This document shows positions 1 through 64,000 of a stretch of DNA of 64,000 nt, in pieces (position 1 is the first letter of the stretch; each line of letters starts with the position of its first letter). The notes under the pieces were generated by a model. That model saw nothing but the letters and a program-made list of their open reading frames with translations, ran no database searches and was not told the origin of the DNA. Location: the NCBI RefSeq assembly GCF_027107535.1, contig NZ_CP114283.1, positions 2,170,001 to 2,234,000 on the forward strand, read 5' to 3'. The translations under genes were made by a program, and so were the position numbers. This stretch comes from Streptomyces aurantiacus (GTDB lineage: Bacteria > Actinomycetota > Actinomycetes > Streptomycetales > Streptomycetaceae).

Positions 1-1559
1 GCACCGGACCCGCCGTCGAGCGGTGCTTCTGGCGCGGTCCGGCCGCCGGGCCGGGCCGCGGGCGCCACCGCCCGCAGCCGCCGCACCTCCGTACGCCACC
101 GCCCGGCATACGCGTCACCCCCACGCCGCGCGGCCCGCAGAGCGGAGGCGAGGTCGTCCCCGTACTCCCGCGGCGGTTCCTCACTCAGGAGGGCGACCAC
201 CTCCGCCGCGCGCTCCGCACCCACGGAGGCCGCCGCGTCCAGCAGCGCACGCCCCAGCCGGGGATGCAGCCCGAGCCGCGCCATCCGTACGCCCCGGCCG
301 GTCGGACGCCCGCCGTCGCCCACGGCGCCGACGGCCTCCAGAACACCCCGGGCGGCCGCCATGGCGCCTCCCGGCGGCGGATCCAGCAGCGCCAGCCCCG
401 AGGCGTCGGGATCGCCCCAGCAGGCCGCCTGCAGGGCGAACGCCGTCAGGTCGGCCACCTTGATCTCCGGCGCCGGGAAACGCGGCAGCCGCCCGTCCTC
501 CGCCTCCGCCCAGCAGCGGTACACGGCACCCGGCGCCTCGCGTCCCGCCCGTCCGGCCCGCTGCCGCCCGGCCGCCTGCGAGGCCCGTACGGTCGTCAGC
601 GCGCTCAGGCCCCGCGCGTGGTCCACCCGCGGCTCGCGGGCCAGCCCGGAGTCCACGACCACCCGCACACCCGGAACCGTCAGCGACGACTCGGCCACCG
701 ACGTCGCGAGGACCACCCGGCGTCCCGCAGCGCCGGACAGCACCGCGTCCTGCACCGCCGTCGGCGCCCGCCCGTGCACCTGCAGCACCTCTACATCGCC
801 GAGCCCGCCGAGCTGCCCCGCCACCCGCGCGATCTCCCCGACCCCGGGAAGGAAGCACAGGACGTCCCCGGCACGCTCGGACAGCGCCCGCCGCACCACC
901 GACGCCACATGTGTCAGCAACACCGGATCCACCCGCATCCCATGGGGCGGCCGCACAGGGCGCACGGACGGCGCCCACACCACCTCGACCGGATGGGAGA
1001 CACCCGCCGCCTCGACCACCGGTGCGTCGCCGAACAACCGCGCCCACCCCTGCGCGTCGGTCGTCGCCGAGGCGGCCACCAGCCGCAGCTCGGGACGCAG
1101 GGCGGCCCGCACGTCCAGCAGGAACGCCGCCGCCGTGTCCGCGTCCAGATGCCGCTCGTGGCATTCGTCGAGCACGACCGCGTCGACGCCCGTCAGCTCC
1201 TGGTCCCGTTGCAGCCGTTGCAGCAGCACCCCGGTCGTGACCACCTCCACGCGCGTGCGCGGCCCGGTCACCCGCTCCCCGCGCACGGTGTACCCGACGC
1301 TCTCCCCGGCCTTCTCGCCGAGCAGCCACGCCATCCGCCGCGCGGCCGCCCGCACCGCGATCCGCCGCGGCTCGGCCACGACGACACGGCGCGGGGGCCC
1401 CTCGCCGACCAGCCCGGCGAGCACCAGCGGCACGAGGGTCGTCTTGCCCGTGCCGGGTGGCGCGACGAGCACCGCGGCGCCGTGCCCCTCCAGGGCGTCG
1501 CTCAGGCCGGGCAGCGCTCCGCGTACGGGCAGAAGGTCCAGGGCGTCATGACGGATCAC
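1..1559 (-). CDS. hrpB: ATP-dependent helicase HrpB, N-terminal part (3' end beyond window)
   Basis: DEAH/RHA-type RNA helicase of the HrpB family; in-window part is about 519 codons of a protein usually near 820 residues, so the C-terminal HrpB domain lies outside. I chose the GTG at 1559-1557, 4 nt after the stop of the upstream methyltransferase gene, which suggests translational coupling. Walker A is APPGTGKTT at about residues 33-41, motif Ia contains AEPRRIAVR (62-70), and the Walker B/DEAH motif reads DECHER at about 131-136 (DEFHER is common in HrpB). Family knowledge: an RNA helicase-like ATPase whose exact substrate is poorly defined in bacteria. The frame stays open to the window edge. 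Confidence 0.88.
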   Translation of the reverse strand, partial: MIRHDALDLLPVRGALPGLSDALEGHGAAVLVAPPGTGKTTLVPLVLAGLVGEGPPRRVVVAEPRRIAVRAAARRMAWLLGEKAGESVGYTVRGERVTGPRTRVEVVTTGVLLQRLQRDQELTGVDAVVLDECHERHLDADTAAAFLLDVRAALRPELRLVAASATTDAQGWARLFGDAPVVEAAGVSHPVEVVWAPSVRPVRPPHGMRVDPVLLTHVASVVRRALSERAGDVLCFLPGVGEIARVAGQLGGLGDVEVLQVHGRAPTAVQDAVLSGAAGRRVVLATSVAESSLTVPGVRVVVDSGLAREPRVDHARGLSALTTVRASQAAGRQRAGRAGREAPGAVYRCWAEAEDGRLPRFPAPEIKVADLTAFALQAACWGDPDASGLALLDPPPGGAMAAARGVLEAVGAVGDGGRPTGRGVRMARLGLHPRLGRALLDAAASVGAERAAEVVALLSEEPPREYGDDLASALRAARRGGDAYAGRWRTEVRRLRAVAPAARPGGRTAPEAPLDGGSG

Positions 1560-1563
1560 ACGC

Positions 1564-2268
1564 TCAGTCTCTCCCCCGGCCTCCGGCCGGCGGTGCCCCC
1601 GTCTCGCTTCGCTCGCACACGAAGATCGCCGTGCCCGGGATCAGGTTTCCCCGCAGGGGGGACCAGCCGCCCCACTCCTGGGTGTTCCAGGCAGGCCACT
1701 CCGGCTCGACCAGGTCGACCAGCCGGAAACCGCCCGCCACGACGTCCCGGACACGGTCGCCGACCGTCCTGTGGTGCTCGACGTACACGGCGTTCCCCTC
1801 CTCGTCCTGCTCCACGTACGGAGTGCGGTCGAAGTAGGAGGCGGCCACGCTCAGACCCTCGGGTCCCGGTTCGTCGGGGAAGGCCCAGCGGACCGGGTGG
1901 GTGACGGAGAAGACGAACCGGCCGCCCGGGCGCAGCACCCGGCGCACCTCCCGGAGGACCCTCACGGGCTCGGCGACGAACGGCAGCGCTCCGTACGCGG
2001 AGCACGCCAGGTCGAAGGAGCCGTCCGCGAAGGGCAGCGCCGTGGCGTCCGCCTCCACGAGCCGGACGGTGTCGGCGCCGATCCGCAGGGCGTGCTGGAG
2101 CTGGCGGTGGGAAAGGTCCAGAGCGACCGGGCGGGCACCCTGGGCGGCCAGCCAGCGCGAGCACTGGGCGGCGCCCGCGCCGATCTCCAGGACGTCCTTC
2201 CCCTTCAGTTCCTCCATCGGGCCGAGCAGCTCGGCCTCGATCTCGTCGAGGCCCTCGGGACACCACAC
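1564..2268 (-). CDS. Class I SAM-dependent methyltransferase (true start probably about 50 codons upstream)
   Basis: Methyltransferase_11-type Rossmann protein. Motif I is VLEIGAGAAQCSRWL, followed by the acidic post-I strand (PVALDLS) and the motif LRPGGRFVFSVTHPV. The listed start is the first ATG/GTG/TTG available (GTG 2268), but the same frame continues upstream without a stop through conserved-looking sequence (SSRANRGWWDRNADDYQVEH, then FLGDDRFVW), which looks like the normal N-terminus of this Streptomyces family. A purine-rich GAGGGAG lies just before two ATC codons at 2418-2413, so translation may begin there on a non-standard codon or the base call may be wrong. Substrate unknown. 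It precedes hrpB with a 4-nt gap. Confidence 0.85.
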   Translation of the reverse strand: MWCPEGLDEIEAELLGPMEELKGKDVLEIGAGAAQCSRWLAAQGARPVALDLSHRQLQHALRIGADTVRLVEADATALPFADGSFDLACSAYGALPFVAEPVRVLREVRRVLRPGGRFVFSVTHPVRWAFPDEPGPEGLSVAASYFDRTPYVEQDEEGNAVYVEHHRTVGDRVRDVVAGGFRLVDLVEPEWPAWNTQEWGGWSPLRGNLIPGTAIFVCERSETGAPPAGGRGRD

Positions 2269-2592
2269 GAAACGGTCGTCGCCGAGAAACGTGCCGTGCT
2301 CGACCTGGTAGTCGTCCGCGTTCCGGTCCCACCAGCCACGGTTGGCCCGGGAGCTCTCGGAGCCCCCCGCCTCCCGCCGGGTCGCCTCGGGCTCGGACTG
2401 TTCGGGCTCTTGGATGATCGGCTCCCTCGTATTAACCTGCGGACTCTTCCGTACGACCCGCTCCGGCGGGTTGTCACGGAAGAGGGCCCCAAGATCCGTG
2501 TGGACTCGTGGCGTTGTCCGATGTGCGGCTGCCGTCGCGTGGGTTCTGTGCCGGGTATGCGGCGATCCGCCCCGGGTGTGCGCCTTCGCGCA

Positions 2593-2621
2593 TTGACCCT
2601 GTCCGGCTGCCCCCGTATGCT
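2593..2621 (+). promoter_or_regulatory. Housekeeping-sigma promoter for rpsA
   Basis: TTGACC (2593-2598) and TATGCT (2616-2621) are separated by exactly 17 bp, a near-consensus HrdB-type promoter. Transcription would start near 2628 and give a leader of about 210 nt before the rpsA ATG. Nothing else in this 420-bp intergenic region matches as well. Confidence 0.75.
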
Positions 2622-2713
2622 ACAAGTTGCGCTGCGGGCCTGCGCTCCTCAGACGTAGCAGGCTGCGCTCGCATCTGTATGTATGACCCCTCGGTTGTCG
2701 AGGCGCCACCGGC

Positions 2714-2732
2714 GGTGTTCTTCGTGAACACC
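2714..2732 (+). promoter_or_regulatory. Hairpin in the rpsA mRNA leader
   Basis: GGTGTTC (2714-2720) and GAACACC (2726-2732) form a perfect 7-bp stem around TTCGT. It is not followed by a T-run, so it is not a terminator. It sits in the long leader of the S1 gene; S1 is known to autoregulate its own mRNA in E. coli, so a role in control is possible but is inference. Confidence 0.35.
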
Positions 2733-2839
2733 ATCCGGATCTGGCGCTTCCTTGGCTGTCCGGCCTTGTACAGAGCGAAACGGGCTCCCGGCGTAAGCAG
2801 TACCTACGACTCACTGTCCGTACCGGAGCCCTTTCCCAC

Positions 2840-4351
2840 ATGACGAGCAGCACCGAGACCACCTCTACCACTCCGCAGGTAGCGGTCAACGACATCGGTA
2901 ACGAGGAAGCCTTCCTCGCCGCGATCGACGAGACGATCAAGTACTTCAACGACGGCGACATCGTCGACGGCGTCATCGTGAAGGTCGACCGGGACGAGGT
3001 CCTGCTCGACATCGGTTACAAGACCGAAGGTGTCATCCCGAGCCGCGAGCTCTCGATCAAGCACGACGTCGACCCGAACGAGGTCGTCAAGGTCGGCGAC
3101 GAGATCGAAGCCCTTGTTCTCCAGAAGGAGGACAAGGAAGGCCGCCTGATCCTCTCGAAGAAGCGCGCCCAGTACGAGCGCGCCTGGGGCACCATCGAGA
3201 AGATCAAGGAAGAGGACGGCATCGTCACCGGCACCGTCATCGAGGTCGTCAAGGGTGGTCTCATCCTTGACATCGGCCTCCGTGGCTTCCTGCCGGCTTC
3301 CCTCGTTGAGATGCGCCGTGTCCGCGACCTCCAGCCCTACGTGGGCAAGGAGCTCGAGGCCAAGATCATCGAGCTGGACAAGAACCGCAACAACGTGGTC
3401 CTGTCCCGCCGTGCCTGGCTGGAGCAGACCCAGTCCGAGGTCCGCCAGACGTTCCTCACCACCCTGCAGAAGGGTCAGGTCCGTTCCGGCGTCGTCTCCT
3501 CGATCGTCAACTTCGGTGCCTTCGTGGACCTGGGTGGCGTCGACGGTCTGGTGCACGTCTCGGAGCTCTCCTGGAAGCACATCGACCACCCCTCCGAGGT
3601 TGTCGAGGTTGGCCAGGAAGTCACCGTCGAGGTCCTCGACGTCGACATGGACCGCGAGCGTGTCTCCCTGTCGCTGAAGGCGACGCAGGAAGACCCGTGG
3701 CAGCAGTTCGCGCGCACGCACCAGATCGGCCAGGTCGTGCCCGGCAAGGTCACGAAGCTGGTTCCGTTCGGTGCGTTCGTCCGCGTGGACGAGGGCATCG
3801 AGGGTCTGGTCCACATCTCCGAGCTGGCCGAGCGCCACGTGGAGATCCCGGAGCAGGTCGTCCAGGTCAACGACGAGATCTTCGTCAAGGTCATCGACAT
3901 CGACCTCGAGCGTCGTCGCATCAGCCTCTCGCTGAAGCAGGCCAACGAGGCCTTCGGTGCCGACCCGGCCTCGGTCGACTTCGACCCGACGCTGTACGGC
4001 ATGGCCGCGTCGTACGACGACCAGGGCAACTACATCTACCCCGAGGGCTTCGACCCCGAGACCAACGACTGGCTCGAGGGCTTCGAGTCCCAGCGTGAGG
4101 TGTGGGAGACGCAGTACGCCGAGGCGCAGACCCGCTTCGAGCAGCACCAGGCTCAGGTCATCAAGTCCCGCGAGGCGGACGCCCAGGCCGAGGCCGAGGG
4201 TGTCACCACCCCGGGTGCGGCTCCGGCCGCCTCCAGCGGTGCCGGTGGCGGCGGTTCGTACTCCTCGGAGTCGGACGACAACTCCGGCGCCCTGGCGTCG
4301 GACGAGGCCCTGGCTGCTCTCCGCGAGAAGCTCGCCGGCGGCCAGAGCTGA
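2840..4351 (+). CDS. rpsA: 30S ribosomal protein S1
   Basis: 503-residue protein with four S1 (OB-fold) domains at roughly 35-110, 125-190, 205-275 and 290-360. The repeated cores include GVIPSREL, GFLPASLVE, FGAFVDLGGVDGLVHVSEL and FGAFVRVDEGIEGLVHISEL, and each domain ends in (I/V)xLSxK or similar. The last 110 residues are the acidic, Ser/Gly-rich tail usual for actinobacterial S1. It binds mRNA on the 30S subunit and helps initiation. Actinobacteria have four S1 domains rather than the six of E. coli, as here. The start ATG lies after CGGAG at some distance with only a weak Shine-Dalgarno. Monocistronic: own promoter at 2593 and terminator at 4382-4419. Confidence 0.98.
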   Translation: MTSSTETTSTTPQVAVNDIGNEEAFLAAIDETIKYFNDGDIVDGVIVKVDRDEVLLDIGYKTEGVIPSRELSIKHDVDPNEVVKVGDEIEALVLQKEDKEGRLILSKKRAQYERAWGTIEKIKEEDGIVTGTVIEVVKGGLILDIGLRGFLPASLVEMRRVRDLQPYVGKELEAKIIELDKNRNNVVLSRRAWLEQTQSEVRQTFLTTLQKGQVRSGVVSSIVNFGAFVDLGGVDGLVHVSELSWKHIDHPSEVVEVGQEVTVEVLDVDMDRERVSLSLKATQEDPWQQFARTHQIGQVVPGKVTKLVPFGAFVRVDEGIEGLVHISELAERHVEIPEQVVQVNDEIFVKVIDIDLERRRISLSLKQANEAFGADPASVDFDPTLYGMAASYDDQGNYIYPEGFDPETNDWLEGFESQREVWETQYAEAQTRFEQHQAQVIKSREADAQAEAEGVTTPGAAPAASSGAGGGGSYSSESDDNSGALASDEALAALREKLAGGQS

Positions 4352-4381
4352 AAGCTCACCGCCAGCGGTAGCTAGCTGGTA

Positions 4382-4419
4382 ACCGAGGGCCCGCACCCAC
4401 TTGGGTGCGGGCCCTCGGT
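4382..4419 (+). terminator. rpsA terminator hairpin
   Basis: An 18-bp perfect inverted repeat, 4382-4399 with 4402-4419, lies 30 nt after the rpsA stop. It is GC-rich with a minimal 2-nt spacer (physically a 4-nt loop) and has only a weak T-rich tail, as is common in Streptomyces. Confidence 0.88.
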
Positions 4420-4598
4420 GCGTTGTCCCGCCCACCGTTTCGCGGGCTCTCGCGTCCGCCCCCGTGCTGTCCGGCGGGCCCCGCGCCCGTGCGGTGACGC
4501 GTCCCTCCACCACGCGATGACGGCCCTTTGGGCGTGCTCGCGCCGGGAGTTGCCCACACACGGCCACCGCCTTGGTCCGGCCTTGATGCGAACCGGCG

Positions 4599-4630
4599 CA
4601 CGTGCGTGCGGCCGTCGTCGCACGCACGTG
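4599..4630 (+). repeat. 12-bp inverted repeat before the PAC2 gene
   Basis: CACGTGCGTGCG (4599-4610) and CGCACGCACGTG (4619-4630) are exact reverse complements with an 8-nt loop. The remaining bases of this 395-bp intergenic space (4352-4746) show no open reading frame I trust. The hairpin could be a regulator site or part of the downstream leader; no regulator is adjacent. Confidence 0.5.
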
Positions 4631-4746
4631 TGTGCTCGTCGTGGGCATGAGATGCCGGTAAGAGGGGACAGCGAAGCGACGTGAACCGGGAATGCCCGTG
4701 TCCTGGCCCGCGTTGTTGAGTACGAACACGAGGAGGAGCGGTCACA

Positions 4747-5685
4747 GTGCTTGATCCGCAGGGTTTGTACGCGTGGGAGCCGAAGGGCCTGGCAGTCGTC
4801 GACATGGCGCTCGCCCAGGAGTCGGCCGGTCTTGTCATGCTCTACCACTTCGACGGATACATCGACGCGGGCGAGACCGGCGACCAGATCGTCGACAGGC
4901 TGCTCGACTCGCTGCCCCACCAGGTCGTGGCCCGCTTCGACCACGACCGGCTCGTGGACTACCGCGCCCGCCGCCCGCTGCTGACGTTCAAGCGCGACCG
5001 CTGGGCCGAGTACGAGGAGCCGACGCTGGAGGTGCGGCTCGTCCAGGACGCCACGGGCGCGCCCTTCCTGCTGCTCTCCGGACCCGAACCGGACGTGGAG
5101 TGGGAGCGCTTCGCGGCGGCCGTCCAGCAGATCGTGGAGCGCCTCGGCGTACGTCTGTCCGTGAACTTCCACGGCATCCCCATGGGCGTCCCGCACACCC
5201 GCCCCGTGGGCCTCACCCCGCACGGCAACCGCACGGACCTCGTCCCCGGCCACCGCAGCCCCTTCGACGAGGCACAGGTTCCGGGCAGCGCCGAGGCACT
5301 GGTCGAGTACCGCCTCATGGAGGCAGGGCACGACATCCTGGGGGTCGCCGCGCACGTGCCGCACTACATCGCCCGCTCCCCGTACCCGGACGCCGCACTG
5401 ACCGTCATGGAGGCGATCACCGCCGCGACCGGCCTGGTCCTGCCGGGGATCGCGCACGGACTGCGCACCGAGGCACACCGCACACAGACCGAGATCGACC
5501 GGCAGATCCAGGAGGGCGACGAGGAGCTCGTCGCACTCGTCCAGGGACTGGAGCACCAGTACGACGCCGCGGCGGGCTCCGAGACGCGGGGCAACATGCT
5601 CGCGGAGCCGGTGGACATCCCGTCGGCGGACGAGATCGGCCTCGAGTTCGAGCGGTTCCTCGCCGAGCGGGAGGGCGACGCCTAG
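4747..5685 (+). CDS. PAC2 family protein
   Basis: 312 residues matching the PAC2 (proteasome assembly chaperone 2-like) family of actinobacteria. Recognisable segments are [18 protein letters not shown] near the N-terminus, [16 protein letters not shown], and the [12 protein letters not shown] loop in the middle, followed by an [16 protein letters not shown] helix and an acidic helical C-terminus. Actinobacteria have 20S proteasomes, but a chaperone role for this branch is not shown. GTG start at 4747 with a strong GAGGAGGAG ribosome site 8-16 nt upstream. The TAG stop (5683-5685) lies inside one arm of the large fold-back repeat at 5681-5851. Confidence 0.9.
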
Positions 5686-5851
5686 GGGGTTTCTGGTGGA
5701 TCTCCGTGGAAGGAGGAGCGGCGTCCGGTGCGTGCTCTCGGCGTGCCGGGCGCAGGCCCGCGTACTGGACGTACTTGGGTCTGTGCCCGGTGCGACGAGA
5801 GTGCGTGCCGGGCGTCGTGACGCCGCGGAGATCCATCAGAAGCCCCCTAGG
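5681..5851 (+). repeat. 171-bp fold-back (inverted) repeat with many potential G-U pairs
   Basis: The outer arms both read CCTAGG (5681-5686 and 5846-5851). Pairing continues through GGGG.TTCTG.TGGATCTCCG in the left arm and its complement in the right, then GCGTCCGGTGCGTGCTCTC with its partner, to a centre of GTAC-TGGAC-GTAC at 5762-5774. Most arm differences are transitions that would be G-U pairs in RNA from the + strand, so the element looks selected as RNA. It contains the stop codon of the PAC2 gene and ends 97 nt before coaE. I believe similar elements recur in Streptomyces genomes, but cannot confirm this here. Confidence 0.75.
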
Positions 5852-5947
5852 CGCCCCCCCCGCGAGAAGCGCGGTCCTCGGCGACCAGCGTGCGGCCCGC
5901 GCGGCCCCGCCGGGGCGCCGTCGGTGGCGGGCCCTAAGCTTCTCGGC

Positions 5948-6550
5948 ATGCTGAAGGTGGGCCTGACCGGCGGGATCGGCGCCGGCAAGAGCGAGGTGTC
6001 GCGGCTGCTCGTGGAGCACGGCGCCGTGCTGATCGACGCGGACAGGATCGCGCGGGAGGTCGTCGCGCCGGGGACACCCGGGCTGGCGGCGGTCGTCGAC
6101 GCCTTCGGCGAGGACGTGCTCGCCGCGGACGGCAGCCTCGACCGGCCGAAGCTCGGCTCGATCGTCTTCGCGGACGCGGAGAAGCTCGCCGTGCTGAACT
6201 CGATCGTGCACCCGCTGGTGGGTGCCCGTTCCCGCGAGCTCGAAGAAGCGGCCTCCGCGGACTCCGTGGTGGTGCACGACGTGCCCCTGCTCACGGAGAA
6301 CGGCCTCGCCCCGCTGTACGACCTCGTGATCGTGGTCGACGCGAGCACCGGGACCCAGCTCGACCGTCTCGTCCGGCTGCGCGGCATGACCGAGGAGGAC
6401 GCGCGCGCCAGGATGGCGGCCCAGGCCACCCGCGAGCAGCGCCGCGAGATCGCGGACGTCGTCATCGACAACGACGTGCCACTCGATGCGCTGCGGCGGC
6501 GGGTACACGACGTGTGGACGGACCTCGTGCGGCGGGCGGCCTCGGAATAG
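5948..6550 (+). CDS. coaE: Dephospho-CoA kinase
   Basis: 200 residues. Phosphorylates the 3'-hydroxyl of dephospho-CoA with ATP, the last step of coenzyme A synthesis. The P-loop GGIGAGKS is at residues 8-15, then [10 protein letters not shown] (substrate/lid region), HPLV, the strand [14 protein letters not shown], and a C-terminal IADVVIDND motif typical of CoaE. I chose ATG 5948 because homologues begin at MLKVGLTGG; the frame is open further upstream only through the non-coding repeat. Length fits stand-alone CoaE; some actinobacteria have a longer CoaE fused to a DUF, which is absent here. Confidence 0.96.
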
Positions 6551-6599
6551 CGGGTGCCTTCGAGGCGTTGATTCCCTGCAGTGAGGGAAGGACTCTGCC

Positions 6600-6980
6600 G
6601 TGCCCGAGACCAGCGGATTCGCCGGACGTACTCCGGAGACGCATGTCATCGACTTCCGTGCCGCCGAGCAGTTGCTCGCCGCGCGGGACCCCAGGGGCGC
6701 GGTCAAGCTGCTCGACGGAGTCATCGCCGCGTACCCGGAGAACACGGCGGCACGGCTGCTGCGGGCGCGCGCCTTCTTCGCCGCGGCGCAACTGCGGCCC
6801 GCCGAGCTGGAGTTCACCATCGTCCTGGAGCGCGAACCGGACAACGCGTTCGCGCACTTCGCACTCGCCCGCACCTACGAGCGCTCCGGACGGCCCGAGC
6901 AGGCCAGACGGCATTTCCGGCTCGCGGCGGCTCTGGACCCACAGCCGGAGTACCTGACCGCGGCACGGTTCGACTCCTGA
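6600..6980 (+). CDS. Tetratricopeptide-repeat protein
   Basis: 126 residues, cytoplasmic. After a short N-terminal segment (THVIDFRAAEQLLAARD) the protein consists of about two and a half TPR-like helical hairpins: AVKLLDGVIAAYPENTAARLLRARAFFAA, LRPAELEFTIVLEREPDNAFAHFALARTYE and PEQARRHFRLAAALDP, with the small residues and Pro at the expected TPR positions. GTG start at 6600, after GAGGGAAGG. It follows coaE by 49 nt in the same direction and may share its transcript. Probably a protein-interaction module; partner unknown. Confidence 0.85.
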   Translation: MPETSGFAGRTPETHVIDFRAAEQLLAARDPRGAVKLLDGVIAAYPENTAARLLRARAFFAAAQLRPAELEFTIVLEREPDNAFAHFALARTYERSGRPEQARRHFRLAAALDPQPEYLTAARFDS

Positions 6981-7050
6981 GCCCGGCCCGCTCCTGAACC
7001 CGCCCGGCCTGCCCCGGTGCCAGGTCGGCGGCCCGGACCGACGACCCGCC

Positions 7051-7314
7051 CTACACGCGGTGCTCCGGCGGCGAGTACGGCGGGATGTCGCGGCCGGGCT
7101 GGTAGTGCGGTCCCTGGCGGAGATGCCTGAGGATCATCGTCAGGTCGACGGTGACGACCAGCCACAGCACGCCACAGGCGACCGCCCAGCCGGGACGCCC
7201 GACCAGGGCGAACGCGGCCGTCCCGATGATCGCCCACACCAGGCCCCACACACTGAGCCACAGGCGAGCCCGCAGCGCACTGCGCGCGGTCGTGGGTTCA
7301 CTGCCTGTACGCAT
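7051..7314 (-). CDS. DUF6343 family membrane protein
   Basis: 87 residues with start ATG at 7314. Two hydrophobic segments, LWLSVWGLVWAIIGTAAFAL and GWAVACGVLWLVVTVDLTMI, are joined by the short loop GRPG, giving a two-helix membrane hairpin. The end is polar (RQGPHYQPGRDIPPY). The layout matches the Streptomyces DUF6343 family; function is unknown. It is divergent from the acyltransferase-like gene at 7391, leaving a 76-bp shared upstream region. Confidence 0.8.
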   Translation of the reverse strand: MRTGSEPTTARSALRARLWLSVWGLVWAIIGTAAFALVGRPGWAVACGVLWLVVTVDLTMILRHLRQGPHYQPGRDIPPYSPPEHRV

Positions 7315-7390
7315 GGGGACCACTGCTCCTACGGAAAAACGTACTCTTCGTGGTGCACGTTCACCAAGGGACGGACGAACGGGAGCGGCT

Positions 7391-8380
7391 GTGCTGCTGG
7401 TGGAGGAGCTGCGGGCGGACGAGAAGCTCGCCCGGTGGCTGAGGGACCTGGAGAACGAGGGCGAACCGCGTACGGATGCGGGCCTGCCGGACGCGGTCGA
7501 GCTGCCTGACCTGCTGCTCGACCTGTCCGTGCCGCACGAGCACGTCAACGAACTCGTCTCACTGCGCGCCCGGCTGGCGGCGGACCCGGAGGCGATGGCG
7601 TTGCTCAGGAGGTGCGTCGACCGGTTCGTCCGTGACATGGGGGAGGTCGGCAAGGGGTGGGAACCGCCGGTGTTCCCGGAGTCCACCGGGGCGCTCGGCC
7701 GCACCTTCCACGTGTTCGTCTTCATCGCCGCGCTGCCGTACGTGCGCGCCTACCACCGGCAGCGGGACATGCCGGCGGACGTCTCGCGGCGCACCCTCGC
7801 CGACCTGGGCCGGCACCTGGCCGTGCACGCCAGGCGGACCGGCACGATCGGGCTGCAGGTGCCGTGGTGGATCGCTCTGCACTTCCACGGCGAGCTGTAC
7901 CAACTCGGGCGGCTGCAGTTCCAGCGCGCTCGGCTGGGCGGGCACACCGGGCGGGCGGCCTCGGCCGCGGGGCTCGGCACGGGCCCCGGCGAGCTCTGTC
8001 TGAGCCTGCACATCGCCGACTTCCGGGGGCCCCTGTCGCCGGAGGCCTGCGACCGGTCCCTGGACCTGGCCCGGGAGTTCTTCGCGCGCCACTACCCGGA
8101 CGAGCACTACGAGGTGGCGGTCTGCCACTCCTGGCTGCTCGACCCGCAACTGAAGCGGTATCTGCCGGCCGACTCCAACATCGTGCGCTTCCAGGAGCGG
8201 TTCAAGGTCGCCCACGAGGAGACGAAGGCGGACGACAAGGCACCCGTCGGGTTCGTCTTCGGCGACCCCGAGCTGCCCGTGGAGGACCTTCCGCGGCGGA
8301 CCGGGGTCGAGCGCGCGGTGGGCGACCACCTGCGGGCGGGTGGCCACTGGTACGGCGGGCAGGGCTGGTTCGCGTTGTAG
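7391..8380 (+). CDS. Acyltransferase domain-containing protein (DUF5596-like)
   Basis: 329 residues from GTG 7391; in-frame sequence upstream is non-coding in character. The conserved blocks are ARWLRDLENEG, RCVDRFVRDMGEVGKGWEPP, WWIALHFHGELYQLGRLQFQR and, near the end, FARHYPDEHYEVAVCHSWLLDPQL followed by LPADSNIVRFQERF. These define a family in actinobacteria and firmicutes annotated as GNAT-fold-like acyltransferase domain proteins. Substrate unknown. It lies 91 nt before a methyltransferase gene in the same direction. Confidence 0.78.
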   Translation: MLLVEELRADEKLARWLRDLENEGEPRTDAGLPDAVELPDLLLDLSVPHEHVNELVSLRARLAADPEAMALLRRCVDRFVRDMGEVGKGWEPPVFPESTGALGRTFHVFVFIAALPYVRAYHRQRDMPADVSRRTLADLGRHLAVHARRTGTIGLQVPWWIALHFHGELYQLGRLQFQRARLGGHTGRAASAAGLGTGPGELCLSLHIADFRGPLSPEACDRSLDLAREFFARHYPDEHYEVAVCHSWLLDPQLKRYLPADSNIVRFQERFKVAHEETKADDKAPVGFVFGDPELPVEDLPRRTGVERAVGDHLRAGGHWYGGQGWFAL

Positions 8381-8471
8381 CCGAAAGTTCCCGGCCGGAT
8401 CGCCGTTCACCCGGACGGGTGGAAGGGGCCGGGGCGGGAACGGGGCGGCGGGCACGAGCCGTTGGGCTGAT

Positions 8472-9167
8472 ATGACGATCGAGATGCGTGAGGGATACGA
8501 GGGGACTGGACCCGGCGCCATCACGCCGGACGGCTGCGCGGTGGAGCTGTACTCGCGACTGCCCGTGCAGGACGAGCCGGACATCATCGCCTCGGCCGTG
8601 CCGGCGGGAGCGCACATTCTCGAACTGGGCTGCGGGGTGGGGCGGATGACCCATCCGCTCCTGGAGCGGGGATTCACCGTGACGGCCGTGGACGAGTCCG
8701 CCGAGATGCTGGAGCGGGTGCGTGGGACGCGCACGATACGCGGCGCGATCGAGACGCTCGACCTGGGGGAGAGATTCGATGTGGTGATGCTCGCGTCGTT
8801 CCTCGTGCACAGCGGGGACACCGAGGTGCGGCGCGGCATGCTGGACGTGTGCCGACGCCATGTCGCGGACGGCGGTTGTGTGTTGATTCAGCGCGAGGGC
8901 GAGAACTACCACACCGATCTGCCGCGCGAGCGGGTCGATCCGAGCGGGTTCACGATCCGCATGCTGTCCGCGGAGCCCGTCGGGGACGGGGTCAATTCGG
9001 TGCGGGCGGAGTATGTGTTCCCGGACGCCGTGTGGACGCAGACGTTCCTCGCCCGGCCGCTCACCAAGGAGGAGTTCGAGGAGGCGTTGGGCGAGGCGGG
9101 GCTGAGAGTCGACAGGTATCTGACGGAGGACCGGGTCTGGGTACGGGCGGTGCCTGTGGCGGCGTGA
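8472..9167 (+). CDS. Class I SAM-dependent methyltransferase
   Basis: 231 residues. Motif I is ILELGCGVGRMTHPLLERG, followed by the acidic strand TAVDESAEMLERV, motif II-like RFDVVMLASFLVH and motif III-like GGCVLIQREGENYH. The C-terminal half (RAEYVFPDAVWTQTFLARPLTKEEFEEAL) is a beta-sandwich-like cap seen in glycine/sarcosine-type and small-molecule methyltransferases. ATG 8472 chosen as the first start before the conserved N-terminus. Substrate not inferable. Probably co-transcribed with the upstream acyltransferase-like gene. Confidence 0.85.
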   Translation: MTIEMREGYEGTGPGAITPDGCAVELYSRLPVQDEPDIIASAVPAGAHILELGCGVGRMTHPLLERGFTVTAVDESAEMLERVRGTRTIRGAIETLDLGERFDVVMLASFLVHSGDTEVRRGMLDVCRRHVADGGCVLIQREGENYHTDLPRERVDPSGFTIRMLSAEPVGDGVNSVRAEYVFPDAVWTQTFLARPLTKEEFEEALGEAGLRVDRYLTEDRVWVRAVPVAA

Positions 9168-9371
9168 GGTCCCGAGGGGGTGTCGTGCGCGGGGATGTCA
9201 TGAGGAGGGGGCGGGAGAGGGGTGTCGCGAGCGCGAGGGTGTCCTGAGGCGGGCCGTGCCGTCGTGCCACGCACCTTGCCTGGAGCAGTGCTGCCGTGAG
9301 GCGATGAGTTTCGGGCGGCGGGGCGGTCTGTCCCTCTGACAGCAACGCGCCCCGCTTCACAGGAGATCCCC

Positions 9372-9827
9372 ATGTCCGAGACCACCGTTCCCGTCGCCTC
9401 CGCCCCGGCCCGCACCGTCGTCGCCGAGTCCGCGACCGCCCGCGGCCGCCGTGCCCGCCTCGCACTGCGAGGGCTGCAGGTGCTGCTCGCGCTCTTCTAC
9501 GTGATCGCGAGCGCGGTGCCCAAGCTCGTCGCGCACTCCTCGGCGGTCGAGTCGTTCGACGAGATCGGCTGGGGCAGCGCCGGGATGTACACCATCGGTC
9601 TCCTCGAACTGGCCGGCGGCATAGCGCTGGTGATCCCCGTACTGGCCTCCGTGGCAGCCGTCTCGCTGAGCGCGCTGATGGTGGGTGCGTTCATCACGCA
9701 GATCGCCGTGTTCGACGGGGAGTACGCGGCGACCCCGCTCATCCTGATCGTGCCGCTCGCGCTGATCGCCTGGGCACGACGGGGGCAGGCCGCGGAGCTG
9801 CCGAGGCTGGTCCGGCGTCGGTCCTGA
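9372..9827 (+). CDS. DoxX family membrane protein
   Basis: 151 residues with a polar N-terminal 30 residues and four predicted membrane helices (about 30-48, 72-92, 95-115, 121-138). The order of helices and the segments GLQVLLALFYVIASAVPKL and GLLELAGGIALVIPVL match the DoxX/DoxD-like family. Some members work with thiosulfate or redox stress systems; the role here is unknown. Start ATG 9372 with CAGGAGA ribosome site 8 nt upstream. A 204-bp upstream region separates it from the methyltransferase, so it likely has its own promoter. Confidence 0.85.
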   Translation: MSETTVPVASAPARTVVAESATARGRRARLALRGLQVLLALFYVIASAVPKLVAHSSAVESFDEIGWGSAGMYTIGLLELAGGIALVIPVLASVAAVSLSALMVGAFITQIAVFDGEYAATPLILIVPLALIAWARRGQAAELPRLVRRRS

Positions 9828-9841
9828 GCACGGAGCCCGGA

Positions 9842-9878
9842 CGGCGTCCGGCGGGCCTCCCAGCCCTGCCGGACGCCG
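9842..9878 (+). terminator. Terminator between doxX-like gene and S4 gene
   Basis: CGGCGTCCGGC (9842-9852) and GCCGGACGCCG (9868-9878) form a perfect 11-bp stem with a 15-nt loop, 14 nt after the doxX-like stop. The flanking genes converge, so it may serve both. Confidence 0.7.
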
Positions 9879-9973
9879 CGCCGCGCGGTGCCTCTCCGAA
9901 GTCCGGCACTCGGAAGACCGCCCTCGGCACGAGTCCAGGCCGGGCAAACAGCCGTGCGGCTCCGCCGCAGGTG

Positions 9974-10492
9974 TCAGGGTGCCTTCGGGGTGCCGTCGGG
10001 CGAGCCGATGCCACGGAGGCGTTCCAGGTCGCGGCGGTCGCGCTTGGTGGGGCGGCCCGTGCCCCGGTCCCGGATGCCCGCGGGGGCGACGGCCTCGCGG
10101 GGCGGTGGCGGAGGGCTGTTGTCGACATAGCACTCGGCGGCGACCGGAGCCCCGACCCGCTTGCGGATCACGCGTTTCACGACGACGATCCGCTCCCGGT
10201 CCGCGTGCCGCAGGCGTACCTCGTCGCCGACGCGGACGGCGTACGCGGGCTTGACCCGCTCGCCGTTCACCCGGACGTGACCGCCGCGGCAGGCCGTGGC
10301 GCCCGCGGAACGGGTTTTCACGAGGCGGACGGACCAGATCCAGCTGTCGACACGCACGGTCTCACCGCTCGTGGGCGCGGCCGCCTTCGCGACGGCCACG
10401 GCATCTGCATCGGTCACGGCATCGGCGGAGCCGGCCGCGCCCGGCCCGTCGTCCTCGTGCCGCGCCGCGTTCCCCTGAGTCCCTGAAGCCAT
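9974..10492 (-). CDS. RNA-binding S4 domain protein
   Basis: 172 residues from ATG 10492 (the frame is open to 10567, but that N-terminus is poorly coded). An S4 domain covers about residues 40-105: VRVDSWIWSVRLVKTRSAGATACRGGHVRVNGERVKPAYAVRVGDEVRL has the typical alpha-L motif. The C-terminus has a poly-Pro run and the basic GRPTKRDRRDLERLRG. This resembles the Hsp15/YlmH-like small S4 proteins that bind ribosomal or stalled 50S RNA. The N-terminal 35 residues are low complexity. Confidence 0.88.
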   Translation of the reverse strand: MASGTQGNAARHEDDGPGAAGSADAVTDADAVAVAKAAAPTSGETVRVDSWIWSVRLVKTRSAGATACRGGHVRVNGERVKPAYAVRVGDEVRLRHADRERIVVVKRVIRKRVGAPVAAECYVDNSPPPPPREAVAPAGIRDRGTGRPTKRDRRDLERLRGIGSPDGTPKAP

Positions 10493-10578
10493 GGTCCGAC
10501 CATAGCCCTCGGCGGGCGCCCGGTCGGAGTCGTTTTCCCTCGCTTCGGTCCGCCCTTGCCCAGGCATACCGTGGTGGC

Positions 10579-11304
10579 ATGGATCAGGACCGCAGCCTGG
10601 CCGGGCTGGACGAACGGATCGCCGGATGCCGGGCCTGCCCGCGGCTGGTCGATTGGCGGGAGGAGGTCGCCCGCACCAAGCGGGCCGCCTTCGCCGACTG
10701 GACGTACTGGGGCCGCCCGGTGCCGGGTTTCGGACCGCCGGACGCCTCCCTGCTGGTGGTCGGGCTCGCTCCCGCGGCGCACGGCGGGAACCGGACCGGG
10801 CGGATGTTCACGGGAGACCGGTCCGGAGACGTGTTGTACGCGGCGCTGCACGACGTGGGTCTCGCGTCGCAGCCCACGTCCGAGAGCGCCGACGACGGGC
10901 TGGCCCTGTACGGCGTCCGCGTCACGTCGCCCGTGCACTGCGCGCCGCCCGCCAACAAGCCGACGCCCGAGGAGCGGAACACCTGCCGCCCGTGGCTGGT
11001 GAGCGAGCTGCGACTGCTGAGGCCCACGCTCCGCGCGGTCGTCGTGCTCGGCGGTTTCGGCTGGCAGGCAGCGCTGCCCGCGTTCGCCGAGGCGGGGTGG
11101 CAGGTGCCCCGGCCCCGGCCGGCCTTCGCCCACGGGGCGCGGGTCGAGCTGGAGGGCCCGGATCGGCCGCTGGAGCTCTTCGGGTGCTTCCACGTCAGCC
11201 AGCGCAACACCTTCACCGGCCGGCTGACCCCCCAGATGCTGCGGGACGTGCTGCGTACGGCGGCTCGGACGGCGGGACTGCCGACCGTCCAGCAGGCGGG
11301 CTAG
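10579..11304 (+). CDS. Uracil-DNA glycosylase, type 5 (UdgB)
   Basis: 241 residues. Removes uracil (and in this family also some deaminated purines) from DNA. Four cysteines placed for a 4Fe-4S cluster are C17, C20, C121 and C136. The catalytic motif region is GLAPAAHGGNRTGR (62-75), followed by FTGDRSGD. The C-terminal motif HVSQRNTFTGRL holds the conserved His-Ser-Asn elements of the superfamily. The Ala-for-Asp type motif and the overall length separate family 5 from family 4. ATG 10579; divergent from the S4 gene. Confidence 0.93.
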   Translation: MDQDRSLAGLDERIAGCRACPRLVDWREEVARTKRAAFADWTYWGRPVPGFGPPDASLLVVGLAPAAHGGNRTGRMFTGDRSGDVLYAALHDVGLASQPTSESADDGLALYGVRVTSPVHCAPPANKPTPEERNTCRPWLVSELRLLRPTLRAVVVLGGFGWQAALPAFAEAGWQVPRPRPAFAHGARVELEGPDRPLELFGCFHVSQRNTFTGRLTPQMLRDVLRTAARTAGLPTVQQAG

Positions 11305-11313
11305 GGTCGCGCG

Positions 11314-12345
11314 ATGAGCCCGTATCCGGAGATCGAACCGTATGACCACGGCATGCTCGACGTCGGTGACGGCAACCTTGTGTACTGGGAGGTGTGCGGG
11401 AACCCTCGGGGAAAGCCCGCGGTGGTGCTGCACGGTGGGCCCGGATCCGGCTGCGGCCCCTATTTCCGGCGCTACTTCGACCCGGCCGCGTACCGCATAG
11501 TCCTGCTCGACCAGCGCGGCTGCGGACGCTCGACGCCGCACGCGAGCGCGTACGAGACGGACATGAGCGTCAACACGACGGCGCGGCTGATCGGTGATCT
11601 GGAGCTGCTGCGGCGGGAGTTGGGCATCGAGCGATGGCTCGTGTGGGGTGTCTCATGGGGCTCCGTGCTCGGGCTGCGGTACGCGCAGACGCATCCCGGG
11701 GCCGTGTCGGAGCTGGTGCTCACGGGCGTGGCCACCGCGTCCAGTGCCGAAGTGGACCTCCTCACGAGGGGACTTGGGCAGATCTTCCCCGAGGCCTTCG
11801 AGCGGTTCCTCGCCGAGCTGCCCAAGGACGAGCGCGACGGGAACCTGGCGGCCGCGTACAACCGGCTGATCGAGTCCCCGGACCCGGAGGTGCGAGCCCG
11901 GGCCGCGCGCGCCTGGACCGACTGGGAGACGGCGATCGTTCCCGCTCCGCCGCGGTCGGTGGAGCGGTACGAGGACCCGGTGTTCCGCCTGGCCTTCGCC
12001 CGCACCGTCACCCACTACTTCGGCAACGACCACTTCCTGGCGGACGGCAACGGCGACGGCGACCGAGACGGACAGGGGAAGGGCAAGGGCGGTGGTGACG
12101 GTGGAGGAGGAGCCCAGGCCGTCGTGCTGCGCGATGCCCCGCTCCTCAGAGGCATTCCCGGCACTCTCGTCCAGGGGAGCCTCGACCTCGGGAACCTCCT
12201 CGGCACCGTGTGGCGGCTCCACCACGCCTGGCCCGGCAGCGAGTTGACAGTCGTCGACGACGTGGGACACAACGCGGGCGCGGCCGGCGTGGTCGACGCC
12301 CTGGTCGCGGCCACCGACAGGTACGCGGCCCGTGGAACCCCCTAG
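11314..12345 (+). CDS. pip: Prolyl aminopeptidase (proline iminopeptidase)
   Basis: 343 residues, alpha/beta hydrolase of peptidase family S33. The oxyanion motif HGGPG is at 40-44 and the nucleophile elbow GVSWGS at 112-117 makes Ser114 the nucleophile; the DQRGCGRSTPHA segment and the C-terminal GHNAG histidine complete the family pattern. It releases N-terminal proline from peptides in the cytoplasm. A low-complexity Gly/Asp/Lys insert at about 244-267 interrupts the cap-to-core region (normally a short loop before GxP). It follows the glycosylase by 9 nt and overlaps the convergent ferredoxin-like gene by 4 bp. Confidence 0.92.
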   Translation: MSPYPEIEPYDHGMLDVGDGNLVYWEVCGNPRGKPAVVLHGGPGSGCGPYFRRYFDPAAYRIVLLDQRGCGRSTPHASAYETDMSVNTTARLIGDLELLRRELGIERWLVWGVSWGSVLGLRYAQTHPGAVSELVLTGVATASSAEVDLLTRGLGQIFPEAFERFLAELPKDERDGNLAAAYNRLIESPDPEVRARAARAWTDWETAIVPAPPRSVERYEDPVFRLAFARTVTHYFGNDHFLADGNGDGDRDGQGKGKGGGDGGGGAQAVVLRDAPLLRGIPGTLVQGSLDLGNLLGTVWRLHHAWPGSELTVVDDVGHNAGAAGVVDALVAATDRYAARGTP

Positions 12346-12749
12346 CGGCGCGCCCGGTCCCGTTCGCCCGCCGACTGCACGAACTGCAGCTCCAGGGTCG
12401 CCGGGGGAGCGGTGACGCCGGGCCCGCCGGCCTCCACCCAGCGCAGTATCTCGTCGGTGCAGTCGTCGCCCATCGACCAGCCGATCCACACGGCCCGGCC
12501 ACCACGCCTGCGGCCCTCACCCGAGGGCTGTACGACGATGATGTTGGCCTGGTCGCAGGGGCCGAGGCAGTCCGTCGTACGGACCGCGAGGCGGCCGCCG
12601 GAGGCCTCGGCGGCGGCACGCAACCGGTCCAGCTGCCAGTCGTGGTCGTAGCCGGGGTACTTGCGCGCGTCGCCGCAGCAGCAGCCGCGGCAGACGACGA
12701 GCGTGCAGGGCCGGTTCCTTGCGGCACCGATCGCCGTACGGACAGTCAC
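12342..12749 (-). CDS. Thioredoxin-like 2Fe-2S ferredoxin domain protein
   Basis: 135 residues. Cysteines VVCRGCCCGD near the N-terminus and DCLGPCDQANII in the middle resemble the 2Fe-2S thioredoxin-like ferredoxins, with an extra adjacent cysteine pair. After these comes WIGWSMGDDCTDEILRWV. Probably an electron carrier or a metal/cobalamin-linked protein; partner unknown. The ATG at 12749 overlaps the stop of the GntR gene upstream by 4 bp (ATGA), so the two are translationally coupled. This links the iron-sulfur protein to the regulator of the adjacent permease locus. Confidence 0.8.
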   Translation of the reverse strand: MTVRTAIGAARNRPCTLVVCRGCCCGDARKYPGYDHDWQLDRLRAAAEASGGRLAVRTTDCLGPCDQANIIVVQPSGEGRRRGGRAVWIGWSMGDDCTDEILRWVEAGGPGVTAPPATLELQFVQSAGERDRARR

Positions 12750-13540
12750 ACTTCTCCTTCGGAATCGGTACCGGAGCCGCTGCCCGGGACCGCGATGCCT
12801 GTGCCAGTGCCTGTGCCAGTGCCCGTGCCCGTGCCGGTGTCTGCGCCTGGGCCCTTGTCTTCGCCTGGTCCCATGTCCGCGTCCCTGCCGGAGTTGGTGT
12901 CGCCGAAGAGGTGGCGGACGGTCGAGCGGTAGTTGGCCTGGACGTGGGCCAGGGCGTGTGAGCGGGCCCGCTCACGGTCGCCCGAGGCGATGGCCTCGTA
13001 CAGCTCGCGGTGTTCGGCGAGAAGTTGGGGCCATTCCTCGTTCTGGCGGGTGAGCCAGCGCAGCCGGCCGTCGACCGGTTCCATCACGGAGATCAGCAGG
13101 CTGTTCCCTGCCATCGCCAGAATCCGGTCGTGGAAACGGGTGTTGACGTCCGTGATCGCCTCCGCGTCGTCGGCGTCGGTCGCGTCCGCCGCACGGTCGA
13201 GGAGTTCCTCCAGCTCGGCCAGGTCGGCGCGGGTGGCGCGCTGGGCGGCCAGACCGGTGGCGTACACCTCGAGTGCCTCGCGGAGTTCGAAGAGTTCGGC
13301 GACGTCCGCGGGGGTCAGCCGGCGCACGACCGTGCGACGCGGGGTCTCGAAGTGGACGAACCCCTCGGCGACCAGGGCGCGGATCGCCTCACGGACCGGC
13401 ACGCGGGAGACCCCGAACCGCTCGGCCAGCTCACGCTCGACCAACCGGTCGCCGGGCAGCAGCCGCCCGGCGATGATCTCCTGCCGCAGCGAGCTGAGCA
13501 CCCGCTCGCGTACCGCCCCCAGCGGTTCCACCGTCGTCAT
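12746..13540 (-). CDS. GntR family regulator, FadR/FCD type
   Basis: 264 residues. N-terminal winged helix: QEIIAGRLLPGDRLVERELAERF, then GVSRVPVREAIRALVAEGFV and a wing. C-terminal all-helical FCD ligand domain from about 80 to 220 with the expected Asp/His metal-ligand pattern (EAITDVNTRFHDRI, LLAEHRELYEAI, HALAHVQANY). The last 45 residues are a Gly-Thr repeat tail coded by degenerate hexamers, unusual for the family. It is divergent from the NCS1 permease; the palindrome at 13633-13646 in the shared region is the likely operator, so it should regulate both itself and the permease. Confidence 0.92.
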   Translation of the reverse strand: MTTVEPLGAVRERVLSSLRQEIIAGRLLPGDRLVERELAERFGVSRVPVREAIRALVAEGFVHFETPRRTVVRRLTPADVAELFELREALEVYATGLAAQRATRADLAELEELLDRAADATDADDAEAITDVNTRFHDRILAMAGNSLLISVMEPVDGRLRWLTRQNEEWPQLLAEHRELYEAIASGDRERARSHALAHVQANYRSTVRHLFGDTNSGRDADMGPGEDKGPGADTGTGTGTGTGTGTGIAVPGSGSGTDSEGEV

Positions 13541-13632
13541 GCGTCCATCCTCGCCGACGCCGGGACTGTTTTACCGAGCTGTAACCGTACGGACATGGCC
13601 AGAAGTCACCGATGGCGGGAGCATGACCACAG

Positions 13633-13646
13633 TTTGGTATACCAAA
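13633..13646 (+). promoter_or_regulatory. Probable GntR operator
   Basis: TTTGGTATACCAAA is a perfect 14-bp palindrome midway between the divergent GntR gene (start 13540) and permease (start 13807). TGGTATACCA-like sites are typical of FadR/FCD GntR regulators. This region (13541-13806) otherwise shows only promoter-like, pyrimidine-rich sequence. Confidence 0.75.
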
Positions 13647-13806
13647 AAGGCTCGACCTGCTTCCCGCGGCCCCGTCCTCCACCACCCACCGCACTGGCCG
13701 TCATCCACCGCCGCGCCCGCCCGTCGCCCCCCGCCGTCCCCGTCCCGTCCACCGTTCCGCCCTCGTCCCTCAGTCCTCCCGTCGTTCTCCCGCTCATGGA
13801 GGCTTT

Positions 13807-15291
13807 GTGTCCCTCGCCGATCCCGCCGCTGCCACCGGCGCGCCAGCGTTCGTCCCCGATCCCCGGCTCACCAACGAGGACCTCGCGCCCGCGGGCAAGC
13901 GCAACTGGAAGGTCTTCGACCTCTTCGCCATGTGGATGTCCGACGTCCACAACCTCGGCAACTACACGTTCGCGGCCGGCCTGCTGGTGCTCGGCATGAA
14001 CGTCTGGCAGATCTTCACCTCCCTGCTCGTCGGCTTCGTGCTCATCTACGTCGGCATGAACTGGATGGGCAAGATCGGACAGCGCCACGGCGTGCCCTTC
14101 CCGGTCATCAGCCGCATCAGCTTCGGTGTCTGGGGCGCCAACATCCCGGCCCTGATCAGGGCCGTCATCGCCATCATGTGGTACGGCATCCAGACCTATT
14201 TGGCCTCCGTCGCCGTCAACATCATGCTGCTCGCGGCCTGGCCCGGCCTCGAGTCCTGGACCCACAACTCCTTCCTCGGCCTCGACGCACTCGGCTGGCT
14301 GTCGTTCGTCTCGCTGTGGCTCGTCCAGGCACTGATCATCAGTCAGGGAATGGAGTCCGTACGGAAGTTCCAGGACTTCTGCGGGCCGGCGATCTGGCTG
14401 GTGATGATCGTCCTCGCCATCTGGATCCTCGCGAAGGCCGGCTGGACCATCTCGCTCACCTCGACCCCGAACCCGGTCTCCGTGGGTGAGCAGTGGCGGC
14501 AGTGGTTCGGCGCGATCGGGCTGATCCTCGCCACGTACGGCACGCTGATGCTCAACTTCTGCGACTTCTCGCGCTTCGCGCCCAGCTACAAGACGGTCAA
14601 GCGCGGCAACTTCTGGGGTCTGCCGATCAACTCGACGGCCTTCGTCATCGTGTCGGTCATCGTCACGGCCGGTTCCATCGAGGTGTTCGGCAAGGCCATC
14701 ACCGACCCCGCCCACCTCGTCGCCGAGATCGGCAACAAGTGGGTCCTGATCCTGGGCGCGCTGACCTTCGCCATCGCCACCATGGGCGTCAACATCGTCG
14801 CCAACTTCGTCTCCCCCGCCTACGACCTGGCCAACGTCTGGCCGCAGAAGATCACCTTCAGGATCGGCGGCATGATCAGCACGGTGGCCGCGCTGGTCGT
14901 GACCCCGTGGAACCTCTTCTCCAACCCCACGGTCGTCAACTACTTCCTGGGCGGCCTCGGCGCCTTCCTGGGCCCGCTGTTCGGCGTGATCATGCTCGAC
15001 TACTTCTGGGTGAAGCACGGCCGCATCGACGTCGACGAACTGTTCAACGCCCGGCCCGGCTCCCGCTACTACTACCGCAAGGGCGTCAACCCCAAGGCCC
15101 TGTGGGCGTTCCTGCCCGCGGCCGGTGTCTCCGCGGTGCTCGCCCTCGTGACGACCTTCAGCGAGGTCGCCCCGTACTCCTGGTTCATCGGGACGGCGCT
15201 GGCCGCCGGACTGTACGCGCTGCTGTGCCGCTCCGAGCGCGCCGCCACGGCCCCCGCCGCCGAGCCGGGCCCGACTCCCTTGGAGGGCTGA
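13807..15291 (+). CDS. NCS1 family nucleobase/hydantoin permease
   Basis: 494 residues, about 12 membrane helices. The N-terminal LTNEDLAPAGKRNWKVFDLFAMWMSDVHNLGNY matches the NCS1 signature, and the helix-3 region with GQRHGVPFPVISRISFGVWG and the ILATYGTLMLNFCDFSRFAP segment are characteristic of cytosine, allantoin, hydantoin or uracil carriers. GTG 13807 lies 4 nt after a perfect GGAGG. Substrate cannot be fixed from sequence alone, but the racemase 2 nt downstream points to hydantoins or allantoin. A GntR operator lies 160 bp upstream. Confidence 0.9.
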   Translation: MSLADPAAATGAPAFVPDPRLTNEDLAPAGKRNWKVFDLFAMWMSDVHNLGNYTFAAGLLVLGMNVWQIFTSLLVGFVLIYVGMNWMGKIGQRHGVPFPVISRISFGVWGANIPALIRAVIAIMWYGIQTYLASVAVNIMLLAAWPGLESWTHNSFLGLDALGWLSFVSLWLVQALIISQGMESVRKFQDFCGPAIWLVMIVLAIWILAKAGWTISLTSTPNPVSVGEQWRQWFGAIGLILATYGTLMLNFCDFSRFAPSYKTVKRGNFWGLPINSTAFVIVSVIVTAGSIEVFGKAITDPAHLVAEIGNKWVLILGALTFAIATMGVNIVANFVSPAYDLANVWPQKITFRIGGMISTVAALVVTPWNLFSNPTVVNYFLGGLGAFLGPLFGVIMLDYFWVKHGRIDVDELFNARPGSRYYYRKGVNPKALWAFLPAAGVSAVLALVTTFSEVAPYSWFIGTALAAGLYALLCRSERAATAPAAEPGPTPLEG

Positions 15292-15293
15292 GC

Positions 15294-16010
15294 GTGCGGA
15301 TCGTCGTCACCAACTGCAACACGACGCAGGGGATGACCGAGGAGATCGTGCGAGGTGCCCGGGCCGCGGCAGGCCCGGGCACCACCGTGCTCGGACTCAC
15401 CCCCACGTGGGGGCCCGAGTCCGCGGAGGGCTGGCTCGACAGCTATCTGTCGGCAGCCGCCGTCCTCGACACCCTGCGGACGTACCAAGGGCCCTACGAA
15501 GCCGTCGTCATGGCCGGATTCGGGGAGCACGGGCGCGAGGGCGTACGGGAACTCGTGGACGTACCCGTCGTCGACATCACCGAGGCGGCGGCCCATCTCG
15601 CGTGCCTGCTCGGGCGGCGGTACGGGGTCGTCACCACGTTGGAGCGCTCGGCCGGGCAGATCGAGGACAGCCTGTACACGGCGGGGGTCGCCCAGAACTG
15701 TGCGGTCGTCGTGGGCACGGGGCTGGGTGTTCTCGACCTGGGCGATGCCGAGCGCACGGAAGCGGCCTTCGTCGCCGCGGCCGAACGCGCCCGGGACGCC
15801 GGCGCCGAGGTCCTGGTGCTCGGATGCGCCGGGATGACCGGTCTGCAGCGGGCCGTGGGGGAGAAGCTGGGGCTGCCGGTCGTCGACGGGGTCGGCGCGG
15901 CGGTGAAGCTCGCCGAGTCGCTCGTATCGCTCGGGCTCACGACGAGCCGCGCGGGCGGTTACGCGAAGCCGCTGCCGAAGCGGCGGACCTGGGCGCCGCC
16001 GTCGGAGTGA
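15294..16010 (+). CDS. Asp/Glu/hydantoin racemase family protein
   Basis: 238 residues from GTG 15294, 2 nt after the permease stop. Two-domain racemase with the paired cysteine/thiol pattern: the N-terminal VVTNCNTTQGMTE, AVVMAGFGEHGREGVRE (where many members have Cys or Gly at the active site), and the C-terminal VLVLGCAGMTG (catalytic Cys). This fits the allantoin/hydantoin racemase (HyuA/HpxA) branch. If the first active-site Cys is truly replaced by Gly (AGFGEHG), the reaction may be altered. Likely acts on the permease's substrate. Confidence 0.85.
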   Translation: MRIVVTNCNTTQGMTEEIVRGARAAAGPGTTVLGLTPTWGPESAEGWLDSYLSAAAVLDTLRTYQGPYEAVVMAGFGEHGREGVRELVDVPVVDITEAAAHLACLLGRRYGVVTTLERSAGQIEDSLYTAGVAQNCAVVVGTGLGVLDLGDAERTEAAFVAAAERARDAGAEVLVLGCAGMTGLQRAVGEKLGLPVVDGVGAAVKLAESLVSLGLTTSRAGGYAKPLPKRRTWAPPSE

Positions 16011-16147
16011 TTCCGGGTGCCGCGGATGCGGCGGGCGGGGCGGCGGATCGCGGGTGAAGCAGACTCCGGGAAGGGCGCCGGCGTGCGAGCCGGCGGCCTA
16101 CGGACGAGTCGCCGCCGTTGCCGTCGGCGGTGGGAACGGAGTCGGTC

Positions 16148-17425
16148 GTGGCCGCATCTGTCGGTGCCCGTGTCCGGGTGTTCGCCGTCACGCTCGTCGC
16201 CATGGGGGCGGCCGCTTCGGCGGTGCTGTGGGGCGGTGGGGCTCCGGGAGCGGACGCCTCCGCGAGTGTGCGTGGCTGGGGTGTCGACCTGGGCGTCGGC
16301 TCCGGTGCCGTCGCCCGCGTCGCCGCCCAGGCCGGGCCGCCCTTCTGGCCGGCCGCGGGACCCGCGGTCGGATCGGGCGCCCGCTCGGACGGCGGTCCGG
16401 GCGTCGGCCCGGCCGGTCGCGGGGAGCCCCGAGTGGCCGGGACCGGGAAGGGAGAGGGGAGCGGGGCCGGGGCCGACGCCCTGAACGGAACCGGGGGCGA
16501 AGCCCGGCGCACGGTCCGGAGCAGCGCCGACAGTGGCTCGGAGCAGGCGGCCCCGGAGGTTTCCTTCTGGGTCGACCCCGAGTCACGTGCCGCCGGACAG
16601 GCCGCCGAATGGCGTCGTACGGGACGAGAGGCCGACGCTCTGCTGATGGAGCGGATCGCCACCCGTCCCCAGGCCGATTGGCTGAACGGGCCCGAGCCGC
16701 GCGCGGTCGTGGAGGCCCGGACCACCGCCGCCGCACGGGAAGGGCGTACGGCCGTACTCGTCGCCTACTACATCCCGCACCGCGACTGCGGCTCCTACTC
16801 GGGCGGCGGAGCCTGGAGTGCGTCGGGATACCGGGAGTGGGTCGACGAGTTCGCGGCGGGGATCGGCGACCGGAGCGCGTACGTGATCGTCGAACCGGAC
16901 GCCGTGGCGCAGACGGTGGCGGGCTGTGGACGTGTGGTGCCGGAGGAGAGGTACGCGCTGCTGGCGTACGCGGTGGACCGGTTCAAGCGACAGCCCAACA
17001 CCCGCGTCTACCTCGACGCGGGCAACGCGACCTGGCACCCGGACACGTCACGGCTGGTCGAGCCGCTGAAGGAGTCGGGTATCGCGCATGCTGACGGCTT
17101 CGCCTTGAACGTCTCCAACTTCCAGACGGACGCTGTCAGTTCGGCGTACGGCGACCTGCTGTCCGCGGCGCTCGGCGGCAAGCACTTCGTGATCGACAGC
17201 AGCCGTAACGGCAACGGCCCGCACGACGGCACGGAGGCCTGGTGCAACCCGCCGGGCCGGGCCCTGGGCACGGCGCCGGCCGCCGCCACGGGTGCGCCCC
17301 TGATCGACGCCTACCTGTGGATCAAGCGCCCGGGCGAGTCGGACGGCACCTGCCGGGGCGGACCGGCCGCCGGGCAGTGGTGGCCGTCGTACGCGTTGGA
17401 GCTGGCCCGCAACGCCCTCGGATGA
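16148..17425 (+). CDS. Secreted glycoside hydrolase family 6 (endoglucanase-like)
   Basis: 425 residues from GTG 16148, which has GGAG 6 nt upstream (a TTG at 16118 is the other option). N-terminal basic/hydrophobic signal ARVRVFAVTLVAMGAAASAV. Residues about 50-140 are a low-complexity Gly/Ala/Ser spacer. The GH6 core runs to the end: VAYYIPHRDCGSYSGGGA (first active-site Asp), YVIVEPDAVAQ (general-acid Asp), YLDAGNATWHPD, GFALNVSNFQT, DSSRNGNGP and WCNPPGRALG. GH6 enzymes cleave beta-1,4-glucan with inversion. No cellulose-binding module is present. It follows the racemase by 137 nt but is functionally separate. Confidence 0.9.
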   Translation: MAASVGARVRVFAVTLVAMGAAASAVLWGGGAPGADASASVRGWGVDLGVGSGAVARVAAQAGPPFWPAAGPAVGSGARSDGGPGVGPAGRGEPRVAGTGKGEGSGAGADALNGTGGEARRTVRSSADSGSEQAAPEVSFWVDPESRAAGQAAEWRRTGREADALLMERIATRPQADWLNGPEPRAVVEARTTAAAREGRTAVLVAYYIPHRDCGSYSGGGAWSASGYREWVDEFAAGIGDRSAYVIVEPDAVAQTVAGCGRVVPEERYALLAYAVDRFKRQPNTRVYLDAGNATWHPDTSRLVEPLKESGIAHADGFALNVSNFQTDAVSSAYGDLLSAALGGKHFVIDSSRNGNGPHDGTEAWCNPPGRALGTAPAAATGAPLIDAYLWIKRPGESDGTCRGGPAAGQWWPSYALELARNALG

Positions 17426-17470
17426 TCTGCGAGTTGGGGAGGGAGGGGGGCCAGGGGACATCGGCGGGTG

Positions 17471-18337
17471 TCAGCCGGAGAGCTCCTTGGTGATGCGGTC
17501 GAGCATGAAGGCCGAGGACTCGCGTGCCCGTTCCTCCCAGGCGAAGACGCAGGCTGTGGCGACGCCGTCGAAGTCCAGCTCGCGCAGAGTGGCGAAGAAG
17601 ACGTCCCAGTCGACCTCGCCCTGCCCGATGTCCAGGTGCTGGTGGATGCGGGCGGCGGTGCCGGGCGGGTTGAGGATGTAGCGCAGCCCGGAGGAGCCCT
17701 TGTGGTTGAAGGAGTCGGCGATGTGCACGTGCTGGAGCTTGTCGCCGGCGTAGCGCATCATCGCCGCGATGTCCGCCGTCGGGTCGGCGCCGGAGAGGTG
17801 GAAGGTGTGCGGGGCGCAGTAGAGGTAGTTCACCCAGGGCTTGTTGACGGCGCGGACCAGGTCCACGGCCGGGGTGTTCTCCTCGCAGAAGTCGTCCGGG
17901 TGGGCCTCCAGGTTGAGCGCGATGCCCTCGCGCTCGAACACCGGCAGCAGTTCCTCCATCGAGCGCCAGAACGCGGCCTCGCTCTCGGCGGCCCGTTCGG
18001 GGCGGCCGTTGAACTCCGAGTTCATCAGGGGGCAGTCGAGTTCGGCGGTGATCTCGATCATCCGCTTCCAGTACCGCACGGCGGTCCGCCGTTCGGCCTC
18101 GTCGGGCGACGACCACTTGTACAGCGGCAGCACGGAGGCAAGCTGCACCCCGTGCGTGCGGAGGGACCGCTTGAGGTGCGCGACGCGCTCGTCGTCCGCC
18201 CGGGGGTGCAGGAAGAACGGCATGAAGTCGTCGCGCGGCGACAACTCGATGTGGCTGTAGCCGAGTTCGGCGACCGTGCGGACCATCTCTTCCAGGGGAA
18301 GGGCCCGGAGCATGTAGGGGTCGAGGGCGATCTTCAC
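17471..18337 (-). CDS. Sugar phosphate isomerase/epimerase (xylose-isomerase-like TIM barrel)
   Basis: 288 residues from GTG 18337, which overlaps the stop of the upstream dehydrogenase gene by 4 bp (GTGA). AP_endonuc_2/IolE-type TIM barrel: [35 protein letters not shown] (metal-ligand Glu and His), [23 protein letters not shown] and the final [11 protein letters not shown]. Works on sugars or inositol derivatives together with the adjacent NAD-dependent dehydrogenase. Exact substrate unknown. Confidence 0.88.
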
Positions 18338-19359
18338 GCGGTGCCTCCGGTTGCGTAGAGGGCCGGGCGGGGCTTCATGTCCACGGTGACGACGGTGCCG
18401 TCGGATTCCAGTGAGCGGACGGCGGCGTCCGTGATGACGGTGGCGGCGTAGCCGTCCCAGGCACTCGGGCCGGTGGGCGCCGCGCCGGCTTCGACGGCTG
18501 CGATCCACTCGCGGAACTCGGTGTCGAACGCGTCGGCGAAGCGGCCCTTCCAGTCCTGGAGCACGGGGGTGCTGTGCAGTCCGGCGGTACGGATTTCCAC
18601 GGCGGCCGGGTCGGGCAGCCGGACCAGGCCGTCCTCGCCGACGGTCTCGCACTGGATGTCGTAGCCGTACTGGCAGTTGACGAAGACCTCAAGGTCGATG
18701 CGGACGCCGCCGGCGGTCTCGAAGAGCATGATCTGCGGGTCCTTGAGGTGCTCGAACCGCTTGCTCGTGGCGCGTGGGGTGAGAACCTGCGCGGAGACGA
18801 TCTCGTCGTCGAGCAGCCAGCGCAGCACGTCGATCTCGTGGACGGCGGTGTCCTGAGCGGCCATCGCCGAGCGGTAGGCGTCCGGCACGGTCGGGTTGCG
18901 GTGCGCGCAGTGCACGATCAGCGGGGCGCCGATGGTTCCGGCCGCGATGACCTCCCTCATCCGCCGGTAGCCGGTGTCGAAGCGGCGCATGAAGCCGACC
19001 TGGACCAGTCGGCGGCCGTGTGCGCGCTCGGCCTCCACGATCCGCAGGCAGTCGTCGGCGGTCGTGGCGAGGGGCTTCTCGCAGAACACCGGCTTCCCGG
19101 CGCCGATCGCGGCCAGTACGTGCTCCGCGTGGGTGGGGCCCCAGGAGGTGACGAGCACGGCGTCCACCTCGGGAGATCCGACCAGGTCGGCGCCGGTCGA
19201 CAGCGCGACGGCGCCGACGCGCGCGGCGACCTCCTCCGCACGGGCCGCGTCGATGTCCGTCACCGCGGTGACCCGTGCCGCGGTGACGACGTCGGTGAGC
19301 CGCCGGATGTGGTCCTGGCCGATCATTCCGGCACCGATGACACCTACACGCACAGTCAT
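18334..19359 (-). CDS. Gfo/Idh/MocA family oxidoreductase (inositol/sugar dehydrogenase-like)
   Basis: 341 residues. N-terminal Rossmann fold [18 protein letters not shown], then the EKP motif in [11 protein letters not shown] (catalytic-region Lys) and the family segment [30 protein letters not shown] contains the conserved His-Asp pair near the active site. The pattern is closest to IolG-type myo-inositol 2-dehydrogenases, but the rest of an iol cluster is missing here, so another polyol or sugar is possible. It is the first gene of a two-gene operon, divergent from the LacI regulator with a candidate operator at 19442-19457. Confidence 0.9.
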
Positions 19360-19441
19360 GGTCGGATCCTTCGTTCCAAAGCTCCGGAGTCCCGGAACCC
19401 CGCGGGCGACGGACGGGTTCGGGAGTGTACTGTCGCGCTCT

Positions 19442-19457
19442 ACTAGCGCGCTCTAGT
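19442..19457 (+). promoter_or_regulatory. Candidate LacI-family operator
   Basis: ACTAG-C-GCGC-T-CTAGT is a 16-bp palindrome centred on GCGC with one mismatched pair, lying between the divergent dehydrogenase and LacI genes. LacI-family operators usually have a central CG, as here. GTACT at 19424-19428 and AGTAC further right add a second, looser symmetry. Confidence 0.55.
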
Positions 19458-19558
19458 GCGAGTACGATGGCCCCTGTTCAAATGTCATGTCAATAGGTGG
19501 TCGCCGAAGGATTCGTGTCCTCCGCGTCATCCGTGGGGCGGGGAGGAGGCGCGGAAGG

Positions 19559-20629
19559 ATGGAGCCACAGGTGGGCGTATCGGGTACGGGGCGGGATGAC
19601 GGCGCGACGGCGGGACGGCGCCCCACCATGTCGGACGTCGCCGCGAAGGCGGGCGTCTCCCGGGCGCTGGTCTCGATCGTCTTCCGCGGTCGGCCGGGGG
19701 CCGGCCAGGAGACGCGCGACCGGGTGCTGCGCGTGGCCGACGAGATCGGCTACCGGCCCGACAGCGCGGCCCGGCTGCTCGCCCGGGGCCGCAGTCGCAC
19801 GCTCGGCGTGGTCCTCACCGTCCACCAGACCTTCCAGGCGGACCTGGTCGAGGGCATCTACCCGGAGGCCGAGCGGCTCGGCTACGACGTGCTGCTGTCC
19901 GCGCACGCCCCGGGACGCGACGAGGGCAAAGTGGTCGAAGCGCTGCTCAGCCACCGCTGCGAGGCGCTGATCCTGCTCGGTCCGGCCTCCGACCCCGACC
20001 GCCTCGACGCGCTGGGGCACCGCACCGTCGCCGTCTCGGTCGGCCGGCACCTCCCCGGGGTGCACGTCGACAGTGTCCACACCGCCGAGACGAAGGGGGT
20101 GCGGCAGGCCATCGGTCACCTCGTCGAGCTCGGGCACCGGCGGATCGCCCACGTCGACGGCGGCCGCGACCCGGGGTCCGCCGAGCGCCGCCGCGCCTAT
20201 CGTGCCGCGATGCGCAGACACGGCCTGGCCGAGGAGATCCGGGTGATCCCCGGCGCCCACACGGAGCAGGCGGGCGTCGAGGCCGGACGCCTGCTGATCG
20301 CCGAGGCCGAACGCTCCGGCCGGACGGCGCTGCCCACGGCGATCCTCGCGGGCAACGACCGTTGTGCGATGGGCCTGTTGATCACCTTCGCCCGGGCGGG
20401 TGTCGAGGTGCCGGACGAGGTGTCGGTCGTCGGCTACGACGACAGCCACCTGTCGCACCTGATGCCGATCGGCCTGACGACGGTCCGTCAGGACGCCGCG
20501 CTCATGGCGGAGTACGCGGTGCGGTTCGCCGTGGAGCGGTTGGAGAACCCGAACCTGGGACCGCGGGAGGCTGTACTGGATCCGAAGCTGGTGGTACGGG
20601 GGAGCAGCGGGGTGCCCCGGGTCGGGTGA
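19559..20629 (+). CDS. LacI family transcriptional regulator
   Basis: 356 residues from ATG 19559, preceded by GGAGGCGCGGAAGG. HTH RPTMSDVAAKAGVSRALVSIVF, with the hinge-helix region RPDSAARLLARGRSRTLGVV, then a periplasmic-binding-protein-like ligand domain (GYDVLLSAHAPG, GHRRIAHVDGG, ILAGNDRCAMGLL, VSVVGYDDSHLSHL). It probably represses the divergent dehydrogenase/isomerase operon and itself, relieved by a sugar or polyol. The residues before MEPQ in the open frame are unlikely to be coding. Confidence 0.93.
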   Translation: MEPQVGVSGTGRDDGATAGRRPTMSDVAAKAGVSRALVSIVFRGRPGAGQETRDRVLRVADEIGYRPDSAARLLARGRSRTLGVVLTVHQTFQADLVEGIYPEAERLGYDVLLSAHAPGRDEGKVVEALLSHRCEALILLGPASDPDRLDALGHRTVAVSVGRHLPGVHVDSVHTAETKGVRQAIGHLVELGHRRIAHVDGGRDPGSAERRRAYRAAMRRHGLAEEIRVIPGAHTEQAGVEAGRLLIAEAERSGRTALPTAILAGNDRCAMGLLITFARAGVEVPDEVSVVGYDDSHLSHLMPIGLTTVRQDAALMAEYAVRFAVERLENPNLGPREAVLDPKLVVRGSSGVPRVG

Positions 20630-20764
20630 CGGGCGTGGTGCGGGTGCGGGCACGGGTGTGGCCGCGGGCGCTGGGCCGAAGTCGACGGGGCGGGTCCGAC
20701 GGGTCGGGCCCGGAGAGCCGGGTCCGATGGGCCTGGCCCGATGGGCCTCGCCGTCGGGCGCGTC

Positions 20765-21472
20765 TCAGGTGGCTGCCGACTGGCTGGCCGACGGCGGCTG
20801 ATCACCCGGCTCGCGGTCGTCCGGCTCGTGGTCGTCCGGTTCGCGGTCGGCCGCTTCCCGGTCGTCGAGTTCCTGGTTGTCCAGTTCGCGGTCGTCCAGG
20901 TGGGCGCTGTAGAAGTCGCTCTGGCGCACCATGATGTCCCGCATGGAGGTGCCGCGGGGAACTCCGTAGACCGTTCCCGGGAAGTCCAGATCCCTTTGCA
21001 CCTCCCACAGTTCGTCGTGCTGGTCGGGTGAGAAGAGCCGGGCCTGCGGGGCGCCGGCCGCGATCCACCCGATGGGTACGACCGTGCCGGGCGGCAGGAC
21101 CGAGTTCACCTGCAGCACGCTGTTGATCCGCAGCTCCGAACCGGCGCCCACGACGGCTCCGGGGAAGACGGAGGCTCCGGTGGCCACGAAGACCTCGTCC
21201 TCGATCCGGGCGCCGTTCACGTGGGCGTGCGGGCCGATGAGGACGGCGTTCCCGATGAGCGCGGGGTGGCGTCGGCGGCCCCGCACGAGGGCGTTCTCCA
21301 TGACGACGACGTCCGCGCCGGTCCGTACCTCGCCGTCCTCCGCCGTGAGCACGGCGCCGTGCAGCACACGGGCGCGCTCGCCGAGGACGACGGCGCCGCA
21401 GAGGACCGCCGACGGGGCGACGTAGGCGGAGGCGGGGACGACGGGGCGCTGCCCGCGGTGTTCGATCAGCAT
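20765..21472 (-). CDS. Gamma-carbonic anhydrase/hexapeptide transferase family protein with repetitive acidic tail
   Basis: 235 residues. Left-handed beta-helix hexapeptide repeats fill residues 10-150 (VPASAYVAPSAVLCGAVVLGERARVLHGAV and VFVATGASVFPGAVVGAGSEL). This matches the YrdA/CaiE-like gamma-carbonic-anhydrase family, although the three-His zinc set is not complete to my eye (PHAHVNG is the clearest part). The last 50 residues are an imperfect five-residue repeat (DDREL, DNQEL, DDREA, DREPD, DHEPD, DREPG), not part of the family. Downstream of the RidA gene by 9 nt, so an operon. Confidence 0.82.
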   Translation of the reverse strand: MLIEHRGQRPVVPASAYVAPSAVLCGAVVLGERARVLHGAVLTAEDGEVRTGADVVVMENALVRGRRRHPALIGNAVLIGPHAHVNGARIEDEVFVATGASVFPGAVVGAGSELRINSVLQVNSVLPPGTVVPIGWIAAGAPQARLFSPDQHDELWEVQRDLDFPGTVYGVPRGTSMRDIMVRQSDFYSAHLDDRELDNQELDDREAADREPDDHEPDDREPGDQPPSASQSAAT

Positions 21473-21481
21473 CCGCCGACT

Positions 21482-21958
21482 TTAGGCCTGGTTCGACGAC
21501 TCTTGGCCGGTGCCGGTGCCGGTGCCGGTGCCGGTGCCGGCGTCGGTCCCAGGGGCCGGGTCCGGGACCACGGCTGTCGCCGTGATCTCCACCAGCTGGC
21601 CCGGGTAACCGAGGCAGGCGACACCGAGGAGGGTGGAGGAGTGCGGGCCGACGCTGAGACGGGAGGCTTCCACGACGTCCCAGACCTGGGAGAGCACCGC
21701 GGTGTCGGCGCTCACGACATACACGTCGGTGTACGCGACGTACTCGAAGTCACTGCCGACCGCCCGGAGTTGCTCACCCAGGTTGGCGATCACCTGCTCG
21801 GCCTGCCGTACGGGATCGCCCGGGCCGACCAGCTCGCCGTCGGCGTTGAGGGGCACGGATCCGGCGAGGAGCGCGAGACGCGTACCGGGCTCGACCACGG
21901 AGGCATGGGAGTAGGTGGGCGGTGCGAAGAGGGTGGGAACGGTGACGCGCTTCAGCAT
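21482..21958 (-). CDS. RidA family protein
   Basis: 158 residues from ATG 21958. RidA/YjgF/UK114 trimeric fold: residues 1-135 include YSHASVVEPGTRLALLAGSVPL, QAEQVIANLGEQLRAVGSDF and VEITATAVVP. Members hydrolyse reactive enamine/imine intermediates or act in pathway-specific reactions; the usual catalytic Arg region is replaced by LVEITATA, so it may be a non-archetypal branch. The C-terminal tail DAGTGTGTGTGTG is coded by five CCGGTG hexamers (21507-21536). First gene of an operon with the beta-helix protein. Confidence 0.85.
   Translation of the reverse strand: MLKRVTVPTLFAPPTYSHASVVEPGTRLALLAGSVPLNADGELVGPGDPVRQAEQVIANLGEQLRAVGSDFEYVAYTDVYVVSADTAVLSQVWDVVEASRLSVGPHSSTLLGVACLGYPGQLVEITATAVVPDPAPGTDAGTGTGTGTGTGQESSNQA
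21507..21536 (+). repeat. CCGGTG hexanucleotide tandem repeat inside the RidA gene
   Basis: Five exact CCGGTG units (21507-21536) followed by a variant CCGGCG. On the minus strand they code for a Gly-Thr tail. In-frame length change would alter only the tail. Confidence 0.8.
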
Positions 21959-22161
21959 AGGTGGCCTCCCGCGGGCGGATCGGTGGGTGCTGTCGTGCAA
22001 CCCCGCCGATGATGCGACCTCGGCTCGCGGAGCCGCATCCGAATATCCGCCGCTGCCCGCCGAACACCCTCCGTGCTCCCTCCCGACGGCCTCCCGTCCG
22101 TACCCCCACGCCCTTCCCGGTGGCCTCACTGTGTCTTCCGTGTGTGTGGCTCGCAGGGGTG

Positions 22162-22632
22162 TCAGCCGGCCGGTGGAGGCTCCCAGCCCTGCTTGCGCAG
22201 GACGTCCGACACGTCCGGCGCCCGGTAGTGCTCTCCCTTCAGGACCTTGCCGTCGGCCCGGCGGCTGACCCGGCCGTCGGGTCCGAGCTTCGTCATGTTG
22301 GCGCGGTGGATCTCGGCGATCACCGCGTCGAGGTCGATGCCGTGCACGAGCGCGGTGCCGTAGGCGACGTACACGACGTCCGCCAGCTCGTGCGCCAGCC
22401 TGTCGAGCGGCCCGGCCACGGAGACCTCCGCCACCTCTGCGGCCTCCTCGGCCAGCAACTCCCCACGGTGAGCAGCCAGTTCCGGAGACACCTCGGTCGG
22501 AGTCGCGCGGATGCCGAGCCCGAACGCCAGATGGAACTCGCGGACCAATCGCGCGGGCGAGTCGGGCGAGGAGGGGCTCGGGGAGGAGGAAGCGGAGGAA
22601 GGAGAGGGAGGGGGAGAGGCGGAAGGCTGCAT
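22162..22632 (-). CDS. MazG-like nucleoside triphosphate pyrophosphohydrolase
   Basis: 156 residues from ATG 22632 (a GTG at 22635 directly precedes it). All-alpha NTP-PPase fold of the MazG/phosphoribosyl-ATP pyrophosphohydrolase type: ELLAEEAAEVAEV gives the ExxE metal motif and LAHELADVVYVAYG gives the ExxD motif, followed by ANMTKLGPDGRV. The first 27 residues are Ser/Pro repeats. It hydrolyses non-canonical or excess NTPs in related proteins. Divergent from the amidase gene. Confidence 0.85.
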   Translation of the reverse strand: MQPSASPPPSPSSASSSPSPSSPDSPARLVREFHLAFGLGIRATPTEVSPELAAHRGELLAEEAAEVAEVSVAGPLDRLAHELADVVYVAYGTALVHGIDLDAVIAEIHRANMTKLGPDGRVSRRADGKVLKGEHYRAPDVSDVLRKQGWEPPPAG

Positions 22633-22784
22633 CACGGGACTCTATCGGGGGTCGCGGATCGTACCGGCGGTTCGAACATCTATGATCCTTGCGTCTTCAA
22701 GCATGGCTGGAGCGTGGCTTCGCGCACCCCACACGCCCCCGCGGCCGTCAGGCAGGAACGACCAGGAACACCTAAGGAACCCCC

Positions 22785-23945
22785 ATGACTGTTCCCCCCA
22801 CCACTCCCTCCGCTCCTTCCGACTCTCCCGCCTCGCATCGCGCCCCGTCACGTGTCACGCGACGCGGGCTGATCGGTGCCGCGGGCGCGGTCGCGGCGGG
22901 CGCCGCGCTCACGCCGGTCGTGATGGCCAACACCGCATCGGAAGCGGCTGGTTCGGACGCCACCGCCTCCGAGCCCGGCACGACCACGGAGACCTTCCCC
23001 AAGACCCGTGCCAAGGCGGCCAAGGGCGAGGCCCCCGTCGAGGCGGCCTTCCCCATCGGCTACGTGGGCGTGCGCTGGAGCGGCACCGGCAAGGCCGCCG
23101 GCGGCGGCATCCGGCTGACCGACGCCGACGGCGCCAAGGGCGCCTGGAAGTCCCTGAGCGGCAACGGCTGTTCGGACAGCAACGGCGGCGCGCTGCTCAT
23201 CCCCGCGGACCAGGCCTCGGGCTACGAGCTGAAGGCCCCGGACGGTGCCACGGGTCTGCGCTCGCTCGCCATCGACACCACGCAGGGCCCGGCGCGCAAG
23301 GTGGCCGTGCCGGAGGACACCACGCGCGTACGAGGCGTCGCCTACCTGTCGCGTGCGGCCTGGGGCGCGGACGAGAAGCTCCGCTTCAAGCCGGACGGCA
23401 CGGAGAACACGCCGACGGCGTACTACCCCTTCCAGACCCTCACGGTCCACCACACCGCCACGGCCAACAACGACCCGGACCCGGCCGCCACGGTGCGCGC
23501 GATCTACCAGCTGCACGCGATCACCAACGACTGGGGCGACATCGGCTACCACTTCCTCATCGACGAGAAGGGCAACATCTACGAGGGCCGCTACTCGGGC
23601 GACGACGGCATCCCGGCCCACGACCCGGACGGCAAACTCGTGACCGCCTTCCACGTGGGCGGCTTCAACTCGGGCAACCTCGGCATCGCCCTCCTCGGCA
23701 ACCTGATGGAGCAGGGCCCGACCGACGCCGCGCGCAAGGCCCTCACGGGCCTGGTCCGCGCCCTGACCCGCTTCCACGGCGTCGACCCGCAGGCCAAGGT
23801 CACGTACACCAACCCGATCAACGGCACCACCAGGGACGTCGACGAGATCAGCGGCCACCGCGACTGGATGGCGACGGAGTGCCCGGGCGAAGTGATGTAC
23901 ACGGAGCTGGCGACGCTGCGGAAGGCTGTGGCGGGCGGGAGCTGA
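22785..23945 (+). CDS. Secreted N-acetylmuramoyl-L-alanine amidase / PGRP-type protein
   Basis: 386 residues. Twin-arginine export signal: VTRRGLIGAAGAVAAGAALTPV at about 24-45, followed by a Ser/Thr-rich linker and a beta-rich N-terminal domain. Amidase_2/PGRP domain from about residue 185: RAAWGADEKLRF, the zinc His in LTVHHTATANN, DIGYHFLIDEKGNIYEGR, and ISGHRDWMATECPGE with the second His and the Cys zinc ligand. It cleaves the amide between MurNAc and L-Ala in peptidoglycan. ATG 22785 preceded by AAGGAA. A strong hairpin at 23947-23985 follows the stop. Confidence 0.93.
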   Translation: MTVPPTTPSAPSDSPASHRAPSRVTRRGLIGAAGAVAAGAALTPVVMANTASEAAGSDATASEPGTTTETFPKTRAKAAKGEAPVEAAFPIGYVGVRWSGTGKAAGGGIRLTDADGAKGAWKSLSGNGCSDSNGGALLIPADQASGYELKAPDGATGLRSLAIDTTQGPARKVAVPEDTTRVRGVAYLSRAAWGADEKLRFKPDGTENTPTAYYPFQTLTVHHTATANNDPDPAATVRAIYQLHAITNDWGDIGYHFLIDEKGNIYEGRYSGDDGIPAHDPDGKLVTAFHVGGFNSGNLGIALLGNLMEQGPTDAARKALTGLVRALTRFHGVDPQAKVTYTNPINGTTRDVDEISGHRDWMATECPGEVMYTELATLRKAVAGGS

Positions 23946-23946
23946 G

Positions 23947-23985
23947 CCGGCCGGAACCGGGTCGGGCTCCGGCTGTTCCGGCCGG
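23947..23985 (+). terminator. Terminator of the amidase gene
   Basis: CCGGCCGGAAC (23947-23957) and GTTCCGGCCGG (23975-23985) form an 11-bp stem 2 nt after the stop codon. A second alternative stem (GGCTCCGG with CCGGAGCC) overlaps it. Confidence 0.7.
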
Positions 23986-24132
23986 AGCCGAGTTCGGCGG
24001 GGTGGCCGTGGCTGTGGGCCGGGCCACCCCGCCGACCTGGTAGGAGTCCGAGGGGTTCCTGCCCCACGTGCGTGAGCGTTGTCGGCCGCTCCCGCTAACG
24101 TTGGTTTCCCGGAAGGCGACGAAGGGGACCCG

Positions 24133-24585
24133 ATGGACGCGGAGTTGACGGCGTTGGCGGCGGCGGGGGCCACGGCTCTCGTGCAGCAGATGGTGAGCGA
24201 CGGCTGGGGGAACGTACGGGACCGGGTTGTCGTCCTGTTCTCACGGGGACGTGACGAAGAGGCTGTCGCGGGCGAGTTGGAGGAGTCGCGGGCCGATCTG
24301 GTCGCCGCGCGGAACGACGACGACGAGGACGCCGCGGCCGACGTACAGGCGTCCTGGCGCAGCCGGCTCCGCCGCACCCTGCGTGACGACCCGGAGGCGG
24401 CGGCGGAACTGCGCGCCCTGCTGGCCGAGTTGGGCCCGCCGCCCACGCCCCCTGCGACGAGCATCGCCTACAACACGATCAGCGGCAGTGTGACCAACGG
24501 CGCGGCGGTTCAGGCGCATACGGTGGGGGGCAGCCTGACGATCGGGGACACGCGGTCGGCCGGAGATCCACGGCGAGGCGGGTGA
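24133..24585 (+). CDS. Hypothetical protein with ISG-type glycine-rich C-terminus
   Basis: 150 residues from ATG 24133, with GAAGGGG upstream. No enzyme motif. Residues 1-25 are a small hydrophobic helix (LTALAAAGATALVQQMV), 30-105 an acidic/basic helical region (VRDRVVVLFSRGRDEEAVAGELEESR, SWRSRLRRTLRDDPEAAAELRALLAEL), and the end reads ISGSVTNGAAVQAHTVGGS. A similar beta-strand-like block is, from memory, common in Streptomyces proteins next to STAND/NACHT or effector-associated proteins. No ATPase or effector gene is adjacent. Start of the gene and reading frame look sound. Confidence 0.7.
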   Translation: MDAELTALAAAGATALVQQMVSDGWGNVRDRVVVLFSRGRDEEAVAGELEESRADLVAARNDDDEDAAADVQASWRSRLRRTLRDDPEAAAELRALLAELGPPPTPPATSIAYNTISGSVTNGAAVQAHTVGGSLTIGDTRSAGDPRRGG

Positions 24586-24661
24586 CGACGGGGCACGTCG
24601 AGACCGTAGGCGCTCAAAAACCCTTCGATCAGGGGCCGTTGCCGCTGCTACCGTCACCGGT

Positions 24662-25393
24662 GTGGCGAAACTCAATCAGATCATCGCAGTCGAGAAGGGC
24701 ATCAAGTCCAAGTCCCATCAGGACCTGACGGCTGCCCATCACGGGCTGCAGAAGCCGGCCCTGCTGGCCGGAATCTCGCGTACGTATCAGCCCAAGGACG
24801 AAGAGGGCGAGCAGCTGCCGCCCGAGTCGACGCGGGTGCAGGTGCAGGCGGAGGACGTGCTGCGGGACACCGCGGCGACGCTGACCCGGCTGTTCGATGT
24901 GACCGCCACCAAGGACTGGGCCAACTGTGAGGCCCGCGCGGACGTGAAGGTCGACGGGCGGGTGCTCGTCGCCGACGTCCCGGTGTCCTATCTGCTCTTC
25001 CTCGAGAAGCAGCTCACCGATCTCAACACCTTCGTGCGGAAGCTGCCCGTGCTCGACGCCTCCGAGTCGTGGGTGCAGGACCCGTCGACCGACGCGTGGA
25101 AGACCGAGCCGGTCAGGACGCTGCGGACGAAGAAGGTTCCCCGCAACCACGTGAAGGCGGAGGCCACCGACAAGCACCCGGCGCAGGTCGAGGTGTACTA
25201 CGAGGACATCCCGGTCGGGTACTGGACCACCGTCAAGTTCTCGGGTGCCCTTCCCGCCCGGCGCGTCAACGAACTGCTCGACCGGGTCGAGAAGCTCCAG
25301 CAGGCCGTCAAGTTCGCCCGGGAGGAAGCGAACGGCGCGGAGGTCACCGACCAGCGCGTCGGGGACGCTGTCTTCGGCTACCTGTTCGGGTAG
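24662..25393 (+). CDS. Conserved protein of unknown function (DUF7873-like), adjacent to permuted tRNA-like RNAs
   Basis: 243 residues. I recognise it only as a conserved actinobacterial family, probably DUF7873. Conserved blocks are AKLNQIIAVEKGIKSKSHQDLTAAHH, ISRTYQPKDEEGEQLPPE, LTRLFDVTATKDWANCEARADV, VSYLLFLEKQLTDLNTFV, TKKVPRNHVKAEATDKHPAQVE, and KFSGALPARRVNELLDRVEKL. It is alpha/beta, soluble, with no membrane segment and no nucleotide-binding loop. GTG 24662 has no Shine-Dalgarno but TACCGT lies 7 nt before it, so the mRNA may be leaderless. Directly downstream, on the same strand, come two circularly permuted tRNA-like units (25443-25750). Confidence 0.82.
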   Translation: MAKLNQIIAVEKGIKSKSHQDLTAAHHGLQKPALLAGISRTYQPKDEEGEQLPPESTRVQVQAEDVLRDTAATLTRLFDVTATKDWANCEARADVKVDGRVLVADVPVSYLLFLEKQLTDLNTFVRKLPVLDASESWVQDPSTDAWKTEPVRTLRTKKVPRNHVKAEATDKHPAQVEVYYEDIPVGYWTTVKFSGALPARRVNELLDRVEKLQQAVKFAREEANGAEVTDQRVGDAVFGYLFG

Positions 25394-25413
25394 TTCGGGT
25401 ACTCTCAAAGACT

Positions 25414-25435
25414 CCCCGGTCCCTTGTGACCGGGG
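25414..25435 (+). ncRNA. Hairpin at the start of the structured RNA region
   Basis: CCCCGGTC (25414-25421) pairs perfectly with GACCGGGG (25428-25435) around CCTTGT, 20 nt after the DUF7873-like stop. It could be an attenuating terminator or the first domain of the downstream RNA. No T-run follows. Confidence 0.6.
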
Positions 25436-25442
25436 TGCGCGA

Positions 25443-25609
25443 GGAGCGCAAGCTGAACCTGAAGCTTGTCGTGACTGCGCGGTTCCAGTGGAGGTTCGAG
25501 TCCTCCCCGCGGCACCGACCCGGCACCCGTACACGTCGTACAGGGTGTCTCGCGCCGCGGTAGCCCAATTGGCAGAGGCAGACCGCGATCAATCTCAGAC
25601 TATTGCTCC
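25443..25609 (+). ncRNA. Circularly permuted tRNA-like unit 1
   Basis: The 3' half comes first: anticodon-stem strand CGGTT (25480-25484), variable CCAGT, T-arm GGAGG-TTCGAGT-CCTCC (25490-25506), acceptor strand CCGCGGC (25507-25513) and A25514. A linker (25515-25553) with its own hairpin follows. Then the 5' half: acceptor GCCGCGG (25554-25560), TA, D-arm GCCC-AATTGGCA-GAGGC (25563-25579), A25580 and anticodon strand GACCG (25581-25585). The acceptor pairs 7/7, T-stem 5/5, anticodon stem 5/5 with one G-U, extended by two more pairs. U8, A14, G18-G19, TTC, A58 and a 15-48 A-U Levitt pair are present. An outer stem GGAGC/GCTCC (25443-25447/25605-25609) closes the unit. No encoded CCA, and no anticodon can be assigned. 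Confidence 0.75.
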
Positions 25610-25644
25610 AGACTCAGCATTCGCCGCCGATCGCCGGATCGACC

Positions 25645-25750
25645 GGACCCAGGCTCCGGGCGTCGAAATGCCGGTTCAAGTCCGGCCCGCACAGCTCGAT
25701 GTGCGGTGGTCCAAAGGCAGGACGCGGCGACATAACACTGACCTGGGTCC
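25645..25750 (+). ncRNA. Circularly permuted tRNA-like unit 2
   Basis: Same order as unit 1. 3' half: CGTCG (25661-25665), variable AAAT, T-arm GCCGG-TTCAAGT-CCGGC (25670-25686), acceptor CCGCACA (25687-25693). A 6-nt junction GCTCGA follows. 5' half: acceptor TGTGCGG (25700-25706), TG, D-arm GTCC-AAAGGCA-GGAC (25709-25723), G26, anticodon strand CGGCG (25725-25729). The acceptor pairs 7/7, D-stem 4/4, T-stem 5/5, anticodon stem 5/5 with one G-U. A14, G18-G19, A21, TTC, A58 and the 15-48 A-U pair are present. The leader GGACCCAGG (25645-25653) pairs perfectly with the trailer CCTGGGTCC (25742-25750). This is the layout of permuted pre-tRNAs. Confidence 0.78.
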
Positions 25751-25786
25751 TCAAGCGTGCCGGCGTGCCACATGGGCGGCATCACA

Positions 25787-25817
25787 GGGCTCGGAGGCCG
25801 GCTACGCCTCCGAGCCC
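25787..25817 (+). terminator. Probable terminator of the permuted-tRNA transcript
   Basis: GGGCTCGGAGGC (25787-25798) pairs with GCCTCCGAGCCC (25806-25817): 12 bp with a 7-nt loop. It follows unit 2 by 37 nt. The 200 nt between it and the next gene (25818-26018) hold only promoter-like sequence and the palindrome at 25981. Confidence 0.65.
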
Positions 25818-25980
25818 GCTCCCGTTCGAGCGCCCGGGGCCTGCTTCCGCTTCCTGGCGGCCCGCGGCCGGTCCGCTCCCGCAGTCACGCATCAGGTCCG
25901 GTCCCACGACCGTGCACCCGGCCCCTCCTGATTGCGTACATAAAGAACGCGGCCCTCCCGACGATCGTCACACCGCCGAA

Positions 25981-25990
25981 ACGTATACGT
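25981..25990 (+). promoter_or_regulatory. Palindrome in the promoter of the FUSC gene
   Basis: ACGTATACGT is a 10-bp perfect palindrome just before CATACGCT, a possible -10 element. It may be an operator for the FUSC gene. No regulator gene is adjacent. Confidence 0.35.
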
Positions 25991-26018
25991 CCCATACGCT
26001 CCAGAAGTCCCGCCTACC

Positions 26019-28133
26019 GTGGACACCACCGCCCAGGCCGACGTCGCCCGAAGGCAAACACCTCGCCCTCGAACCGACAGGAGCCCCTCGCCCGTGGTCG
26101 TTCCTCGCCCGTTCTCCGCCGCTTCCCAGGTCCTTCCGCCCTGGCTCACCCACGCGCTGCGCACGCAGCGGGGCCCGGTGCCGTGGAACGCCGTCGTGCG
26201 CGGGGCGCTCGCCGCCGGACCGCTGCTGCTCGCGGCGGTTCTCGCGGGGCGGGAGTCCCTCGGTGTCATGGCCGCCCTCGGCGCCATGCTCGCCGGGATC
26301 AACGACCGGCCCGGGAGCCGGCGGGTCGCCGTGCACCGGATCGGGGTGCCCGCGCTGGCCGGGGCCGCGGGGCTCGTCGTCGGTACGTACGCAGGGGAGG
26401 GCCTCGGGGCCGTTCCGCTGACCCTGATACTCACGGCCCTCGGGCTGCTCGCCGGAGCCGTGAGTGCTGTGGGACCCGTCGCCTCGGGGGCCGGGACGCA
26501 GTTGCTCGTCGCCGCGGCCATCGGGGCCGGGATGCCGTTGCCCGAGGCCGGCTGGCAGCGGGCTCTGGTCTTTCTCGCCGGCGCCGGCTGGCTGATCGTA
26601 CTGCGGCTCGCGTTGCCCACGCCCGGGACGAAATCCGGGGCCCTGGCCGTCGATTTTCGGTTCGACGGGGAGCGGGACGCCGTCGCGGACGTCTACGACG
26701 CCGTCGCCGGGCTGCTGACAGCTGTCGGCGGCGGGCAGGCCGGGGCCCGGCGGGCCGCCCTCACCGCCGCGCTCGATCACGCCCAGGACGCGCTCGCGGG
26801 TCCGCGGCTGCGGCGGTACGCCAGCTCCTCGGCCGAGCGGCGGCTGCGGGCGCAGTACGCGGCCGCGCTGCCGCTCGCCGAGGCCGCGACCGCGCTGGCC
26901 TGGGCGGGGGACGCCCTGCCCGCCCGTACCGCGGAGGGGCCGCGCCGGCTCGCCGCCGCCGTGCGGACCGGGGCACCCTGCGGGCCGCTGCCCGCGCCCG
27001 CCCGGACCGTACCCGGACTGCGGGCCCTCGACGACGCGCTGCTGCATGCCGCCGAAGCCTTCGACCGCGGCGGCAAGAAGACCGGGAGTACCGGGAACGC
27101 CGGGGGTGCCGGGGGTGGCGAGGGCACCCGGGACGCCGGGAGCGTCAGGAGTGCCCGGTACGCCGGAGGCAGGGACGGCCAGGAGCCGGGCGTCCGCGGT
27201 GACGCCGGCAGCCATCCGCTCGGACGCGGCGCCGAGCAGACCGCACGCAAGGGACTGCACCTACGGCCCCTGCGCGCCAAAGCACTCCTGCGCACCGTCA
27301 CCGGCACGGCAGGGCGCGAGTACGGATTCCGTGTCGCCCTCTGCTACGGCGCCAGCGCCGCCGTCGCGCAGGCACTGCACCACGTGCACTGGTACTGGCT
27401 GCCCGCGACCGCCGTGTTCCTCGTGAAGCCGGACCTCGGCCCGCTCGTCTCACGCGTACTGAACCGGGCCGCCGGCACCGTCCTCGGCGCCCTCGTCTTT
27501 GCGGGGTTCGCGGCGGTGCTGCCCCGGCCCGAGGGACTCGTCGCGCTCGTGGCGGTCAGCGGCGCCCTCATCCCCGTCGCCACCCGGCACTTCGCCGCGC
27601 AGACGGCCGTGGTCACCGTCCTCGTGCTCGCCCTCGTCATCGTCGGCGGTGAGCCGGAAGCCTCCTGGAGCCGTATCGGCGAGACGCTGCTGGCCTGCGC
27701 GATCGTGCTGATCGTCGGGCACCTGCCGGCTCCGGGGCAGCGCGGAGGGAACGTGAAGGCACGCCTGGCCTCCGCCACCGACGCCGCGCACGCCTACCTC
27801 ACGCACGTGCTGAACGCCACCGACGACCGGGCCGCCCGCTGGGCGCTGCGCCGCGAGGCCTACCGGACGCTGGCCGAGGCCCGCGCCGCGATCGACCGGG
27901 CCTCCGCCGAACTGCCCACCCTGGCCCGCCACACGGAAGGCACCGACGAGGTCGCCGCCACCCTGGAACGCCTGGTGGACACCACCACCGCCTGTGCCGT
28001 GCACCTCGACGACACGGGACGGCTCACCCCGCGGCACACCGAACGCCTCGCCACGCTCCTCGACGAACTCGTCGACCAGCGGGAACGCGCCGGGCTCGCG
28101 GCGGAGTCCCCGCCCGGGCTGCGCAGCGCCTGA
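26019..28133 (+). CDS. FUSC family integral membrane protein (aromatic-acid exporter-like)
   Basis: 704 residues from GTG 26019; GTG 26094, with AGGAG 10 nt upstream, is an equally good start. Two membrane blocks: residues about 55-190 (VVRGALAAGPLLLAAVLAG and several more helices) and about 445-570 (FRVALCYGASAAVAQAL, LVALVAVSGALIPVA, VVTVLVLALVIVGG, LLACAIVLIVGHLPAP). Each is followed by a soluble helical domain. This is the FUSC (fusaric acid resistance/YccS) arrangement, thought to export aromatic acids. A low-complexity Gly-rich segment at about 355-405 lies before the second block. Confidence 0.85.
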   Translation: MDTTAQADVARRQTPRPRTDRSPSPVVVPRPFSAASQVLPPWLTHALRTQRGPVPWNAVVRGALAAGPLLLAAVLAGRESLGVMAALGAMLAGINDRPGSRRVAVHRIGVPALAGAAGLVVGTYAGEGLGAVPLTLILTALGLLAGAVSAVGPVASGAGTQLLVAAAIGAGMPLPEAGWQRALVFLAGAGWLIVLRLALPTPGTKSGALAVDFRFDGERDAVADVYDAVAGLLTAVGGGQAGARRAALTAALDHAQDALAGPRLRRYASSSAERRLRAQYAAALPLAEAATALAWAGDALPARTAEGPRRLAAAVRTGAPCGPLPAPARTVPGLRALDDALLHAAEAFDRGGKKTGSTGNAGGAGGGEGTRDAGSVRSARYAGGRDGQEPGVRGDAGSHPLGRGAEQTARKGLHLRPLRAKALLRTVTGTAGREYGFRVALCYGASAAVAQALHHVHWYWLPATAVFLVKPDLGPLVSRVLNRAAGTVLGALVFAGFAAVLPRPEGLVALVAVSGALIPVATRHFAAQTAVVTVLVLALVIVGGEPEASWSRIGETLLACAIVLIVGHLPAPGQRGGNVKARLASATDAAHAYLTHVLNATDDRAARWALRREAYRTLAEARAAIDRASAELPTLARHTEGTDEVAATLERLVDTTTACAVHLDDTGRLTPRHTERLATLLDELVDQRERAGLAAESPPGLRSA

Positions 28134-28155
28134 GAACGGCTGCCGCACCGCTCCC

Positions 28156-29106
28156 TCAGGGTTCTATGCGTGCCCACACCGGCGCGTGGTCCGACCCCGC
28201 GGCGTCCCGGCGCGCGGCCGGATCCTCGTCGACCGACGGCAGCGGCGTCTCCTGGACCGGGGCGCCCGTCCCGGCCCCGGTCACATGGTCGAGGAGCAGA
28301 CGGCTGACCAGTATGTGGTCGATCAGTTCGGGGCGCCCGGCATGGACGCGGGAGAAACGCTGCTCCTCCGGGATGAGGGGCGCGATGTTCCACAGCCGTG
28401 CCGCGTCGCCCCGGTCGGGCCGCTCGAAGCCGACCGTGCCGATCTCCGAGCCGGCCGGACCTAGCGGGATCTGGGTCGTGGCGGCCGCGACCTCGTCGTT
28501 GAGGTCGCCGAGCACGGCCACGTTCCGCTTCTTGCCCTTGCCGTCGAGGAGACCGTCGGCGACGGTCCGCAGCGTCGTGGCCTCGGCGGCACGCCGGAAC
28601 AGGGCGTACGCGCCGTAGCGGGCCCGCTCGCCCTCGTCCCGTGGCTGGAACCGCTTGCCCGGGTACGTCAGCAGCTTCGACTTCAGATGGCAGACCGCCG
28701 CAGACAGGGTCATGCCCTGGGCGGTCATCTCCACGGCCAGGATTCCGCGGCCCGTCCGGGGCACCGGTTCACCGTCGTCGTCGCCCTGGACCGCCCGCAG
28801 GGGTGGGGGAAAGTCGTTGGTGTCCGTGATCGTCCGCGGCGCCGTCCGGCTGAGGAAACCGACCCTGATGCCGCGGCTGTCCGGATGCTCCGAGAGCACG
28901 ATGTGCCAGTCCCCGTCCAGCATCCCGGCCAGGTCCTCCAGGGCCTCCGGGTCGCCGACCTCCTGCACGCCGAGCAGCGTGGGATCGAGCTCCCTGACGA
29001 CGGCCGCCAGGGAGGTGAGTTTCGCCTTGTACGCGGCCTCGGTGCGGGGGCCGAACGCGCCGCCCGGCCGGTACAGGTTCTCCAGGTTCCAGGTGCCGAG
29101 CAGCAT
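28156..29106 (-). CDS. Endonuclease/exonuclease/phosphatase family protein
   Basis: 316 residues, Mg-dependent EEP fold. Motifs in order: GTWNLENLYR (Asn ligand), LLGVQEVGDPEAL (catalytic-site Glu), AVCHLKSKL (His), VAVLGDLNDEV (Asp/Asn), and the C-terminal SDHAPVWARI (Asp-His pair). No signal peptide, so cytoplasmic. Substrate could be DNA, an inositol phosphate or a nucleotide; no closer assignment is possible. It converges with the FUSC gene. Confidence 0.88.
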   Translation of the reverse strand: MLLGTWNLENLYRPGGAFGPRTEAAYKAKLTSLAAVVRELDPTLLGVQEVGDPEALEDLAGMLDGDWHIVLSEHPDSRGIRVGFLSRTAPRTITDTNDFPPPLRAVQGDDDGEPVPRTGRGILAVEMTAQGMTLSAAVCHLKSKLLTYPGKRFQPRDEGERARYGAYALFRRAAEATTLRTVADGLLDGKGKKRNVAVLGDLNDEVAAATTQIPLGPAGSEIGTVGFERPDRGDAARLWNIAPLIPEEQRFSRVHAGRPELIDHILVSRLLLDHVTGAGTGAPVQETPLPSVDEDPAARRDAAGSDHAPVWARIEP

Positions 29107-29258
29107 GCCGGGCTCCTTCCCGGACGCGCCACGTCCAAGGGGCGCCGCCCGTCGAATGGTGAGGCCAGCGTGCGCGTGAAACCGCCAGGGCGACAGGGCG
29201 GGGGCAGGGTGCGCGGTTCACGTCACCCGGCGGCACGATCCCGCCGTACGGTGGCGTG

Positions 29259-30719
29259 ATGACCTCGCCCGAGCCCACGCCCGACGCGAAGACCCACCCG
29301 AGTCCCTCGGACCCTGCGCAGTCAGGCCCGAGTTCCCCGGCCCACGCGAGGACCGGTCCGATGTCCCCGGCCCACGCGAAGAGCGCCGCTGATCTCATCA
29401 TCAGCGCATGTACCGCCCTCGTGCACGACGATCATGAACAGATCGGCTTCGTCGAGGACGCCACCATCGTCGTACGCGACGGCCGCATCGAGGCGATCAC
29501 CACCGGGCCGGTCGGCCTCCCCGCCCACGAACGCATCGACGCCCGGGGCCAGGTCGCGATGCCCGGCCTCGTCAACTGCCATACCCACGCTCCGATGGTC
29601 ACCCTGCGCGGCATTGCCGAGGACCTGCCCGTCGATGAGTGGTTCAACGACTTCGTGTGGCCCATCGAGTCCAACCTCCAGGAGAAGGACGTGGAGTTGG
29701 GCGCGCGGCTCGCCTGCGCCGAGATGATCCGCGGCGGTGTCACCTGCTTCGCGGACCACTACTTCTCGATGGACACCGTCGCCGCCGTGACCGCCGAGAG
29801 CGGCCTGCGCGCCAACCTCGGGCAGGCCTTCTTCTCCTCCCAGGGCGCGGCGGGCCGCGAGCGCTCCCTCGACTTCGCCCTCCGCAACCGCGACACCGCA
29901 GAGGGCCGCATCACCACCTCGCTCGCCCCGCACGCGCCCTACACCGTGGACGACTCCGACCTCGCCGCCACCGCGGAACTCGCCGCGGAACACGGCCTGT
30001 TGGTGCACATCCACGCCTCCGAGAACCGTGACCAGGCGGAGGCCGGCCTCGCCCGCCACGGCCGTACACCCATCGAGACCCTGGCCGCCACCGGCCTCCT
30101 CGACACGGACCTGCTCCTCGCGCACGGCACCGGCATCATGGAACGCGACCTGCCCGTCCTCGCCCGCGCGACCGGCCGGATCGCCGTGGCCAGCGCCCCG
30201 CGCGGCTACCTCAAGTTCGCCTGGCCCACGACCACTCCGGTACGCGCCCTGCGTGAACTCGGCATCTCCGTGGGACTCGCCACGGACGGGGCGGCGTCCA
30301 ACAACTCCCTGGACGTATGGGAGTCCATGGCGCTCACCGCGCTCGTCCAGAAGTTCACCGAGGCCGACGCCCGCTGCCTGACGTCACGTCAGGCCCTGCA
30401 CCACGCGACGCTGCAGAGCGCCCGGGCCGTCGGACTCGGGCAGGAGATCGGGAGCCTCGCGCCGGGACGCAGGGCCGACATCATCCTGGTCGACCTGACC
30501 GGCCCGCACACCCAGCCCGTCCACGACCTCGCGGCCACCCTCGTGCACAGCGCCCGCGCCGGTGACGTACGCACGACGATCGTCGACGGCCGGATCCTCA
30601 TGCGCGACCGCGAGCTTCTGACCCTCGACGTCCCGGCGGTCGTACGGGAGATGAACGAGCGCATGCCCGCACTCATCGACCGGAGCCACGGGAAGCGCAT
30701 CCAGGACTACGACACCTGA
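29259..30719 (+). CDS. Amidohydrolase / deaminase (MtaD/TrzN-type)
   Basis: 486 residues from ATG 29259 (a GTG overlaps 3 nt before). Metal-dependent TIM barrel: VNCHTHAPM (two His ligands), LVHIHASENRDQ, LLAHGTGI, and LATDGAASNNSLDVWESM with the catalytic Asp. This is the chlorohydrolase/guanine, S-adenosylhomocysteine or 8-oxoguanine deaminase subgroup. The first 40 residues are a repeated Pro/Ala/Ser tail (two PAHA units) not seen in the family. The gene is divergent from the EEP gene; no pathway partner is next to it. Confidence 0.88.
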   Translation: MTSPEPTPDAKTHPSPSDPAQSGPSSPAHARTGPMSPAHAKSAADLIISACTALVHDDHEQIGFVEDATIVVRDGRIEAITTGPVGLPAHERIDARGQVAMPGLVNCHTHAPMVTLRGIAEDLPVDEWFNDFVWPIESNLQEKDVELGARLACAEMIRGGVTCFADHYFSMDTVAAVTAESGLRANLGQAFFSSQGAAGRERSLDFALRNRDTAEGRITTSLAPHAPYTVDDSDLAATAELAAEHGLLVHIHASENRDQAEAGLARHGRTPIETLAATGLLDTDLLLAHGTGIMERDLPVLARATGRIAVASAPRGYLKFAWPTTTPVRALRELGISVGLATDGAASNNSLDVWESMALTALVQKFTEADARCLTSRQALHHATLQSARAVGLGQEIGSLAPGRRADIILVDLTGPHTQPVHDLAATLVHSARAGDVRTTIVDGRILMRDRELLTLDVPAVVREMNERMPALIDRSHGKRIQDYDT

Positions 30720-30896
30720 GACGCACCCGGGCCGGACACGAGAAGCCGCCGGGCCCGATACAGAAGGCCGCCGGGCCGCGGACCTCGGAGGATGCCGGCC
30801 CGGACACGTACGGAAAAGAAAATCCCCGCCCCACCGATGAGTTCCGCTCGTCCCTTCGGTCCACCTGGGAGATGGCACCGCACCGAAGGAGCAGCG

Positions 30897-31592
30897 ATGA
30901 CACTTCCGCCGATCGCCTCGCGCGAGGAGTGGCGCGCCGCGCGCGAGGAACTGCTGGCCAAGGAGAAGGCCGCGACCCGTGCGCGGGACGCCCTCAACGC
31001 GGAGCGGCGACGTCTGCCCATGGTCGAGATCGGCAAGGAGTACGTCTTCGAGGGCGGCGACGGCAAGGCGACGCTGTTCGACCTCTTCGCAGGACGGCAT
31101 CAACTTGTCGTCCATCACTTCATGTTCGCGCCCGAGTGGGACGCGGGCTGCCGCAGCTGCTCGGCGTTCGTCGACCAGATCGCGCACCTCGCGCACCTGC
31201 GCGCGCGGGACACCGAACTGGCCGTGGTCTCCCGGGCGCCCTACACGAAAATCCTGCCCTTCAAGGCGCGGATGGGGTGGACCGTGCCCTGGTACTCGTC
31301 GTACGGGAACGACTTCAACCACGACTTCCTGGCGTCGGTCCAAGGCACGGAGGGCGAGGAGCCCCATGAGCGGCCGGGGGTGAGCTGCTTCCTCCGCGAC
31401 CGGGACCGGGTCTTCCACACCTACTCGGCCTACGAGCGCGGACTCGACGGACTGGGCTCCACCACGAGTTTCCTGGACCTCACCGCCCTCGGCCGGCAGG
31501 AGGAATGGGAGCGGCCCGCGGGGCGCGCGTCGGCCCTGGGCGCGCCCGCGGGCAGTGAGCGGATCCGGTACCACGACGAATACGAGGACTGA
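30897..31592 (+). CDS. DUF899 family protein (thioredoxin-like)
   Basis: 231 residues from ATG 30897, which follows a perfect AAGGAG 5 nt upstream. DUF899 proteins have a thioredoxin-like core: VEIGKEYVFEG, FDLFAGRHQLVVHHFMFAPEWDAGCRSCSAF with a CxxC pair, and WTVPWYSSYGNDFNHDF, then FHTYSAYERGLD. Activity unknown; an oxidoreductase or dithiol chaperone is plausible. The 177 bases before it after the amidohydrolase are non-coding with GC-rich imperfect repeats. Confidence 0.88.
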   Translation: MTLPPIASREEWRAAREELLAKEKAATRARDALNAERRRLPMVEIGKEYVFEGGDGKATLFDLFAGRHQLVVHHFMFAPEWDAGCRSCSAFVDQIAHLAHLRARDTELAVVSRAPYTKILPFKARMGWTVPWYSSYGNDFNHDFLASVQGTEGEEPHERPGVSCFLRDRDRVFHTYSAYERGLDGLGSTTSFLDLTALGRQEEWERPAGRASALGAPAGSERIRYHDEYED

Positions 31593-31764
31593 GCGCGTGC
31601 CCCCGCGAGGGAGGCGTGGGGCAGGCGGAGAGCGACCGCACGATCCACTGTGACCGTGTGTCGACTACGTCTCAGTGCCGTCACTTCGCGAGACCTTCAC
31701 CCCATGATTGGCGTTTAACTCTTCAAGAGCTCTCAGAAGAGCGGCGCGAACATGGAGGTGCAGG

Positions 31765-31935
31765 GTGGTGAACGGGCGAACGGTGCTGGAGCGCTTTCCC
31801 GCCGGTGGGCCGCGTGGATCATGGCCCGCGGAAGAGTTCGCGCATGCGCGCCGCCTCGAGGGACAGCACGTCGAGGTCGTGATGGACCTGTCCACGGACA
31901 CCTTCCTGGTCGTCGTGCGGGAGCTCGCCGAGTGA
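31765..31935 (+). CDS. Small conserved protein of unknown function
   Basis: 56 residues: the two tandem GTG codons at 31765 and 31768 follow GGAGG (31755-31759) by 5 nt, the best ribosome site in the region. The protein reads VVNGRTVLERFPAGGPRGSW followed by PAEEFAHARRLEGQ, and ends with VVMDLSTDTFLVVVRE. It contains two short beta strands around an acidic helix and is probably cytoplasmic. I recall similar small proteins in Streptomyces but cannot name a family. A stem (CTCTTC/GAAGAG) lies in its upstream region. Confidence 0.6.
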   Translation: MVNGRTVLERFPAGGPRGSWPAEEFAHARRLEGQHVEVVMDLSTDTFLVVVRELAE

Positions 31936-31957
31936 GCGGGGCCGGCCGGCGCGGATC

Positions 31958-34141
31958 TCAGCCCGCCTTCGGGGCCGGTACCTTCACCGAGAACTGCCCG
32001 GCCTGCAGTCCGTACAGCTCCGCGTAGACCCCTCCCGTGGAGAGCAGCTCGTCCGGGGTGCCGGACTCCACGAGACGGCCCTGGTCGAGGACGTGCACCA
32101 GATCGGCGTGGCGCACCGACGCCAGCCGGTGCGTGATCAGGATGACCGTCTGACCGGTGCCCGCCAGAGCCCGGATCTTCTCGAAGACCTCCAGTTCGGC
32201 GCGTGCGTCGAGGGCCGCCGTCGGCTCGTCCACGACGAGGATCGCGCCCCGTCGGTACGCCGCCCGTGCGATACCGAGCCGCTGCCACTGGCCGCCCGAC
32301 AGCTCGTGCCCGCCGCTGAACATCCGGGCCAGCAGTGTGTCGAGACCCCGCGGCAGGTCCGCCACCACGTCCTCGGCGCCCGCCTCGGTGACGGCCTCGC
32401 CCAGCCGCTCGTCGGTGAGCGGCGCGGAGGCCCGGCCGATCGCGACGTTCACCCGGGCCGTGAACGGCCACCTCTTGAAGTCCTGCGCCACCATCGCGAT
32501 CCGCTCGGCGAGTTGCCGCCGGTCGGCGGTCGCCGCGTCGACGTCGTCCCACAGGATCCGGCCGCGCTGTGGCGCGTACAGCCCTGACAGCAGCTTGACC
32601 AGGGTGGTCTTCCCGGAACCGTTCTCCCCGACGAGCGCCACGATCTTGCCGAGCGGCACGCTGAGCGACAGGTCCGACAGAGCGGGCCGGGCGGCGCTGC
32701 CCGGATAGGTGAACGTGACGTTCTCGAAGCGGATCTCGCGCGGCTTCTCGGGCAGCGGTTCGCCGCCGACGGGGATCGTGCGCCCGGCCGCCTCCACGTG
32801 CAGGCGTTGCAGATCCCCGACGAACAGGGCCTCCTCGTGCAGGGTGTTGACCTCCAGGACGAGCGTGTCGAGATTCGCGGAGCCCGTGCGGATCGCGATG
32901 ACCGCCGTGCCCGCCACGGACAGCGCCATCGCGCCGGCCAGCAGCAGCCAGCCGAGAGTCGCGTACGTCGCCACGGTCGCGAGCCCCGTCCAGGTGGCCG
33001 CGATCAGACCGGTCCGTGCCTCCAGGCGGGCGAGGCGGGCCTGTTCGGTCTCGGCGGCCTCCGACATGGAGCGGAAGTGCTTCAACAGGAACGGGCCGAC
33101 GCCGTGGACGCGGATCTCCGGCGCGGCGGCGGGCTCGGTGAGCAGACCGCTGATCAGGCGGCCGGCCCTGGCGTGCTGCACCCAGGCGTGCCACGACGCG
33201 TAGCGGCGCCGGGCGATGGTCAGGGCGCTCCACGCGCTCGGCAGCGTCATCGTCACCAGCAGCGGCAGCAGCGCCGGGTGCAGCACCGTCAGGACGCCCG
33301 CAGCCGCGATCAGCGAGATCATCGCGTTCACCACGCGTGTGGCGATCCCGATCATGCGCCGGGCGGACGAGGCACCGTACTGCGCGGTGTCCAGCAGCTT
33401 GTGGAAGGCCTCGTCCTCGATCGCCGACAGTTCGACCACCGCGGCCCGCTCCAGATACTGCTCCGTCGCGACACGCTCCACCTTCGGCTCGAGGCGGCCG
33501 GTGGCGTACGTCGAGGCGGCCCGCAGCAGCGCGGCGAGCAGCATCACCACGGCGACCGTGACGAGCGCGGGCACCGCTTCCCGCAGCCTGTCCGCGACCT
33601 GGCCGCGCTCCATCAGGCGCCCCAGGACGCTGTTGACCGCCAGCAGGCTCACCGCCTGCGCCAGCCCGCGGCCCACCTCCGCGCCCAGGACGATCCGCGC
33701 GGCCCGGCGGTCCGCCTGCCAGGCCAGCCGGAAACTGGACGCGAGCAGTGCGGGCAGCCGCGTCACCATGGCACGGAAGTTCAGCTCCATGAACGCGTTG
33801 GAATGCTGCGACCAGCCCATGTCGTAGCGCAACGGCCCGCCGAACAGCAGCCGTTCGGACTCGGAGGGCTCGGGGCCGTCGCCTGTCCCGCTCTTCTTGC
33901 CGACGGACCCGGAGGATGCCTCTTCCTGCTTCGTGGCTCCCGCGGTCTTCCTCGGTTTCGCGGCTCCCGTCGTGTTGCTCGGTTTCCCGGGTCCCTTCGT
34001 CTTCCCCGGCTTACCGGATCCCGCCGACGCAGTGCCCTCCGATGATTCCACCGATTCAGCAGACCCCACCGATGACCTCCCCGATCGTGGACGAACGGCC
34101 ACTATCGCGGCGGAGGGCGCCGTCGGGCAGGGCGCGCGCAC
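31958..34141 (-). CDS. ABC transporter, fused permease and ATPase
   Basis: 727 residues, a half-transporter. The first 90 residues are Lys/Pro/Gly/Ser repeats (KTKGPGKP, TTGAAKPRKTAG) outside the family fold and probably cytoplasmic. Six membrane helices span about 125-390. ATPase domain: Walker A GENGSGKTT, signature ELSGGQWQRLG, Walker B AILVVDEPTAALD, H-loop ITHRLAS. Together these make a type-I exporter subunit of the MsbA/PrtD-like group; it would act as a homodimer. Substrate unknown. Confidence 0.9.
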   Translation of the reverse strand: MRAPCPTAPSAAIVAVRPRSGRSSVGSAESVESSEGTASAGSGKPGKTKGPGKPSNTTGAAKPRKTAGATKQEEASSGSVGKKSGTGDGPEPSESERLLFGGPLRYDMGWSQHSNAFMELNFRAMVTRLPALLASSFRLAWQADRRAARIVLGAEVGRGLAQAVSLLAVNSVLGRLMERGQVADRLREAVPALVTVAVVMLLAALLRAASTYATGRLEPKVERVATEQYLERAAVVELSAIEDEAFHKLLDTAQYGASSARRMIGIATRVVNAMISLIAAAGVLTVLHPALLPLLVTMTLPSAWSALTIARRRYASWHAWVQHARAGRLISGLLTEPAAAPEIRVHGVGPFLLKHFRSMSEAAETEQARLARLEARTGLIAATWTGLATVATYATLGWLLLAGAMALSVAGTAVIAIRTGSANLDTLVLEVNTLHEEALFVGDLQRLHVEAAGRTIPVGGEPLPEKPREIRFENVTFTYPGSAARPALSDLSLSVPLGKIVALVGENGSGKTTLVKLLSGLYAPQRGRILWDDVDAATADRRQLAERIAMVAQDFKRWPFTARVNVAIGRASAPLTDERLGEAVTEAGAEDVVADLPRGLDTLLARMFSGGHELSGGQWQRLGIARAAYRRGAILVVDEPTAALDARAELEVFEKIRALAGTGQTVILITHRLASVRHADLVHVLDQGRLVESGTPDELLSTGGVYAELYGLQAGQFSVKVPAPKAG

Positions 34142-34262
34142 GCTCCGTCACGGCGTGACCGGAGCACGCCCGGGCGCTTGTGGCCGCGCGCTGTGCCATG
34201 ACCGGGAACGCGCGCCTCCACGCGCCCGGGCACCGGGGGAGTTCCTGCGACGAAGCCGCGAA

Positions 34263-34721
34263 TCAGGCGCTGATCTGCCGGGTCCAGGCCGGTGGCGTCC
34301 CGGTCAGCCGGCACAGGGCCAGGTAGAGGGGGATCGGCGGGGTGTACGGCAGGGTGCTGTCCGGCGTGTGGATCAGTCCGGGGAAACCGGGCGAGGCGGG
34401 GACGAGCGCACCCGTGGCGTAGTGCGCGGGCGCCGGCCAGTCGAGGGCGACATCGGAGTCGGAGGGCACGAGCCACCACCAGTGCGTGCTGTCGGCGTAC
34501 ACACAGCCGACGCGCGGCAGCCGGGGCATCAGGAGCGGGCCGAGTCTCGCGGGCATCGCCACCGCGTCACAGCCCAGCGGGGCCCGCATGCCCTCCGGCA
34601 CGGTCAGCGGCCGTGGCGCGCCCGCGCCCGCGCCCGACGCCGTCCGGCCGCGCTCGATGCGGACCAACGTGTCCAGGCTCAGCACCCGTGACGCACCGAC
34701 CGAGCCAGCCCTCACACCCAT
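34263..34721 (-). CDS. Hypothetical protein, Trp-rich
   Basis: 152 residues from ATG 34721. Recognisable block: PRLPRVGCVYADSTHWWWLV then PSDSDVALDWPAPAHYATGA and LYLALCRLTGTPPAW, suggesting a small domain similar to the N-terminal part of primase/polymerase-like proteins in Streptomyces, but without the catalytic acids. It lies directly downstream of the HATPase gene and shares direction. Function unknown. Confidence 0.65.
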   Translation of the reverse strand: MGVRAGSVGASRVLSLDTLVRIERGRTASGAGAGAPRPLTVPEGMRAPLGCDAVAMPARLGPLLMPRLPRVGCVYADSTHWWWLVPSDSDVALDWPAPAHYATGALVPASPGFPGLIHTPDSTLPYTPPIPLYLALCRLTGTPPAWTRQISA

Positions 34722-34804
34722 TCGGCCCCCGTCCGTTCTCGCAGTTTTCCGGTCTGGGTCTCGCGATGTCCGAACCGGCCGGAGACCGGCTGGAACGATT
34801 CAGG

Positions 34805-35404
34805 TCAAAACCATCCATGCCCGGCCGCGGGCGGGTGTATCCCCGTCGGCGAGGAGCCGGCTGGGGCCGGCCGGCTCCTCGCACTCCAGCCCAGGTCCGA
34901 CCGCGGCTCGGCGCCGTTGTTCGCCGAGCGCGGCAGATCGGCCCAGACCAGCAGTCCGGGACCGGTTTCCTGGGCGCCCCAGGCAGTGCACATCGCCGCG
35001 ACGAGAAGCAGTCCCCTCCCGTGCTCCTCCTCGGGACGCTGTGGCGACGGGTGGGGCTCACCCGGCGCACATCCCTCGTCACGGACTGCTATCCGCACCA
35101 GGTCCTCGCCGTCGTGCAGCTCGCACACCACATGGCGGCTCGCCGTGTGCACTATGGCGTTGGTGACCAGTTCGGAGACGACGAGCTCTGCCGTGTCACA
35201 GGTGTCCTCGCAGACCGCCCATCCCGAGAGCCGGGCGCGCGTCAGGTGCCGGGCCTGTGCAGGGGAGCCCGGATGTGCGGCCAGCTCGAAGCGGAACCGG
35301 CGCTCGGCGGCAGTGTCGGGGCATACCCCGGCAGTGGCACCAAGACGGAACCGGTCCTCGGCGGCGTCTGTTCCTAACGGCGCGGACGGAATCACGCTTG
35401 CCAC
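34805..35404 (-). CDS. HATPase-domain ATP-binding protein (anti-sigma factor-like)
   Basis: 199 residues from GTG 35404 (a TTG at 35431 is also in frame; GTG 35395 is another option). GHKL/HATPase_c domain: CDTAELVVSELVTNAIVHTAS (N-box Asn), VRDEGCAPGEPH (G1 Asp) and EEEHGRGLLLVAAMC (G2). The last 40 residues are Pro/Ser-rich. Such proteins sit next to XRE/DUF397 pairs in Streptomyces (WhiJ/AbaA-like cassettes). It is divergent from that pair, with two palindromes in between. Confidence 0.88.
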   Translation of the reverse strand: MASVIPSAPLGTDAAEDRFRLGATAGVCPDTAAERRFRFELAAHPGSPAQARHLTRARLSGWAVCEDTCDTAELVVSELVTNAIVHTASRHVVCELHDGEDLVRIAVRDEGCAPGEPHPSPQRPEEEHGRGLLLVAAMCTAWGAQETGPGLLVWADLPRSANNGAEPRSDLGWSARSRPAPAGSSPTGIHPPAAGHGWF

Positions 35405-35420
35405 TATCTCCCCGTCGTGA

Positions 35421-35456
35421 ACACTTGGCAAGTGTCACTCTGAAAATTGCAGAGTG
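35421..35456 (+). promoter_or_regulatory. Double palindrome in the HATPase/XRE divergent promoter
   Basis: Two inverted repeats side by side: ACACTTG-G-CAAGTGT (35421-35435, perfect) and CACTCTG-N7-CAGAGTG (35436-35456, perfect 7+7). The first lies just upstream of the HATPase start. Probable operators of the XRE regulator. Confidence 0.65.
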
Positions 35457-35582
35457 CAGTGTTCTGTGCGGTATGGCCATGGCACACTGCTCGCAACAGC
35501 ACGTGGCGCGGCGTCAGTTGGGTACCCGTACGGGGCCCGAACAGGCGCCGCCCCGGCTGTCTGGACATAAATGGAGGTGGAC

Positions 35583-36443
35583 GTGAGCGAGCCGCGGTCC
35601 GCGCCGACGGTCGGGCAGGTCGTCCTCGGACGGCGCCTGCTGGACCTGCGGGAACGCGCGGGGCTCAAGCGTGAGGAGGCGGCGCGCATCCTGCGTGTCA
35701 CCGCCGCCACCGTCCGCCGTATGGAGATGGCCGAGGTAAGCCTCAAGATCCCGTACCTCCAGCTCCTGCTGAAGTCGTACGGCGTCGCCGACGAGGAGGC
35801 CGAGGCCTTCGTCACGCTCGCCGAGGAGGCGAACCAGCCGGGCTGGTGGCAGCGGTTCCACGACATCCTGCCGGGCTGGTTCTCGATGTACGTGAGCCTG
35901 GAGGGAGCGGCCTCCCTCATCCGGTCCTACGAACCCCACTTCGTGCCCGGAGTGCTGCAGACCGAGGAGTACGCGCGTGGCGTCATGGAATCCGGCGCCA
36001 TCGGCCAGACCAGACCCGAGGACATCGAGCGCCATGTGGCGCTGCGTATGCAACGGCAGGAACTGCTGACGCGCGAGGGCGCGCCCCGGTTCTGGGCCGT
36101 GATGGACGAGACCGCCCTGCGTCGCCCGGTGGGCGGCCCCGAGGTCATGCGCGGCCAGCTCGACAGGCTGCTCGAGGCCACGAAGCTGCCCAACGTGACC
36201 CTGCAGATCGCCCCGTTCTCATCGGGGCCGCACGCGGGCACGTACGGGCCGTTCGTGCTGTTCCGCTTTGCCATGCCCGAACTGCCGGACATGGTCTACA
36301 GCGAGTACCTGACCGGCGCCGTCTACCTGGACGCGCGTACCGAGGTGGCAACCCACCTCGAGGTCATGGACCGCATGGCGGCGCAGGCCGCCACGGCACA
36401 TCGCACGAAGGAGATCCTGCTGGATCTCCGCAAGGAGCTGTGA
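35583..36443 (+). CDS. XRE-family regulator with Scr1/DUF5753 domain
   Basis: 286 residues from GTG 35583, preceded by GGAGG (ATG 35571 also in frame). HTH at about 10-65: VLGRRLLDLRERAGLKREEAARILRVTAATVRRMEMAEVSL. The C-terminal Scr1-type domain (DUF5753) from about 90: LIRSYEPHFVPGVLQTEEYARGVM, FWAVMDETALRRPVGG and LPNVTLQIAPFSSGPHAG. This is the WhiJ-like regulator type whose DUF397 partner is coded downstream. It is likely to bind the palindromes at 35421-35456. Confidence 0.92.
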   Translation: MSEPRSAPTVGQVVLGRRLLDLRERAGLKREEAARILRVTAATVRRMEMAEVSLKIPYLQLLLKSYGVADEEAEAFVTLAEEANQPGWWQRFHDILPGWFSMYVSLEGAASLIRSYEPHFVPGVLQTEEYARGVMESGAIGQTRPEDIERHVALRMQRQELLTREGAPRFWAVMDETALRRPVGGPEVMRGQLDRLLEATKLPNVTLQIAPFSSGPHAGTYGPFVLFRFAMPELPDMVYSEYLTGAVYLDARTEVATHLEVMDRMAAQAATAHRTKEILLDLRKEL

Positions 36444-36707
36444 ATGGATCGCATCAAGTCCCGGATACGCGTCGCGCGGATCTACAACGGCATGCCCGCC
36501 AGGGAACTGGGCAGCGAAGGCTGGCACAAGCCGTGGAGCGGGGGCAACGGCGGCAACTGCCTGGAGGCGATGAAGCTCGCCGACGGCCGGATCGCGGTCC
36601 GTCAGTCGGCCGACCCTGACGGTCCGGCCCTCATCTACACCCCCGGTGAGATGACCGCGTTCATCCAGGGAGCGAAGGCGGGGGAGGCGGACTTCCTGCT
36701 CTCCTGA
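36444..36707 (+). CDS. DUF397 domain protein
   Basis: 87 residues; ATG 36444 directly follows the TGA of the XRE gene (TGAATG), so translation is coupled. The segment WHKPWSGGNGGNCLEAMKLADGRIAVRQSADPDGPALIYTPGEMTAFIQGAKAGEADFLL contains the DUF397 signature W-(S/T)-x4-N-C-(L/V)-E and ends in L. In WhiJ/BldB-type pairs these small proteins bind the XRE partner; some work as growth-inhibiting toxins. No other domain. Confidence 0.95.
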   Translation: MDRIKSRIRVARIYNGMPARELGSEGWHKPWSGGNGGNCLEAMKLADGRIAVRQSADPDGPALIYTPGEMTAFIQGAKAGEADFLLS

Positions 36708-37211
36708 GGCCGCTGACCGGCCTCTTCCCGTTCCCCGTCTCTCTCTGCTCCCTCTGTCTCCGCTCATTCTGTCTCTCCGCCTCGGCCTACGGCAGACCCG
36801 GTCGGCTCGGCGCCGATCCGGTCACTTCAGGGCCGGCCCGCCCGACGCGGAGCTGATCCGATCGACGCATCGACGCAAGGCCGCTTCGGCCGACACGGAT
36901 CACCGACCCGGAACCAGAACCATCTGCGCCGTGGCGCGCCCACGAGCCGGCTCACCGCCCCACCGGGGGCCGGCGACTGGTGGGGCCCGGGCCGAGGCCG
37001 GCGCGCAGAGGACCCGCTCGAAGGGCGGCGGTCCGACCGCGACATCGCGTCAAACCGACCGCGTCCGACGGGGACACCCGCCCGGTATCCCGGTATCCCG
37101 GTATCCCGGTATCCCGGCATTCCGATGTGACGAGGTACGCCGAGGTCGTCGCCCGGGCATGGCACCCGCTTGGGCCCCGGCGCATGAGGGTTCCGGCCAC
37201 CTGCCCTGCCC
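36708..37211. other. 504-bp non-coding region with tandem octamer repeat
   Basis: No reliable gene. Contains a pyrimidine-rich tract (36730-36785), a small GC hairpin (GGCCG-CTT-CGGCC, 36879-36891) and four exact GGTATCCC octamers at 37084-37115. The two flanking genes converge here. Confidence 0.6.
37084..37115 (+). repeat. GGTATCCC x4 tandem repeat
   Basis: Four exact 8-bp units followed by a diverged copy GGCATTCC. Located downstream of both the DUF397 and the MocR gene. Confidence 0.85.
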
Positions 37212-38621
37212 TCACGGGGGCGGCAGCGCGGCGCACAACGCCTCCAGCGCGGCCCCGTACGCGTGGTCCGAAGGCGTGGCGTAACCCACGACGAGCCCGT
37301 CCGGCGAGGCCATGACCGCCTCCGGGTGCCGGAACTCCGCCAGCCCGTCCAGCGCGAGGCCCTGCCACACGGCGGCCTTGACCGCGGACCGCTCGCTGCC
37401 CGGTGGCAGCCGCAGCACCGCGTGCAGTCCGGCCGCGATCCCGGTGACCTCGACGTGCGGCGCGTGTTCGGCGAGCGCCCCGACCAGCCGGTCCCGCCGG
37501 CTCCGGTACCGCTGCCGCATCCGCCGCACATGACGGTCGTACGACCCTGACGCGACGAAGTCCGCGAGCGCCAACTGGTCCAGGGCGCTCGCCCACGCCT
37601 CCCGCTCACCCTTGGCCGCCAGCACGTCCTCGACGTACCGCTCGGGAAGGACCATCCAGCCGAGCCGCACCGCGGGCGACAGGCTCTTGCTGACCGAGCC
37701 GATGTGGACGACCCGCTCCGGATCGAGGCCCTGTACGGCTCCGACGGGCTTGCGGTCGTAGCGGAACTCGCCGTCGTAGTCGTCCTCCAGGACCACCCCT
37801 CCACGCGCGCGTGCCCAGTCGATGACGGCGGCACGCCGAGCGGGATGCAGGGGTCCGCCGGTCGGGAACTGGTGCGCGGGCGTGAGCAGTACGGCCCGTT
37901 CCCTGTCCAGGCCGTCGACCCGGGCGCCGTCCTCGTCGAGAGGCAGCGGGACGGTCCGCACCCCGGCCGCCGTCAGCAGCCCCCGGTGGAAGGCGAGACC
38001 GTACGACTCGACGCCCAGGGGGCCGCGCAGAACCGCGGGGAAGAGCAGCCGCAGGGCGTGCGCGAAACCCGAACAGATCACGATCCGTCCCGGCTCGGTG
38101 CGCACGCCACGCGCGCGTGCCAGGTACTCCGTGAGCGCTTCCCGCAGTTCGAGGCGCCCCGCGGGATCGCCGGGACCGAACACCTCGTTGGGAGCCGTCT
38201 GGAGAGCCCGCCGGTACGAGGCGAACCAGGCGGCGCGGGGGAACGACGACGCGTCGGGGGCGCCCTGTCGCAGGTCGTGCCGCGGTCCACGCGCGCGTGG
38301 AGGTGCCTTCTTGGGTACGCGCGCCCGGGTCCCCAGCGGCTCGGCACGCTCGGCGACGCGCGTGCCCGAGCCCTGCCGCGCGGTGAGCCAGCCCTCGGCG
38401 ACGAGTTCGGCGTACGCGTCGGCCACCGTGTTGCGGGCCACCGCCAGATCCGCGGCGAGCGAGCGGTACGGGGGCAGCCGGGTGCCCGGAGCGAGACGCC
38501 CACTGCGGATCGCCTCGCGCAGGGCGCGGATGAGGGCGGCACGGCGACCGCCCGGGCCGGACAGTTCCAGATGCAGGTCGACACCGATGTGCTCCGCAGG
38601 ATTGACCCGTGAATCCACCAT
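37212..38621 (-). CDS. MocR-type regulator (GntR HTH fused to PLP-dependent aminotransferase domain)
   Basis: 469 residues. N-terminal GntR wing helix: LIRALREAIRSGRLAPGTRLPPYRSLAADLAVARNTVADAYAEL. A short linker with PRARGPRHDLRQG leads into a type-I aminotransferase domain with FGPGDPAGRLELREALTEYL, LEDDYDGEFRYDRKPVGAVQGLD and the PLP-lysine region IGSVSKSLSPAVRLGWMVLP. MocR proteins control genes of vitamin B6 or amino-compound metabolism. Divergent from the carboxymuconolactone-decarboxylase-like gene with only 41 bp between, so that gene is its likely target. Confidence 0.93.
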   Translation of the reverse strand: MVDSRVNPAEHIGVDLHLELSGPGGRRAALIRALREAIRSGRLAPGTRLPPYRSLAADLAVARNTVADAYAELVAEGWLTARQGSGTRVAERAEPLGTRARVPKKAPPRARGPRHDLRQGAPDASSFPRAAWFASYRRALQTAPNEVFGPGDPAGRLELREALTEYLARARGVRTEPGRIVICSGFAHALRLLFPAVLRGPLGVESYGLAFHRGLLTAAGVRTVPLPLDEDGARVDGLDRERAVLLTPAHQFPTGGPLHPARRAAVIDWARARGGVVLEDDYDGEFRYDRKPVGAVQGLDPERVVHIGSVSKSLSPAVRLGWMVLPERYVEDVLAAKGEREAWASALDQLALADFVASGSYDRHVRRMRQRYRSRRDRLVGALAEHAPHVEVTGIAAGLHAVLRLPPGSERSAVKAAVWQGLALDGLAEFRHPEAVMASPDGLVVGYATPSDHAYGAALEALCAALPPP

Positions 38622-38662
38622 GGAAATGCACCCTACAGCGGGTCTTTGAGCCGCATAGATTC

Positions 38663-39322
38663 ATGGTCATGACGACGAACGCGACGAACGCCCAGGCCGT
38701 GACGAGTTCGACGGCCACGACGAACGCGGCGACTGCGGATACCGGCGCGTACGCGGCGCCCGGGACGAGCGGGGCGAACACGACCGGCACGGCGAGGGCG
38801 ACCGGTACCGCGACTGCGACGCACGCGAGGGCCGAGGCTCCCGCGGGAGCGGGAGTGCGCGCACGGGTGGCCGAAAATGGTCGCCTCGACTTCGCGAAGT
38901 CCGCCCCCAAGGCCTTCCGTGCCCTCGTCGGCTTCGACGCCGCGGCCCGTGAAGGGCTCGACCCGGCCCTCGTCGAACTGATCCAGATACGCGCCTCGCA
39001 CCTCAACCACTGCGCGTACTGCCTCCACATGCACACCAACGACGCGCGCAGGGCCGGCGAGTGCGAGGACCGGCTGCACCTGGTCGCGGTGTGGCGCGAG
39101 GCCCCGCACTTCTTCACCGACAGGGAGCGGGCGGCCCTCGCTCTGACGGAGGCGGTGACCCTGGTCGCCGACCGGGGCGTCCCCGCCGACGTCTACGCCG
39201 AGGCCGCCGCGCACTTCGACGACACGGAGCTGGCCCGGGTACTGGCCCTGATCTTCGCGATCAACACCTGGAACCGGGTCGCCCTGTCGACGGCGAAGGT
39301 GGCGGGGACGGACACACGCTGA
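38663..39322 (+). CDS. Carboxymuconolactone decarboxylase/AhpD-like protein
   Basis: 219 residues from ATG 38663 (ATG 38669 also possible). First 65 residues are a Thr/Ala/Gly-rich repeat tail. The AhpD/CMD core follows: LDFAKSAPKAFRALVGFDAA, LVELIQIRASHLNHCAYCLHMHTNDARRAG with the CxxC and His of peroxidase-type members, and AALALTEAVTLVAD. AhpD-like proteins reduce peroxides with a CxxC dithiol. The leader of only 41 nt to the divergent MocR gene suggests control by that regulator. Confidence 0.87.
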   Translation: MVMTTNATNAQAVTSSTATTNAATADTGAYAAPGTSGANTTGTARATGTATATHARAEAPAGAGVRARVAENGRLDFAKSAPKAFRALVGFDAAAREGLDPALVELIQIRASHLNHCAYCLHMHTNDARRAGECEDRLHLVAVWREAPHFFTDRERAALALTEAVTLVADRGVPADVYAEAAAHFDDTELARVLALIFAINTWNRVALSTAKVAGTDTR

Positions 39323-39355
39323 CCGGCGCCGACGGGTGGGCGAGGTGCTCCCGGG

Positions 39356-40843
39356 TCACGCCGTCATGGGCCGGTCGTGCGGTCCGATCGGCGCCGGCAG
39401 CCGGGAGTCGCCCGTCAGGTGGCGGTCCACCGCGGCCGCCACCGCCCGGCCCTCGGCGATCGCCCACACGATGAGGGACTGACCGCGAGCCGCGTCCCCG
39501 GCGGCGTACACACCCGGCACGTCGGTCGCGAACTCCGCGTCACGGACGATCGTGCCGCGGGCGTCGAGGCCGATGCCGAGCTGGTCGACGAGGCCGTCGG
39601 AGCGGTCGGGCCCGGAGAACCCGAGGGCGAGCAGCACGAGGTCGGCGGGGAGCACGCGCCCGGTGCCGGAGCGAGGGCGCCGCTCGGCGTCGACCCCGAC
39701 GAGGTGCAGCGCACGCACCCGCCCGGCCGCGTCCCCCGTGAAGCGGAGCGTGGACGCCGCGAAGAGCCGGGCGTCCGCGTCGGCCGCGGGCGCGGTCTCC
39801 AGGTCCCGGGCCTCCTCGTGCGCGGCCGACAAGCGGTAGATCCTCGGGTACACCGGCCACGGTTCGAAGTCCTCGTCGCGCTCCGCCCCCGGCTGCGCGT
39901 AGATGTCCAGCTGGGTCACGGACTTCGCCCCCTCGCGTACCGCCGTACCCAGACAGTCCGCGCCCGTGTCGCCGCCGCCGACGATCACGACGTCCTTGCC
40001 CGCCGCGGACAGCGGAGACGTCTCCAGATCCCCCTCGCACACCCGGTTGGCCAGCGGCAGATACTCCATCGCCTGATGGATTCCGCTCAACTCCCGACCC
40101 TCTACCGGCAGTTCACGCCAGGCCGTGGCGCCGACGGCCAGGACGACGGCGTCGTACCGGGCCCGCAGCTCCGCCGCCCCGACGTCCCGGCCGACGGCGG
40201 TCGACGTACGGAACTTGGTCCCCTCCACCCGCATCTGCGCGATCCGTCGCTCCAGGTGCCGCTTCTCCATCTTGAACGCGGGGATGCCGTACCGCATCAG
40301 CCCGCCGAGCCGGTCGTCCCGCTCGTAGACGGCGACGGTGTGTCCGGCGCGGGTCAGCTGCTGCGCCGCCGCGAGCCCCGTGGGGCCGGAGCCGATCACG
40401 GCGACGGTCCGCCCCGACAGCCGGTCCGGCGGTCGCGGCGGCGCGAACCCGTCGGCCCAGGCCCGGTCTGCGATGGCGACCTCCACGTTCTTGATCGTGA
40501 CCGCGGGCTGGTTGATCGCCAGCACACAGCCCGCCTCGCACGGGGCGGGGCACAACCGGCCGGTGAACTCGGGAAAGTTGTTCGTCGCGTGCAACCGGTC
40601 GCTCGCCGTACGCCAGTCGTCGCGCGCGACGAGGTCGTTCCACTCGGGGATCAGATTGCCCAGCGGACACGCGTCGTGGCAGAAGGGGATGCCGCAGTCC
40701 ATGCACCGGTCGGCCTGCGTGCGGACGATCGGCAGCAGCGCCCCGGGAACGTACACCTCGTCCCAGTCCCGCACCCGGTCCCCGACGGGCCGGCGCGGCC
40801 ACTCCTCGCGGGAGGCATTGAGGAAACCCTTGGGATCGGCCAT
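39356..40843 (-). CDS. gltD: Glutamate synthase small-subunit-like oxidoreductase (GltD)
   Basis: 495 residues from ATG 40843 (GGGAG 6 nt upstream); the longer frame is unlikely. N-terminal iron-sulfur part: CMDCGIPFCHDACPLGNLIPEWN and LCPAPCEAGCVLAINQP. FAD site VIGSGPTGLAAAQQLTRAGH; NADPH site VIVGGGDTGADCLGTAV; C-terminal GVYAAGDAARGQSLIVWAI. It transfers electrons from NADPH to a partner, in GOGAT the large subunit. No gltB lies in this window, so it is an orphan copy, perhaps serving another oxidoreductase or an unlinked gltB. Confidence 0.9.
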   Translation of the reverse strand: MADPKGFLNASREEWPRRPVGDRVRDWDEVYVPGALLPIVRTQADRCMDCGIPFCHDACPLGNLIPEWNDLVARDDWRTASDRLHATNNFPEFTGRLCPAPCEAGCVLAINQPAVTIKNVEVAIADRAWADGFAPPRPPDRLSGRTVAVIGSGPTGLAAAQQLTRAGHTVAVYERDDRLGGLMRYGIPAFKMEKRHLERRIAQMRVEGTKFRTSTAVGRDVGAAELRARYDAVVLAVGATAWRELPVEGRELSGIHQAMEYLPLANRVCEGDLETSPLSAAGKDVVIVGGGDTGADCLGTAVREGAKSVTQLDIYAQPGAERDEDFEPWPVYPRIYRLSAAHEEARDLETAPAADADARLFAASTLRFTGDAAGRVRALHLVGVDAERRPRSGTGRVLPADLVLLALGFSGPDRSDGLVDQLGIGLDARGTIVRDAEFATDVPGVYAAGDAARGQSLIVWAIAEGRAVAAAVDRHLTGDSRLPAPIGPHDRPMTA

Positions 40844-41084
40844 GGCCGTCTCCCTCGCGTATGCGAACGGGGCCCGTACCGTCTCCGCCACCAGCTCCGA
40901 CACCGTGGTCCGGGCGGCTCGCAGGGCCTATCGGCAGACTCTCCCCGCCACGATACGACGCCGCCGCCCAGCCCGCCCCAGGTGAGCGCCCCTCCGGCGC
41001 ACTCGAACGCCGCTCGGGTGTGCCCGAACCCGCTCCGGTGCGCCCAGAGCTGCTCCGGAGCGCCCGTACGCCGCTCCGGTGCTC
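40844..41084. other. Intergenic region with degenerate GC repeats
   Basis: 241 bp upstream of gltD. Several irregular copies of GCTCCGG(A/T)GCGCCC-like units occur at 40990-41080. No gene or clear promoter element seen. Confidence 0.4.
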
Positions 41085-41564
41085 TCAGGTCAGCGCCAGC
41101 ACATAGGAGATCGTTCCGGCCGACGCGGCGACCGTCCGTATGTGGTTCCACCTCGACCACTCGCTCACATATGTGGGCCAGTACGCGATGGCCTCCGGGG
41201 AACCGGGGTCCATCCCCGCGAGCTTGTTGTTGCGCGGGACGTTCGCGGCGATCGTGACCCCGAAACAGCCGAACAGGTACAGCGCGCTGCCCACCAGCAG
41301 CTCCACCGTGCCCTCGTCGGGCCACAGCACGAAGGTGACCACCGCGATCACGGCACACACCACGGCGGGGCCGAGGAACACGAGCATGAAGGCCGGCGTC
41401 AGCGCGGTCACGTTGATCGCCTGCATCGCCGCGACGCCCTGCGCCGGCGGCAGCGCGGCCAGGCCCTTCATCACGAACGTGGAGAACGCGCAGAAGGCCC
41501 CGGCCACCAGCCCGGTGCCGAGCACGCCCACCACGGTGAGCACGAAGTACGGTCCCTCGATCAT
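41085..41564 (-). CDS. DUF1772 (anthrone oxygenase-like) membrane protein
   Basis: 159 residues, four membrane helices (about 5-27, 48-72, 78-100 and a final one). Segments VGVLGTGLVAGAFCAFSTFVMKGL and NVTALTPAFMLVFLGPAVV are typical of the DUF1772 family; IAANVPRNNKLA and WSRWNHIRTVAASAGTISYVLAL complete it. Members include enzymes linked to anthrone oxidation, but most are of unknown role. ATG 41564; promoter-like TTGTCA lies about 40 nt upstream. Confidence 0.88.
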   Translation of the reverse strand: MIEGPYFVLTVVGVLGTGLVAGAFCAFSTFVMKGLAALPPAQGVAAMQAINVTALTPAFMLVFLGPAVVCAVIAVVTFVLWPDEGTVELLVGSALYLFGCFGVTIAANVPRNNKLAGMDPGSPEAIAYWPTYVSEWSRWNHIRTVAASAGTISYVLALT

Positions 41565-41670
41565 GGCCACTCCCGTGTAGGCAAAACCTCTGGCTGACAA
41601 CCCGCGTACCGCTCCCGGAACCGTTGGGCCGGACGACTCCGAACCCGAAGATCCTGCACGGCACTCCCTG

Positions 41671-42669
41671 TCACCACAAGTGAAATGCCGTACGGGGAGG
41701 GTCACCATGGCCGAAGGGCTCGGAGGCATGTCCGGGCGTCTCAAGGGCCGGGGGAGGGGCTTCTCCCGAGGCCTCGGACCACCCGGCCCGGGACCCGCGC
41801 CGAGGCCGCCCGCCCCGGGCCCGTCCCTCTCCGGCCCGTCCGTCTTCGGCTTGTCCGTCCGCTGTCCTTTCGTCCCCGGCCGGTTCGTCCCCGGCCGGTT
41901 CGTCTGCGGCCCGGCCGTCCACGGTCCGTCCGCTCCCGGCCCGCCCTTCTCCGGCCCGCTCGTCCCCGGTCCGTCCACCGCCTGTCCGTCCGCTCTCACG
42001 CCACTCCGCGAGCGTCGCCTCGACCGCGGGAGCGATCCGGCGGCGGGCCTCGTGGCGCTGGACCCCCCTCATCAGCAACTGGTCGTACGGGGTGTCCGTG
42101 TGCCGGACCGCCGCGCGCACGGCGGACAGCACCGCCGCTTCGGACAACGCGCGCCCGGCGGCGCTGCGCCCCACCCGCCCGCTGCCCCGCAGCGAGGCGT
42201 GCGCGGCGATGGCGCGCGCCCGGTCGGCCGGGCAGCCGGGGAACCGCCGCCGGATCTCCCACGCGAAGGCGTCGGTGAACCGCCCATCCTCCGCGGCCCG
42301 CCGCCGAGCGTCCCGCACACGGCGCCGCCGTCGCGCCTCCGCGTCCGCCAGACACCGCTCCTCGGCCCGCGCGAGCGCCGCCTCCTCGACGAGCACCCCC
42401 TGTCGCTCGTACCGGCCCCGTCGCCGGTTGAACCGCACCACGACCGCCGACAATCCGCTCCCCTCCCGCGACCTCCGCGTCAACGCCGTGTCACCCCGCG
42501 GCAGGAACACCAGGTGCCCGAGGTCCGCACAGTCGAGACACCGCGGTGTCCCCTCCTCCAGCACCAGCAGCGGGAGGGGACCGCACCGGCACTCGCCACA
42601 GTGCCGCCTCTTCAACGGCTGGACGACGAGAGGCCCGATGCGGGGCGGAGGAGTTGCCGTGGTCGCCAT
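41671..42669 (-). CDS. DUF2293 domain protein with zinc-ribbon-like N-terminus
   Basis: 332 residues. N-terminal cysteines (HCGECRCG, RCLDCADLGHL) look like a small zinc ribbon. Middle helical domain contains RFTDAFAWEIRRRFPGCPADRARAIAAHA and DQLLMRGVQRHEARRRIAPAVEATLAEW, matching DUF2293. The last 95 residues are imperfect five-residue repeats (GDERA, GEGRA, GSGRT, DGRAA, GDEPA), probably disordered. Function unknown. ATG 42669; divergent from the uridine-kinase-like gene. Confidence 0.8.
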   Translation of the reverse strand: MATTATPPPRIGPLVVQPLKRRHCGECRCGPLPLLVLEEGTPRCLDCADLGHLVFLPRGDTALTRRSREGSGLSAVVVRFNRRRGRYERQGVLVEEAALARAEERCLADAEARRRRRVRDARRRAAEDGRFTDAFAWEIRRRFPGCPADRARAIAAHASLRGSGRVGRSAAGRALSEAAVLSAVRAAVRHTDTPYDQLLMRGVQRHEARRRIAPAVEATLAEWRESGRTGGGRTGDERAGEGRAGSGRTVDGRAADEPAGDEPAGDERTADGQAEDGRAGEGRARGGRPRRGSRAGWSEASGEAPPPALETPGHASEPFGHGDPPRTAFHLW

Positions 42670-42827
42670 GGGCGGTTCATTCCCGGCCGGAGACCCGGCG
42701 CACGCCGACCCGCGAACCTCTCCTGTGCAGTCCCTTCCCTCGTCGCCGTGTCGCCGGTCGCGCCACCCGGCGCGGTGGAGCCGCTCATGAACATGCGGCC
42801 GTCGTACATGTGCGCCCGCGCGGCATC

Positions 42828-43469
42828 ATGGGCCGTGTGCGACTCGAAGCGATCACCTGGGACCGGCTCGGCGAACTCCTCGCCGAGCGCCTGCTCGACC
42901 TGGAGCCGGCCGACGGCAGCCCCTGGCCGCGCATCGCCTTCGACGGTGCCCCGGCCGCCCGCCCGGGCGACCTCGCCGAACGCGTCGCCGAAGCCCTTCG
43001 CCCGCGCGGCCGGTTCGCCCTGGTCATCAGCACGGAGGGCTATCTGAGGCCCGCCTCGCTCCGGTTCGAGTACGGCCGCCAGGACGTGGAGTCCTACTAC
43101 GACGGCCGGCTCGACACCGGTGCCCTGTGGCGCGAGGTCTTCGGCCCGCTGGAACCGGGCGGTGACGGACGCGTCCTGCCCGACCTCCTGGACCCGGCGA
43201 CCGACCGCGCCACCCGCAGCCCGTACATCCAACTCCCTCCGGGCGCCGTGCTGCTGCTGCACGGACCACTGCTCCTGCGGCACTGGTTCCCGTTCGACCT
43301 CGCCGTCCACGTGCACCTCTCCCCGGCCGCCCTGCGCCGGCGCACCCCGGAAGAAGAACACTGGACGCTCCCCGCGTACGAGCGCTACGAGAGCGAGACG
43401 GCTCCGGGGGACACGGCCGATGTCCTGGTGCGCGCGGACGACCCGCGCCACCCGGCGTGGAACGGCTGA
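42828..43469 (+). CDS. Uridine kinase-like protein with degenerate P-loop
   Basis: 213 residues from ATG 42828 (GTG 42837 alternative). The fold is like uridine kinase/AAA-type P-loop kinases of Streptomyces annotated as uridine kinase: RIAFDGAPAARPGDLAERVAEAL, FALVISTEGYLRPASLRFEYG, DVESYYDGRLDTGALWREVF, YIQLPPGAVLLLHGPLLLRHWF. The first motif holds the P-loop position, but has no GK(S/T), so ATP binding by the usual lysine is lost or moved. Direct activity is uncertain. The stop is followed immediately by a CCGACAG repeat. Confidence 0.75.
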   Translation: MGRVRLEAITWDRLGELLAERLLDLEPADGSPWPRIAFDGAPAARPGDLAERVAEALRPRGRFALVISTEGYLRPASLRFEYGRQDVESYYDGRLDTGALWREVFGPLEPGGDGRVLPDLLDPATDRATRSPYIQLPPGAVLLLHGPLLLRHWFPFDLAVHVHLSPAALRRRTPEEEHWTLPAYERYESETAPGDTADVLVRADDPRHPAWNG

Positions 43470-43470
43470 C

Positions 43471-43505
43471 CCGACAGCCGACAGCCGACAGCCGACAGCC
43501 GACAG
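43471..43505 (+). repeat. CCGACAG x5 heptanucleotide tandem repeat
   Basis: Five exact 7-bp copies begin 1 nt after the uridine-kinase-like stop codon. Length 7 is out of phase with codons, as expected outside a gene. Confidence 0.9.
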
Positions 43506-43704
43506 CCAGAGGGTCCCGGTCCTCCGCTGACCGGGCGGATCGCCGGCTTCCCGCTGCGGGACAGGGAAGGGTGGGGCGCGGATGTCAGCCGGTGACCGCG
43601 GACCTCCGGGTGCGTATCTCCTCGTACCCGGCGAGAATGTATGGCGCCGGGACCAGCGGTGCGTGCCCGCGCCGCGCCGGCCGTCCGGCACCGGGAGGTA
43701 CTAC

Positions 43705-44133
43705 ATGACCACCGCCGGAGACATCATGCACCGCGGCGCCCAGTGGATCCCCGCACACGAGACTCTGGATCGGGCCGCACAGCTGATGCGTGAACTCAAC
43801 GTGGGCGCGCTGCCCATCAGCGACGAGAACGAACGGCTCTGCGGCATCCTCACGGACCGCGACATCGTGATCGGGTGTGTGGCCATGGGCCACGACCCGG
43901 CCCGCGTCACCGCGGGCGAGATGGCCAAGGGCACTCCACGCTGGATCGAGGCGAGCGCCGACGTCAGCGACGTGCTCGGTGAAATGCAGGGTCATCAGAT
44001 CCGTCGCCTCCCTGTGATCGACAACAAGCGCCTGGTCGGAATGATCAGCGAGTCCGATCTGGCCAGGCACCTGACGGACGAACAGCTCGCGGGCTGGGTC
44101 GAGGGCGTCTACGCGAAGGGCGCGGCACGCTGA
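43705..44133 (+). CDS. CBS domain protein
   Basis: 142 residues from ATG 43705, behind GGGAGG. Two CBS motifs: TTAGDIMHRGAQWIPAHETLDRAAQLMRELNVGALPI with CGILTDRDIVIGCV, and AKGTPRWIEASADVSDVLGEMQGHQIRRLPVID with GMISESDLARHL. The pair makes a Bateman module that binds adenosine nucleotides. In Streptomyces such stand-alone proteins are common near stress genes. Followed by a strong bidirectional terminator. Confidence 0.93.
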   Translation: MTTAGDIMHRGAQWIPAHETLDRAAQLMRELNVGALPISDENERLCGILTDRDIVIGCVAMGHDPARVTAGEMAKGTPRWIEASADVSDVLGEMQGHQIRRLPVIDNKRLVGMISESDLARHLTDEQLAGWVEGVYAKGAAR

Positions 44134-44164
44134 CGGCGTAGCTCCCAGGGCATTACGGGGAGGC

Positions 44165-44191
44165 CCCGCCCGGCAGACCGTGCCGGGCGGG
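44165..44191. terminator. Bidirectional terminator between the CBS gene and corA
   Basis: CCCGCCCGGCA (44165-44175) and TGCCGGGCGGG (44181-44191) pair over 11 bp with a 5-nt loop, between two convergent genes. Confidence 0.8.
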
Positions 44192-44196
44192 CAGCG

Positions 44197-45324
44197 TCAC
44201 AGCCAGCCGTTTCGCTTGAAACCCCGGAAGAGGGTGAAGCACGCGACGGCGATCATGCCGACCGCCAGGGGGTAGCCGAACTTCCAGTGCAGCTCCGGCA
44301 TGTGGTCGAAGTTCATGCCGTAGACACCGCAGACCATCGTCGGCACGGCGATCAGCGCCGCCCACGCCGTGATCTTCCGCATGTCCTCGTTCTGCGCGAC
44401 GCTGACCTGTGCGAGATGCGCCTGCAGGATCGAGTTGAGCAGTTCGTCGAACGCGGCTATCTGCTCGGCGGCTCGCAGCTGGTGGTCGGAGACGTCCCGG
44501 AAATAGGCCTGTATCTCCGGGTCGATCACCCGTATCGGCCGCGTGGCGAGATCCATGATGGGCCGGCCCAGCGGGACCACTGCCCGCTTCAGCTCGAGCA
44601 GTTCACGCTTGAGCTGGTAGATGCGCCCGGGGTCGGCCCGCGCGCCGTTCTCCGCGAACACGTCCGTCTCGACCTCGTCGATGTCCTCCTGGACGGCGTC
44701 CGTGACGTTCAGATAGTCGTCCACCACATGGTCCGCGATGGCGTGCAGTACGGCGGCCGGCCCCTTGGCGAGCTGCTGCGGGTCGGCCTCCAGCTCCTCG
44801 CGCAGCGGGCCGAGGGAACCATGCCGACCGTGCCGCACGGTGACCACGAAGTCCCGGCCGACGAACACCATGATCTCGCCGGTGTTCACCACTTCGCTGG
44901 TCGCCGTCAGTTCGGTGTGTTCGACGTAGCAGACCGTCTTGAACACCGCGAACAGCGTCTCGCCGTACCGCTCCAGCTTCGGGCGCTGGTGGGCGTCCAC
45001 CGCGTCCTCGACGGCCAGCGGGTGCAGATCGAAGAGCTCGGCGATGCCCGCGAACTCCACCTCGGTCGGCTCGTGCAGCCCGAGCCAGACGAAGCCGCCG
45101 TCGGCCTTGCGGATCCGCTCCACCGTCTCGACCAGATCGCGGCCGGCCGGGACCCTGGCCCCTTCCTCGTACGCCACGCAGTTCACGACCGCGGAACCCA
45201 GCGGTGACCGGGCGGGGTGGCTCAGGTCGACACGAGTGCGCCGCCGTGTCAGCCGTGCCACTCTGCGGAGGCCGCCGACCTTGCTCAGGCCTGTGACCTT
45301 CCGCAGATTCACTGCCATGGACAT
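44197..45324 (-). CDS. corA: Magnesium/cobalt transport protein CorA
   Basis: 375 residues. Large cytoplasmic N-terminal domain ending in a long helix (EQIAAFDELLNSILQAHLAQVSVAQNEDMRKITAWAALIAVPTM), then two membrane helices with the selectivity motif YGMNFDHMPEL between them and a basic end FRGFKRNGWL. Forms a homopentameric Mg2+ channel. ATG 45324. The first 45 residues are basic and beyond the usual CorA domain. A 20-bp palindrome lies 92 nt upstream. Confidence 0.94.
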   Translation of the reverse strand: MSMAVNLRKVTGLSKVGGLRRVARLTRRRTRVDLSHPARSPLGSAVVNCVAYEEGARVPAGRDLVETVERIRKADGGFVWLGLHEPTEVEFAGIAELFDLHPLAVEDAVDAHQRPKLERYGETLFAVFKTVCYVEHTELTATSEVVNTGEIMVFVGRDFVVTVRHGRHGSLGPLREELEADPQQLAKGPAAVLHAIADHVVDDYLNVTDAVQEDIDEVETDVFAENGARADPGRIYQLKRELLELKRAVVPLGRPIMDLATRPIRVIDPEIQAYFRDVSDHQLRAAEQIAAFDELLNSILQAHLAQVSVAQNEDMRKITAWAALIAVPTMVCGVYGMNFDHMPELHWKFGYPLAVGMIAVACFTLFRGFKRNGWL

Positions 45325-45416
45325 CTGGATCTCCTTGCGTGGATCTCCTCGCGCCGCCCTCTGCGCCTTGCCGCGGCCAGTCTGCCAGGATGTTTTGGCG
45401 GCCGGTTACGCCTGGG

Positions 45417-45436
45417 GGAACGGAACATTCCGTTCC
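45417..45436. promoter_or_regulatory. 20-bp operator-like palindrome
   Basis: GGAACGGAA-CA-TTCCGTTCC (45417-45436) is a perfect 9-2-9 inverted repeat in the shared upstream region of corA and the methyltransferase gene. No regulator gene is adjacent. Confidence 0.6.
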
Positions 45437-45557
45437 GGAACCACTGCTTCGCCCGATGCTGACGGGGCGTCGGGGCCGCGGATCCGCCGAGTGCGACGCG
45501 CTCGCGCCGGGAGCGTCGACCACTCCGGACAAGATGGATAAATGGGATGATCAGCGC

Positions 45558-46352
45558 ATGATGCGAACCGACGCGCACCTCCTCGACAACCGCCAGCCCG
45601 ATGCGGGGCAGCGTTTCGACGCCCTCGCCGCTCTCTTCGACCCCACGACGTTCCGGCACATCGAACGGTTCGGCATCGGCTCCGGCTGGCGCTGCTGGGA
45701 GGTGGGCGCCGGAGGCATGTCCGTGGTGTCCTGGCTCGCCAAGCGGGTCGGCCCCACCGGACGGGTCGTCGCGACCGACCTCGACACCTCATGGGCGCCC
45801 TCGAGCGTTCGCCCGCCGATCCAGCTGCGCGTCCACGACGTGGGCGTCGACGAGCCGCCGGGGGAGGGCTTCGACCTCGTGCACGCCCGACTCGTCCTCG
45901 CTCATGTGCCGGACAGGGAGCGGGCGTTGTACTCGATGATCAGGGCGCTGCGGCCCGGCGGACGACTTCTGGTCGAGGAGGCCGACCCCACGATGCAGCC
46001 GTTGGCCTGCCCGGACGAGCGCGGCCCCGAGCAGCAGCTCGCCAACCGGCTGCGCCATGCGGTGCGAGACACGCTCGCCGAAAGCGGCGTCGAACCGGCG
46101 TACGGGCGCAGGCTTCCCCGGCTGCTCCGCGAGGCCGGACTGCGGCAGGTCGAGGCCGACGCGTACTTCCCCATCACCGCTTCCGCCTGCCGGGCGCTCG
46201 AGTCCGAGACGGTCGGCCAGGTCCGTGACCAGCTCGTCGCGGCGGGCCTCGCCACCGACCAGGACATCGACCGCCACCTGGCGAACGTCGCCGCGGGCGG
46301 GATGGACCTGACCACGGCTCCACTGATCTCGGCATGGGGACGCAAGGTGTAG
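45558..46352 (+). CDS. SAM-dependent methyltransferase (UbiE/COQ5-like)
   Basis: 264 residues from ATG 45558; ATG 45534 is an alternative, and no clear ribosome site decides between them. Motif I is CWEVGAGGMSVVSWLAKRVG, acidic strand VVATDLDTSW, motif II-like GFDLVHARLVLAHVPD, motif III-like LRPGGRLLVEEADP. The C-terminal 100 residues form a helical cap (LPRLLREAGLRQVEADAYFPI). Substrate unknown. Confidence 0.87.
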   Translation: MMRTDAHLLDNRQPDAGQRFDALAALFDPTTFRHIERFGIGSGWRCWEVGAGGMSVVSWLAKRVGPTGRVVATDLDTSWAPSSVRPPIQLRVHDVGVDEPPGEGFDLVHARLVLAHVPDRERALYSMIRALRPGGRLLVEEADPTMQPLACPDERGPEQQLANRLRHAVRDTLAESGVEPAYGRRLPRLLREAGLRQVEADAYFPITASACRALESETVGQVRDQLVAAGLATDQDIDRHLANVAAGGMDLTTAPLISAWGRKV

Positions 46353-46364
46353 TGCCCGGGCGGG

Positions 46365-47285
46365 CTACGCCGCTCGCTCCGGCCTCCCGCCCACCTGCTC
46401 CACCGCTCGTGCCCCGGCTCGGCACCCCTCGGTGACCGCCTCCTCCGGCCGGCCGCCGCCCAGCAGCGTGGCCAGGAAGGCGCCGGTGAAGGCGTCACCG
46501 GCGCCCGTGGTGTCGACGGGAGCCGCCGGTTTTGCCGGAACCCGGGCCCGGACCGCCCCCGACCGGGCGACGAGGGCCCCGGCGTCGCCCTGCTTGACCA
46601 CCACCAGCGGAATGAGCCGGCTCAGCTTGGCCGCCGCGTCCCCCGCATCGGGCAGGCCTGTGAGCAGACAGGCCTCGTCCCGGCTCGGCAGCAGGACGTC
46701 GACCCCCTCGACGAGCGAGAGGAAACGGTCCGCGCCCAGCACGGCGAGGAACCCCGCCGAGGCGGGATCCACGCTCACCGGTACACCACGCGCGCGTGCC
46801 GACTCCAGCGCCGCCGCCACCAGAGCCCGGCACGGCTCGGAGAAGAACAGGTAGCCCGACAGGTGCAGCCACGCGACCCCGTCAAGGAGCGCCGGCGACC
46901 AGTCGTCCGCACTGAGTCGCAGGGACGCACCGCTGTCCGTGAGGAACGTGCGCTCCGCCGAGGCATCCGCGTCCACCAGGCAGATCACCGTCCCCGTCGG
47001 CGCCCGCGGGTCGACGACCAGATGGGGCCGCACTCCGCAGTCCACCAGTTCCCGCTCGTGCCACGCGGCGGAGTCGGCACCGACCCGGCCGAGGAACCGC
47101 ACCTCCGTACCGCCCCGACGGGCCGCCCAGCACGCGACGTTGGCGCCCGCGCCGCCCGGCACGGTCCGGACGGCGGCGGCCGTGTCGGTGCCCGGCGCGA
47201 GGGGCCCGCGGTGCCGGGCCACGACGTCCGTGATGACGTCACCGACGACAAGAAGAGCCCCACCGGAGCCTCCCGCCCCGGTCAC
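46365..47285 (-). CDS. psuK: Pseudouridine kinase (PfkB family)
   Basis: 306 residues from GTG 47285, overlapping the psuG stop by 4 bp. PfkB/ribokinase fold: LLVVGDVITDVVARHRG, the first motif GGAGANVACWAARRGG, and the second motif DTTGAGDAFTGAFLATLLGGG with the catalytic Asp. In pseudouridine breakdown it makes pseudouridine-5'-phosphate for the lyase PsuG. The coupling with psuG supports this assignment over other sugars. Confidence 0.88.
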   Translation of the reverse strand: MTGAGGSGGALLVVGDVITDVVARHRGPLAPGTDTAAAVRTVPGGAGANVACWAARRGGTEVRFLGRVGADSAAWHERELVDCGVRPHLVVDPRAPTGTVICLVDADASAERTFLTDSGASLRLSADDWSPALLDGVAWLHLSGYLFFSEPCRALVAAALESARARGVPVSVDPASAGFLAVLGADRFLSLVEGVDVLLPSRDEACLLTGLPDAGDAAAKLSRLIPLVVVKQGDAGALVARSGAVRARVPAKPAAPVDTTGAGDAFTGAFLATLLGGGRPEEAVTEGCRAGARAVEQVGGRPERAA

Positions 47286-48187
47286 CCCTGCGCCCAGGCC
47301 GCCGCGATCCCGCCCGCGAGCCGTACGTTGCCGCGCACCGCCGCGAGGTTGGCCTCCAGTGACGCCCCGTCGGTGTGGCGCACCAGGTGGTCGAGGAGGA
47401 AAGGAGTGACCGCCTGGCCGCTCACGCCCTCCGCCTCGCACGCGTGCAGCGCGTCGGCCAGCACGCGCGCGTGGAGCCCGGGATCGAGCTGTTGCGCCTC
47501 GGGCACGGGATTGGCGACGATCAGCGCCGACTCGGGCCCGTCCAGCGCGTCCTGCGCGCGCATGACGGCCGCGACCTCGCCGGGCGACTCCAGTGTCCAG
47601 TCCACCGGGTGTCCCGAGTCCGACAGGTAGAAGCCGGGAAAGCGCGTCGTCCCGTATCCGGCGACCGCGACCCCCAGTGTCTCCAGGCGTTGCAGGGTCG
47701 CCGGCACGTCCAGGATCGACTTCACCCCCGCGCACACCACCGTGATCCGGGTACGGGCGAGGAGCCCGAGGTCGGCGGACTCGTCCTGCGTCGCCGTCCA
47801 CTCCCTGTGCACACCCCCGAGGCCGCCCGTGGCGAACACCCGCACACCTGCCTGCGCGGCCAGCAGCGCCGTCGCCGACACCGTGGTGGCCCCGCTGGCT
47901 CCGGCGGCGACCGCGAGCGGCAGATCGCGATGCCCGAGCTTGCGGATGCCGTCCTCGTTGGCGACCCGCTCCACCTGCTCCTTGTCGAGGCCCACGTGGG
48001 GTCGCCCGTCGAGCACGGCGATCGTCGCCGGAACGGCGCCCTCCCGGCGTACGGCGTCCTCCAGTTCCACGGCCACCTGGAGATTGCGCGGACGCGGCAG
48101 TCCGTGCGCGATGATCGTGGACTCCAGTGCCACCACGGGCCGCCCCGCGGCCAGCGCCTCCCGCACCTCTTCGGACACCACCAGCAC
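47282..48187 (-). CDS. psuG: Pseudouridine-5'-phosphate glycosidase
   Basis: 301 residues. Cleaves pseudouridine-5'-phosphate reversibly to uracil and ribose-5-phosphate. Family segments: VVALESTIIAHGLPRPRNL, AVPATIAVLDGRPHVGL, GASGATTVSATALLAAQAGVRVFATGGLGGVHRE, VVCAGVKSILDVPATLQRLETLGVAVAGY, NPVPEAQQL and GQAVTPFLLDHL. The GTG start at 48187 opens with LVVSEEV. First gene of the psuG-psuK operon; no pseudouridine transporter is in the window. Confidence 0.96.
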   Translation of the reverse strand: MLVVSEEVREALAAGRPVVALESTIIAHGLPRPRNLQVAVELEDAVRREGAVPATIAVLDGRPHVGLDKEQVERVANEDGIRKLGHRDLPLAVAAGASGATTVSATALLAAQAGVRVFATGGLGGVHREWTATQDESADLGLLARTRITVVCAGVKSILDVPATLQRLETLGVAVAGYGTTRFPGFYLSDSGHPVDWTLESPGEVAAVMRAQDALDGPESALIVANPVPEAQQLDPGLHARVLADALHACEAEGVSGQAVTPFLLDHLVRHTDGASLEANLAAVRGNVRLAGGIAAAWAQG

Positions 48188-48286
48188 GCGCGTGCCTCCT
48201 GTCTGTCGGTTCTCCCCTCATCCCTGGCGGGCGACGCGCCCGGCCAAACCCTTGAGGCCGGCTCAAGAGGGCAGCAGTCTGAGGGC

Positions 48287-48715
48287 ATGACGGACAACAC
48301 GACACGTCTCGACCATGTAGTCCTCTGGGTACGCGACCCCGTCGCCTCGGCCGACTTCTACGAGAAGGCGGTGGGTCTCGAACCCCTCAGGGTCACCGAG
48401 TTCGCCGAGGGAAAGGCGTCCTTCCCTTCCGTACGCCTCAACGAGGAGACCATCTTCGACCTGGCACCCCTGACGATGGCCGCGCGCATGAACGTCGTGC
48501 CCGGCGCCGCCGACAGCGCGGGCCACCCGGTCAATCACGTGTGCCTGTCGCTCACGGGCGAGGCCTTCGACGCGCTCCACGCCCGCCTGGAGGAACGCGC
48601 CGTACCGCTCTCGGACTTCACGTACGACGCTTTCGGCGCCCGCGGAAAGGCCAGGCGGAGCTTCTACTTCAGGGACCCGGACGGAAACATCTTCGAGGCC
48701 CGGCACTACGAGTAG
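48287..48715 (+). CDS. VOC family protein (glyoxalase-like)
   Basis: 142 residues from ATG 48287. Vicinal-oxygen-chelate fold with two beta-alpha-beta units: RLDHVVLWVRDPVASADFYEKAVGLE and HPVNHVCLSLTGEAFDALHARLEER. Metal-site residues likely are His10, His87 region and Glu at the end of IFEARHYE. Activities range from dioxygenase to bleomycin binding; none is favoured here. Divergent from psuG. It ends at a strong hairpin shared with the convergent dehydrogenase gene. Confidence 0.87.
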   Translation: MTDNTTRLDHVVLWVRDPVASADFYEKAVGLEPLRVTEFAEGKASFPSVRLNEETIFDLAPLTMAARMNVVPGAADSAGHPVNHVCLSLTGEAFDALHARLEERAVPLSDFTYDAFGARGKARRSFYFRDPDGNIFEARHYE

Positions 48716-48721
48716 TTCTCA

Positions 48722-48745
48722 GCCACCGCCACCGCCACCGCCACC
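48722..48745 (+). repeat. GCCACC x4 hexanucleotide repeat
   Basis: Four exact units right after the VOC stop codon. Confidence 0.8.
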
Positions 48746-48764
48746 GCGGACCATCGACCGAGGG

Positions 48765-48798
48765 AAACGGGGTGCCCACGAGCAGGGGCACCCCGTTT
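48765..48798. terminator. Bidirectional terminator between VOC and fdhA genes
   Basis: A 13-bp perfect stem, 48765-48777 with 48786-48798, with an AAA/TTT end on each side, giving a short T-run for both directions. Confidence 0.88.
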
Positions 48799-48823
48799 GA
48801 CGAGGCATCGCCCGGCCGGTTCC

Positions 48824-50050
48824 TCAGACGGGCTGTATCCCGTTCAGCACCCCGTGCGGATCCAGCACGTACTTGCGGCCGGCGCCCTGGTCGAACTCGG
48901 CGTAGCCGCGCGGTGCGTCGTCCAGACCGATCACCGTCGCGTTGACGGCCTTGGCGATGTGCACCCTCTCGTGCAGGATCGCCTTCATCAGCCCTCGGTG
49001 GTACCGCATCACAGGGCACTGACCTGTCGTGAAGCGATGGCTCTTCGCCCATCCCAGGCCGAGGCGCACCTTGAGCGTCCCGGTCCGCGCGTCCTGGTCG
49101 GCCCCGCCGGGATCGTCCGTGACGTACAGGCCCGGAATACCCAGCGCACCGCCCGCGCGCGTGATGCCCATCAGCGAGTTGAGCACCGTGGCGGGCGCCT
49201 CCGGAGCGTCGGGGCCATGGGCCCGCGCCTCGAAGCCGACCGCGTCGACGGCCGCGTCCACCTCCGGCTCACCCAGGATCTGCTCGATCTGCTCGCCGAC
49301 GTCGCCCCGGCTGACGTCGACCGTCTCGCAGCCGAAACTCCGCGCCTGCGCGAGACGTTCGGCGTTCAGGTCGCCGACGATGACGACGGCCGCACCGAGC
49401 AGCTGCGCCGACGCCGCGGCCGCGAGACCGACCGGGCCCGCACCGGCGACGTACACCGTCGATCCCACTTCGGTCCCCGCGGTCACCGCGCCGTGGAAGC
49501 CGGTCGGGAAGATGTCGGACAGCATGGTCAGGTCGAGGAGCTTCTCGCGTGCCTGGTCCCGGTCCGGGAACCGCAGCAGGTTGAAGTCCGCGTACGGGAC
49601 CATGGCGTACTCCGCCTGGCCTCCGACCCAGCCGCCCATGTCGACATAGCCGTAGGCCGCCCCGGGGCGGGCCGGGTTGACGTTCAGGCAGATGCCGCTC
49701 GCGCGCTCCTTGCAGTTGCGGCACCGTCCGCAGGCGATGTTGAAGGGCACCGAGACGATGTCCCCGACCTCGACGAACTCGACGTCCGGGCCGCGCTCGA
49801 CGACCTCTCCGGTGATTTCGTGCCCGAGGACAAGGCCCTCGGGCGCTGTCGTACGGCCGCGCACCATGTGCTGGTCGCTGCCGCAGATGTTGCTGGCGAG
49901 TACTTTCAGGATGACTCCGTGCCGGCACGTGCGGCCGACGTTCGCGGCGGCCACCCCCGGCCCGTCCTGCAGTTCGAGCGTCGGGTAGTCGATGGTCCTG
50001 ACTTCCACCGCGCCCGGTTTGAGGTACGCGACTGCCCTGTTCCCGCTCAT
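48824..50050 (-). CDS. fdhA: Glutathione-independent formaldehyde dehydrogenase
   Basis: 408 residues from ATG 50050, whose N-terminus is SGNRAVAYLKPGAVEV. Zinc-dependent medium-chain alcohol dehydrogenase. Catalytic zinc region: ASNICGSDQHM (Cys) and GHEITGEV (His-Glu). Structural zinc loop: CGRCRNCKERASGIC. NAD site GAGPVGLAAAASAQLLGAAVVIVGD. The length and the inserted AAYGYVDMGGWVGGQAEYAMVP block match the Pseudomonas putida FdhA type that carries out dismutation of aldehydes with tightly bound NAD. It removes formaldehyde without glutathione or mycothiol. Confidence 0.93.
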   Translation of the reverse strand: MSGNRAVAYLKPGAVEVRTIDYPTLELQDGPGVAAANVGRTCRHGVILKVLASNICGSDQHMVRGRTTAPEGLVLGHEITGEVVERGPDVEFVEVGDIVSVPFNIACGRCRNCKERASGICLNVNPARPGAAYGYVDMGGWVGGQAEYAMVPYADFNLLRFPDRDQAREKLLDLTMLSDIFPTGFHGAVTAGTEVGSTVYVAGAGPVGLAAAASAQLLGAAVVIVGDLNAERLAQARSFGCETVDVSRGDVGEQIEQILGEPEVDAAVDAVGFEARAHGPDAPEAPATVLNSLMGITRAGGALGIPGLYVTDDPGGADQDARTGTLKVRLGLGWAKSHRFTTGQCPVMRYHRGLMKAILHERVHIAKAVNATVIGLDDAPRGYAEFDQGAGRKYVLDPHGVLNGIQPV

Positions 50051-50166
50051 ACGTGATCGCCGTCCCTTCGGCCCCCGTGCCTTCGGATGCCAGTGGCTGT
50101 ACGCAGGGCGGAGTCTGCTACCGCCACGCCGTTCCGGCCAGCCTTCGCGCGGGCCCCGTGGGCCCT

Positions 50167-51438
50167 TCACGACCGGGAGGGCCGGCCCCTGGTGAACAGC
50201 ACCAGCGCGCCGAGCGGCAGCAGCAGACAGGCGGCGACGAGGTTCAGCCAGCCGTAGCTCGCCTGGGCGACGACGAGACCGGCGGCGGCCCCGCCGAGCC
50301 CCGCGGCCGTGTTCATGGTCAGGTCGGACAGCCCCTGCGCGGCAGCACGCGCGGGCTGGGGCACGGAGTCGGTCAGGAGCGCGGAGCCGGAGACGAGCCC
50401 CGCGGACCAGCCGAGACCCAGCAGGAAGAGCCCGGCGGCGGTCTGCTCGTGGTCGGCACCCGCGGTACCCGCGAGGAGCGCGGCACAGGCCAGCAGCGCC
50501 ACGGCGAGAGCGATCACCGGCAGACGCCCGAACCGGTCGGACAGCCGCCCCATGACGGGCGAGAACGCGTACATCCCCGCGATGTGGATGCTGATGACGA
50601 GCCCGATCAGATCGATGCCCGCCCCGTGGTGGCCGAGGTCCAGGGGCGTCATCGACATGACCGACACCATCGCCGTGTGCGACACGGCCACCGTGACCAG
50701 GGCGAGCCGTGCACGCGGGGACGCCCGGACGGCGGCCGCCCCCGCCCTGATGGACCGCGCGGCGGGCGACTGTTCCTCGACCGGCGCCAGCGCGCGGGCG
50801 GTCAGGAGCGGATCGGGCCGCAGCAGCACCGCCACCAGCAGCGCCGATATGAGGAAGACCCCGGCTGCCCACAGGAAGGGGCCCCCCGCCTCCGGTATGC
50901 CGAGCCCGGAGACGCTGCGGCCGGCGGGCGCCGCGATGTTGGGGCCGAGGACCGCGCCGATCGTCGTGGCCCACACGACGTTCGAGATGGCGCGTGCCCG
51001 CTGCTCGGGCTCGGCCAGGTCGGCGGCCGCGAACCGCGCCTGCAGATTCGCCGACGAGGCCGCGCCGAAGCCCGCCATGCCGGCCAGCAGCAGCGGAAAG
51101 CTGCCCACGGCCGCGCCGACCACGACGACCCCCGCTCCCAGCGCTCCGACGAGGTAGGCCAGGACGAGCCCCGGCCGGCGCCCGCGCGCGGTCATCAGCG
51201 CGGCCAGCGGTACCGAGAGGACCGCTGTCCCGGCGACGGTCGCGGTGGGCGCGAGCCCGGCGAGCGCCTCGGTACCGGCGACCTCCTGGGCCAGGATCAC
51301 GGCGAGCGCGATCCCCGTGGCCACACCGAGCCCGCCGAGGATCTGACTGGCTATGAGCACGGCCGAGGTCCGGCGTCGCAAGGCGGACAGTCCGGCCGCG
51401 TCGAAAGGCGCGCCGACCTGGCGCTCGACGGCGGTCAC
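50167..51438 (-). CDS. MFS transporter
   Basis: 423 residues from GTG 51438 with 12 membrane helices in two halves. Helix 2-3 loop has ALMTARGRRPGLVLAYLVG, the mid-protein loop is MGRLSDRFGRLPVIALAVAL. This is the drug/sugar exporter branch of the major facilitator superfamily. No partner gene gives a substrate; it lies 116 nt downstream of fdhA's start region in the same direction, with a different family neighbour. Confidence 0.88.
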   Translation of the reverse strand: MTAVERQVGAPFDAAGLSALRRRTSAVLIASQILGGLGVATGIALAVILAQEVAGTEALAGLAPTATVAGTAVLSVPLAALMTARGRRPGLVLAYLVGALGAGVVVVGAAVGSFPLLLAGMAGFGAASSANLQARFAAADLAEPEQRARAISNVVWATTIGAVLGPNIAAPAGRSVSGLGIPEAGGPFLWAAGVFLISALLVAVLLRPDPLLTARALAPVEEQSPAARSIRAGAAAVRASPRARLALVTVAVSHTAMVSVMSMTPLDLGHHGAGIDLIGLVISIHIAGMYAFSPVMGRLSDRFGRLPVIALAVALLACAALLAGTAGADHEQTAAGLFLLGLGWSAGLVSGSALLTDSVPQPARAAAQGLSDLTMNTAAGLGGAAAGLVVAQASYGWLNLVAACLLLPLGALVLFTRGRPSRS

Positions 51439-51636
51439 CGCGACCCCGCCCGAGTGGGGAGACCGACGGCGGCTACGCCACCCGGGCCGGTGAACTGCAC
51501 CGGGTCGGACGCGTGCACACGAGTGAAGCAGAACGTGGTCACCGGCATGGTCTCCCCCTCGTCCTGTCTCCAGGACCCCTCACGAACAGCGACTTCGGAG
51601 CCGATCCTGCAACACGCCCCCTGAGAAGGGCATCCC

Positions 51637-52191
51637 TCAGAACAAGGGCTCCGGCAGCACACCCTCCAGCGCCAGCAGCTTCCGCTTCGTCTCCACGCCG
51701 CCCCCGAACCCGCCGATGCCGCCGTCGCGCTCCACGACCCGGTGACAGGGCACGACGACCGGCAGCGGATTGGCTCCCATGGCCATCCCCACCGCCTGGG
51801 CCGCCCCCGGCCGGCCGACCCGACGCGCCAGGTCGCCATAGCCCACCACCGCCCCGTAGGGAACGCCGGACGACAGCTCGCGGAGCACCTGGCGGTTGAA
51901 CCCGGAGATCAGGGACCAGTCCAGCGGCAGTTCGAAGTCGTGGAGCTCGCCCGCGAAGTACGCCGCGACCTGGCGTATCGCCTCGGCCAGCAACGGGGAC
52001 TCCGGGGCTTCGACGGGCTCGGTGCCGAACCGGGAGCCGAGCCGCTCGAGCGTCCTGTCGCGCACCGCGTCCGTGGCGTGGAAGGCAACGCTGACCAGGC
52101 CCTCGCCGGTCGCCGCCAGCAGTAGCGGGCCGATGCCGCTGTCGACGACGGCCCACACCACCCGCTGCTCGTTCTGCCCATGGCTGTTCAT
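51637..52191 (-). CDS. ogt: Methylated-DNA-[protein]-cysteine S-methyltransferase
   Basis: 184 residues from ATG 52191. Repairs O6-alkylguanine by moving the alkyl group to its own Cys. The active-site motif PVVVPCHRVVERDGGIGGFGGGVETKRKLLALEG holds PCHRV and the conserved Glu. The N-terminal domain (residues 10-85) contains GPLLLAATGEGLVSVAFH. Single use, stoichiometric repair. It follows the secreted glpQ gene, separated by a strong terminator. Confidence 0.95.
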   Translation of the reverse strand: MNSHGQNEQRVVWAVVDSGIGPLLLAATGEGLVSVAFHATDAVRDRTLERLGSRFGTEPVEAPESPLLAEAIRQVAAYFAGELHDFELPLDWSLISGFNRQVLRELSSGVPYGAVVGYGDLARRVGRPGAAQAVGMAMGANPLPVVVPCHRVVERDGGIGGFGGGVETKRKLLALEGVLPEPLF

Positions 52192-52220
52192 GCGCTCCAC
52201 GGTACGGCGCACCACTGACA

Positions 52221-52266
52221 ACGCCGGTGGGCGTGGACGCCCACCGGCGTCCACGCCCACCGGCGT
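52221..52266 (-). terminator. glpQ terminator
   Basis: An 18-bp perfect stem, 52221-52238 with 52249-52266, and a 10-nt loop, 20 nt after the glpQ stop and 30 nt before ogt. Both flanking genes read in the minus direction. Confidence 0.85.
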
Positions 52267-52286
52267 GGGTCCGTTAACCCAAGGGC

Positions 52287-53162
52287 TCAGCCCTCGCGAA
52301 GTGCCTCCCGCACCACGTCCGGCTTGTTCGTGATGACGCCGTCGACACCGAAGCCCGCGACGCGCCGGGTGCCCTGCGCGGTGTCGACGGTCCAGGTGAA
52401 GATCTCCAGGGGCCTGCCGTGCGGCCCTTCGAGCGCGTGGATCGCGGCGACGTAGCCGAGGGAGATCGTCGTGTGCGACGAGTTGATCTGGTCGGCGAAC
52501 TCCGCGTACGCGGGCAGCTGCGCGACCGCCGGAGTGCCCAGGAAGCCCGTCTTGATGTCGGGCCGCAGCGCGTGCACGGTACGCACACTGTCCGCGCTGA
52601 AGCTCTGGATCACCAGCTTGCTCCGCACGTGGGCCGGGCCCAGCCAGCCCTCGTTGCTGAGGACCTTGAGGGTCTGCCGTTCGATGCCCGGGTACAGCGC
52701 GGGGTTCTTGATCTCCAGGACGAGCTTCTGGTGGTTGCGCGAGACCCGGTTCATGTACTGCTTCAGCGTCGGTACGCGTGCGCCCGCGTACCGAGGGCTG
52801 AACCAGCTGCCGGCGTCCAGGCGGGCGATCTCCGCTGCGGTGAAGTCCTTCACCTTCCAGGGGGCCCGCCCGGGGAAGACCTCCTCCACATCGGTCGTGC
52901 GGGCCAGGTTGTCGTCGTGGATCACGACGAGCTGGCCGTCCTTGGTGCGCTGGACGTCGTTCTCGACCCAGCGGAACCCGAGACGGTCCGCCTTGTCGAT
53001 GGCGGCGAGCGTGTTCTCGGGGGCCTGGGCCGAGGCGCCGCGATGGGCGATGACCAGGGGATGGTCGGTGCTCACGGCCGCGTGAGCGGTGGGGATGGGG
53101 AGAACGAGGGCGGCGGCTCCCAGGAGCGCGGTGGTCGTGGCGGCGGCAGCGCGCGCGTGCAT
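52287..53162 (-). CDS. glpQ: Secreted glycerophosphodiester phosphodiesterase
   Basis: 291 residues. Signal peptide: ATTTALLGAAALVLPIPTAHA with a likely AHA cleavage site at about 28. GDPD TIM barrel: VIAHRGASAQAPENTLAAI (His-Arg and Glu-Asn catalytic motif), VENDVQRTKDGQLVVIHDDNLARTTD, LVLEIKNPALYPGIE and FGVDGVITNKPDVV. It releases glycerol-3-phosphate from glycerophosphodiesters outside the cell, likely for phosphate or carbon supply. Own promoter region upstream. Confidence 0.95.
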   Translation of the reverse strand: MHARAAAATTTALLGAAALVLPIPTAHAAVSTDHPLVIAHRGASAQAPENTLAAIDKADRLGFRWVENDVQRTKDGQLVVIHDDNLARTTDVEEVFPGRAPWKVKDFTAAEIARLDAGSWFSPRYAGARVPTLKQYMNRVSRNHQKLVLEIKNPALYPGIERQTLKVLSNEGWLGPAHVRSKLVIQSFSADSVRTVHALRPDIKTGFLGTPAVAQLPAYAEFADQINSSHTTISLGYVAAIHALEGPHGRPLEIFTWTVDTAQGTRRVAGFGVDGVITNKPDVVREALREG

Positions 53163-53288
53163 GCGTACTCCTTGCGTCTGCGATCACGGACGGTTCCAGA
53201 GTGACAGCAGGGGGTCAACAACAGGGGGGCGCAGGATGGCCATAGATTGAATGGAGTTGCCCAAGTCCGATCACGCGTGCTGCACAAC

Positions 53289-53316
53289 TGCGGCAAGGCC
53301 GTGATTCTTTGCCGCA
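53289..53316 (+). promoter_or_regulatory. Inverted repeat upstream of the MHYT gene
   Basis: TGCGGCAA (53289-53296) and TTGCCGCA (53309-53316), perfect 8-bp arms with a 12-bp spacer, in the glpQ/MHYT divergent region. Candidate operator. Confidence 0.4.
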
Positions 53317-53439
53317 AAATCGTTCGAGCGTTCCGGCGCGAGTCATACTCTCTGCGTCAACCCTGGTCGCCGTGGCGCTGCCGGGACGGGGGCAATTCAC
53401 GGGGTTCCGGGATGTAACAGGGCGGAAGGGCAACCGCGC

Positions 53440-54297
53440 ATGCAGGGCACGATCGACGGATTCAGCTATGGACTCGTCACGCCGCTCGTGGCGTACCTGA
53501 TGGCTTGCCTCGGTGGAGCGCTCGGCCTGCGCTGCACCACGAGATCGATGCTCGTCACCCGCTCCTGGCGCCCCGGCTGGCTCGCGCTCGGCTCCGCGGC
53601 GATCGGCTCCGGCATCTGGACCATGCACTTCATCGCGATGATGGGCTTCTCGGTCCGGGAGACCCCGATCCACTACGACAAGCCGATGACCTTCGCGAGC
53701 CTCGGCGTCGCGATCCTCATGGTCGGCATCGGGATCTTCATCGTCGGATACCGGGGGGCCTCCGGAACGGCCCTGTTCACCGGGGGCACCATCACCGGTC
53801 TGGGCGTCGCCTCGATGCACTACCTGGGCATGGCCGGAATGCGCCTCAACGGCAAGCTCGAGTACAACACCTTCACCGTCGGCGCCTCGGTCCTCATCGC
53901 CGTCGCCGCCGCGATCGCGGCCCTGTGGGCGGCGGGCCAGGTCCGGGGCTTCCTGTGGAGCGTGGGCGCGAGCCTCGTGATGGGTCTCGCCGTCAGCGGC
54001 ATGCACTACACGGGGATGGCCGCCCTGAGCGTCCATCTGCACAGCGCCGCCAGTACTCCTTCCGGGGACTCACCCGCATCCCTGCTGGCGCCCCTGATGA
54101 TCGGCCCGCTGGCCTTCCTGCTGCTGGCCGGCGTCGTCGTGATGTTCGACCCGCTGATGGTCATGGGCAAGCCCGACTGGAGCCCAGTCGAGCAGAAGCC
54201 GGGCATCCCGGCCCACACGGTCCGCCCCACCGGCCGTCGGCACGTGCCCGGCCCGCGCTCCCGTCACCACGGCTCCCGCACCCCGCAGAACTGGTGA
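53440..54297 (+). CDS. MHYT-domain membrane sensor protein
   Basis: 285 residues, about seven membrane helices. Three MHYT motifs are visible: [26 protein letters not shown] and [13 protein letters not shown], each at the end of a helix; these are proposed to bind copper and sense diatomic gases. The C-terminal 50 residues are soluble and basic, without a GGDEF/EAL domain, so output must be through another protein. ATG 53440 follows GGGCGGAAGGG. 40 nt before uvrB. Confidence 0.9.
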
Positions 54298-54337
54298 CGG
54301 GACCCCGTTGTCAGTGCGGGGTCGTACGGTTGATCCC

Positions 54338-56476
54338 ATGCGGCCCGTATCCAAGATCGAACGCACGGTGGCGCCTTTCGAGGTCGTCAGTCCCTACCAG
54401 CCCAGCGGCGACCAGCCCGCTGCCATCGCCGACCTCGAGCGGCGCATCCTCGCAGGTGAGAAGGATGTCGTCCTCCTCGGCGCGACCGGCACGGGCAAGT
54501 CCGCGACCACCGCGTGGATGATCGAGAAGCTTCAGCGTCCCACCCTCGTGATGGCGCCGAACAAGACGCTGGCCGCCCAGCTGGCCAACGAGTTCCGCGA
54601 GCTGCTGCCGAACAACGCGGTCGAGTACTTCGTCTCGTACTACGACTACTACCAGCCCGAGGCCTACGTCCCGCAGTCGGACACCTACATCGAGAAGGAC
54701 TCCTCGATCAACGAGGAGGTGGAGCGCCTGCGCCACTCCGCCACCAACTCGCTGCTCACCCGCCGGGACGTCATCGTGGTCGCCTCGGTCTCCTGCATCT
54801 ACGGTCTCGGCACGCCGCAGGAGTACGTGGACCGCATGGTCAACCTCAAGGTCGGCGACGAGATCGACCGCGACGACCTGCTCCGCCGCTTCGTCGACAT
54901 CCAGTACACGCGCAACGACCTGGCCTTCACCCGCGGCACCTTCCGTGTCCGCGGCGACACCATCGAGATCTTCCCGGTCTACGAGGAGCTGGCCGTCCGC
55001 ATCGAGATGTTCGGCGACGAGATCGAGGCGCTCTCCACACTGCACCCGCTCACCGGCGAGATCATCAGCGACGACCAGCAGCAGTACGTCTTCCCGGCCA
55101 CCCACTACGTCGCCGGACCCGAGCGCCTGGAGCGCGCCGCCCACGCCATCGAGAAGGAGCTCGGCGAGCGCCTGACGGAGCTGGAGAAGCAGGGCAAGCT
55201 CCTGGAGGCCCAGCGCCTTCGCATGCGCACGACGTACGACCTGGAGATGCTCCGCCAGATCGGCTCCTGCTCGGGCGTCGAGAACTACTCGATGCACTTC
55301 GACGACCGTGAGCCCGGCTCCCCGCCGAACACGCTGCTCGACTACTTCCCGGACGACTTCCTGCTCGTCATCGACGAGTCGCACGTCACCGTGCCCCAGA
55401 TCGGCGCGATGTACGAGGGCGACGCCTCCCGCAAGCGCACCCTCGTCGACCACGGCTTCCGGCTGCCGTCCGCCCTGGACAACCGCCCGCTGAAGTGGGA
55501 GGAGTTCCAGCAGCGCGTCGGCCAGGCCGTCTACCTGTCCGCGACACCGGGCAAGTACGAGCTCTCGCGCGGGGACGGCTTCGTCGAGCAGATCATCCGC
55601 CCCACCGGCCTCATCGACCCCGAGGTCGTCGTCAAGCCCACCGAGGGCCAGATCGACGACCTGGTGCACGAGATCCGCGAGCGCACCGCGAAGGACGAGC
55701 GGGTCCTGGTCACCACGCTCACCAAGAAGATGGCCGAGGACCTCACCGACTACTTCCTCGAAATGGGCATCCAGGTCCGGTACCTGCACAGCGACGTCGA
55801 CACCCTGCGCCGGGTCGAACTGCTGCGTGAGCTGCGCGCCGGAGAGTTCGACGTCCTCGTCGGCATCAACCTCCTCAGGGAGGGACTCGACCTCCCGGAG
55901 GTGTCCCTGGTGTCGATCCTCGACGCCGACAAGGAGGGCTTCCTGCGCTCCGGTACCTCGCTGATCCAGACCATCGGCCGCGCGGCCCGCAACGTCTCCG
56001 GTCAGGTCCACATGTACGCCGACAAGATCACCCCGGCGATGGAGAAGGCCATCGAGGAGACCAACCGCCGCCGGGAGAAGCAGGTCGCGTACAACACGGA
56101 GCGGGGCATCGACCCGCAGCCTCTCCGTAAGAAGATCAACGACATCGTGGCGCAGATCGCCCGCGAGGACGTCGACACGGAGCAGCTGCTCGGCTCGGGC
56201 TACCGCAAGTCGAAGGACGGCAAGAGCGCCAAGGCCCCCGTGCCCGCACTCGGGTCGAAGGCGGACAAGGGAGCCGGTTCCGCCAAGGGCAGGAGCAAGG
56301 AGACCGTGCCGACCGACCGCCCCGCGGCGGAACTCGCGGAGCAGATCGAGGAGATGACGCAGCGGATGCGCACGGCCGCCGCTGACCTGCACTTCGAGAT
56401 CGCCGCGCGGCTGCGTGACGAGGTCTCGGAGATGAAGAAGGAGCTGCGGCAGATGAAGGAAGCCGGTATCGCCTGA
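54338..56476 (+). CDS. uvrB: Excinuclease ABC subunit B
   Basis: 712 residues from ATG 54338 (the 10 codons in frame upstream look non-coding). Nucleotide excision repair: loads on DNA with UvrA and clamps the damaged strand. Walker [12 protein letters not shown], the beta-hairpin sequence [20 protein letters not shown] that inserts at lesions, Walker B-like LLVIDESHV, helicase motif V/VI segments [22 protein letters not shown] and [15 protein letters not shown], and a C-terminal UVR domain ([28 protein letters not shown]) for UvrC binding. A Lys/Ala-rich linker precedes it. Confidence 0.98.
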
Positions 56477-56617
56477 CGCCCGTGCTGCCGCGCTGTGTTG
56501 CAAGACCGACACAAAGTGTGCACCAGGCTTCGGCACTGTCAGTGGCCCTGCGTAGGGTTGCTGGTCAACCGCAGGTTTCTGCGGCAACAGGGGACAGGTC
56601 CGAGAAGGGAACAGCGC

Positions 56618-57196
56618 GTGACGGTCAACATGACCAAGGGTCAGGCCATCAGTCTGCAGAAGAACGACGGAGGCACGCTGACCGCGGTACGCATGGGGCT
56701 CGGCTGGCAGGCAGCCCCGCGTCGTGGCCTGTTCGGCTCTCGCACCCGCGAGATCGACCTCGACGCGTCCGCCGTGCTCTTCGCGGACAAGCAGCCGGTC
56801 GACGTGGTGTTCTTCCGTCACCTCGTCAGCGACGACGGCTCCGTGCGGCACACCGGTGACAACCTCGTCGGCGGCGTGGGCCAGGGCGGGGACGACGAGG
56901 CGATCCTCGTCGACCTCGCGCGCATCCCGGTCCACATCGACCAGATCGTCTTCACCGTGAACTCGTTCACCGGCCAGACGTTCCAGGAGGTGCAGGACGC
57001 GTTCTGCCGTCTGGTCGACGAGACCAACGGCCAGGAGCTCGCCAGGTACACCCTGGCCGGCGGCGGCCAGTACACGGCACAGATCATGGCGAAGGTCCAC
57101 CGTGCGGGCACGGGCTGGCAGATGACCGCTCTCGGTACGCCTGCCAACGGCCGCACCTTCCAGGACCTGATGCCGGCGATCCTGCCGCACCTGTAG
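56618..57196 (+). CDS. terD: TerD family protein
   Basis: 192 residues from GTG 56618, with GAGAAGGGA upstream. TerD fold: KGQAISLQKNDGGTLTAVRMGLGWQ, EIDLDASAVLFAD, DNLVGGVGQGGDDEAILVDLARIPVHIDQIVFTVNSFTGQTFQEVQDAFCRLVD with the acidic calcium-binding turns. TerD proteins bind Ca2+ and belong to a membrane-associated stress system in Streptomyces development. 46 nt before the TerD-fusion gene. Confidence 0.94.
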   Translation: MTVNMTKGQAISLQKNDGGTLTAVRMGLGWQAAPRRGLFGSRTREIDLDASAVLFADKQPVDVVFFRHLVSDDGSVRHTGDNLVGGVGQGGDDEAILVDLARIPVHIDQIVFTVNSFTGQTFQEVQDAFCRLVDETNGQELARYTLAGGGQYTAQIMAKVHRAGTGWQMTALGTPANGRTFQDLMPAILPHL

Positions 57197-57242
57197 ACAG
57201 CCCGGCGCCCGGCGCACGAAGTACATAGGGGGAACGAAGGCG

Positions 57243-59282
57243 ATGACGGCTGAGCTGGTCCGGGGGCAGAACCACCCGCTCTCCCAGGCACGACTTGAGA
57301 TCCGGGTGTCGGCCGGCAAGCCGATCGTGGCCGGGGCCACGCTCAGCGACGAGCAGGGCAGGGTGCACGGTGTCGAGTGGGTGGCCCACCCGGGCTCACC
57401 CACTCTGCCCGGCATCGAGGTGTCCAAGCAGGCGGCGGCCGATCACCGGCTCGCGTGCGATCTGGACGCCCTGCCGGAGAGCGTGCACCGGGTCAGCGTG
57501 CTGCTCGCACTGCCGTCCGGAGTGGGCGGCCCGGTGCGGTTCGGCGTTGTCGCCGCCCCCTTCGTCGCGGTCACCGGACTCGACGGCTCCGAGGTCGCCA
57601 GCTACACGGTCACGGGGCTCGACGTCGAATCGGCGGTCGTCGCACTCGAGCTCTACCGCAGGCAGGGCGCCTGGAAGGTGCGCGCCGTGGGACAGGGTTA
57701 CGCGGGCGGCCTCGCCGAGCTCCTCGCCGACCAGGGCCTGCCCCAGGCCCACCAGCTCGCGGGCAGCATCAACGAGGCGGTGGCCCAGGGCCTGGCGCGC
57801 TCGGTGGCCGCACCACCGCCGCGTACGGCCGAGGGCGACCGCTCGCGGCACGCCGCCGCCCCCGCCCTGGGCCAGGACCAGGGCGGATCGACGTCCCAGG
57901 CCGGTCCCGGCCAGGTGTCGCCGCAGCACGGACACCCGGGCGGGCCGGGATCCACGGCGTCCGGTGCCGGGCACGGCGGGCCGCAGTCCGGCTACCCCGC
58001 GGCGACCCCGCCGACGGACCCGTCCGCCGTCACCCAGCCCGCCGGACCCGGAGCCGGCGGCCCCGTCAACTACAGCCACCCGGGCAGGCAGGCCGCCGCG
58101 CCGCCTCCGCCCCCGCCGACCGCACCCCCGGCCCAGCCGGGGCAGCCCGCACAGCCCGTGGCTGGCGACGCGACCGGCTGGTCCATGGAGGAGCGCCTCT
58201 ACAACCAGGTGTGGGGCATGTTCGAGGACCTGGCCCGTGCCACCGCCGCATATCGCAGCGCGGTCGACTTCGCCGAGTCCCGTATGGAGCAGGAGCTCGA
58301 CAAAGTCCTCTCAGACCCCCGCAGCCGCATAGGCGGGCAGGGCGACGCCGCCCGCGAGACGGCCCGCGCCAAGCACGCCGAGCTGATCGACCGGGCCAGG
58401 CAGGCACTCGACCGCGACCTCGCCCAGCTCACCGCCGAGGCCGAGGTCGTCGAGCCCGCACTGCCGCCCGCGTTCGCGCGCTGGGACAATCCCGCCTGGC
58501 ACGGCTACCGGGTGCCGATGGAGATCCCCATGGCTCTGCGCCTGGGAGATCTGCACCTGCCCGAGAGCGCGGGTATGAGCATCCCGATGCTGGTGAGGCT
58601 GCCGCTGGAGCGCGGTCTGTGGATCGACAGCGGCCGTACCGGGTCCTTCGACGGCTCGATCGCGGACTCCGACGACCTGCGCCGCCTCGCCATGGACACG
58701 GCCGTGGCGCATGCGGCCCGGCTCCTCGCCGTCTACCCGGCGGGCGAATACACCGTGCACGTCATCGACGCGGCGGGCTCGGCGGCCTCGTCCCTCGCGC
58801 CGCTCGTGAGCACCGGTGTGCTGGCCGGACCGCCCGCCGTCGGCGCCGCGGGGGTGACCGACGTGCTGGCCCGGCTGACCCAGCGGGTCGACCTGGTCCA
58901 GATGGCCATCCGGGGCGGTGCGGCGGACTCCCTGCCGCCCGACCTCGACACGGCCGAGCAACTGCTGATCGTCAACGACTTCCCGCACGGTTTCGACGAC
59001 CGCGCCGTGACCCAGCTCCGCTATCTCGCGGACGAAGGTCCGGCTGTCGGTGTGCATCTCATGCTGGTCGCCGACCGGGAGGACGCCGCCGCGTACGGGC
59101 CGCTGCTCGACCCGCTGTGGCGGTCGCTGCTCCGGCTCACGCCGGTGCCCGACGACCATCTCGCGGACCCGTGGGTCGGGCACACGTGGACCTACGACCC
59201 CTCGCACGTCCCGCCGGGCAGCCAGGTGCTCCAGCACGTCCTCACCCAGGTCGCGGCCGCCCGTCGCTCCTGGAACCGCTGA
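57243..59282 (+). CDS. TerD-domain fusion protein with Pro-rich linker and C-terminal FtsK-like region
   Basis: 679 residues. TerD-like domain at 1-165 (VRGQNHPLSQARLEIRVSAGKPIVAGATLSDEQGRV, FVAVTGLDGSEVASYTVTGLDVESAVVALELYRR). Residues 175-320 are a Gly/Pro/Gln-rich disordered linker. From 325 a helical segment (WSMEERLYNQVWGMFEDLARATAAYRSAVDFAESRMEQELDKVLSD) and an alpha/beta domain (MSIPMLVRLPLERGLWIDSGRTGSFDGS, LIVNDFPHGFDD) that resembles FtsK/Ter-ATPase-type folds, but I see no Walker A (GxxxxGK). Probably a scaffold in the Ter system. Same operon direction as terD. Confidence 0.82.
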   Translation: MTAELVRGQNHPLSQARLEIRVSAGKPIVAGATLSDEQGRVHGVEWVAHPGSPTLPGIEVSKQAAADHRLACDLDALPESVHRVSVLLALPSGVGGPVRFGVVAAPFVAVTGLDGSEVASYTVTGLDVESAVVALELYRRQGAWKVRAVGQGYAGGLAELLADQGLPQAHQLAGSINEAVAQGLARSVAAPPPRTAEGDRSRHAAAPALGQDQGGSTSQAGPGQVSPQHGHPGGPGSTASGAGHGGPQSGYPAATPPTDPSAVTQPAGPGAGGPVNYSHPGRQAAAPPPPPPTAPPAQPGQPAQPVAGDATGWSMEERLYNQVWGMFEDLARATAAYRSAVDFAESRMEQELDKVLSDPRSRIGGQGDAARETARAKHAELIDRARQALDRDLAQLTAEAEVVEPALPPAFARWDNPAWHGYRVPMEIPMALRLGDLHLPESAGMSIPMLVRLPLERGLWIDSGRTGSFDGSIADSDDLRRLAMDTAVAHAARLLAVYPAGEYTVHVIDAAGSAASSLAPLVSTGVLAGPPAVGAAGVTDVLARLTQRVDLVQMAIRGGAADSLPPDLDTAEQLLIVNDFPHGFDDRAVTQLRYLADEGPAVGVHLMLVADREDAAAYGPLLDPLWRSLLRLTPVPDDHLADPWVGHTWTYDPSHVPPGSQVLQHVLTQVAAARRSWNR

Positions 59283-59354
59283 GCTCCATCAGGCTTTCCC
59301 AAGACTTCGTCAAGTCGTCTGACCAGGGAACTTGGCCTTTCTTTTACCAAGCAC

Positions 59355-59384
59355 TTTACCTTTCCTTGGTGATTGGGGTACTGT
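59355..59384 (+). promoter_or_regulatory. Candidate promoter of terC
   Basis: TTTACC (59355-59360) and TACTGT (59379-59384), spacer 18 bp, start near 59392, directly at the beginning of the riboswitch. Confidence 0.4.
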
Positions 59385-59391
59385 CGTCCGT

Positions 59392-59563
59392 ACGGAGGGG
59401 AGTACTCCCTACCTACTGCGACGTACTCGTCAATACGGATCTGGCCAGATCCCGGGGCGTCGGCCCGAAGTGCACCGGACGCATCGCGCGCCCCGGACAC
59501 ATCGGGTGGAAGAGACCTCCGGCAGCGACGACGCTGACATTTGCCGTTACGTACTGCCGGAGG
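59392..59563 (+). promoter_or_regulatory. yybP-ykoY type (manganese) riboswitch controlling terC
   Basis: GGGGAGTA (59397-59404) is the conserved loop sequence, CTCGTCAATACGG (59427-59438) the second loop, and GAGACC (59512-59517) the closing motif of this class. Its expression platform is clear: CCTCCGGCAG (59516-59525) is an exact complement of CTGCCGGAGG (59554-59563), which holds the terC ribosome site. In the paired form translation is off. Family knowledge: these bind Mn2+ and often precede TerC-type exporters. Confidence 0.75.
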
Positions 59564-59567
59564 CGCA

Positions 59568-60581
59568 GTGGATGTTTCCGTGACCCTTTGGGTCCTCACG
59601 ATCGTGGGCCTCGCGGCCCTCATCGCGGTCGATTTCTTCATCGGCCGCAAGCCGCACGACGTATCAATCAAGGAAGCCGGGATCTGGACGGTCGTCTGGA
59701 TCGTCCTGGCCGCACTGTTCGGACTCGGACTGCTCGTCTTCTCGGGTGGTCAGCCCGCCGGAGAGTTCTTCGCGGGCTTCATCACCGAGAAGTCTCTGAG
59801 CGTCGACAACCTCTTCGTCTTCGTCCTCATCATGGCGAAGTTCGCGGTGCCCACGCAGTACCAGCAGCGTGTGCTCCTGGTCGGTGTGCTCATCGCCCTG
59901 GTCCTGCGTGCGATCTTCATCGCCGCGGGTGCAGCGATTCTCGCGAGCTTCGCGTGGGTCTTCTACATCTTCGGCGCGTTCCTCATCTACACCGCCTGGA
60001 AGCTGATCCAGGAAGCCCGGGCCAACGACGAGGACGAGGAGTTCGAGGAGAACCGGCTGCTCAAGGCCGCCGAGCGCCGCTTCGGTGTCGCCGACCGCTA
60101 CCACGGCACCAAGCTGTGGATCCAGCAGAACGGCAAGCGGGTCATGACCCCGATGCTGGTCGTCATGCTGGCGATCGGCACCACCGACGTGCTCTTCGCG
60201 CTCGACTCGATCCCCGCGATCTTCGGCCTGACGCAGGACCCGTACATCGTCTTCACGGCCAACGCGTTCGCGCTGATGGGCCTGCGGCAGCTGTACTTCC
60301 TGATCGGTGGACTCCTCAAGAAGCTGGTCCACCTCAGCTACGGCCTGTCGGTCATCCTCGGATTCATCGGCGTCAAGCTGGTGCTGCACGCGCTGCACGA
60401 GTCCGGCGTCCATGTTCCGGAGATCTCCATCCCGGTCTCCCTCGGCGTGATCTGTGCCGTCCTGGTGGTCACCACGATCACCAGCCTGATCGCCTCCAAG
60501 AAGCAGACGGCCGAAGAAGCCCGCAAGGCTGAAGAGACCCAGAAGGCCGAAGGGCCCGAGAAGGACAGCATCGACGTCTGA
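59568..60581 (+). CDS. terC: TerC family membrane protein
   Basis: 337 residues from GTG 59568, 5 nt after GGAGG. Nine or so membrane helices. Conserved signature segments: EKSLSVDNLFVFVLIM (Asp-Asn pair), LLVGVLIALVLRAIFI, and IGTTDVLFALDSIPAIFGLTQDP with the DxxxS/D pair. TerC/Alx proteins export or handle Mn2+ and tellurite; the riboswitch in front favours manganese. The last 40 residues are a charged Glu/Lys/Ala tail. Terminator at 60603-60651. Confidence 0.93.
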   Translation: MDVSVTLWVLTIVGLAALIAVDFFIGRKPHDVSIKEAGIWTVVWIVLAALFGLGLLVFSGGQPAGEFFAGFITEKSLSVDNLFVFVLIMAKFAVPTQYQQRVLLVGVLIALVLRAIFIAAGAAILASFAWVFYIFGAFLIYTAWKLIQEARANDEDEEFEENRLLKAAERRFGVADRYHGTKLWIQQNGKRVMTPMLVVMLAIGTTDVLFALDSIPAIFGLTQDPYIVFTANAFALMGLRQLYFLIGGLLKKLVHLSYGLSVILGFIGVKLVLHALHESGVHVPEISIPVSLGVICAVLVVTTITSLIASKKQTAEEARKAEETQKAEGPEKDSIDV

Positions 60582-60602
60582 CCGTCGGACGTAGCACCAA
60601 TC

Positions 60603-60651
60603 AGCACCGGGAGTGGCGCTCGGCGAATTGCCGACCGTCGCTCCCGGTGCT
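60603..60651 (+). terminator. terC terminator
   Basis: AGCACCGGGAG (60603-60613) pairs with CTCCCGGTGCT (60641-60651); the inner CGGC-GAATT-GCCG also pairs. TTGCTTGTGT follows. Confidence 0.8.
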
Positions 60652-60707
60652 TGCTTGTGTGCTGAGTGGTCCCCGGCCCGGGGACGCCTGGCCGGATGGA
60701 GGCACCC

Positions 60708-61010
60708 ATGAAGTTCGTGCAGATCATCGACTTCGAGACCGAGCGCATCGACGAGATGCGGGAACTGGCCCAGGAGGCCGAGAAGCGCTCCGTGGGCCGC
60801 GACGGCGGCCCCACGCACCGCATGCTCCTGCAGGACCGGAACACACCCAACCGCTACTTCGTCGTCATCGAGTTCGAGTCGTACGAGGACGCGATGCGCA
60901 ACAGCAACGATCCCGAGACGACCAGGATGGCGGAGCGGATGGCAGCGCTGTGTACCCGGCCTCCGCAGTTCACCGACTGCGACGTACGCGAGATGACCGA
61001 GATCAAGTAG
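60708..61010 (+). CDS. ABM-like small protein (dimeric alpha/beta barrel)
   Basis: 100 residues from ATG 60708, behind GGAGG at 9 nt. MKFVQIIDFETERIDEMRELAQE starts with a ferredoxin-like strand-helix, then RYFVVIEFESYEDAMRNSNDPETTRMAERMAAL, and ends FTDCDVREM. This is the pattern of antibiotic-biosynthesis-monooxygenase/EthD-like small barrels, common in Streptomyces as stand-alone proteins. No partner enzyme near it. Confidence 0.72.
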   Translation: MKFVQIIDFETERIDEMRELAQEAEKRSVGRDGGPTHRMLLQDRNTPNRYFVVIEFESYEDAMRNSNDPETTRMAERMAALCTRPPQFTDCDVREMTEIK

Positions 61011-61204
61011 TGCACGGGCGCCCGTAGCGGCAAAGGCCGCGGCCGCGGCCATGGCCGCAGGGGCAGCGACGACAGCCAGGGACACGGCTGTGGTTGTGGC
61101 GCCAGGAGGGCGGAAGCCGGTGGCTCGTTCGCCGCGCTTCCTGCCGTGGTCCCGCACCGCCCCATCGGAGTGCGGGGCCGGCGCATGGCTGGGACGATCG
61201 CTGC

Positions 61205-62305
61205 ATGCTCGTTCGGCTCCGGTCACTCGTGACGCAGTGGACAGCCGTCGTGCCGGTGATCGCGATCGTCCTGCTGGTCCTCACATGGGGCCGTGATCTG
61301 CCCGGTGCGGTCGTCGCCCTGGTGACGCTGGTGCTGGCCGGTGCCGTGCTGGCCGCGGTCCACCATGCCGAGGTGGTCGCCCACCGGGTGGGTGAGCCCT
61401 TCGGTTCGCTGGTCCTCGCCGTCGCCGTCACGATCATCGAGGTGGCGCTCATCGTCACCCTCATGGCGGACGGCGGGGACAAAAGCTCCACGCTGGCCCG
61501 CGACACCGTCTTCGCGGCAGTGATGATCACCTGCAACGGAATCGTCGGCCTGAGTCTGCTGGTCGCCTCGCTGCGGCACGGCTTGGCGGTGTTCAACGCG
61601 GAGGGGACCGGCGCGGCTCTCGCGACCGTGGCGACACTGGCGACGCTCAGCCTGGTCCTGCCGACCTTCACCACCAGCAAGCCGGGCCCGGAGTTCTCCA
61701 CCACCCAGCTGACCTTCGCCGCCCTCTCCTCGCTCGTCCTGTACGGCATGTTCGTCGCCACGCAGACCGTGCGGCACCGCGACTACTTCCTGCCGATCAC
61801 ACGACAGGGCGAGGTGATCGACGCGGACGACCACGCCGACACCCCCTCCTCCGGGACGGCGAGGACCAGTCTGGGACTGCTCGGCCTGGCGCTGGTCGGC
61901 GTGGTCGGACTCGCCAAGGGCGTCTCACCCACCATCGAGTCCGGGGTGGAGGCGGCCGGGATGCCGCACGCCGTGGTCGGCGTGATCATCGCTCTGCTCG
62001 TCCTGCTTCCGGAGACGATCGCCGCGCTGCGCTCCGCCCGCCGTGACCGTGTGCAGACCAGCCTGAACCTGGCCCTCGGTTCGGCGATGGCGAGCATCGG
62101 CCTGACCATCCCGGCCGTGGCCGTCGCGTCCATCTGGCTCTCCGGCCCGCTCGTCCTCGGCCTGGGTGCCACCCACATGGTGCTGCTCGCGCTGACCGTC
62201 GTGGTCAGCTCCCTCACGGTGGTCCCCGGCCGGGCGACCCCGCTTCAGGGCGGTGTGCATCTGGTCCTGTTCGCGGCCTATCTGGAACTCGCGATCAACC
62301 CGTAG
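61205..62305 (+). CDS. CaCA-family calcium/proton antiporter (ChaA-like)
   Basis: 366 residues from ATG 61205, with 11 or so membrane helices. The two alpha repeats are AVTIIEVALIVTLMADGGDKSSTLARDTVFAAVMITCNG and LVLLPETIAALRSARRDRVQTSLNLALGSAMASIGLTIPAVAV; each has the conserved Glu in the ion pathway. The acidic loop EVIDADDHAD lies between. The order matches ChaA/Cax-type Ca2+/H+ exchangers. Monocistronic by spacing. Confidence 0.92.
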   Translation: MLVRLRSLVTQWTAVVPVIAIVLLVLTWGRDLPGAVVALVTLVLAGAVLAAVHHAEVVAHRVGEPFGSLVLAVAVTIIEVALIVTLMADGGDKSSTLARDTVFAAVMITCNGIVGLSLLVASLRHGLAVFNAEGTGAALATVATLATLSLVLPTFTTSKPGPEFSTTQLTFAALSSLVLYGMFVATQTVRHRDYFLPITRQGEVIDADDHADTPSSGTARTSLGLLGLALVGVVGLAKGVSPTIESGVEAAGMPHAVVGVIIALLVLLPETIAALRSARRDRVQTSLNLALGSAMASIGLTIPAVAVASIWLSGPLVLGLGATHMVLLALTVVVSSLTVVPGRATPLQGGVHLVLFAAYLELAINP

Positions 62306-62379
62306 GGGCCGGGTCCTGAAGCGGCGCGCCGAGCTGTCCGACCAGCCACCGGTCGCCGGCCCTCAGACACCGGCATCCC

Positions 62380-63684
62380 TCACCCCGTGGCCGGCTCGGC
62401 AGCCACCACGGTCACCGGCCGGGTCTCCGGGAGCAACGCGAAGCACCCCAGGCTGAGCAGCGCGACGCCTGTCAGGTAGGCGGCCACGCCCCACGGCACC
62501 CGTCCGCTCTGTTCGACGATCGCCGTCGCCACGATCGGGGTGAGCGCGCCGCCGAGCACACCGCCCAGGTTGTAGCCGACCGCGGCGCCCGTGCAGCGCA
62601 CCCGCGGCTCGTACAGCTCCGGCAGATACGCGGCGATCACGGCGAACATCGTCACGAACGCGATCAGCGCCACCAGGAACCCGAAGAACATCAGCAGCGG
62701 TTCACCCGTCGACAGCAGCGCGATCATGGGGAACATCCACAGCGCGGCACCCGCGCAACCCGCGAGACACAGTGGCCGCCGTCCGTAGCGGTCGCCCAGG
62801 ACGGCCGCCACCGGAGTGAGCGCTCCCTTCACCACGACGGCCGCCATGATGCAGGCCAGCATGACGGTACGGCTCACCCCGAGCCGCTCGGTCGCGTAGG
62901 CGAGGGACCAGGTGGTCACGGCGTAGAACAGCGCGTAACCGACCGCGAGCGCCCCTGCCGTCAGCAGCACCAACCTCCAGTGGCCGCGGACCACTTCGGC
63001 GAGCGGCACGCGCGCGTGCTCCCGCATTTCGAGGAACTGCGGGCTCTCGGCGAGGGAGGACCGCAGCCACAGCCCGGCGGCGGCGAGCACGCCCGCCGCC
63101 CAGAAGGGCACCCGCCAGCCCCAGGACGCGAACTGCGCCTCGGAGAGCGTCGCCGACAGCGCCAGCATCACACCGTTGGCGAGGACGAAACCCAGCGCCG
63201 GCCCGATCTGGGGGAAGCTCGACCACAGCCCGCGACGATGGGCGGGCGCGTGCTCCGCGGTCAGCAGCACCGCCCCGCCCCATTCCCCGCCGAGCCCCAG
63301 CCCTTGCAGGAAACGCAGCACAAGGAGCAGTACGGGAGCGGCCGTACCGATGGAGTCGTACGTCGGTACGCAGCCGACCGCGACGGTCGCTGCGCCGGTC
63401 AGCAGCAAGGAGGCGACGAGCACGGGCCGCCGTCCGTGCCGGTCCCCGATGTGCCCGAACAGGACCGAACCCAGTGGTCGCGCCACGAACCCGACCGCGA
63501 ACGTCCCGAAGGCCGCCAGCGTGCCCGCCACCGGCGAGAAGGTGGGGAAGAACAGCGGGCCCAGGACGAGGGCGGCCGCCGTCCCGTAGACAAAGAAGTC
63601 GTAGAACTCGATGGCCGTCCCGGCGAGCGCGGCGACGGCGAGCCGCAGCATGGAAGGGGGCTTTACGGTGCGTGCACGGTCCAT
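62380..63684 (-). CDS. MFS transporter, metabolite:H+ symporter (MHS) type
   Basis: 434 residues with 12 membrane helices. The MHS signature is present: GTAIEFYDFFVYGTAAALVLGPLFFP at the first helix, GFVARPLGSVLFGHIGDRHGRRPVL, LRFLQGLGLGGEWGGAVLL and LLEMREHA-like loop after helix 6. This is the proline/betaine, shikimate or alpha-ketoglutarate permease branch. Substrate unknown. ATG 63684, 60 bp before the peptidase stop. Confidence 0.92.
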   Translation of the reverse strand: MDRARTVKPPSMLRLAVAALAGTAIEFYDFFVYGTAAALVLGPLFFPTFSPVAGTLAAFGTFAVGFVARPLGSVLFGHIGDRHGRRPVLVASLLLTGAATVAVGCVPTYDSIGTAAPVLLLVLRFLQGLGLGGEWGGAVLLTAEHAPAHRRGLWSSFPQIGPALGFVLANGVMLALSATLSEAQFASWGWRVPFWAAGVLAAAGLWLRSSLAESPQFLEMREHARVPLAEVVRGHWRLVLLTAGALAVGYALFYAVTTWSLAYATERLGVSRTVMLACIMAAVVVKGALTPVAAVLGDRYGRRPLCLAGCAGAALWMFPMIALLSTGEPLLMFFGFLVALIAFVTMFAVIAAYLPELYEPRVRCTGAAVGYNLGGVLGGALTPIVATAIVEQSGRVPWGVAAYLTGVALLSLGCFALLPETRPVTVVAAEPATG

Positions 63685-63744
63685 GCCGCGTCAACCACCC
63701 ACGGTGACGATGGGTTACGGGGGCGCGCGGAGGCCCGGCCGGTG

Positions 63745-64000
63745 TCAGTACGTCACCGTGATGCGCCGCGCGGGGCCGTCGACCCGGATCACCCCGCCGT
63801 AGGGGATCACGATCTGCGGATCCGTGTGACCGAGGTCCACATCGAAGACGACCGTGGCGTCGGGGGCGTACGCCCGCATCGCGCGCTGTACGGCCGCACG
63901 CTGGTCGGCGGCGTAACGGGCGCCCTGCTCAGGGCTGTTGGGATGTTCGAACGACCAGGATTTCGCGCGGCCCATCAGCAGTGCGGAGAAGCGCTGCAGC
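63745..64000 (-). CDS. S66 family peptidase (LD-carboxypeptidase/MccF-like), C-terminal end
   Basis: 84 residues in the window, 5' part outside. The frame is open to the edge (LQRFSALLMGRAKSWSFEHPN), so ATG 63975 is not the true start. The end reads VVFDVDLGHTDPQIVIPYGGVIRVDGPARRITVTY, matching the C-terminus of S66 carboxypeptidases with the catalytic His in GHTDP. Such enzymes cut LD-peptide bonds in peptidoglycan or detoxify microcin-type peptides. Confidence 0.82.
   Translation of the reverse strand, partial: LQRFSALLMGRAKSWSFEHPNSPEQGARYAADQRAAVQRAMRAYAPDATVVFDVDLGHTDPQIVIPYGGVIRVDGPARRITVTY

Follow-up and report, generated by a model that had tools for sequence, protein, structure and literature searches.

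The window, by which we mean the whole stretch of 64,000 nucleotides that was analysed, carries a DUF7873 gene followed by two predicted structured RNAs of one unusual design, unit 1 and unit 2. Unit 2 occupies 25632-25765 (+) and lies 3′ of both the DUF7873 gene and unit 1. The features of the locus are as follows.

24662-25393, +: DUF7873 gene (243 aa; Pfam PF25283, 407.6 bits, E 2.7e-122), the proposed protein partner
25450-25468, +: S0, hexamer-spaced YUNAR repeats (AAGCTGAACCTGAAGCTTG), 5′ of unit 1
25478-25587, +: unit 1, permuted tRNA-like head with a 7-bp anticodon-like stem (matched by covariance model R1 at 42.6 bits)
25478-25484 / 25581-25587, +: anticodon-like stem of unit 1, 7 bp
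25490-25506, +: T-arm of unit 1
25507-25513 / 25554-25560, +: acceptor of unit 1
25514-25553, +: linker in the acceptor loop of unit 1, 40 nt
25563-25579, +: D-arm of unit 1
25591-25617, +: S1, conserved motif after unit 1, of the type YUYAGRYUAUYGCUCYAGRYUYAG (from an alignment of 55 of the 107 two-unit loci)
25632-25637, +: P1 basal stem of unit 2, 5′ strand (MFE fold; pairs with 25760-25765, 6 bp)
25638-25644, +: conserved internal loop of unit 2, 5′ strand, AUCGACC
25645-25653, +: P2 basal stem of unit 2, 5′ strand, GGACCCAGG (the leader of the initial annotation)
25661-25665, +: anticodon-like stem of unit 2, 3′ half, CGTCG (5/5 with CGGCG, one G-U)
25670-25686, +: T-arm of unit 2, GCCGG-TTCAAGT-CCGGC (base check)
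25687-25693, +: acceptor of unit 2, 3′ strand, CCGCACA (7/7 with TGTGCGG)
25694-25699, +: linker closing the acceptor of unit 2, GCTCGA, 6 nt (in phage relatives it often starts N-CCA)
25700-25706, +: acceptor of unit 2, 5′ strand, TGTGCGG
25709-25723, +: D-arm of unit 2, GTCC-AAAGGCA-GGAC (A15 would pair with U48 at 25669)
25725-25729, +: anticodon-like stem of unit 2, 5′ half, CGGCG
25742-25750, +: P2 basal stem of unit 2, 3′ strand, CCTGGGTCC (the trailer of the initial annotation; 9/9 with GGACCCAGG)
25751-25759, +: conserved internal loop of unit 2, 3′ strand, UCAAGCG (UUAAAYG in phages)
25760-25765, +: P1 basal stem of unit 2, 3′ strand (MFE fold)

Read 5′ to 3′, unit 2 runs P1, internal loop, P2, anticodon-like stem, T-arm, acceptor 3′ strand, linker, acceptor 5′ strand and D-arm. 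The initial annotation had described 25645-25750 as a permuted tRNA-like head on 5-bp and 9-bp stems, and a base-by-base check found this fold exact to the base. The acceptor (7/7), the T-arm, the D-arm and the 6-nt junction lie where it had placed them, its leader-trailer stem is P2 and pairs 9/9 (25645-25653 with 25742-25750), and both bases of the proposed 15-48 pair, A15 and U48, are present in unit 2. The MFE fold of 25623-25770 includes every stem claimed there and an extra one, the 6-bp P1. By folding energy, unit 2 does not stand out (z -1.37): 18 of 200 shuffles are as stable or better. Unit 1 is likewise present in the window, as the claim of two units of one design had it; the only stem found between its own 5′ and 3′ regions is the anticodon-like one. 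The linkers of the two window units begin ACCG and GCTC, without CCA. A strong hairpin lies 3′ of unit 2 at 25787-25817; three actinophages (L057, L058 and L059) also have a strong hairpin after unit 2, and their loops share CGGATAT (by eye); the loop in the window is a different one.

Across phages, unit 1 is flanked by hexamer-spaced YUNAR repeats, which in the window lie at 25450-25468 and 25591-25617. In phage loci, YTNAR occurs 2.93 times per locus compared with 0.91 in shuffled sequence, and 49 of 92 intervals between YTNAR motifs show the 6-nt spacing compared with 5% after shuffling. These repeats could form a binding array for an oligomeric protein.

Homologous loci were scanned over up to 900 bases 3′ of DUF7873 with a descriptor that selects on pairing in the T-arm, acceptor and D-arm. 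The confirmed stretches comprised (i) the best 80 of 547 from named genomes, (ii) the best 80 of 334 from IMG/VR clade A and (iii) the best 80 of 114 from the more distant IMG/VR clade B. Sets (i) and (ii), 160 loci in all, yielded 252 units: two in 54 and one in 26 of the genome loci (none was without a unit), and two in 48, one in 22 and none in 10 of the clade A loci. Control scans of the same 160 loci returned 8 units upstream of the gene and 2 on the reverse strand there, 1 on the downstream reverse strand, 1 within the gene and 3 in shuffled sequence. A unit was found in 73 of the 80 clade B loci (68 single, 5 double), and the clade B controls gave 0, 1 and 2 units. Among 11 GenBank phage loci, from the 73 phage records in which DUF7873 was found, 10 had at least one unit and 6 had two. 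The initial annotation had judged chance to be unlikely from the two window units; the comparison of 252 units with 1 to 8 in the controls confirms, at the level of sequence, that predicted permuted units beside DUF7873 are not a chance occurrence.

A strict scan of 30 DUF7873 loci from the genus found at least one permuted unit in each and two in 24, along with three additional chance-like pairings in two loci. We also built a covariance model of unit 2, R1, solely on DUF7873-linked RNAs. Applied to 18 scan-negative loci, R1 gave a match with E <1e-6 in 10. Some of these rescued units are displaced: L198 has its match upstream and L201 in inverted orientation, and in L291 and L064 the distance exceeds 1.5 kb. 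The other 8 of the 18 gave no convincing R1 match, and in two of them the contig breaks off no more than 110 bases from the gene.

Pairs or single units adjoin DUF7873 in Streptomyces, in Nonomuraea (Nonomuraea gerenzanensis carries both units) and in phages of Actinomycetota, cyanobacteria, Rhizobium, Klebsiella and Vibrio. The record of Klebsiella phage FBKp24 annotates a suppressor tRNA, tRNA-Sup-TTA (L067 4018-4097), which shares sequence with the T-arm of a permuted unit 2 and is probably a misannotation; it also places a promoter between DUF7873 and the units. Gordonia phage Phendrix (L058 2072-2600) encodes a tmRNA (89 bits) in a tRNA cluster adjoining DUF7873. A 161-kb plasmid of Streptomyces flavofungini (L311) carries DUF7873 and two R1 matches next to annotated transposases.

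For covariation we used an alignment (A5) of 37 unit-2 sequences: that of the window, 19 from phages (the complete phage set) and, out of 31 from Streptomyces, the 17 with linkers of at most 14 nt. Over the 36 distinct sequences, 88.4% of cells were paired. The covariation score, in which relatedness is not corrected for, was 0.640, compared with 0.220 for shuffled alignments (0 of 500 reached 0.640) and 0.096-0.176 for slid ones. Near-perfect pairing of the T-arm, acceptor and D-arm is partly by construction because these pairs chose the loci; the basal stems and 15-48 had no part in that choice. Both-side changes occurred in 9 of 9 pairs of P2 (74.1% of cells paired) and in 5 of 5 pairs of the anticodon-like stem (78.8%). 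Stems broken without compensation in homologous loci had been named in advance as evidence against the proposal; that all 9 + 5 pairs show at least one both-side change favours it, although 26% (leader-trailer) and 21% (anticodon-like) of cells are unpaired, misalignment and real breaks being pooled in these figures.

Position 15-48 was tallied in 281 distinct units, which gave A-U in 189, G-C in 78 and other combinations in 14; A-U or G-C was thus observed in 267 of 281, compared with 161 expected if the two positions were independent. The consensus fold of 55 of the 107 two-unit loci adds P1 around conserved loops of the types AAUCGACC and CUUAAACG, and each pair of the P1-equivalent 6-bp stem is formed in 42 to 50 of 53-54 sequences, the structure having been predicted on the same alignment. 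Of 46 phage loci, 37 contain the 5′ loop motif ATCRA and 40 the 3′ loop motif, TTAAA[CTA]G or TCAAGCG; of 51 Streptomyces loci, 49 and 42 do, respectively. When the phage sequence is shuffled, the frequencies are 14% for the 5′ motif and 2% for the 3′ motif. The anticodon-like stems of phages are locus-specific, with means of 4.13 and 4.28 bp for a strand with its own partner versus 2.23 and 2.27 for swapped partners. Own and swapped partners pair about equally in Streptomyces (6.86 versus 6.71 and 5.12 versus 5.05), so the partner-swap test is uninformative there. Together with the base check, the covariation bears out the permuted tRNA-like order that was originally proposed. Sequence comparison shows, for the predicted RNAs, a permuted tRNA-like head with covarying basal stems, covariation at 15-48 and linkage to DUF7873.

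Of 150 genomes sampled from the genus, 70 had DUF7873. R1 matches of at least 63.9 bits occurred in 70 of the 150, and these were exactly the 70 DUF7873 genomes; the remaining R1 matches listed reached at most 57.4 bits. When weaker matches are included, 148 of 150 genomes have one at E 0.01. In the genome of the window, a 55.8-bit match corresponds to a tandem tRNA-Asn pair (L041 5726-5878), so R1 is not specific on its own below about 60 bits. The weaker matches in other genomes presumably have the same tandem tRNA-Asn origin. To a covariance model, tandem tRNA-Asn genes resemble a permuted unit, and they can mislead genome-wide screens for permuted tRNAs. TROVE, the Ro60 family, was found in 81 of the 150 genomes: 42 had both TROVE and DUF7873, 28 had DUF7873 only, 39 had TROVE only and 41 had neither (Fisher p 0.19). 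Occurrence of unit 2 and DUF7873 is independent of Ro60. In a sample of the phylum, 7 of 396 genomes had DUF7873, all of the same genus, and the gene is also present in a control genome, that of Deinobacterium chartae.

The Pfam scan of the DUF7873 protein found no TROVE domain; besides DUF7873 itself, it gave one sub-threshold SYCE1 match. The predicted structure is of high confidence (pLDDT 94.3), and Foldseek with this model returned no convincing fold relative (best E 0.041), so RNA binding draws no support from the fold. It is from the linkage to the units that we infer DUF7873 may be an RNA-binding protein. A search of open-licence papers found none on DUF7873.

Several comparisons point to YrlA, the bacterial Y RNA associated with Ro60. 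At curated cut-offs, no Rfam family was found in the window; with a permissive threshold, unit 1 matched Rfam YrlA (RF02553) at 24.9 bits (E 0.0035; cut-off 69). Ten DUF7873 loci were tested in the same permissive way: YrlA matched the linked units in five (L256, L261, L154, L302 in part, and L148), with E values from 1.7e-7 to 0.02 and a best score of 47.3 bits, below the cut-off of 69, and gave no match in the other five. None of 19 loci searched had a YrlA match at the Rfam cut-off. The window's own genome also carries two YrlA-like RNAs preceding a Ro60 gene (C2:2315183-2316592; L040 5184-5534 with the TROVE gene after), with a weak YrlB-like match (E 0.062) between them, all below the Rfam cut-offs. 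R1 matches both of these Ro60-linked RNAs over the full length of the model (37.8 and 39.4 bits), and they too miss the RF02553 cut-off (46.1 bits).

The best reading of these sequence comparisons is a Ro60-independent, Y-RNA-like family of predicted tRNA mimics that is widespread in phages and likely bound by DUF7873. We think it probable that unit 2 is one of two such mimics 3′ of DUF7873 and acts as a non-coding RNA: DUF7873 would be bound through its basal stem, and its head would dock a tRNA-handling enzyme. The units would be transcribed as non-coding RNA, DUF7873 would bind the basal-stem motifs, and the tRNA-like head would dock, for example, a nuclease or processing enzyme, as Ro60 and YrlA tether PNPase. 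In the phage forms, tRNA-processing enzymes might cleave the linker and expose a CCA end. Such a particle would work like Ro60/YrlA, with DUF7873 replacing Ro60. A bolder version, which we put forward only tentatively and regard as possible rather than probable, is a second, Ro60-free class of Y-RNA particle, mainly of tailed phages and adopted by Streptomyces. DUF7873 would hold one or two permuted mimics, and the phage linker would be cut after its encoded CCA and before position 1, which would leave a nicked two-piece mimic whose free CCA end could enter host tRNA enzymes.

The units might instead be true tRNA genes in circularly permuted form. In that case the precursor would be cleaved where leader and trailer meet, ligated and then opened at the acceptor to give a tRNA that serves in translation. 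The tRNA-like head is complete, the genome has an RtcB ligase, and many phage units have N-CCA immediately 3′ of the acceptor 3′ strand: 52 of 63 single units in clade B, and in clade A 18 of 37 first units and 15 of 37 second units (distinct units). However, the basal stem is closed by 9-bp and 6-bp helices, with conserved internal-loop motifs where an anticodon loop is expected; no conserved anticodon is seen in the unit flanks (by eye); the tRNA-splicing endonuclease PF01974 has 0 matches in the window's own genome; and in Streptomyces 10 of 50 first units and 0 of 31 second units have N-CCA. We therefore consider translation of this kind very improbable, and the closed stem, the lack of a conserved anticodon and the missing PF01974 match also tell against the likening of unit 2, in the initial annotation, to the permuted pre-tRNAs of algae. 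Among single units, N-CCA occurs in 8 of 22 from clade A and 0 of 9 from Streptomyces (distinct units). ARAGORN found no tRNA in the window, Rfam RF00005 was not reached there, and ARAGORN calls in relatives overlap 36 of 339 units. It is least probable of all that unit 1 is a conventional tRNA whose acceptor strand is taken from upstream. In its favour, 35 Streptomyces loci receive an ARAGORN tRNA call over unit 1, and of 46 loci with a D-like hairpin 17 have an upstream strand that pairs 7/7 and 15 one that pairs 6/7. Against it, 51 of 51 loci (selected at ≥6) show 7/7 pairing with the downstream strand, the upstream strand of the window pairs at only 5/7 (by eye) and any 7/7 upstream partner is found in just 3 of 46 phage loci; this reading also leaves unit 2 untouched.

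Among alternatives on function, it is unlikely, in our view, that the units are decoys with which phages sequester enzymes of the host, either defence nucleases that cut tRNA or others that act on tRNA, DUF7873 being a stabiliser. The strong phage association fits such a role, several GenBank loci sit within annotated tRNA clusters, and for 94 of 171 phage loci ARAGORN reports one or more tRNAs in the stretch retrieved, although this figure has no control and may include calls over the units themselves. Conserved basal-stem motifs, on the other hand, suggest that the RNA has a specific partner and is not a free decoy, the units offer anticodon nucleases no anticodon loop, and they are kept in Streptomyces genomes too. 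A type III-like toxin-antitoxin system, in which the repeated RNAs would neutralise DUF7873 as the toxin, has a small gene adjoining repeated structured RNAs and a patchy occurrence in the genus (70 of 150 genomes) in its favour; DUF7873 has no toxin family match, the units lie mostly 3′ of the gene and the tRNA mimicry is left unexplained, which makes this quite improbable. As for the window RNAs being trans-encoded partners of Ro60 elsewhere in the genome, a Ro60 gene with its two YrlA-like RNAs does lie about 120 kb away. We give this little credence, since 28 of the 70 DUF7873 genomes had no TROVE match, in keeping with the independence of the two genes, and the Ro60-linked RNAs have a TACTTC motif and lack the motifs of the DUF7873-linked RNAs (by eye).

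Bacterial Y RNAs have been described as Ro60 partners. A large family of the same design beside an unrelated, unnamed protein, as the favoured reading would have it, would uncouple this RNA architecture from Ro60, and DUF7873 would gain its first functional hypothesis. The question of why phages and bacteria repeatedly make tethered tRNA mimics would become testable, and the linker-encoded CCA offers a direct biochemical test. In open-licence literature on Y RNA, YrlA, Ro60, permuted tRNA and tRNA-like RNA, the DUF7873-linked pair was undescribed among the matches listed (titles and beginnings of abstracts), and no open-licence paper on permuted tRNA in phage genomes was found.

Among known RNAs, tmRNA has a tRNA-like domain without an anticodon arm; it carries a tag reading frame and is not known to be permuted like the DUF7873-linked units. 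At E 10, tmRNA was not among the Rfam matches listed for the window units, where the best of overlapping clan members are shown. The permuted tRNA genes of algae and one archaeon share with our units the order of 3′ half, linker and 5′ half with a leader and trailer around it (PMC3978253). According to the same text, their precursors are joined through a circle and the junction sequences potentially form a bulge-helix-bulge motif; the units here differ in having a closed basal stem in place of an anticodon loop and a host without a splicing endonuclease match.

YrlA is the closest counterpart. It is described as a tRNA mimic whose basal protein-binding stem tethers Rsr (Ro60) to PNPase (PMC8394870), and its solved structure can be superposed on tRNA if the order of parts is circularly permuted (PMC11472068). 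Two further papers mention Y RNA of phages alongside Ro60 (TROVE) proteins (PMC7824862, PMC7765460). The DUF7873-linked units share the permuted tRNA-like module of T-arm, acceptor and D-arm, judged by sequence and covariation; unit 2 has a stem formed from the RNA's own 5′ and 3′ regions (P2 and P1); and the covariance models cross-match, R1 with the Ro60-linked RNAs and YrlA with several DUF7873-linked units. In contrast to YrlA, the units here adjoin DUF7873 and not Ro60, their conserved basal motifs are different (partly by eye), their acceptor linker is often longer and in many phages includes N-CCA, and they score below the RF02553 gathering score of 69 bits. The model cross-matches and the YrlA papers together indicate that the DUF7873-linked RNAs are built like YrlA, with a neighbour other than Ro60 and scores under the Rfam threshold. 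This resemblance to Y RNA, combined with a different neighbouring gene, makes a new kind of RNA-protein particle likely.
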